Below are positions 1 to 39,707 of a stretch of DNA of 39,707 nt, piece after piece. A model generated the notes under the pieces. It was given only the letters and a program-made list of their open reading frames with translations. It made no database searches and was not told the DNA's origin. This DNA comes from Conidiobolus coronatus NRRL 28638 (lineage: Eukaryota; Entomophthoromycota; Entomophthoromycetes; Entomophthorales; Conidiobolaceae), in the NCBI GenBank assembly GCA_001566745.1, contig KQ964424.1, positions 188,309 to 228,015 on the forward strand, read 5' to 3'. Each line of letters begins with the position of its first letter. Position 1 is the first letter of the stretch. Both the position numbers and the translations under genes were made by a program.

Positions 1-332
1 AATAACTATTATGTATATTATTTACACCTTATTTAATAAATTTTAATTATTAAAGGTGTTCATTTTTTGTTAATTGCAGTAATTTTATACACATATTCAA
101 ATTTATCAAAAACATATGTTTTGTTAAAGATATATACACATAGGTTGATAAAATAAATAATTTGATATAAGATTCATTATAAAAGTTATCAAACATGTAA
201 TGGAAGAAAAATGTAAGATGAATGACAAGTGAAATAATATAATATATAATGTAAACAACAAATAAGGGTAGTAAAGAAGATTAAAAGCAAGAAGAATAAA
301 TATTATTACTTATTAAACTATTTTGATATTAA
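1..332. other. Intergenic, nothing recognised
   Basis: AT-rich sequence with no open frame, splice-supported exon or RNA fold that I can recognise. It forms the upstream flank of the tRNA-Phe gene. Confidence 0.6.
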
Positions 333-405
333 GCCTCTTTAGCTCAGTTGGGAGAGCGTCAGACTGAAGTTCTGAAGGTCCCGTGTTCAATCCACGGAGG
401 GGGCA
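333..405 (+). tRNA. tRNA-Phe (anticodon GAA)
   Basis: A complete 73-nt cloverleaf without an intron. The acceptor stem GCCTCTT pairs with AGGGGGC using G-T wobbles, and the discriminator base is A405. The D arm is GCTC/GAGC, the anticodon arm TCAGA/TCTGA with loop CTGAAGT giving anticodon GAA, and the T arm CCGTG/CACGG encloses TTCAATC. A run of five T at 406-410 is the RNA polymerase III terminator. The CCA end is not encoded, as expected for a eukaryotic nuclear tRNA. Confidence 0.97.
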
Positions 406-501
406 TTTTTGGCTGATTTTTTAAATAGAACTGGTTAATATATAAGCTATATTAACGAACGGTATATAATTAATAAATACTGTTATTTTAAAAATATGTT
501 A

Positions 502-721
502 TATATCCAAGAATCCAGCTAAGCTGGCAAATTTTTTTCAAAATTCTTAACCATATTAAACATCACCAGTGTTAAATAAAGTTGATAATATATATCAGTA
601 TGACATTATTTATTTTTCTGCATTATATATGAACTATAAACACTAATAACTAGTTTATATTAAAAAATTTTGAGCACACTTTGTACAAACTTGAGTTGAA
701 TTAACTGAGGTTGCTCATATA
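502..721 (+). mobile_element. Diverged copy (E) of a short inverted-repeat element
   Basis: The left end TATATCCAAGAATCCAGCTA and the reverse complement of the right end (TATATGAGCAACCTCAGTTA) are similar to each other and to the ends of the better preserved copies at 9556-9825, 28619-28861, 31204-31469 and 36311-36554. The right-hand part keeps the same order of motifs (a TTTGTACAAA-like stretch, then a GAATTAACT-like end). There is no coding capacity. The copy is old and its boundaries are approximate. Confidence 0.45.
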
Positions 722-744
722 ATAGTTAATTAAAAATTTATTAA

Positions 745-1044
745 TTAATTAACATCAGGTATTAACATACAAATAGAGTTACCACTTAATAAAATTTTAT
801 CTAAATTGTTAATTCTAGTACCCTCGGAAGTGAAGTTATATTCTGTAACATCTTCAAGTACCATATTAACAAAATCGTCGAACCCTTGTAAAGTACCAAT
901 AAATTCCTTATTATCCCTCATTATTATTCTAATTTTGGAGCCTATGCACTTATCAATGATTTCTAAATACAGTTAATTTATCAGTATTGATCATTTACAT
1001 TATATATATTTATTACCTAATGGTAAAACTTGACTAGCATTCAT
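745..1044 (-). CDS. LSM5: U6 snRNA-associated Sm-like protein Lsm5
   Basis: Two exons: 1044-1017 and 962-745, separated by a 54-nt GT-AG intron (963-1016). The joined frame encodes 81 residues, the usual Lsm5 size (80-93). The Sm1 motif includes [20 protein letters not shown] followed by [16 protein letters not shown], almost the Lsm5 signature, and the Sm2 motif is [12 protein letters not shown]. Lsm5 is part of the Lsm2-8 ring that binds the 3' end of U6 snRNA in the nucleus and of the Lsm1-7 ring that acts in cytoplasmic mRNA decay. The gene is divergent from the eIF2-alpha gene, with 583 bp between start codons. The first exon is only 28 nt, so simple ORF finding misses this gene. Confidence 0.95.
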
Positions 1045-1627
1045 TTTCGAATTCGATTCTTATTTTTGAATAGATTTTTGGTTTTATGATTTAATTGGAT
1101 TACGAAGTCAAGCTGCCAATTATTTGTTCAATTTGATTGAATTTAAAAAAATTGTGGGATCTATCATTTACTCAAAAATATTACATTTAAATGCTGATTT
1201 CTAGTAGCTTAAGCTAGTGTATATAGATATTTGTAAGATGTAGAAAACTCTAGTATTAATATCACTCGAATTCTGCATATCTTTTTACATATTTCAACTA
1301 CGCTATAACTCATCAACTTTTTAACCAAATTTCCCACTTAGTATATTTTGTCAAAATTCATATTATGGGATAATTTTTAATAGTTAAAAAAATTTAACAT
1401 GGTGCTTCTTTTATTGACTTTTAAAAAAAATTAATAATAGGTAATAATATAATAAAATAATAATATAGCAATATAAAAATGATATTCATTATTAATATTT
1501 TACTTGATATAATATACTAATTTTTCCTTTTTTATTCAATTTAGATTATATTAATTTTTTAATAATATAAATTTTCAGTCTATTATTATTGTTATATTAT
1601 AAGTTATAAAAGTATAAATTAGTCAAG
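1045..1627. promoter_or_regulatory. Shared divergent promoter region of LSM5 and eIF2-alpha
   Basis: 583 bp between two divergent start codons must contain both promoters and both 5' leaders. The half nearest the eIF2-alpha gene (about 1380-1620) is made of long A/T tracts. I see no defined TATA box or factor site that stands out from the AT-rich background. Confidence 0.4.
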
Positions 1628-2635
1628 ATGAGTTGTCGTATGTATGAAAACCAATTCCCTGAAGTTGAGGATGTTGTTATGGTTAACGTTAAACAAGTCC
1701 AAGATGTCGGTGTTTACGTTCAATTATTAGAATATGATAATATTGAGGGTATGATTCAATTAAGTGAACTTTCTAGACGTCGTATTAGATCTATGCAAAA
1801 ATTAATTCGTGTTGGTCGTAACGAAGTTGTTGTTGTTTTAAGAGTTGATCAAGATAAGGGTTATATTGATTTATCTAAGCGTCGTGTTACCCCCGAAGAT
1901 TATGTTAAATGTGAAGAAAAGTTCAACAGATCTAAAGCTGTAATTAATACAAATTTCTCCAAAATCTTTGTTAATAGATACTAATTAATTTGCTCTAGGT
2001 CCACGGTATCATGAGACATGTTGCTGAAAAGAAGAATATGGAATTAGAAGACTTATACAAGCAATTTGGCTGGCCTTTATATAAGAAATATGGTCACGCT
2101 TATGATGCTTTCCGTTTAGCTATTACGTAATAATCCATTATTATAGCCTATATTCAATATTAACCCGCATTTTTATAGTGACCCTGATACCGTTTTCGAA
2201 GGACTTACTATCCCTGAAGATGTTAAAGAAGAATTATTAAATAAGATTCGTCATAAGTTAACCCCTCAACCCGCCAAATTCAGAGCTGATATTGATGTTA
2301 CCTGCTTCGAATTCGAAGGTATTGATACCATTAAAGCCGCTCTCAAAGTTGGTGAAGCTTTATCCAACGAAAATAACCAAATTAAGATTAAATTGGTTGC
2401 CCCTCCCTCTTACGTAATGATCACTAACTCCGTAGATAAGACGGAAGGTGTTGAAATCCTTGAAAGAGCCATTGAAGCCATGACTGAACACTTAAACGCT
2501 AACGGTGGTAGCTTGGTCGTTAAGATGCAACCTAAGGCTGTCAGTGAAACTGATGAAGCTGAATTGGCTGATCTCATGTCCAGAATGGAAAAGGAAAATG
2601 CCGAAGTATCAGGTGATGATGACGATGAAGAGTAA
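1628..2635 (+). CDS. SUI2: Translation initiation factor eIF2 subunit alpha
   Basis: Three exons: 1628-1939, 1999-2126 and 2179-2635; introns of 59 and 52 nt, both GT-AG. The joined frame encodes 298 residues (yeast 304). The N-terminal S1-type OB fold contains ELSRRRIRS, in which Ser49 corresponds to the regulatory serine phosphorylated by eIF2 kinases such as Gcn2 (Ser51 in other species). The helical domain has [15 protein letters not shown] and the C-terminal domain ends in SGDDDDEE, a typical acidic tail. The protein is a subunit of the eIF2-GTP-Met-tRNAi ternary complex in the cytoplasm; phosphorylation inhibits eIF2B and lowers general translation. Sequence and exon order are intact. 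The wording of the central and C-terminal domains is closest to fungal orthologues. Confidence 0.97.
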
Positions 2636-4031
2636 ATCTGATCTTTACACTTTAATTTTACCTTATTTTGTTATTTAATTTAATCTACAAAATAATCTTT
2701 TTTTATTAAAAAATACACTTTTTTCATTAAACTTTTAGATGTATAAGTAAATTCATTAGTAAAGCTTTAATTGACATATTCTATATATACATATGCTTAA
2801 AGCAATTTGTATATAATATACTTTAATACAAATTTTAAATCAATGTTATACACTACCTATACAGATTAATATATTATTTACCATCATATTATAAATATAC
2901 AATTTATATTATGTCATTTATCATAATTTTGTCATTAAGACTTAACTTCATAACTGATCACTAATTCGATCCATTATTATAACTTTTGAAAATATAAACC
3001 TTAGAGATTTATACTATAAGTGAAAAAAAATAACAAAAATACAAGCAATATTCATGATGTATACTTTAAGCCATGCTCAAACAAATAACATGACATTAAA
3101 CTCTACATTACTCTTTATAAAGACTCTTTGCCATAAAAGTCAAAAGCTATTTTCAAGATAATGATAGATTATACGAATTTTTAGGAGAAAATACATATAA
3201 TTTATGAAGTTACTAAGATTTTTAAAGTTTAACCAGCTAATAATAATTTAATTAAATAATACATATATTGATCTAATGCTATTAATTTGTAATGACAAGG
3301 TAAATCAAATAACTAATCAGACTACTCCCATAATTTGAATTAATAAAAATTTATTACTGGTAGAAAAATAAATAGGTCATTCATATATATCATAAGATGC
3401 TATTTTAATTAATTTAAAGCTGTTCACTACTCTGATGACATTCCTTTTAAAGATCGCATTGCTCACAAGATGATGTTTGCTGTCTTAATGGATTATTTCC
3501 ATCGCTTAAGGCTTACTTATATCAGACTGGAGTATAGCTGGTTTGGCCTGTTTTTTTTATAAAATGCAAGCTGAGTTAGAATCTATATTGCTTTGCGAGC
3601 TGCTTAAAGGATATCTCATGAGTTAGTAGTTGTAATATACCATATTAAATAATCGGTAAGTATTTATTCCTTTTTACTTTTTTATTTATTTCACATGATG
3701 CTTTCACTTTATCATGTTAGACTACCTAAGCTTTACGCTTATGCCGACAATTTTTTCACTGATGCTTTAATTTATATACTCTTTATTAAAATTTTTAAAG
3801 TTTATATATTAACCATTTTATTTTATTTAGATATTAAGCCCCTCCTTCTATTCTATGGAAAGAATCTTAACATTAACTATTTAATAAAATATATAACTAT
3901 AACTGTAATTTTTTATTATATTCTATTTATCTCTTGTCTTTTGTAAAGTTCTTATACTACACAACTATACATTATATTCTCATTAAAATGTATGCAATAT
4001 TGTTGTTAACAATTTTAATATTTTATTTTTA
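2636..4031. other. Intergenic with an unexplained higher-GC island
   Basis: About 1.4 kb between the eIF2-alpha stop and the ATG5 stop. Most of it is AT-rich. An island at 3419-3610 has clearly higher GC and an uninterrupted frame of about 47 codons (see findings). An 83-codon frame at 3695-3946 is mostly Ile/Leu/Phe/Tyr/Lys, as AT-rich non-coding DNA produces, so it is not called as a gene. Confidence 0.5.
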
Positions 4032-5281
4032 TTAATATAACTTGTAACAAATATGTAAGAAACCGTCTGGAAATACAAAATTTTTTAAACAATACTCTAA
4101 ACTCAAGTCTAATGGGATTTGAATGCCATTAATTGTAATTAGAATACAATTGGATTTACTGGAAGTTTTTAGTAAATTAGGGTCTATTAAGTATAGAGCA
4201 TCCCTTAGAGTTGTTGGTCTACTCGTAGTATCCATTGAAGGTGATGGGGGAGCTTTATCTGATGATATTAAAGGAGGGTCCGTAGTAAATGGAGGTATAA
4301 TATCCTGTAAAACTGTAGGAAACCCAATTGGATTATTAATTAAATAATAATATAATTTAAAAGGAATATGCTTCATATTAGTCGTATTAGAACTAATTAA
4401 CTGTGAGTGAATGGAGTAGTACTTGTCGAAGTTGCCTATAATATATGTTAATAAATAAATATTGGGGCAAGCAATAACTATTACTCTCTACAACGCCTAA
4501 CCAAAGCTGATCTTGGTCCTCTTTAGATAAATTCATAACTTTTTTAGTGCTTCCATTTCTAATAAAATCAGCCTATTAAAGATATGAATATGTATTAGCT
4601 TAAAGTAAGATAAAATATATATAAATTAATTTACCTCTTTAACAGTCATCATAAAAAAATCAGATTTAAAGCTACTTTCACCAGGTAATAAACTAGAGAA
4701 AAACTGACTTGGTTTATATAATTTATCAAGCGGGTAGTTACCATATCTCAACTTTATATTCCAAGTACTTTTTAAGTGATAGTCCAATAGTGTATTATCG
4801 AAATCAATATTTAAATCGCTTTCAAGGTCATTAGTTTCTAATTTTTTTTCTACTTTTGGCTGGTATGAATTATATAAATCGTAGAGTAAACCTATAGAGT
4901 ATTGCCTATTATAAAATTATAAAAGTTAGAATAAAAGTAAATAAGGGCAAATTTAACAAATTACCATTTTAATGGAGTATCATTAATTTCTAACCAAAAT
5001 AACTCCCAATTTAAGTTGTTATTAGATAAAAACTCATCGCAAAGAAGTTTAATACAGTCACTAAGACAGAGATGAAAGTAAGAACACCTAGGGACTCTTC
5101 CAACATAAGCTAAGTTAGACTGCTTAGGTGACCAGGGAAAATTAGAAAAATCCCTCTCATCTAACTTAATTCTGACTATAATACTGCGATTCCAAAGCTC
5201 TTTCAAGTATTCCGGGTTATTTACACTATTATCTTTATTCTCCGTCTCCAAGAGTATTGAATTATCCCTAGGAACTGACAT
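4032..5281 (-). CDS. ATG5: Autophagy protein Atg5
   Basis: Four exons: 5281-4965, 4905-4635, 4572-4485 and 4435-4032; introns of 59, 62 and 49 nt, all GT-AG. The joined frame encodes 359 residues, longer than human (275) or yeast (294). Family landmarks occur in order: LWNRSIIVRIKLDERDF, NDTPLKWQYSIGLLYDL, TVKEADF, QDQLWLGVVES, HIPFKLY and the C-terminal FPDGFLHI. Lys195 in TVKEAD aligns with the lysine that receives Atg12 (human Lys130, yeast Lys149). The Atg12-Atg5 conjugate with Atg16 acts as the E3-like enzyme for lipidation of Atg8 on the forming autophagosome. The extra length lies in the N terminus, the linker after the first ubiquitin-like domain and a Pro/Ser/Thr-rich stretch before the last ubiquitin-like domain. 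Confidence 0.94.
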
Positions 5282-7027
5282 ATTATACTAATAATTATTT
5301 TTTTTATTAATTATGAAAACATAGAATAAAAGCTAGAATAATAATAAACTAAAATTTTTTTATAAAATTTGTTAACTTTTTATAATTATGGAAATTAATT
5401 AGCATTCTATAAATGCAGGATAATTAAGTCTAAGTTTGATCATGTTTAAAAAGTTAGTTATATGATATTTTTAGGTAATATATATACTTACTCATTAATT
5501 TATACAGCATCTTTTTACGTTTTATAGTATATATTTCATAAGTATGCTTTTTATCCTATTATTGTGCTACATCATCTAATAATTTTCAAAATCAATCCTT
5601 ATTAATAGCTTTTATAAGTGAAAATGTTTTGTAAGCTATATTTTATATAATATATTTACTATATACAGATAATATTTGTATAGTTTAATAATATGCTTAA
5701 TATTTAGAGATGTGTATTATATTCAATCGCATTAAATATTAATATTTCTAATCATTGCAAGTTATTAATTTTAGATTCTCTTTAAAATATCATTAATGTT
5801 CTTTTATATAAAAGGTTATACTATATAATTATAAAGTTATCATGTATATCTATTTATAAAGATATATAAATATAACAAATTTAGCTGCGTATTTTATATT
5901 TACTATTTATTCAATATATGCATACTTTTCAATTATAGATATTAATCCATATCAACGAATATTATATAACATATTAAAATTTATTTACATTTTTAAATGA
6001 GAGTAACTTATTGGTTAGTTAATTATGTTTTTAATACATCTGATTAATTATTTTTATTCCTAAATTAGGCTAATATTCTCAATAATCAGTTAATTGATAA
6101 TAATATCAGACGCTTAGCTCAAGTTTATTTATCATTATCAACAAAATTGCTAAATTTACTGTATTTTTTGTTGTCATACACATCAAAAATATATTGAATT
6201 ATGCTAAAATGAACAAGGGTTAGGCCATTAGATTGTTTAGTTTGGCTAAATAGAGCTATTATTAAAGTATTATAGAAAAATTAAAAATTAAATTAAGTAG
6301 AAGTGATAATGTAGTTTTATGATGATTTCACCAGCTTAAATAGTCTATGCAAAATCTTATTTATGATATTTAAGGTAGATGAATGTCAAAATAATATGTA
6401 GAAATAAGCAGATAAACCGTTACTTTGAGGTGGATTTATTAGCAGTAAGAATATTAATTTCGCTTTAAAAATAGCTCATAATATATGCTATATTTATATT
6501 GATACTGAACAAAAATATGGAAGTGGTACAGTATGTGGATGTACGGTTACTATGGTAGAATATTAAAAAGTTGGCATAGCTACTAGTTTAGAAGAATATA
6601 CGATGTTATGATGTAATCGAAGCTAACATCTAGATAAAAATTTCGAAAGCTTAAAACATTTTGTCGAAATTAAATATGTTCTAAAAAACATTATGCTTGA
6701 TAATAATAAATAAGACCCATATATTGTTGATTTCTCATATTCTTTGGCTATGAAGAAAGGAAGAAAAAGTTAAAGATAAAAATATAACTATGCTTACCAA
6801 AAATTAATATAAAATACTAAAAATTTTCATTTAAGATGATAAAAAATGATAGGAATATATGATTATTAGATAACTAGGTTACTTGTTAAAAATAGCCAAG
6901 GATGGTAATTTTCAAAGGACAAGTACGGTAAATTAGCTTAGGTTGGATAGTGCGTAAACAGTGCTGAAGAGCCATTTGTACATCTAGAGTTAGACCTCTC
7001 CGATTATGGTTTATTCGAGTTGACTAT
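5282..7027. other. Intergenic; possible decayed coding sequence at 6208-7020
   Basis: 1.7 kb between the ATG5 start and the RPL19 stop. The first 900 bp are plain AT-rich DNA. From about 6208 the base composition rises and plus-strand frames look weakly protein-like but carry many stop codons (see findings). No intact gene is supported. Confidence 0.45.
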
Positions 7028-7948
7028 TTAGGCAGTTTCTTCAGCCTTACCGAAAAGAGCTTCCTTCTTTTGGGCAGCACGTTGAGCACGCTTTTCACGG
7101 ATGGCACGGGCCTTAGCACGGTGAGCTTCAGCTTGGTCGGCTAACATCTTAGCACGAGCCTTTTCGGCCTTAGCCTTGTGGATGAATTCCATAAGGACAC
7201 GCTTGTTCTTGAAAACGTTACCCTTAACCTTAAGGTAGAGTTCACGGTATAAGTGACGGTCGATTTTAGCGGTTTCGCGGTATTTGCGAAGCATACGACG
7301 GAGGACACGTTGACGGCGCATCCATAAAACCTTAGTGGGCATACGGGCTTCAGAAGTACCACGGCGCTTTCCGTGACCCATATGACGACCCTTACGCTTG
7401 GCTTCAAGTAACTTGCGGACGCGGAAACGAGAGTGAATAGCTTGGGGCTTCTTGATGACTAAACCATCCTTAATCAATTTACGGATGTTTTGACCTATAT
7501 AAAGCAAATGGGGTTAATGATCGATCTAAATATGGATCAAATAAATAGATCCTTACGAGAGTTAGCATTGCTAATTTCAGTAGCTTCGGTGGGATCTAAC
7601 CAGACCTTGTTTTTACCACACTTGAGGACGGAGGCAGCGAGACGCTTTTGAGTACGGAGGTTGGCCCTAAAGATAATAAGTTAGTAAATTGTTTATATTT
7701 AACAAGATTAAAATAGTGGGATCAATAATTAGATTTCATAGGTAGATTCGAAACTTAAAACAGGGCTGATATAGTTAATTATTTTGATTATTTTTAATTT
7801 AAATATTTTTTCTTATTTTTTTCAAGTTTGAGTTCAGATCGCTTATACCGCCCAATATTACAAAGGTCCAAGTTACAAAATTCTATCCGCCGAGAAGCTA
7901 ACTAAAATCCCTGCAATAAAATAATAAAGATTAGGGCAAAACTCACAT
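7028..7948 (-). CDS. RPL19: 60S ribosomal protein L19 (eL19)
   Basis: Three exons: 7948-7947 (only the bases AT of the start codon), 7666-7557 and 7494-7028. Introns are 280 nt (GTGAGT...TAG) and 62 nt. The frame encodes 192 residues, the normal eL19 length (189-196), starting [19 protein letters not shown] as in other fungi. Conserved blocks are [64 protein letters not shown] and a long basic/Ala-rich C-terminal helix. eL19 is part of the large ribosomal subunit and reaches across to the small subunit. Codon use is far more GC-rich than in the neighbours, as expected for a very highly expressed gene. A pyrimidine run (CTCTTTCTTCC) lies about 30 bp upstream of the start codon. The 2-nt first exon is inferred from family start sequence and splice signals. 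Confidence 0.93.
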
Positions 7949-8664
7949 CTTTAACTTGAGTCCAGTGGGATGGAAGAAAGAGGGTAATATTACCAAAATT
8001 TTCATTTGGTTTTGTACTTTAAATCATTTTCTCAAATTTTGGGATTATCCAATCTGATTTGACGAAAATTTTTATTATTGAGCCATCCTATCCCATAATA
8101 TTACGATTTTAATTTTACCGAGTTATTGACTATAAATTACCTTTATTGGGAATTTTAACCCTTTGTTTACTAAATTAATATATATTCCGTATCAATAAAC
8201 TTACTTATATTAGTTATATATAATATAGTATGATATTTTATATAGAAATACTATTTAATTATTGCTAAAATCGATTTATACTAATAAAACTTGCCTTTAT
8301 AAGTAAATAAACATACAAGTTTACATTATTAGCAATCCCAGCATTGCCATTTCCTTTTTAATTGATATTAAATTAGATCATTCATTGTAAATCGCTTGAT
8401 AATTTAAAAAAATAATGATTCTATACTGAATACTCTGTTATATAATTGACATTTAGATTTGTCACATAAATAGAATGTATAAAATTTATTAATAATATTC
8501 CGAAAGTTTAAGAAATTTCCCCATTTATTATATGAAATTGATATTAATTATGGAATTTTTATAAATTAAGGTAATTTTTACAGAGTTAATTATTAGAATA
8601 TTTTTGTAAGAATATTTATTAATTTTTAATAATAAATTGTATAAATATAAAATGTTTAATTGCG

Positions 8665-9550
8665 CTAATAGTTTTTATATAATTTACATGTTTTATTTTA
8701 ACATGCTGTATGACATCCTAAATTAATATTTAAATATAACACAGTAATATCGATACAAACTCGTGACAATTTCAAATTTAAAATAGTCAACATAACCAAA
8801 ACATATCATTATTATTATTATATAGAGCATTTTCTTAATTCGCTTTTTATTATAAAGATTTGAATACATAAATGTTCAGATATGACACATAGTTCCTATA
8901 CTCTACATGTTTCATTTCAACAGTGTAATATATAAATTAAATGTTGTATTATGTTTAAATTAGTATTTAATTATAATGCAGTATATAAATATGCAAATGC
9001 TGCGATTATCGCAAGATTAAAATAGCTAGCATAATAAAAACGTCATAATTATACATTACTTATATTACGTCTTCATATCCAAATTCATTTTACATTTTTG
9101 ACAAAAATATATATATTTAATCACTTATATATAAGTCACTAGCCATAAGCGATTTTTATATGTCTTATCACATAAAAATACTATTAAACACATATATTTA
9201 CGCAATTTAATTCAATAATATAATATATAGTTCCATTAAATTGAAATTTTAATATATGCAAGTTATTAGCATTTATAGCATCTATATAAAGAAATAGCTA
9301 TATAATAAATTATTAGCATCTATATTATCAACTTTAATTAACTACAATGACTAATTAGTCGCTTTTATGAATATATAAATGATTTATACTATAAATTTTG
9401 AATATAATTTCTTGCATTTATCTGGAATCTCTAATATATAAAATAAATGTTGTATGATAGATTAAATAGATATTTAATAAAATAAAATATCTAAATTGTG
9501 ATTATTGTGATTATTACAAGATCAGAATGTAATCATGGTCGAATAATATT
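8665..9550 (+). repeat. Three diverged direct repeat units
   Basis: Units at about 8665-8820, 8890-9060 and 9400-9550 share an ordered set of motifs: ACATGTTT.ATTT.AACA or its variant, then TGTATGA/TGTATTATG, then an AATATTTAAT-like block followed by CAGTA, then GATTAT.GCAAGAT or GTGACAATTTCAAAT with AAAATAG, and a final ATTAT-rich tail. The units are heavily diverged, read in one direction and contain no open frame. The alignment is by eye, so unit boundaries are approximate. Confidence 0.4.
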
Positions 9551-9555
9551 ATAAT

Positions 9556-9825
9556 TATATGAGAAATTCTGGTTAAATTGAGAAAATTATGCTCAAAATT
9601 TATTATTTGGAAAATTGTTAATATTTTTGATTTTTACATTATTAAAGTGTATTAAATAACATCTTTTGTTAGTAAATGTTTTTAATACAGTGTTCTAATA
9701 TGATATTATCAACTTTTCTCTTTTAAAAATAACTATATATGATATTAGTTCGCATACATTAGAATTAATATTTTGAAAAGAGTTCATATAAAATTTGAAC
9801 TAAATTAACCAGAATTTCTCATATA
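9556..9825 (+). mobile_element. MITE-like element (copy D) with perfect 21-bp terminal inverted repeats
   Basis: Positions 9556-9576 and the reverse complement of 9805-9825 are identical over 21 bases (core GAGAAATTCTGGTTAA). The 270-bp element has no coding capacity and shares its ends and several internal blocks (AATATTTTTGATTTTTA, TAATATGATATTATCA) with copies at 28619, 31204 and 36311. This fits a non-autonomous DNA transposon. TA dinucleotides flank or form the ends, so a TA target duplication is possible but cannot be proven in such AT-rich flanks. Confidence 0.75.
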
Positions 9826-10255
9826 TAAACGTTGCATATAATATAAATTTATTATCTAGATTTAATTGACAAATTTAACAAAATAATATAATTATTTTAG
9901 TAAAAATACACAAATAAAAGTATTACTATATATGTATTTTAATAATAATATTAAACTTATATATGTATATTATTCAACTTTCTTTAATATATTATATTAA
10001 GCTTGCAATACTTGATCAAATGTGATTTTATTAAATAATTTAATAAAAATATTGAGATATAAAATTAATAAAAATTTGGAAAATATAACTATTTATACTA
10101 AATTATAATCTCTTTGTATTATAGTGAGTTTAGAATATTAATGTATATTAAGTTTTTTTTCTCTTACATAACACCTTTACAATACACATTAATTTAATTA
10201 CTTAATTTAGTAACAAAAAAAAATTAAATTATTAAATTTTACTTAACTAATAAAC

Positions 10256-10537
10256 NNNNNNNNNNNNNNNNNNNNNNNNNNNNNNNNNNNNNNNNNNNNN
10301 NNNNNNNNNNNNNNNNNNNNNNNNNNNNNNNNNNNNNNNNNNNNNNNNNNNNNNNNNNNNNNNNNNNNNNNNNNNNNNNNNNNNNNNNNNNNNNNNNNNN
10401 NNNNNNNNNNNNNNNNNNNNNNNNNNNNNNNNNNNNNNNNNNNNNNNNNNNNNNNNNNNNNNNNNNNNNNNNNNNNNNNNNNNNNNNNNNNNNNNNNNNN
10501 NNNNNNNNNNNNNNNNNNNNNNNNNNNNNNNNNNNNN
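10256..10537. other. Assembly gap (282 N)
   Basis: A run of unknown bases. The flanks are gene-free, and the repeat-rich sequence to its left probably caused the break. Confidence 0.99.
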
Positions 10538-10781
10538 AGTTTACGCTTATTACTTGTGTGATTATTGGATTATTATTAAATTAATCCGTTTATTAAAGTA
10601 ATATTAAATCATTATTGTTTTGTAATTATTTATATATTATAATAATGGTTAGTTTAAATTAATTTTACAATAATTTTATAGTTAAATTTATTGTAATTTA
10701 TATTAAGTTTAAATAATTTAAATTTGACTAAATGTTTTTATATTAATTATTTTATCTAAATATTATTACTAGGTGGAAAAT

Positions 10782-12119
10782 TTAATTGTTTTGATAAATA
10801 CTCAATGATCTCATAGTCCAAAAACTAGCTCTCCCACCACCACTAGTACTAGTTACCCTAGGACTTGTAAAACTAGTGGCTGTAGATGTACTAGCTGCTG
10901 AAAAAGTATCACTAGGTCTGCTCTTAGGACTTGATGGATACCTTTGAACTGATCCTCTCCTCCTACGATTCATCAAGTAATGGTTAGGGTTATTCGTTGG
11001 GCTATTCGTTAGTGTGGGGGATGTTGGCGAAGGCATTGCGGGTGGTATTGGTAATTGAGGTGGTGCGCAGAACATTAAACCTATACGTTCTTGATCTGAA
11101 TCCCAGTGAGGCGAGCATAATTTATAGATAAGAGGAATATTAACTTCATTCTTTTCAATAAATCTAAAGCGTAAAAATTCTGTTTCAAAGTAAGATCCTT
11201 TGCAATAAGTACATTCGCGTTGTCTGTGAAGGAGATTTGCTACGGGTAGGGGTAAGTTAACATCTTTGTAAACTTCCATAATTTTAGGAATTTGAAGCTG
11301 TTGAGGTTGGATTATTGCTGATGATGAGGAAGTTAGTTTAAGGGAGTGTCTATTGGATTTTTTCGGGGTATTTGGTCTCTTTGTCGTTTGTTCTAAGTTT
11401 TTAAAGTGAAAGTAATGACGATTATAATTAGCTAAGCAGCGGGCAGCTAATTCCATCAAGCTTAGTACACCTGTAGACTCCCTCTTCTTTACGATCTCTA
11501 TTTTATCGTTATCTATTAGTGGGCAGCCCTCAGTTCTTAATATTCTTAGACCTGGTAACCTGCCCAATTGAGCAGGGAATGAGCAGATCCTATTATGACT
11601 AACATCTAAGGTAGATAAATTAGATAGCAGTCCTATATCAGTGGGCAGTTCCCTTATTTGATTATGGTGAACTGATAGTAAATTTAACTTTGTTAGGTTT
11701 GTTATGGTACTGGGTAAGCTTTTCAGTTTGTTATTATTTAATTTCAACTCTATTAACTTAACGAGTTGGCCAATTGATTCAGGTATTTTTGTTAACTGAT
11801 TTTTACTGATATCTAATATTGTTAGCTGGGTTAGTTGGCCTATTTCTATAGGTAATCTAGTGAGTAAATTGCAGCATAATTGAAGGCATTGGACGAGGGG
11901 GAGTTGTATAATAGTTGGATTGAGTTGGACTAGACTTTGAGAACAAAGGGTTATAGAGTGGTGTCGGTGATTGTGACGACTCATTATGTGCTGAATCGTT
12001 AGGGGAACTAGTTGGTAATGTTGGATGGGCATATCTAGAGGAGGTGATAAGATGGCAGATTGCACTAAAAAATGCCCTATAGGAGCTTGCATCTGGTCTT
12101 TAGTAAGCTTATTACCCAT
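10782..12119 (-). CDS. LRRC58-like leucine-rich-repeat protein
   Basis: Single exon of 445 residues when started at the second in-frame ATG (12119-12117). This start gives MGNKLTK, a good N-myristoylation signal (Gly2, Thr6); the upstream ATG at 12170 would add 17 hydrophobic residues and bury it. Residues 73-200 hold about six leucine-rich repeats of the short LxxLPxxIGxLxxL type. LSLMELAAR follows at 219-227, and residues 303-340 contain ECTYCKGSYFETEF...PLIYKLCSPHWD, resembling the Cys-containing C-terminal module of animal LRRC58. The tail is Pro/Ser/Thr-rich with an RRRRG patch. LRR proteins of this type act as binding scaffolds, so a membrane-tethered adaptor is an inference. Assignment to the LRRC58 group rests on motif order from memory. 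Confidence 0.8.
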   Translation of the reverse strand: MGNKLTKDQMQAPIGHFLVQSAILSPPLDMPIQHYQLVPLTIQHIMSRHNHRHHSITLCSQSLVQLNPTIIQLPLVQCLQLCCNLLTRLPIEIGQLTQLTILDISKNQLTKIPESIGQLVKLIELKLNNNKLKSLPSTITNLTKLNLLSVHHNQIRELPTDIGLLSNLSTLDVSHNRICSFPAQLGRLPGLRILRTEGCPLIDNDKIEIVKKRESTGVLSLMELAARCLANYNRHYFHFKNLEQTTKRPNTPKKSNRHSLKLTSSSSAIIQPQQLQIPKIMEVYKDVNLPLPVANLLHRQRECTYCKGSYFETEFLRFRFIEKNEVNIPLIYKLCSPHWDSDQERIGLMFCAPPQLPIPPAMPSPTSPTLTNSPTNNPNHYLMNRRRRGSVQRYPSSPKSRPSDTFSAASTSTATSFTSPRVTSTSGGGRASFWTMRSLSIYQNN

Positions 12120-13687
12120 ATTGAATGCTATAAAAATGAAGAACTGATATACTATATACAATAAACTCAATCACAAATATTGGTGATTAATATTAATAAA
12201 TAAGGCCATTAATTTATCGCTATAGCGATTTTTATGTTCTGGGATGGTCTGAATAATCAAAAAATCTTGTTGATAGTGCATTCCTAAGGATATTTATATA
12301 AAAAATTAGCGATAATAAAATTGATATGGATGGTCATTAGGAAAATTAATCTTATATCAACAAATGAAAGTTTATTTTCTTTAATTGGTTCAACTAAAAG
12401 TAATAGCCAATAGCTCTGTTCATCAGTTCTAAAGTTTATTATTCGTTAGCTGAATGCAGCTAATGTCATGTTTTTAAATTGTTAAAATTTTAGTGTATTT
12501 ATCCTTCTCTCACTTTAAAAAACACGAGTTAGATAAATTAAATTTAACCAATCAATTTGGTTTAAATTGTGATTGCGGTAAAGAAATCTAATTAACCATG
12601 TGGTAAACTTGTGGGGAATGAAATCTACTCCCAAAAAAAGTCTCTACTCTATAACTTGGGAAAAGCAACTTTACAGTACCATTGTTGATAAAATTATACA
12701 ATTTACCCCAGTTTAATAAACATTAATAAAATTAGACTTATTATATCATTAAGCTAAATTTTATACACTTGTAATATATAAAACTATTATATAAATAAGC
12801 TAATAAATTATATTTTATAAACTGGATAATGGCTAAAATTAAAAATAAACTATTATGACAGAACAAGAATTAAAAAAGGAGTAAATTAATACTACTAGCT
12901 GAGTAAATATTAATAAAACTAAAAAAAATATTTTAAAAAATACTCATTATTATCAAATGATTAATAAAGAAGAAGATAAGTAATTTCTTATAGTAATAAA
13001 TGACGAAAGAGTTTATAGTAGCATAAATGATTTATTGTATTTTAATTCTCCGATATTGTTTGATCCCTCTTTATTAATAAGGCAGATTATTAGTTTATTT
13101 AATATAAAACCATTTAAGTTTATAAAGCGATGACTTTGCATTATAGATATCTTACAAGGGTAAGTTACAGTTGATCGTTATTTTTAATAGCTTTTTACAT
13201 TATATACACTAGACTCGGGTTAATATACATTTTTAATGTAAAAATACTTTATTTCTACAATATACCAAGTATATCTAAAATTAACATCAGTTTATGTTAT
13301 TATATTATACTGCTATTATTTCGTAACTTTATAGGGAAATCTTTAAGTTGAAAATCATGCTATTAAATTATAACATTATATTTAATAGTTTAATTTTAAT
13401 ATTGATTTGTGTCTAGTGTAGTATATTTTAACTCTCAGTCTTATAGTTAATTAATTGTTTATTGAGTTGATATTTAATCAGCCACAATAATAGCACAGTA
13501 TTGATACTAATTAATAAATAATGGATCTTGCAAGTGATTGCCTATATGACTTATCACAGATCTTACTCAAAACTATCCCATAAACAAAAGTAAGCATAAT
13601 TAGGTAAAGTTATATAAATTTAAGGTGTGTGACCACTTTAACCTCTTAATGAATCGATTATTTTTAATAACTAAAAATTTTACTAAA
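12120..13687. other. Intergenic; weak relic frame and one structured patch
   Basis: 1.57 kb between the LRR gene and the GNAT gene. A plus-strand frame from 12855 looks protein-like but has five or more stops (see findings). A patch at 12600-12700 has higher GC and short inverted repeats (GGGGAATGAAATCTACTCCC). No gene is supported. Confidence 0.45.
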
Positions 13688-14122
13688 ATGTCGTCAACTA
13701 AAGCCTCCCCCTCATCATCAGTAGTAAATCACGATACAATTAGAAAATTTTTTTATATTCAATTAGAAGGCGTTAAAGGTAAGAAATTTATTAAATACGC
13801 TAAAGTTATTTACTAATATTAGTCTCTTTGTAGAAGTAACACACTTAGATTATAAATTAATTGGTAGTGACGTTATTGATTTCACTCATACTGTAATTTT
13901 AATATTAGATCGTCACTATATTTAACTAATTTTTGTGGTTTTTTTTAGTTTAATCCAAAAATTCCAGAAGCCAAAGGAAAAGCAAAAGAGATAGTCGTAT
14001 ATGGGTTAAATTACGCCAAGTCTAACAATTTAAAAGTTATCCCTAGTTGTTGGTATGTTGAAAAAGTTATTTATGATAATTTGGATGAGTTTAAGGATTT
14101 ATTGTATAAAAGTAAACTTTAA
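13688..14122 (+). CDS. Small GNAT-family N-acetyltransferase (NATD1/YjdJ type)
   Basis: Three exons: 13688-13778, 13834-13892 and 13949-14122; introns of 55 and 56 nt, each with a CTAAT-type branch site. The joined frame encodes 107 residues. The pattern RKFFYIQLEG...DFTHTFNPKIPEAKGKA...GLNYAKSNNLKVIPSCWYV matches the single-domain acetyltransferases whose bacterial members read FxIELDG...LTHTxVPPELRGKGIA...YARENxLKVIPxC. KIPEAKGKA takes the place of the acetyl-CoA-binding loop, although the usual Arg/Gly-rich Q/RxxGxG/A is weakened to EAKGKA. The substrate is unknown. An in-frame ATG at 13649 would add MNRLFLITKNFTK, which could be a mitochondrial presequence; 13688 has the better context (AAAATGTC). 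Confidence 0.82.
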
Positions 14123-14192
14123 ATTATATTAGTAATATCATATTAGTAATAAATGCGTTTTTACTTGAGAATTAAATTTTAAGGGGTCTTAA

Positions 14193-14263
14193 GCAATGGT
14201 GGTTTAGTGGTATAATTACCGCCTGCCACGCGGTAGACCGGGGTTCGATTCCCCGCCATTGCA
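14193..14263 (+). tRNA. tRNA-Gly (anticodon GCC)
   Basis: A 71-nt cloverleaf with acceptor GCAATGG/CCATTGC, anticodon stem ACCGC/GCGGT around loop CTGCCAC, T arm CCGGG/CCCGC-like and discriminator A14263. There is no intron. A run of T at about 14274-14278 is the likely polymerase III terminator. Confidence 0.97.
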
Positions 14264-14869
14264 CTTATATCATCTTTTTGTTTTGAATTTTATATACTTT
14301 AAATTTAGCTTTTATTTTCTACTATTATAAATAAAACTCTAAATTCCAATAATATAATTTTAGACTTTAAACTAATACTAAATAAAATAAAAAATGGTAA
14401 TAATATTTCAGTATAAAACTTTTATCCAAAGCTTAAATTGTGATACAATTACAAATTTAGTAAACTAATTTTTACCTCCATTTTAATTGAAAAATGTATA
14501 CTATTAAAATTAAAATAATTTTAGTATTTCTTGTGATAGAGGGGGGATATAGCGTGGATTACATACAATTAAACTATATTCTAGAGTGATTTGAATTTGA
14601 ATTAAATTGTCACAAATCAGCTCAATTGGAACTAGTAGTTGAAACCAAGTTAGATTGGATTAAGATTTTGTTTTTAACGAATAGTATTTTGTATTAAAAA
14701 CCTAAACCTTCTAGTATAGATTTTTAATTGTCTCAAAGGTTTAATTTAAGTAAGAAAATTTTTTATATTCATTAGTTCAATTTTTGCTATATAAAACCTT
14801 TGAATCCTCTCTATTCAAACTTGTGTATTCAATTAAATATCCCTTTATCTCTTTTATTTGAATTCTATC
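14264..14869. promoter_or_regulatory. Spacer upstream of the ankyrin-repeat gene
   Basis: About 600 bp between the tRNA-Gly gene and the ankyrin gene. It probably contains that gene's promoter; a TATATAAAA-like stretch lies near 14790, about 80 bp upstream of the start codon. There are no other recognisable features. Confidence 0.3.
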
Positions 14870-15865
14870 ATGTCCTCCGCCGCTTCAAGTACAAAATTCT
14901 CAAAAGCTGATCAATTATTCAGAACCGATTCTAAAGGCCTATCAGCTACGAATTCTCTTAGGTTAATTAGAACTTCATCAAACCCTCAGCATATGGATAA
15001 TAAGGTAAACCCTAGTAAAAATCTAATAGATTTGAATTGTTTAATATTGAGGGCTATTTCTAAAAATTTAACTGATACGGTAAAATTTTTAATTTCTGAG
15101 GGTGCTGACGTTAATTTTGCAAGTCCTTGGAGTGATAAGGAGAGGGGTCCATTTGAATATATTACACCTTTGGGTAGAGCTTGCCAATTAGGAAGTACTA
15201 CAATGGTAAAGCTTTTAATTGATATGGGCGCTAATGTAAATCAATTCCATAGCTTAGCTCTATTAATAGCCATTCAATACGATCAGCCTCGAATCATCGA
15301 GTACCTTTTAGAGCGTCAAGTGGAGTTAAATTTCACTATTCACCAGGAAAGGAACCCTCTTCAATTAGTTTTCAATACCAAAAACGTACGAATTTTCAAA
15401 ATTCTTCTTCCATTCAGCTTAGTCCAGGTTAGTTTAGAGTTAATCTTCTTAAATTGTTGTCGCTTAGGTCTACTACATTTTTGTGAGTTTATGCTAAGTC
15501 AAGTAGATTCCCGAGATCATCTTATGGATAAGAATAATGTCAACCCGCTCCTAATTAATATTAAAAATCAAAACTGGCCCCTCGTCCGCTTCTTACTAGA
15601 TAATATTTATGATATCCAAGCTCTAGAGAACTTGAATGATTTCCCCTCTATGATGGATCTTGAAAAAGCCCGGGGAATTGACACTAATACGAATGACTCT
15701 GATGGCGAAGAGGAGAAACCCTTAAAGTGTCATTTGAATCTCTATAACTTACTCGCAACTGGAGACGAGTTTCAGCAAAACGCATGCCCTCCCTGTTACC
15801 CAAGAATCCCCTCAGTAATAGATTGTAATCAAAATGCTAAAAAATCCTTCTTAGCTCAAATTTAA
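14870..15865 (+). CDS. Ankyrin-repeat protein
   Basis: Single exon of 331 residues starting at the first ATG of the frame (14870). Residues 55-175 carry three to four ankyrin repeats: DTVKFLISEGADVNF, then TPLGRACQLGSTTMVKLLID with MGANVN, then an RIIEYLLERQ unit, with weaker repeats to about residue 235 (PLLINIKNQNWPLVRFLLDN). The N terminus is Ser-rich. The C terminus holds an acidic patch (NDSDGEEE) and a Cys-containing tail. No catalytic domain is visible. Ankyrin arrays bind partner proteins; the partner and pathway cannot be read from the sequence. Expression is probably from its own promoter because the nearest gene on the same strand is a tRNA. Confidence 0.82.
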   Translation: MSSAASSTKFSKADQLFRTDSKGLSATNSLRLIRTSSNPQHMDNKVNPSKNLIDLNCLILRAISKNLTDTVKFLISEGADVNFASPWSDKERGPFEYITPLGRACQLGSTTMVKLLIDMGANVNQFHSLALLIAIQYDQPRIIEYLLERQVELNFTIHQERNPLQLVFNTKNVRIFKILLPFSLVQVSLELIFLNCCRLGLLHFCEFMLSQVDSRDHLMDKNNVNPLLINIKNQNWPLVRFLLDNIYDIQALENLNDFPSMMDLEKARGIDTNTNDSDGEEEKPLKCHLNLYNLLATGDEFQQNACPPCYPRIPSVIDCNQNAKKSFLAQI

Positions 15866-16460
15866 ACCTTAAAAGAATATCATTCGCTATCTTCGCCTTT
15901 CATTCAAAAAATCATTAGACTATATATAATATTCAAGGAAAATGTTATATTAAAAAAATTTACAATTAAATTTGTAAAAAAATTCTGTATTCATACAAAA
16001 TAAGTATATATAAATATATAGACAGTTAGAATAAAAATTTTATATAATCTGAAGTTATTTATTTAGATTGTATTTGCCTGATTTGATAGATTTTTATTAT
16101 AAATAGAATAGTGGCGATAATTCTAATAGATATTATTTAATATTTGATAAAATTCTAATATCGCTTATATATAAAAAGCTTTATATTCATTCAATATTCT
16201 TTCCTACGTTTTGTCCAAATCTAATTTTATCAATATTTAACTGATTGTTATGGGATAAGTAAATTATACTAATTTAGTAATAAATCAAATAAGCGCTGAA
16301 ATTTGGACATTGCACAAATTTAACAAATTAGGAAATAATAAATTCGCAATAACTAAAATAGGTTGACCAATCAGAAATTAACTTATAGTTAAATCAGCTG
16401 ATCAAGCTGATATGAACGATCCCATAATATTAAAAAATGAGAAAAATCCAAAATTTGAGG
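15866..16460. other. Spacer between the ankyrin gene and U4
   Basis: About 600 bp of AT-rich DNA covering the 3' end of the ankyrin gene and the region where upstream elements of the U4 promoter would lie. I cannot define a proximal sequence element without other snRNA promoters of the species for comparison. Confidence 0.35.
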
Positions 16461-16468
16461 TATAAAAG
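16461..16468 (+). promoter_or_regulatory. TATA box of the U4 snRNA gene
   Basis: TATAAAAG lies 34 to 27 bases upstream of the predicted U4 5' end at 16495, the normal distance for a polymerase II TATA box. The relevance depends on the predicted 5' end. Confidence 0.6.
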
Positions 16469-16494
16469 AAGTAAAAGATCCTAACTTAAACCTC

Positions 16495-16634
16495 ATCCTT
16501 GTGCTAGGGTATATCCTCATCTGTGAAGTATCTACTGAGATAGGATTATTGCTGGTTGAAAACTAAACCCAATACCCCACGATAATTAATTCCTAGTGAA
16601 TTAATGTCGTAATTTTTGCAATCCTTTAGGGATA
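16495..16634 (+). ncRNA. U4 spliceosomal snRNA
   Basis: About 140 nt; human U4 is about 145 and yeast 160. The 5' end ATCCTTGTGCTAGGG is nearly that of yeast U4 and can form stem II with U6 (GCGCAAGGAU). A 5' stem-loop with a kink-turn pattern (TGTGA opposite CTGAGA) follows, the binding site of Snu13/15.5K. Next come GATTATTGCTGGTTGAAAAC, which provides stem I, and AACCCAATACCCC, matching vertebrate U4. The central hairpin pairs ACGATAATTAATTC with GAATTAATGTCGT. AATTTTTG is the Sm site and ATCCTTTAGGGAT the 3' terminal hairpin. U4 chaperones U6 in the tri-snRNP and leaves during activation. The pairing regions match major U4 rather than U4atac. The 3' end is approximate. Confidence 0.93.
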
Positions 16635-17655
16635 AACCCCTTTTATAATTTTAAAACCTTACATAAAAAGTTATCGTTAAATATAATATATTTATTGTAG
16701 ATACTTTTTAAAAAAACATATGCTTGGATTAGATAATTTCTTGCTGAGAGATACGTTAAAATTTTTAACTATATTTTAAAGCAGACTAATATTTTTTTGA
16801 ATATGAAGCTATATAAGAATATATTGCTAACATTTAACTCTTGCGCATATTCAATGATATGACGTAATTGAAAGTATATATTCGTATAGTTTTTAATCTT
16901 CATTTAAAATATTTAACTCATTTCAACTCAATTTTGAGTAATATGTGTAAGATTTGATTTAATCCAAGTATACAATAGAAGTTAGGTTGCTATTAGATGA
17001 TGTCAAATCATGAATTTTGTTTTTAGGATTTGGAGATCCTTCATATTGAATTTTACAAGCTATTATTATGGAATAATAATTTAAAAGTTGAAATATTCTA
17101 AATAAAAAATAAATCTATAAACTATTGTTAAAGATGGTATTAATATACGAGATTCACAAGTTAATAGTAATTCTATAGTTAATGTACAATAATTTAGATT
17201 TTTATATAATTAAAACTAGATTATATCATATATAATTAATATAAAGCGATAGTATGCATTATGGGCATATAGTATGAGATACATTTCTTCCTCAACAAGT
17301 GTTTTATACACTAATAGGTTAGATTATAATGAAATTAAAATTTTTAGAGTAGAGAGTTGATATAAATTTTGGGCTGTTAACTGGATTGTTCATTTAGACA
17401 AGATCAAAGTCGATTTAAAAAAACATAAATTTAATATTGTTTGCAGTATAGATTTGGGTGATTGTGGATAATAGAAATAGAATATAATTAGAATACATAC
17501 ACAAATATATAAAATGTGAATTTTATAACAAAGAAAAATTAAATACAGAGGTATCAAATAAAAAGTTATGATGATGTGATAAAAAAAATAAATTACATGG
17601 AATGTACAAGGCTCACTACAATTGATTATTTAAGTATGTCAGCTTATAACAATAA
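16635..17655. other. Intergenic, nothing recognised
   Basis: About 1 kb of AT-rich sequence between U4 and tRNA-Leu. No supported frame, repeat or RNA structure was seen. Confidence 0.5.
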
Positions 17656-17737
17656 GCTACTATGGCCGAGTGGTCTAAGGCGGGTGACTTAAGATCCCCT
17701 CTCGAAAGAGGCGTAGGTTCGAACCCTACTGGTAGCA
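17656..17737 (+). tRNA. tRNA-Leu (anticodon TAA)
   Basis: An 82-nt class II tRNA. Acceptor GCTACTA/TGGTAGC, D arm GCC/GGC, T arm GTAGG/CCTAC around TTCGAAC, discriminator A17737 and a variable arm CTC-GAAA-GAG. The anticodon loop CTTAAGA gives TAA. The anticodon stem GGTGA/TCCCC contains one T-C mismatch in its middle (see findings). T-rich terminator at 17742-17748. Confidence 0.93.
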
Positions 17738-18106
17738 TTTCTTTTTTTGATAAACTTTTATTATGATAATATTTTTATAACCAAATGCTATCAATACCTA
17801 CTCACATTCAAACTACCAAAAAACTTAAAAATTAGATTTACAAAATATTTCCAATATACTCTTGATATAGGTTCTGCTACATTATAAAAGCAAATCCTTA
17901 GCATATATTTTTGTAAAAGTAACTGAGTTTATTTTATAAAATTATAATAGTAGCTTGGATTATATAGCCAAATTTTATTGAAATAAATGCTAATAACTCT
18001 TTATGAAATCTTTATACATTATTCTTTGTAAAAATGTACGAGTTTGAAAATTTAAAGGTATTCTCAAAATAAAAAGGCTAAATGTAAGCAAATTAAGTTT
18101 ATTAAC
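17738..18106. other. Intergenic, nothing recognised
   Basis: About 370 bp between tRNA-Leu and the stop of the RPB5-type gene. It contains the tRNA terminator and presumably the 3' untranslated region of the downstream minus-strand gene. Confidence 0.5.
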
Positions 18107-18942
18107 TTAATGAGAATCAGATAATGACATTAAATTTGAATTGACGCAAATTCTATAATAATCTGTCACTCCTCCAAGTAAGCTGACTCTCTTAATTTTA
18201 ACAATTTGTCCTTTTTCTATCCCGTAATATCTTGCAACTGGATCGCAGCTTAGGATAATAGGCAAATTATTATATGGTAGAGGGTGTTTTTTCAAAAAAT
18301 TGTCCTTTTCTTCTGTAGATAGAATCTGATGCTCTGGAACTAACTCGTGGTGTATAACGCATAAATCAAAAAATTCTTCATCAAATAGCTCAATTTTCAT
18401 CTTTGGAGCACTTTGATTAATAGCTATCATTGATGCAGAAGTAATTTTTCCATTATTGATAAAAATCCCATGTTTACAGCCACGTTCGCTCATTTTTCTG
18501 AAAAGTCTATAAAATAGAGTTAATAGTCTAATATGTGCTAATAATAAAATTACTTATATAAAGAAGATATCCCAATGTTGCTATCATTTGGAAAGAATAT
18601 ATAAACACCATTATCATTTGTGTCAGTAGCAAGTAAGTTAAGTCTATCGCGTTCGCTTACAACATTAGGATTAGCTAATAGTTTGAATAGATATATGAAA
18701 GCTATGATACTTACACACAGTTAGCAACTACAACCATTTTTGTAAAATCTTTCAGTTCAATATTTTCATAGACACCCGTAACCAATTGATAACCCTAATA
18801 AGTTAATAAATATGGTTATACTCAAATAAAAATAAATAAATACTCTATCTTTAATCATTTGTAATACATTAAGGTATCTTTTTCTTAAAACAAGAAGATA
18901 ATCTTCGGCTTCTGATCTAATAATTGTTAATTCTTTATTCAT
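18107..18942 (-). CDS. RPB5: RNA polymerase subunit RPB5/RPABC1 homologue
   Basis: Four exons: 18942-18844, 18794-18715, 18655-18554 and 18506-18107; introns of 49, 59 and 47 nt. The frame encodes 226 residues (yeast 215, human 210). The N-terminal jaw domain begins with a helix ending in MIKDRGYQLV and contains VYIFFPNDSNIGISSLYKLF, matching the FFPEEPKVGIKTIK region of the family. The C-terminal assembly domain carries ITHHELVP-like HHELVPEHQILS, LPIILSCDPVARYYGIEKGQ and IVKIKR...YYRICV. RPB5 is shared by RNA polymerases I, II and III and lies at the downstream DNA jaw. The sequence is more divergent than expected for such a conserved subunit (for example LPIIL for LPRI and SLLGGVTD for SETAGR), so a paralogue is possible. 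It is divergent from the GMF gene. Confidence 0.88.
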
Positions 18943-19659
18943 TTGTTTTAATCAGTTAGCTGTTTAATTATTATTATCCACTGAAGTGAGTTTTTATATT
19001 GTAGCTGTATACATAAAATGCATGTTTATTCATTTCTTAAAGCTAACTCTATATCTTATATGAATAATTTATCTAACTTTGAGCTTAATTATACCATTTT
19101 GACTAGATTCTGAATGTTTAATAAAGCTAATTTGATTAATACAGAGCTAAATACAAAGTATAAATAGTTTTTATTCTATCAACTTTGATTCTTAAATTGA
19201 GCTTAGATATATTAAACTTTTTTATCAAACGTATATTTTATTAATAAATTTGCTTTCAAATACTCAATAAAAACAAAAATTTACGTAAATATCTTTTGAA
19301 TAATTTTTTACCCAATAATAAACTTTTCCAATTTTTATAAATCGAAAATAAAAATAAAAGATTAAAATAATACTGTAAGTGTTTATATTCAAAGTTCAAA
19401 AATGTTGTCATAATGTACTAGTTAGATTTAAATGATATAATTTACTAAGAGCTTGGCCATTTATATTTATATAATGAGCCAAGATATTAATTAAGAAAGC
19501 TATCTAATACCAAGCACATTCAGATAAACTGTGAATGCAGTATAGATATATTCCCATATAAATTTAAATCACTAGTTTTGATTAAATTGACTGAAAATAA
19601 AAGCTGAAGTTTTGTTACTGGTTTTAATCTTAAATATTAAAATTAATTTATAGTCCAAC
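18943..19659. promoter_or_regulatory. Divergent promoter region of RPB5 and GMF
   Basis: 717 bp between two divergent start codons. It must contain both promoters. It is AT-rich, and no specific element stands out. Confidence 0.35.
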
Positions 19660-20465
19660 ATGGTAAAAATATTCAAACATATAACTCAATACAAATAATA
19701 TTAATTATCTTGTTATTTAATCTATATAGTCTGACGTTGCTTTATCCTGTAAAATCCCCACTGAAGTTATTCAAGCTGCTAGAAAGTTCCGCTTTTTAAA
19801 GAATCCTGGCCATTATTCTGGCTTAATTTGTAATTCACAGCTTAATTTGTTTACTCTTTAATTTTTTATATCTAATATGTTTTATTATAGTAAAAATTAA
19901 CAAGGAAACTAGCACTGTTGAAGTTGATGAAAATTTGATTGATTGCGATTTAGAAGAAATAATTGAAGAGTTACCCGATGACGCTCCTAGATATCCTTTT
20001 ATATTTTAAACTATTTATTATATCTTTAGATATTCATTATTTATTTTATTCCTTAATTCTTAACCTTTGTTTTTACATATGTATTATTAAGTTATAAGGT
20101 ATATAATTTTTTATTTTTAATAATATTTTGATCTAACTATTTAAATAGTACGAAAGAGAAGATGGTATTACTCAATATCCTTTAATCTTTTTATATTATA
20201 TCCCTGAAGCCGGTATTAATATATCTAAATTTATCCAAAATTAGATGAATTAATAGTTATTTAGCCTCTCATTCTTTAAATATGTTATATGCCAGTACTC
20301 AAAATAACTTACAAAAAGAAATTGATATGAGTCGTGTAATTAATTAGATTGTCATCCTTTATAATAATTATTCTAAATTTTAAATATTATTTCTAGGTCT
20401 TTGAAATTCGCGATTTAGAAGAATTGGATGAAGAATGGATCAAGTCAAGATTATCAAAGTTCTAG
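19660..20465 (+). CDS. GMF1: Glia maturation factor homologue (Gmf1/Aim7), ADF-H domain
   Basis: Seven exons: 19660-19662 (ATG only), 19730-19829, 19891-19990, 20077-20098, 20149-20212, 20265-20335 and 20397-20465. The frame encodes 142 residues, the exact length of human GMFB. It aligns along its whole length: ARKFRFLKNPG, ILKINKE, EELPDDAPRYVLLSYKYERE, DGITQYPLIF, LNMLYASTQNNL and the final VFEIRDLEELDEEWIKSRL. GMF binds Arp2/3 complex and removes actin branches; it does not sever filaments like cofilin. Five introns are short GT-AG (50-67 nt). The third, 19991-20076, begins ATATCCTTTT and ends AC and is described separately. Exon 4 is a 22-nt microexon. The gene is tail-to-tail with the XMAP215 gene. 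Confidence 0.96.
19991..20076 (+). other. U12-type (minor spliceosome) AT-AC intron in GMF
   Basis: The 86-nt intron begins ATATCCTTTT, the canonical U12-type 5' splice site, and ends TTTTTAC. A branch-site match TTCTTAAC at 20057-20064 puts its last A 13 nt from the 3' end, in the 10-14 nt window typical of U12 introns. Excision restores the frame (AG|A, phase 2) and produces APRYVLLSYKYERE, which matches human QPRFIVYSYKYQHDD without a gap. No GT donor in the segment gives an equivalent join. Confidence 0.93.
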
Positions 20466-20812
20466 ATAGCTTCGTTTTTGTGAAATTAAACTACTATCTA
20501 TAATCAATTAACATATTTAACTACTCTTTAAAATAAAATTAGGGTTAATTGTTATTAAATTCATTAGTTATTCAAATTGATACGAACTTTAGAAATATTC
20601 AAGATAGCTAAAATATAGGCCCAGAGTAGCATTATATTTATAGAATGTCTTAATCCACTATATAATTTTAATATGAATAAAATATATGTATAAAAGTGCA
20701 ACAATGATTTATTTTTAAGAATAGATTGACAATATTGATTAGCAATACGTCATTTATAATATAGTGGATATAGTGCAATGTGTAATAATGTAACAGTAGA
20801 AAATCATATAAA
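20466..20812. other. Convergent 3' spacer
   Basis: 347 bp between the stop codons of GMF (+) and the XMAP215 gene (-). It holds the 3' untranslated regions of both. No other feature was seen. Confidence 0.5.
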
Positions 20813-23800
20813 CTAGGTCTGGGCGTTTACCATTGATTTCCTTTTAATACTTCTTCTGCGAGTCTCAATTAAGCGATTAGAAAGTACAAGTACCAAATTA
20901 TGTTGGTTATGATCTTCAATTACTCCAAATTTAGTAAAGAAGTCATTCTTTAATACTTGTAATAAATCATAAATTACAGTTTTAACCATTCTATAAACTT
21001 CTTTAAACTCAGGATAACCATTAGGGTTAATCAAGTAGTCACGAGGGACTCCGATTAATAAAGTGTTGATATCATATAATAATACTTGAGGATCTAATTC
21101 TTGAGAAGCAAGCTTTGGACCAATTGATCTATTTAATTTAGCAATACACTTACAAATCATTTCTGATAATGATAGCATGCTATGCTCTGATAATTCAACT
21201 TCCATTATGTGGTTAGGGTCGTAGAGTTGCTGTAATAAAGTGAACATACAACGGAAAGCGCTATTTGGACAACAGTGATCGAGAATTCTAACCATTAAAA
21301 TATTTAATGCTCTAGAGAATCCTACAAAGGTTTCTGAGCTGCTAGTCTTTGAAATTTCCAACATTATAAGAATTTGATTAATTAAGTCATGTAATGCTGC
21401 TTCGTCAATGTTACGTGCAAGTTCAGAAGTTGAAAAGATTTGTACCAAAGAATTAACTAAATATTTGATTAATCTAGCGAAATGGGGAGAGTCTTCAGGG
21501 ATTGGGTTGGTATTCAAAGAGCGCACTTTCTTTGAAATAGCAATCACAATATTATTTAAATATGGTGAAATTACTTCATACCCACCTGAGATTTGACTTT
21601 CAAACTCTCTTAATCCTTCCAAACTTAAAGATATGTCTGGATCAGAAATTTGATCTCCTAGGCGCTCCATTACAGAGTTTGTAGGTATAAGTCCATATCT
21701 ATCCTGTTGTTTTGAATGACTGTTGCTGTATGGTGAAAGAGCAGGGATATTTGATTGGCCGTTGTTAGGTACTTGAGGAAGATCCAATCTACTCATTTCT
21801 AAGCTGATAGAGTTGTTAGAATGATCAGTAGGTGGGATAGATTTGGGGATTCCTGGTGAAGCCAATGGAGGTACGAAAGATGTTCTATTTCTAGGACTGG
21901 GTTGAGGAGGAATAGTAGTGTGCGCCATAATAGGAGAATATTCAGGATATTCTGATCTTAGAGGTGATTGAATAGGAGAGATGGATGTAGGTGTTGCGTT
22001 GGGTAAAGGTGGTGAAATATGGTCTTGTTGAACTGAGTCTTTTCTTTGGAAGGAGAATAAGTGTGTCCCTGTGTTTTCAGGAAGTTTTGATGGCTCAACG
22101 CTAGGAGTAACATTAGGCGTGATTCTTTTAAATCTTTCATCTAAATATGATTTTTCTTTCTCACCAATTCTGCCTAAATACTTATATACCGCATCTCCGG
22201 TAAGAATATAGACTTCAGCGATAACGTTAATTGCACCAGTTCTTACACCAGCATCTCTATCTGCGATGTGCTTAGCAATAATGGGCATTGACTTTGATGG
22301 ATTGCATACTGAAACATCATTTTGCTTAATTAGTTTGGCAAGCTCATCAAGACATTCAGCTCTAACTTTAGCATTCTTTGATTTCAAGCCGATATCCATT
22401 ATTTGAACAAAAGATTTATTCAATGGATACAGCGAGTAAATTTGTTTGAATGTTGCGCTAACTTTAGCTTTCATAGCTTCTTTACTGTCACCCATTTTGC
22501 TAATAATAGCCGGGAAAAAGATTGAAGCTTCGTTATCAGGAAGAGAGTATCCAGTTGAAGAGAGAAGCTGTAATAGGCCTTCCATTGTTTCTAAGCATCT
22601 AAAGCATAAGGTGGTGGCTGAATCGTGGATTCTAATTGTCAGATATTTTATGATTAAATCAGAAGCAAATAATACACGATCGACTAATTCGTTATACTCA
22701 ATTTGATATTTGTCAAGACTATCGTATTCAGGGCAGGTGATAATATCGTATAGAGTATTAACTGCGCTCATATACTCTTTATCTTTGTAATGATCAGTGC
22801 TAAACATTAATTTCCTAAGCTCAGAGCTGAAAGAGTTAGCAGATTGTTCTTGAACTGAAGCTAATACATCAGAAGGAACAGAGTCAAATATCCACCTAGC
22901 TGGCTTTTCTCTAGCTAATCTTTGATCTTTAGATCTGGAATCAGTTTGTAAAATTGGGAATGCAGGGGCAGATGGAGGTGCATTAGAGTTTGATCTCGAT
23001 AAGTTGCTAGATGTGGCAGTAGATGGGCGCTTTCCTAATAAAGGTGCCTTCTTTTTAGCATTTACATCTGCTGCAGAATCAGGGCGGGATGGTGGTCCAG
23101 ACGAGAGCTGTCTGCCGCCTAAAGCAGAAGGTGGTCTTAAAGTACTGGACGCAGGTTTTCCACCAACGCTTGGCGAAGGCCCTTCAGATCTCAAACTATC
23201 AATTAGTGGCATAACGCTTTGCAATGAAGCACCTTTAAGAGAGCTTGCCTTTTCTTTAATAGGTGCGAATCCAACACTTTGAACAACAAATTTCAAGCAA
23301 GATTGAGCTTGTTTCCTTACATCAGAATTTTTATCTTGTAAGCAAGATATTAAAGGTGACACAAGAGGAGATAAGTCAGGAAGCTTATCCTTAGCTAATT
23401 CTAGATTATCGGCTAACCATTTGCTAAGATCTTTTCTTTGAACTGAGTTTTCTGGAACCAAAGCTGCTCCAACTCCAGGTAACATTGGCTCTAGGTCGTT
23501 AGCTTCTTTAATAGATGTTAAACTATTAAAAGCAGCAGTTCTAACTTGTATTTTTTGATCACTTAAGCATCCAGCAACAGGTCCAACTAAAGTTTTACAG
23601 TATTTATCAAAAGGTTTGCCCATTGCTTTGGCAGTTTCGCCAATGAGGTCTAGTGCATTGATGACCAAGTTTTTGTTTGCATCTGCAAGACGGGCTTTTA
23701 AGAGCGTTGGAAGTTCACCTAAAATACTATCAGTAAAAGAACTATAACTAGTTATTTTATATAATCTATTACCTAAGTTTGGCTTAATTCTGTTATTTGC

Positions 23801-26800
23801 AGAGCCTAGAATTGAGCTAACGGCATCCAAACCTTCTTTACGAACTTTCCAATTAGCATTATTCAGCTGTTCAGCAAGCTTTCCGTTAATTTGTGGTGAT
23901 ATATCGACTCTAGGGAACAAATCATCAAGCACATCATGCTCAGGAGCACCAGAGTCATCTCCTGCACCACTTGTAGCTGGAGGAGGGGGAGGAGCTCCTC
24001 TTGTTGGTGCTTCTGGAGTACGGCTTGAAACTTTTTCAAACTCTTTATCAATGTTGCTTAATAGATTTGGATTTAAATCTTCTACCGATTTTCTAAGTGC
24101 TGTATTATAGAGTTAGATTTGCTATTAAATATAACTGAAAATTAATTACCTGGGCCAATATAAACTCTGAGTTCAGCTAATAGTTGGGTAGCATTGGTGC
24201 GTACTGTAACATTGGATGACCCAAGTAAAGTTTTGATGAAATCAACAAGTAAAGGCGTGCTTAATCCTGAAATACCAAATTCAATTAGAGTATTTTTCAT
24301 CCAAGATAAAGCATCTGCTTGAATTTTTGGTGCTTTTTGCGCTTTAATTGGTGCATATACTAAAAAATTTAATTAATTTAAATTGATTATATATATTTTA
24401 AAATAATTACCTTGAGAAAATACAAATTGCAAAGAAGTGGCTTCAGCAAATGCAACAAGAGCTTCTCCAGCAGGGCCTTTTAATTTGATATCACCAAGTT
24501 TATCAGCAAGAACTAAAGATTGTTAGATTAAAATAAAAATATATAAAGACTATGTTACTTGGAATGGCTAATGATGCGGCACCAGCAGAAAAAGAAGGTA
24601 TCCTTTCTGCCAAAAGAGCAAAGATAGAATATACTTTGGAAGTTACCTAAATTATTTGTTAGTATTAATTATTTTATATCTAAGTCATATAACTTACTTG
24701 GAAATTACTTTCTTTTGGACCTGGTTTTTTAATCATTTGTCTAACAACGAGTTCGGCTTGAACATCATCTGGATTTTGGCCATTTATATGATCATAGATG
24801 GATTCAATAGCTATATAAGATGTTAGGTTTAGAAAACCTTAAATTATATTAATAAATACCTGCTAAACGTGTTTTCCATACAGAGTTACTTAAATCGGTT
24901 ATTAAATTAGAAGGTATTTGGTCTTCAACTAGCCCATCTATGTCATCTTGGTTATACTTGAAAGATATTTTAAACTCTTTTGTTGATTTAGAAGCTGTTG
25001 GCTTAGATCCTGCAGGAGTGGATGAGGTAGGTTTCTAGGGCTTCATTAGTAAATGTGAGAATGTTTGGGTATAAATAATTACCTTTATAGGTGGCTTAGA
25101 TGAGGATAATTTGGGAGGCGCTTTTGCTGCTGCTGGTGGCTTGGGAGCTTCAGCGGCAGGTTTTGCTGATCCACTTGAAAGAGTAGGTTTCTTAGTAGAA
25201 GAAAGAACAGGTGGTTTCTAGATTTAAGTACAAACACGTTAATAAATTAATTAATAATTGATATTATATGAATACCTTTATCTTAGGAGCTGCACTAGGT
25301 GCGGAAGCTGGTGGTGGCTTTGAAACAGGGGCTGATGCTTTGAGAGAAACTGTAGCCTTTTCTTTATATTCGTCAATTTTAGCGGTTTTCTTTGCATCAG
25401 TTTTTTCTAAAAACGGTTTGATAAATTTATCACCAACTAGCTTAATTAAAGTTCCGATAGCTTCAGCAGCACTTTCTCTAACACCAGTATCAGCGTCATC
25501 AAGACCTTTAAATAGAGGGGTGCTTAAAGCTTTAATCTCTGGTGTAGATGGTGGTTGAGAAGTTATACTTGAAAGGATTCTTGTAGCCCATTTTAGAGTT
25601 TCAGCTTTGACATTAGGATTTTTATGACCAGATCCAGTGGAAATATCTTCAATTAAGTCAGATATGGTAACGCTTTTAGAAACTGCGTCAAGAGTTTTCC
25701 TCAATGGCTCTAAAACAGTAATCTTCTTTTCTTTAAGTTTTTCAATGAGAGGTGGAACTACAGTTGATTTATGTTGGCTAAAATCTTTTCTAAGACCTGT
25801 GGCAATTAATCCAATACAAGTAATACAAAGAGCTCCAACATTGATATTAGCATCTGAAATTTTCTAAATTTAAAGTTAGGTTATTTATTTTTAAATTATT
25901 ATTCCACTTACTCCTGCTAATGTAGAAATAAGCTCTCCACAATTTCCATTATCTTTTAGCTTTGGCGTATCTAAGCCTGCTTTTAGTGGCTCTAAAGCTT
26001 CCACTCTTTCTTTCCATTTAGACGATGCCTTTATAAAGTGTTAGTTAAAATTAATATACACAAGTTTATTAGTTACTATTAGATTGTAGAAGTCTTTAGG
26101 TAATTTTGTCATAATATCTACAGGTTCAGCAAAGTCATATGGATCAACATCAACTGGCTCTTCTTCAAGTTCATTATATTCATTATCTTCTATAACATAA
26201 ATTAGTTGTTTAATTAGTATATCTAAAAATTGACTATTTACCATTTGTTTCATATTCATCCATAGGTGGAGGAGCAGCTGCAGCAATAGCTTGTTGTGAT
26301 CTTAATAGTCTAGAAGCAGATGGTCTTTCGGAAGGCAGTTTATCGAACTCTGCTTGTAAATCTTTAAGCTAATTGAAAATTAATAAACTTGTTTAAATAT
26401 TCGAAGATTTATATATACTTGAACTGGCTTTAAATCTTTAAGAGAAGGCTCTACAGCTTTTCCAAGCCATTTATATAATTCTACTGTGAGTTGTGTTGCC
26501 TAAATCATATTTAAATAAATGCGCTAGGTTTAATTATAAGCTGCTTACTTCTGCTCTCACATTTTTATCTGAGTGGCCAAACATTTTTGCTAATTGCTTT
26601 AATAAAGGCTTAGGATCTACCGTTTTGCACCCGAATTGCCTAAAAAGTCAAATATTAACAATAGCTTATCTTGATAATTTTTATATATTTACTTGACGAT
26701 TTCTTTGAGCGCGTTTACAACCCCTGTAACTGCTTTGGCTAGTTTATGGCTTAATCCAGGAATTAATGCATCCTAATTTTAATTTTATATATTAGTTTTT

Positions 26801-27318
26801 GTATTTGTACTATTTTTGATAAGCTGCATACTATAACAGGATCTGGGATATCGGCTTCAACTAGCATTAAAATAACTTCTAAAGATTTTGTTTTTGTACC
26901 AGCTCTCATAGCGCCTAAACCTTTGTCAATAATAGGAGGTAGAACCTGCTCTGGGACCCTATAATTTTATTAAATACGATAAAAATATAAAAATAAATAG
27001 TTTATGTTACCCTCTAACATCAGGAGAGTTTTCAGCAAAAGCTAGAATACAGCCTAAACCGGCTTCTTGAGCGGCCATATTCGCGTCTTTAGCAAATGCA
27101 CCGAGAGATCCCGTCCATTTAGAAAATTCATAACTTTCCGTTTCAGGATCTAAACTACCAAATTTCTTTTTTAATTCTTCATATCCTTCTAAACGAGCTT
27201 TCCAAGACTAATTTGTAAAAGTTAATTTTATTTTATACTACGCACAATTAAATATTATAGTTACTTTATGAGCAATTTTATCTTCAATAGATAGTGAAGA
27301 AAAATCTTCTTCTGACAT
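20813..27318 (-). CDS. XMAP215/ch-TOG family microtubule polymerase with five TOG domains
   Basis: Seventeen exons, 1894 residues. Exons run 27318-27265, 27207-27011, 26958-26832, 26772-26693, 26639-26549, 26499-26419, 26368-26242, 26189-26077, 26028-25912, 25863-25276, 25217-25083, 25034-24860, 24810-24698, 24646-24559, 24512-24411, 24359-24150 and 24099-20813; the 16 introns are 46-59 nt, GT-AG. TOG1 is about residues 1-215 (KARLEGYEEL), TOG2 280-500 (LPKDFYN...SSKWKERVEAL), TOG3 590-800, TOG4 863-1100 (NWKVRKEGLD) and TOG5 1195-1458 (KNAKVRAECLDEL). A Pro/Ser-rich linker leads to a conserved helical C-terminal region (about 1610-1880). The protein binds tubulin through TOG domains and accelerates growth at microtubule plus ends; it also acts at spindle poles. 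Ascomycete relatives (Stu2, Alp14) have two TOGs and dimerise by coiled coil; this copy has the long animal/amoeba/plant layout. Confidence 0.95.
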
Positions 27319-28239
27319 TTTTTAATCAATTAAAAATAAATATTAAATAACTCTAAATTAAAATAGATGAATAAAAATTTTATTATATTTTGGTATTAAT
27401 TTACTTGTAAATATAGTATATTAGATAAAAATTATTTTATTCTATTTTTTTGATTTATTATATTTTTATTAACAAACAACAACGATTGATAATATTTTAT
27501 TCCTTAAATCATCTTTCATCCTTTATTTTTAAAAATTTAAATTTAGACTAAAAATCAATTTGATTGGTCATTTAATGAATTTGGATCAATTGTACTAATC
27601 ATGGTGTTTTAAGAGTTAAGGATAATTGAGTTGGAAAATTTAGCAAATTGATCAGCAAAGGATTTTACTTGTCCAATTGCTTTTTTAATAGTCACAGAGT
27701 TGTAGGGTTTTGTTAAATCTTTTTTGATAAATTATATACCTTTTGAATTGGAAAGAATTAAGGATAATTAATAGATAAAATTAATAAAGTATATTATTTA
27801 TGCTTACAAAGAAATAGTCAGAGACTAGTTTTAGTTCGAATAAAAATAATAAGTTTTCTGAATGCAAGTAGTTTGATTTATTAAATATAATGATGAAACA
27901 AATGTTTATTTTAACCAGCTAAGAGGATAATTTATTATTTAGCTAGCTTATATATTTAATATTGCGTAACTTATATTGGCATCTTAAATATAAAATTTTT
28001 AGTAATAGTTGTGTTGATTGTAATCAAAGGCCCTTAAATTAATGAGTTATCTATTAATAATTTAAATATAACCATTTATATCTCCTTGATTTATTTCCTT
28101 TTAGGTAAAATAAACATGAGCATATCATATTTATTTAGAAATTCTTCATAAATAAGGAAAAATATTGCAAAGTAATTATATAAGATATATTCATGTATAC
28201 GTAATAATAGAAATATCTGTAAAAACAAAAGTTAAAAAA
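27319..28239. promoter_or_regulatory. Upstream region of the XMAP215 gene; possible minus-strand exons
   Basis: 920 bp between the XMAP215 start and tRNA-Ile, containing its promoter. Two minus-strand open stretches near 27620-27740 and 27800-27940 look mildly protein-like and are treated under findings. No gene is called. Confidence 0.35.
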
Positions 28240-28313
28240 TGCTCCCAACAGGGATCGAACCTGTGACCTTGGCGTTATTAGCACCACGCTCTAACCAACT
28301 GAGCTATGGGAGC
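28240..28313 (-). tRNA. tRNA-Ile (anticodon AAT)
   Basis: A 74-nt cloverleaf on the minus strand with acceptor GCTCCCA/TGGGAGC, D arm GCTC/GAGC, anticodon loop giving AAT (GGTGCTAATAACGCC, as in most eukaryotic tRNA-Ile) and T arm CACAG/CTGTT-like. The discriminator base corresponds to T28240. Six T on the minus strand (28234-28239) form the terminator. There is no intron. Confidence 0.97.
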
Positions 28314-28618
28314 TTATCATTAGTTAATATGCTATATTTGTATTTCAATTAATATAAGCATAGAATTTATTTAATCATAAATATTTATTATTTAATAATA
28401 TTTATTCTGCATATTTGGCTGCAATCTATCTTGACCCCAGTTTATTATTTCTCATTTTTTTATCTTACTTTTTCTCTTTTATTTTCTTATATCATGTTCT
28501 AGAGATCATTAATCATATTATATTACTTTATTATCATCTTTAATCAAATGATAAAGTTCTCAACAGTTTTTAAATATACAATATTAAAAATATTTTAAAT
28601 TTATCAACTAAGTATTTT

Positions 28619-28861
28619 ATATGAAAGATTCTAGCTAAAAATCAGGAAAGTTTGTAAATTTTTTGATTTTTAACTGCTTAAAGTTTAAACAGTAACTTTT
28701 ATTATTTAAAGTTGATAATATAATATTTAAATATGGCTTTGCCATTAGTCCTCAATTAAATAAAGACTATACACGATAGAAAACTTGGTTATAAAAAAAA
28801 TTAAAATTTTATAATTGAGCTCATACAAAATTCGAACCAAGTTAACTATAATCTTTTATAT
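28619..28861 (+). mobile_element. MITE-like element, copy A
   Basis: 243 bp. The left end ATATGAAAGATTCTAGCTAA is matched by the reverse complement of the right end (ATATAAAAGATTATAGTTAA). Internal blocks shared with copies B and C include GACTATACACGAT, AACTTGGTTATAAAAAA and TGAGCTCATACA. It has no coding capacity. Confidence 0.78.
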
Positions 28862-31203
28862 CAAAATTTTTCTCTTTTAACAAAAATCGCTAATATTATT
28901 TATTATTACTATTTATTCATTTATCTATAATAACTTATTTATTTCACCTTTACTTTTATATTATTCCATTGATTCTATTCATAATTAATATTCTTACTTT
29001 GATATTTTTATTCATTTCGCATTTTTATATTATACTTATTAAATATTTTAATTTGCGATATTAGCTTTACTCTTCATACAGTTAAACTAGTATCTTATTT
29101 AATTAATATTTAAATCAAACTTGTTATGGGTGTAATAAGTTATAAATAGATTAATAAAAAGTTGCAATTAATATAGCTGTCAAGCTTCGATAATATAAAT
29201 ATTAAGGTTCAGAAAATGCCAAAATTTATATATATTTGCCAAGTTGTGTAAGTTAATTAATACTATTTCACAACTATCAGAAAATTGACAGATATCCTAA
29301 TTTTATAACTTTGAAAAGTTACACATAACCCCGCTAATTTTTGAGATAACGGATTATTGTCTGAATTATAAGGGCGAATATCAAGCTTTTAGAGAGTGGA
29401 ATTCAGAGAATTGTTTAACTAGATATTAGTTTTTAGTTAGTATAGTTTTAAGACTGTTAAATTAATATAATAGAGGAAATTGATGTTATCTAGTATTTGA
29501 AAATTTTATATCTAGTTTTTTATATAAATTTTGGTTAAATTTTGGCTGTATTAATGCCGAAATTAGATAATATAAACGCTTAAAATAGCAATGTAAAAAT
29601 ATACTAAATACAGTTAGTAACATATTTTTATATAGAAATATTCTTATTAATTTAAATATATTCAATATAATTGGCGAAAATTCGGCAAAACTTATCTATA
29701 CTGTCATTAAAATATCAGGCAGAAGTATCGCGATGTTTTTTAATTCTAATATTTTACCTGAATAAAGCTTATCCGAGATATAAATTTAAACATTAGATAA
29801 ATAAGCATTTATTAACGCCTAGGGCTATATTTAATCAGCTTTAATTCGTGTTATATATTTTTTAATTTTGTCATTAATATGCATATTATCGCCACAAGAA
29901 CCGTATATAATAGATAATAAATTATCGACTTATGCAATTTTCAAATTTATGTTACTCAGAAGTATGCCGAAAGATCAAGATATAATTGATTTTATATAAT
30001 ACACTTAATATTCTAAGCTTGAATTTGAAATTTGAAAATCTTTAACATAATTTTTAAACCATATTAAATGAATTCCAGTAAAAGGCAAAATTTTTTATCA
30101 AGATTTTTAATTGGCTTAAATTGTCAATAACTTGTTTGATTTTAGCGATAAACTATCTAAATTTAAAGGTTTCTTTTCAATAGTAAAGTACATTCTTTGA
30201 TATGTCAGAATATAATCTTCAGTGTTTATGACATTATTACCCTTTATTTGGTTAAAATAAGCGTTGTTAAATTGGCTACTGGCCGTCTAAAGAATTCTTA
30301 CAAGTTGCATTGTAATGTTAGTCACAAAAAATTCTTTCGTGAAAAACAACGCTGATTAATCAGTAATTTATCTTACCATGCACATTAAACCCAAAGTTTA
30401 ATTCATACTTCACAAATTGATTATTTTTAACATTGATTTTACTATCTTATTCGTTTAAAATCTATCAAGCTAATTATAAAATACAAAGCAAGCTTTTTAA
30501 TGAAATCTCACTTTACTCCAAAATTACTATTACGATATCCACATTCCCAGTTTAATATGGGGGTTTCTTGGGACTTGAAGTAAATAGTTTACAAATATTC
30601 ATTAATAAAATCTTCAAGCGTAGTTCCTATTCATAACCACTTTTATTACCTCGTCATCATTAAATAAAACTTTAATTCTATTAGCAAAGATTGGCTGGAT
30701 GTTGTTTAGCGAATAAACTGTAGCATATTCAAAATTAAGCTATAGTTTGAAAATGTGAATTCTTTGCTCTCAGAGTTATGACGATAGTCGCTATGACCTC
30801 TATACGGAGAATGAATTAGCTTGTAGTAATAATTACACCATTTGATTTAAATATTTTGCCCATTAGCTAGAGGAAATTCTATATTAAGCTGGCGCGGGTT
30901 GTGAATTTTAAGGAAATACTACATATTATTGTTTTCATAGCTTGAAAATTTCAATTTTTTCCTCTTCAGTGGCTTGGTTTCGAACTATATTTAATGAAAA
31001 ATTTACAACTCTTTAAATGCTGTCAATCAAGCATTGAAAAATATTCGAAATTACGATCGGGTAAGATAGAAAATACGAGTAAGCTATATCCAAAGTGAAA
31101 AAATTCTCTATTTTGAGCAACCTCTTGATTTAATTTAATATATCCATTCCCTATTCTTGTAATATTGAAACAGTTTAAAGCAATATAAATTAAGTAATTT
31201 TAA

Positions 31204-31469
31204 ATATGAAAAATTAAAATTAACTCAATTCAAATTCTGTATGAGCTCAGTTATAAAATTTTAATTTTTTATAACCAAGTTTTCATCGTGTATAGTCTTT
31301 ATTTAATAGAGAATTGGTAATAATATCATATTAACATAGTATACTATTAACTTTAACTAATAAATTATACTCTTTAATAAGCTTTAAGCAGCTAAAAATA
31401 AAAAATATTGCAATTTTTCCATATAAATTTTTTTGACAAACTTTCCTTGTTTTAACCGGAATCTTATAC
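31204..31469 (-). mobile_element. MITE-like element, copy B (inverted relative to A and C)
   Basis: 266 bp. Read on the minus strand it starts ATAAGATTCCGGTTAAAACA and continues with AGGAAAGTTTGT, TTTTTAGCTGCTTAAAGC, TTAATATGATATTA, AAAGACTATACACGATGAAA and AACTGAGCTCATACAGAATT, all shared with copies A and C. It ends with AATTTTTCATAT, the diverged partner terminus. It has no coding capacity. Confidence 0.78.
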
Positions 31470-34400
31470 AATACAATAAAAAAGCTTTATTATTAGAAAA
31501 TTATTAATGCTAACAAAAGTTTCTCTATCATTAGCTCTATCCTATCTATTCTAATTGGGCCATTAATATAAAATTTATGAATATCAATATCAATTATAAA
31601 CTCAAAGCTTAAATTTATCTAGTAAGAGTTTTCGAATTTAAGACGACTTGCATACTAATTGTTCTAATTTTGGTTTATCTCCATTGATAAGAGCTATTCA
31701 AAATCAGAATTATTGATATTTATTTGAGTTAAAAATTGAGATTTATGGATATGGAATTAATATTGGTATGTTTATAATAACAAAAAAATAGAAGTATAAA
31801 AATTAACTTGCATAAATATATAACAGCTTTTCACTTAATAATTTTTGCCCAAATCTCTATAATTCGAGATTTTTAATTAAACGTGCAATATTAAAAATCT
31901 ATTTTAAGATAGCTATGCTCATTTAATGAATGCTCAAGGATATCTTTAGTGCTATAGTATTGATTGAGTTAAATTTTTTAGTATTGTAAATTTTTTTTTG
32001 ATTTTAGGGTTATAAAGCTTAATGCAGTTTATTATACTTTTTTAAATCATCAACTATTTTCCAAATATTTTAATAAAAATCAAAATAATACTTCACTTTG
32101 ACAAATACAGGTATAATTTTTTTTTGATTTTCTACAAATATTATTACACTACTCTATTTGAGTAAAAACAATTACAAATACATTACAAATTAAGTATTGA
32201 GTTATGTTATGCTAACAGCTAAAATGAGCTAGTAATTCAATTGCTAGAGTAACATATAATTACCTTACTTTTTTGCTTATCATTTGATGTTTTTATGTAT
32301 CAATTAACTAATTTTTCAAATTTCATTGGCATTTAGTAAATCAAAGTCAAACCAATGAAAAGGTTTAATTAGACTAATATATCAAAGAATTAATTCGGTA
32401 TAATTATTAGGTTCAACTGTTTGAAAGTAGCGAAGATACGCCATAAAGTATATTTTATGGCTTTATTATCTAGCTTTAAATTGTAAATCATATGCAAGCG
32501 AGTTAATGAATTGCATAAAATAATTGCTTATTCGATCAATTTTTTTAATTTTTTAATCTAAAATTCTGCTCTTTTAAAAAATTAGTTACTTTAAATTATT
32601 AATTTTTGATAAACATTAAATATCCAATCTAGCTCATATTAGTCTCAAAAAGTTTGTTATTCTAATTTTAATTCTCCAATTTGAGATTAATTATCAAAAG
32701 TTGAAGGGAAAAATTAAATCAGAACATTTAATGAAGTATTAAGGTTAATTAGATTCAACAATTAGTAGTTTGCTAAGTATTTAATCTTTGAAGACGTTTG
32801 AAATCACCATATAGGTACTAAAATTATGCGAATAGTTTGGATTTTTTATTATAAGGTTTATATTTTTGCAGTTTGAAAGTATTGTATACCTATTCTATTA
32901 TAAAATATTTAAAATATAAAATCAATTTGATTGTTTAAAAAGCGCGGTAGAAATGAATTAGATAAAAGTAAATCAATAATTAATAATTAGAGTTCCAATC
33001 TATATATAGATACAATAAATAATTGTTAGTCAAAATTATATTATTTAAAAACTTAAAATAGCATGAAGTATATGCCAATTATTTTGCACTTATCTATAAT
33101 TACAAGGATATTACTTTATACATATAAAATATTTAATCAAGAGTATGTGTATAGAATGCAATTATTTTTACTGACACAATTAACGCTTATTGTTAGGTTT
33201 TTTTAAAGTTTTTTTAAAGTAATCGTTCTATTATATTTGGTTTTAAATAAAGAATTTCAAATTATAAAATTGTTTTTATTTTCGGATGACCGACGATTAG
33301 AGTGGAGGCAAATCAAAGGTGTTTTTGATTATAACTATGTGAATAATAGGATAATAGTATGAATCAAAAGCTAAAGTATAATAAGTTATAAATAATAGTT
33401 AAATATATTAGCTATAATATTTTGCTATAACCTAATATACTTGCCTGCAAAAATAATACAGGTTTTAGCAAGTTAATTATTTAGTTATTTGTATGTAATA
33501 AAATATTAAAATAAATCTGTCAGTATAAATTTATATAGATTTAACTCATATATTAATATTATTAAACACAACTTTTTATACATTATATTTCTATTAATTA
33601 CTTCATATATATAACATATTATGCTGTGTTTCTATCGAATTCTTATTAATTGCCTTCTATAATATCTATTTTCTAATATTCTCATTGTAGCTCTTTAACA
33701 AAAGGGCTAGGCGTAAAAACAAACTCAGGTATATTATAAAAAAGAGCGCCATATTATAGTATAATTACTTTATAAATACTCAATTAACTACATCTTATTA
33801 TCCGTAGAATAATACTCATGTAGTTATAAATGTTTAGTTATATTTAGTTAATTTGCAGATAAATTTATTAAACTGATTACATTATTGAAATAATAACCAT
33901 GTTGATTTTCTAAAACGAGCTTCAAACTAGAATAACTATAGAATTAAGTAATTTAATAATATATGAATTTATATTCAGTTAATATTAAATCTATTAATTT
34001 ATAATTCTCAATATTAAAAAATAATACTTTAATATTTAATATCTATTTCTATTTGATAATAATTTCATCTTACTGTAAATCAGTGTTTTAACTGATCTAA
34101 ATTTATATTTTCAATTTATCATATCCTAATAAACTAACGTACTTAAACTATAAAAACTACAGCATTAATCTAACAACCCAAAAAATGTCAATTATAGGAT
34201 CTATAACATAACTATACTAACGAATTCTTTATACTCGATAAAAATAATCACAGTATTCCTCAAAGAAACATTATGCATTATATAGGAGGATAAATTGTAG
34301 TTAACTTACATATTATGATAGCACAAATTGAGCATTAGTATTTACAAATTATAAAATTTTTTATTGAAAATAGTATATAGTTTAATGAGTAGATTTATTA

Positions 34401-36310
34401 GTATCTTTAAATATATATATGATTAACAATTTTTGAAAAATGAAATTTTTAAATTCAATTTAATATCGCTATTAATATATTATAAAAATAAAAACTTTCA
34501 AATACTGGCTTTTCTTAGTATAATTAGTCAAGAATAGTTGCATAATATTTTACATATTTTTAAACAATTTGCTTTAAATTCAATAATATTGGCTACTGGG
34601 GTTTAAGAATTACTTTCATATTTATGATTTTGGTTTATTCTAACAGTAAATGTAATACTCATTAATAGCACTACTAATATTAGATTCAAGCATTATTGAA
34701 ATAAAGGTATGAATAATAATCTTTATTAAGTATATTATTAGAGTTGTAATAGTTGTAGACAGTTACTTGAGGTCGAGCATGATCTAAAGTTCTACCCAAT
34801 ATATAGTAACATTGAAAATGTGATTTGATACATTTTAATTAACGGTTACTAGTATTTTTAATAACATAACTGGTATTTTTGCGCTGCTTGTTAATTTTTA
34901 CATTATTTATAAATAATTTTATTGAACCAAATATCTGCCATTTTTTGAACTATACAGCCAATAAGTTTTTCCGGTTAAAATTTTTTATTTATTAACTAAA
35001 AATAATTACTTACATATAATAAAACTTGTATATTATTTTATTTTGAGCTAATTTTTATTAGATAAGCAAAATACCATGTAAAAGCTTAGTTATTGTTTCT
35101 GTCAAGTTAAAATAAGAAATACAACTTTAAATTTAATAGCTTGAATTCAAACTTAATCGCTTAAAAATATATCAATATAATACCTCTCTAACATATCAAA
35201 AAACCAAATTACAGAAAAAAACAAATTAATAATATATGAAAGAGTATCCTTTCATTCTATACATGTTCAAACTATCTGGTAAAGTATCACATGCATTAAA
35301 ATAAATTGCTTTATGTCATATTCAAAACAATCCAATCAGTTTTGGTTGAAATTATGCAAATTTAAAATCAAACCACAAATTAAGATTGATTAAAATCGAT
35401 CGGTTATAGTTTTATGGCAATTATAAAAAATATTTTAGGATTCAATTTTAAATTATATTATATGCTGAATAGGGCTATTGTAGCTTTTATGAAGTTTCTT
35501 ATTTGTTATTGATAAATAAAATATTATTTAACTATAACAATATCCTAATATCAAAATGTAAATTTCAAAATAATATTTTCTATTAACTAAAGAACCTATA
35601 ATATTTTCAAATTTTTATAAATTTTGTAATTGTTATTCTATACCAATATTTTCTGAGTAGCTCATAGTTTTATGTAGTTTTCATTATATCTAAGGCTTTA
35701 AAAATCCTTCAACAGTAGAGCTTTTCAATTTGAAACCAAAAACAATCTTTAACTTCGCAGCAAATGACTTTAGAGGCGATAAGACTAATTAAACTCAATC
35801 CGTTTCTAATTTTATTGAGCTAAATTAGTTAAAACTGGTTTATATGTTATGAAGTCAAATCTTTTAAGTATTCATGCGCCTTGTGTTGCTTTATATTAGA
35901 GTAGAACATTTAGTACACATTTTTTGAAATTTGTTTGGGCTTTACTGTTTGAGTTATTGGATTAGAGTATAATCATATCGATATGGTATAAAAATAGATT
36001 CAAAAAGTATATAAAAATGGCATATCAGATTATCTGAGTTACGCATATTCTTAAAGATTTAGTTTTGTTTAATTGCACCATAGCTGCCGTCGATCTGTAG
36101 ATCTTGTATTTTATTCTTCAATTGACTCAATTTTTACTTATAATAGTAAATAGAATTTAAAATTGAGCACAATTTACCCTTAAAATACAAAAACATTTAC
36201 AGCTTTTCCAACTATTAATTATACTAGTCATCATTAAGATTTTGCTGTTATTTTCTTATCTAAAATTTCAATAATAATAATTTTTATTAATTAAATAAAA
36301 GTATAATAAA

Positions 36311-36554
36311 ATATGAAAGATTCTGGTTAAAACAAGGAAAATTTGTACAAATTTTTTATATTGAAAATTTCAATATTTTTGATTTTTAGCTTCTTAAAGC
36401 TTATTAGGGAGTAACTTTTATTAGCTAAAGTTGATACTATAGTATTTTAATATGATATTATCATTAGTTCTCTATTAAATAATACTATACACAATGAAAT
36501 CTTAGTTATAAAAAAGTTAAAATTTTGAATCAAGTTAACCATAATCTTTCATAT
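36311..36554 (+). mobile_element. MITE-like element, copy C
   Basis: 244 bp. Left end ATATGAAAGATTCTGGTTAA; the reverse complement of the right end is ATATGAAAGATTATGGTTAA, one mismatch in 20. The internal order of motifs is the same as in copies A and B (AACAAGGAAA, GATTTTTAGCTTCTTAAAGC, TAATATGATATTATCA). It has no coding capacity. Confidence 0.8.
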
Positions 36555-38080
36555 AATGATATTATAATTAAATTCCTATCTAATAAAAGCAGAAATAGGG
36601 CTTAATTGAAATTAATTTGTAAGCAAAAAATATTATTTCTATACTTGGAATTGTATAGTCTAATCAATTGAATAGGCATATTTTGTTATCATTTCCAATT
36701 TAAGCGGCGTTAGCATATATAATAAATTTATAGGATTAAATATTATAGTTAGTTATTATATTAGCAACCTTATTAAAGATTATAGTCTTATTTTATAATT
36801 ATTAAAACTTTTAATTCTATTAGTTGTAATAATAATGAACTTAGAGCTAAGAGTTAACTAGAGAGAGTATAATAATAAATTTTAACTAATAAATATATAA
36901 AATAATAAATTTACTCGATTTAGCTAAATAAAGTGGCAATACAAAAATATTATTCATTTTCATTAAATAATAAATAAAATTGTGATACTATTATGAAGTG
37001 AAATTCTCAAAGTGTATTAGCTGACAACGACTTTTTTAAATTAGAATATGTGGCAAAATCTTATAAATCATATGTATTAGAGTGTTTTTATGATTTGTTT
37101 GTTATCATTAACTCTAAAGCAAAAATAAGTAGATCTCTATGAATGTTTTGCAAAAATGTAATAATATAATTTATTTTATTAACTTCACTTATTTAATACT
37201 ATAAAACCATATTTATCAATAAAAAAATTATAGAGTCTTTCTAATTGCAATCAATTGATTTTTCAATTATGCAAAAAGTTCAAATCATTTCTATCTAATT
37301 ACTATTTGAAGTAAGCAATTGAAAAATATATATATTAAAGTCCAGTTATATTTAATCTAAAAAATTAGTTTATAGCTTGGCTTATATTAAGCAAGTCCTA
37401 TTAATCGCAAAATGAAGTAAACTGACGTTATTTCAAATTTAATCTTTTTTAAACTATATAAGAATAATTCTGAAATAGTGAGATATTTTGATGATTGACT
37501 AGAGCATTTATTTTATATTAGAAAAAAAAGCATATTTATTTGATTTTTTAGAATTCTAAATTGGTTATGCTCTCAATCAAATATTAAAATAAGAACTTTA
37601 TTCAGCATAGAAATTAATTACTTTTATACCATTATCATTGCAGAATTAAATTATTAATTAACTACACTACTAATTTTAGAAATTGTTACTCAGTTAAGTA
37701 ATTAATTGATTAATTAAGTGGCAAGTTTTATTTATGCAAGAAGGATTTAGATTTAAAAAGATATCAAGTTAATGAATCAAAAATTTGGTTTTTTATGAGC
37801 ATTAACTTCTATTAATAGTACAAAATATCTATAATACTAGTATAAATCCGATTAAAATAAATTACTCTGGAAAAATTAATGTAGTAGATTTTATATTTTT
37901 CTTTCTTATAATATTATAATAATAAAGTTCTATTTGTTTTCTGTCTATTATTCGTTTAATTTTATTTATTTAAAATTCATTTAAATGCATAACATTTAAT
38001 TTTTCGAGTTAGTAGTTGTGAAATCAATATCTTAAATTTTTAATGGAACCTGGGTTAATAAAGAAGGATGAAGAGAGTTT

Positions 38081-39043
38081 CTATAAGTTTTTAGCTCTAG
38101 AGTCAACAAATTCTGGTAATAATTCAGAAATACTAGGCAATTTAACTCCTCTTGCACCGCCGCCAATACTTAGTTCACTGGCACCGTTAACAATACTGTT
38201 AATACTATGTCCAGAATTCAAAAAAGTACTATAATTTTCCAATGGAGGCGATGTAAAGGTAGAAGAATCAGAGTTTGATAACTGTGGTGGTGAAGATAAC
38301 GTTGATGAAGTTCCAGAGCTTCTTAATACCGGCAAATTAGTCATTGCCGCTGAGGGTAAGGAGTTGCATCTGGAGCGATTTTGATGATGATAGTACTGGT
38401 TAAACTGTTGTTGTGTTGCTTCAGTCCTTGTATTATTATACAAATTGGTATTGTTACGTTGTACAAATTGGTTTGAAGTGTACTGTTGACTTAATCTGCC
38501 ACTATTGCCAAGATTTTGATAATAATTGGCAGGATAAGGAGCTTGGCCTTGGTGATGTCTTTGATAGTGACCATAATGCATATTATTGTTGCTAGCGTGA
38601 TTTGCAAACATTTGACTGGGTAAATGATGATGGTGAGGATGAGGTGCTCCATTATTCAAATTAACGGGGATAATTGTAAGAGATTTCATATGCTTTGATG
38701 TGCGCCTACGTCTACGAATCACGTCCTGCTTTAAGCATGCGGGGCGGTGTACCTTATTTAGCTTGTAGTAAAGGCCACAAGCGTTGCAAATGGTACGACC
38801 TTGGGGATCGCGTCTCCAAAGAGGCGTTGTGGTGCTGAAGCAATTAGCGCAACGTAATGTATTGCTACCGTTGGCGGGAGTGGGTTGAGAGGTTGATAGT
38901 TTTCTTTCTAGTTCAAGTGTTGAAGCTGTTGATCTTAAGGAGGGAGAGGTTGATTGAGAAGTTTTTGAGTGAATTATGCAAAGTGATTGCTTTGCTGTGC
39001 AGGTGAAGCAGTTGTAAGCGGCGGTGTTTATATTGGTTGCCAT
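38081..39043 (-). CDS. GATA-type zinc-finger transcription factor
   Basis: Single exon of 320 residues; the start ATG has a strong context (AAAATGGCA). Residues 65-89 form a class IVa GATA finger, Cys-X2-Cys-X17-Cys-X2-Cys, with [20 protein letters not shown], followed by [16 protein letters not shown] and the basic tail VIRRRRR that contacts the minor groove. The finger binds A/TGATAA/G. The HRP motif with a basic tail resembles the SreA-like and animal GATA groups, but only one finger is present. Residues 12-25 hold an extra CFTC...C..H cluster. Most of the C-terminal half is His/Asn/Gln/Tyr-rich low-complexity sequence, as in many activation regions. Regulated pathway (nitrogen, iron, light) cannot be decided from the sequence. 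Confidence 0.93.
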
Positions 39044-39707
39044 TTTATGTTATATAGTCGTTTATGTGCTTTGATGAGTAAAATATGTAGAAGTATACTA
39101 TATAATATTGACTTGATAATATAAATATAGTTGTTTGTAGTAAGTTTAAACTAAATATGTTTAATAATAAAAATTGTTGGTGCTTGATTTATACAGAAGA
39201 GGCTGGATCAAGCTTATATAATACACAGAGAAAAAATAGATTCGAAATCAGTTAAGCTAATTGATAACTACTCAAATGATGACAATATATCTTATTTATA
39301 CCAAAACAAAAATCATATTTATTAATTTAATTAAAAGGGCGGTGAATAGAGGAAAATTGGAGTTATTGCGCGTGTGTGGTGATACTCTATTGGTTGTGTG
39401 TAATATTATTAAATTCACCTATTAATTTGTTATTTGATGATTATATAATAATCAACAGGTTAGATATTAAATATTTTATAATATAGTTGGCAAATTTGAG
39501 TATAACATTTAATGAGAAAAAATATTTATGTTAGATTAAGCTAACCAAATGCTTGTAATAAAGTAACTAGTTGTTTTATGAAAATATAGATCCATTACAG
39601 GTATAATTATAATAATTTTGTTATTGTTTTTAGCCACTAACTATAACTTTTTTCTTGTATTAAACTACGTTCAAAAATGCTATTATAAAGCCAAACTTAA
39701 ATAAAAT
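39044..39707. promoter_or_regulatory. Upstream region of the GATA-factor gene
   Basis: 660 bp to the window edge that should include the promoter. GATA/TATC cores occur at several places (for example TTGATAATA near 39113, TTGATAACT near 39261, GTGATACTC near 39380), which would allow autoregulation, but such cores are common by chance in AT-rich DNA. Confidence 0.3.

Follow-up and report, generated by a model that had tools for sequence, protein, structure and literature searches.

How a fungal cell would remove an intron that begins with AT and ends with AC is the question raised by the glia maturation factor (GMF) gene of Conidiobolus coronatus NRRL 28638, in which one such segment is found together with five GT-AG introns. 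The gene lies in a stretch of 39,707 nucleotides (G000:C7:188309-228015), hereafter called the window. A sequence-only reading of this stretch had assigned the segment to the U12 type, the class removed by the minor spliceosome, and such an intron in GMF would point to a minor spliceosome in C. coronatus.

Spliced as listed in Table 1, the gene encodes the 142-residue protein that had been predicted, and a protein search returned the deposited "glia maturation factor beta [Conidiobolus coronatus NRRL 28638]" at 100% identity over the full length. The spliced product carries a Cofilin_ADF domain (Pfam, E=6.1e-28) and its best solved relatives are GMF structures (E down to 4.3e-29), thus it is a member of the glia maturation factor (ADF-homology) family, and its gene is one that regulates actin. 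Elsewhere in the window, a major U4 RNA gene is located about 3.0 kb upstream of GMF (16495-16631, plus strand, 98.2 bits, E=3.4e-21), four tRNA genes score over the Rfam cut-off (333-405, 14193-14263, 17656-17737 (+) and 28240-28313 (-)), and two open frames match CLASP/XMAP215 TOG domains (20816-24112 and 25267-25863 (-)), perhaps representing one microtubule-regulator gene split by introns.

Table 1. Positions of the GMF gene parts in the window, and of the sister introns on their own contigs.
Feature	Position	Strand	Remarks
GMF (glia maturation factor) gene	19660..20465	+	7 exons from the ATG to the stop; encodes 142 residues
GMF exon 1	19660..19662	+	ATG only
GMF intron 1	19663..19729	+	GT-AG, 67 nt
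GMF exon 2	19730..19829	+	
GMF intron 2	19830..19890	+	GT-AG, 61 nt
GMF exon 3	19891..19990	+	ends ...GCTCCTAG, phase 2, codon AG/A
GMF intron 3	19991..20076	+	AT-AC, 86 nt, assigned to the U12 type (enumerated joins; sister introns)
5' splice site of GMF intron 3, ATATCCTTTT	19991..20000	+	exact match to U12-type consensus
Alternative branch-like site in GMF intron 3, TCCTTAAT	20050..20057	+	second A 20 nt from intron end
Likely branch site of GMF intron 3, TTCTTAAC	20057..20064	+	second A at 20063, 13 nt to intron end
GMF exon 4	20077..20098	+	microexon, 22 nt, flanked by U12-type and U2-type introns
GMF intron 4	20099..20148	+	GT-AG (U2-type), 50 nt
GMF exon 5	20149..20212	+	
GMF intron 5	20213..20264	+	GT-AG, 52 nt
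GMF exon 6	20265..20335	+	
GMF intron 6	20336..20396	+	GT-AG, 61 nt
GMF exon 7	20397..20465	+	includes stop codon
GMF predicted exon 3/exon 4 join			...GCTCCTAG to ATATGTATT
FHIT U12-type intron	L058, C5:301458-301540	minus	GT-AG, 83 nt
FHIT 5-nt exon region	L058 reverse-complement positions 546-683 (G000:C5:301458-301595)	minus	
FHIT predicted join			...TTAGTACC-TGGAC-ATGTATT
SRR1 U12-type intron	L080, C13:180482-180557	minus	AT-AC, 76 nt
PPCS/CAB2 U12-type intron	L130, C77:77554-77629	minus	AT-AC, 76 nt
Candidate U12-type intron (C104 gene)	L139/L154, C104:11387-11460	minus	AT-AC, 74 nt

Re-reading of the sequence gave the 86-nt AT-AC intron exactly as first described, opening with ATATCCTTTT, which agrees with RTATCCTT, and closing with TTCTTAACCTTTGTTTTTAC. 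The branch site of a U12-type intron resembles TTCCTTRAY and is positioned about 10–14 nt from the 3' end. The proposed TTCTTAAC differs from this motif by one C to T change and, counted after its second A, stands at the claimed 13 nt from the end. The remaining geometry was also read correctly: intron 3 is longer than the five GT-AG introns of the gene (50–67 nt), and it is followed by a 22-nt microexon and then by a normal GT-AG intron. The two-intron and one-intron joins of the segment were enumerated, of which 2406 leave at least 100 residues, and each was scored by averaging its alignment scores against human GMF and P0002, a JGI protein. The top score of 291.8 is common to five placements of the intron (AT-AC, TA-CA, AT-AT, TC-TA and CC-AT) that give an identical mRNA, because ATAT is present at both boundaries, and AT-AC is the sole one of the five with termini known for spliceosomal introns, as described in the main text of Larue et al. 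2023 (PMC10639083). Among the enumerated joins the best GC-AG and GT-AG solutions reach 234.8 and 229.2, respectively, both at the cost of at least 10 residues of the conserved GMF segment, and retention of the intron leads to a stop after fewer than 100 residues. The earlier statement that a single join rebuilds the protein thus holds against GT-AG and GC-AG joins, with the refinement that the same mRNA is reached from five placements. GMF intron 3 therefore has AT-AC termini, and its removal restores the conserved protein.

Sister introns were searched for in 17,500,425 bases (17.5 Mb) on 186 contigs, about 44% of the size of the published NRRL 28638 assembly, which is described as a draft of 39.9 Mb in 1050 scaffolds (PMC12387763). 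The same paper names a C. coronatus assembly of 44.2 Mb (PRJNA1264516). RTATCCTTT is found 274 times in this sequence versus 161 times for the reversed word. We inspected 143 distinct RTATCCTTT sites out of at least 274, namely 100 of the 274, 40 further ATATCCTTTT places (which brings in all 55 known) and, by difference, 3 in flanks; by type these are 55 ATATCCTTTT, 46 ATATCCTTT[ACG] and 42 GTATCCTTT. Since few of the sites are introns and 53 of the 143 are surrounded by an open frame over about 80 codons, codon usage is likely behind the excess over the reversed word. TCCTTAAY occurs 30–150 nt downstream of 5 of the 142 scorable sites where 0.8 are expected (Poisson P about 0.0014, calculated without using frame, termini or spacing), and the mirrored stretches contain 1 (upstream) and 0 and 1 (opposite strand); GMF is counted here via its TCCTTAAT located 20 nt from the end and not via TTCTTAAC. 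Enrichment is less clear for YTTAAC (23 vs 13, 18 and 16 in the mirrored stretches) and TCCTTRAY (5 vs 2, 0 and 1), TTCCTTAA is not clearly enriched (3 vs 2, 1 and 1), and the reversed word gave 1 vs 2, 1 and 0.

When TCCTTAAT is combined with a well-spaced AC or AG end, 5 of the 143 sites remain, lying in the genes for GMF, FHIT, SRR1, PPCS/CAB2 and a gene on contig C104. In a relaxed scan of 309 kb (overlapping loci counted) the same five introns took the top 5 of 17 places, the scan halting at an earlier AC in the case of GMF. Our first intron patterns allowed only branch sites with a final C and could have caught, among the five, only GMF through its TTCTTAAC: RTATCCTTT-N30-60-YTTAAC gave 6 matches versus 4 in the reversed control, of which only GMF resembled an intron within a gene, and the pattern requiring TCCTTAAC gave 0 matches in the 17.5 Mb versus 1 in the control. 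Four further places with U12-like words (L015, L016, L008 and L001:613) have no visible coding context and were rejected as U12-type introns.

Three of the sisters, in FHIT, SRR1 and PPCS, are well supported, and the C104 intron is a candidate. The joined FHIT product of 141 aa aligns to FHIT structures, and a HIT-like protein deposited for C. coronatus is 100% identical to it; for FHIT as for GMF, this agreement is indirect evidence that the junction is used. In SRR1 the junction at residue 153 falls inside the domain match (residues 22–179, E=2.7e-39), and in PPCS the junction at residue 74 falls inside an alignment to Cab2 (structure 6ai8) that covers residues 3–111 (E=6.8e-33). Removal of the C104 candidate keeps the reading frame. 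Its gene gave no useful Pfam match and no known family. Exportin-4 matched weakly at first (E=0.023), but a longer part of the gene gave no match at E up to 1, and this identity was discarded. All four sisters share the branch site TCCTTAAT, whose second A is 14 (FHIT), 12 (SRR1), 13 (PPCS/CAB2) and 11 nt (C104) from the 3' end, and the claimed GMF branch site TTCTTAAC fits this spacing because its 13 nt lies within their range of 11–14 nt.

These sisters bear on two other explanations of the GMF segment. An AT-AC intron of the U2 type, spliced by the major spliceosome, is expected to open with a U2-type 5' splice site and to lack a U12-type branch site. GMF intron 3 has instead ATATCCTTTT at its 5' end and a U12-type branch site at the right distance, and the sisters include a GT-AG intron, in FHIT, that carries the same signals; we therefore give almost no credence to a U2-type intron, even though AT-AC termini alone are no proof of the U12 type and "other AT-AC introns" are counted apart in the text of PMC2846911. 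The other explanation, an assembly or sequencing artefact in which errors changed the ends of a GT-AG intron or in which there is no intron at all, might be suggested by the draft state of the assembly (1050 scaffolds; PMC12387763). It is just as hard to believe, since the deposited protein uses the AT-AC-spliced mRNA and errors would not yield the same signals in separate genes. Taken together, the splice sites, the branch site, the rebuilt protein with its identity to the deposited one, and the sister introns with the same signals elsewhere in the genome support the U12-type assignment, and GMF 19991–20076 is almost certainly a minor intron.

The unusual part of the finding is the presence of very small exons between U12-type and U2-type introns, 22 nt in GMF and 5 nt in FHIT. 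In FHIT, the order is a U2-type GT-AG intron (50 nt), the exon TGGAC (5 nt) and the U12-type GT-AG intron (83 nt). The five nucleotides complete a Pro-Gly-His common to FHIT structures, and the deposited gene model must include them because the deposited protein has those residues; this model presumably rests on transcripts. A tiny exon beside a minor intron in two of the five genes may be a matter of chance. From the geometry, two spliceosomes would act in turn beside these exons. In GMF, U11 and then U6atac would read ATATCCTT, and U12 would base-pair with the branch site, leaving an A bulged out. Against the U12 word, TCCTTAAT and TTCTTAAC each form 7 of 7 pairs, the odd base by a G-U wobble. 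The U2-type intron 22 nt downstream would be removed separately, and probably in turn, since a 22-nt exon is smaller than either machine.

From the minor spliceosome, U12, U6atac, ZCRB1, RNPC3 and the U11-48K zinc finger were searched for in the same 17.5 Mb, about 44% of the genome. Neither the U12 family (Rfam RF00007) nor the U6atac family (Rfam RF00619) gave a match there, and they gave none in the control genomes either, so these searches do not show absence; the same search method recovered the major U4. With up to 3 mismatches, a U6atac 20-mer gave 0 matches in the 17.5 Mb (control 0), and a U12 20-mer gave 2 versus 4 in the reversed control, neither locus scoring as U12. A second U4 match on contig C56 (17.1 bits, cut-off 46) was considered as U4atac and rejected, as its best score is as U4 and lies below the cut-off. 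On the protein side, there were 13 matches to the ZCRB1 profile in the 17.5 Mb and 5 to the RNPC3 C-terminal RRM, with overlapping places. The three loci inspected (L035, L019 and L022) were judged by eye to be ordinary RRM proteins, and the best RNPC3 match lies in a 635-aa frame on contig C1 that contains several RRM matches. The zf-U11-48K search gave one match, below cut-off. No gene for 31K (ZCRB1), 65K (RNPC3) or the 48K zinc finger was found in the sequence searched. A search with the human ZCRB1 protein is uninformative on fungi, the species shown among its best 120 of 515 matches being vertebrates.

It is from this result that a relic draws its support, in which the major spliceosome would have taken over an intron of U12-type origin after loss of the minor one, as the minor snRNAs and proteins sought were not found in the 17.5 Mb. 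However, U12-type signals should decay without a machine to read them, and in five introns the 5' splice site still matches the U12 type exactly and is accompanied by a U12-type branch site 11–14 nt from the end; moreover, failure to find a gene says little when about 44% of the published genome size was searched. We regard the relic as very unlikely, and in our view the intact signals of several introns count for more than the failure to find these genes, which speaks weakly against a minor spliceosome. A remodelled minor spliceosome for the few U12-type introns that remain, with RNAs or proteins diverged beyond recognition or replaced by parts of the major spliceosome, and taking turns with the major one beside the 22- and 5-nt exons, is improbable as well, if slightly less so. 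With high confidence, then, we favour the view that GMF 19991–20076 is a true AT-AC intron of the U12 type, and that C. coronatus presumably retains a minor spliceosome to remove it and a small set of others.

The GMF intron resembles known U12-type AT-AC introns in its 5' splice site, branch site, branch-to-end distance and termini, and in being single among the U2-type introns of its gene. C. coronatus departs from the known examples in the final T of the branch site TCCTTAAT found in the four sisters and in the small size of the adjoining exon in GMF and FHIT. The sequence-only reading had placed minor introns in only some early-diverging fungi, in agreement with the main text of Larue et al. 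2023 (PMC10639083), which gives 249 for Basidiobolus meristosporus (Zoopagomycota) and 205 for Rhizophagus irregularis. Both species are, like C. coronatus, early-diverging fungi with U12-type introns, and C. coronatus probably has far fewer, with four well supported and one candidate in a partial count over 143 of at least 274 sites and about 44% of the genome. Low numbers and both types of termini, AT-AC and GT-AG, are also described for Phycomyces (about 20) and Rhizopus (about 4), as in C. coronatus but in a different lineage; the same texts report minor introns in some chytrid relatives and nothing convincing for Ascomycota and Basidiomycota (PMC10639083, PMC2846911). The word Conidiobolus is absent from the main text of PMC10639083, whose supplements may include the species, and no description of minor introns in Conidiobolus was found by titles and abstract starts among the matches listed.

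The kind of intron is therefore already known and published for other early-diverging fungi, and it is found here in a lineage where it seems to be scarce. The present set provides concrete minor introns, with genes and positions, for an entomophthoralean fungus. A genome with seemingly few minor introns is a good setting in which to ask why a cell maintains an entire second spliceosome for so few introns, and the 5-nt exon of FHIT, set between a U2-type and a U12-type intron, lends itself naturally to testing whether the two spliceosomes have to act sequentially and in what order.
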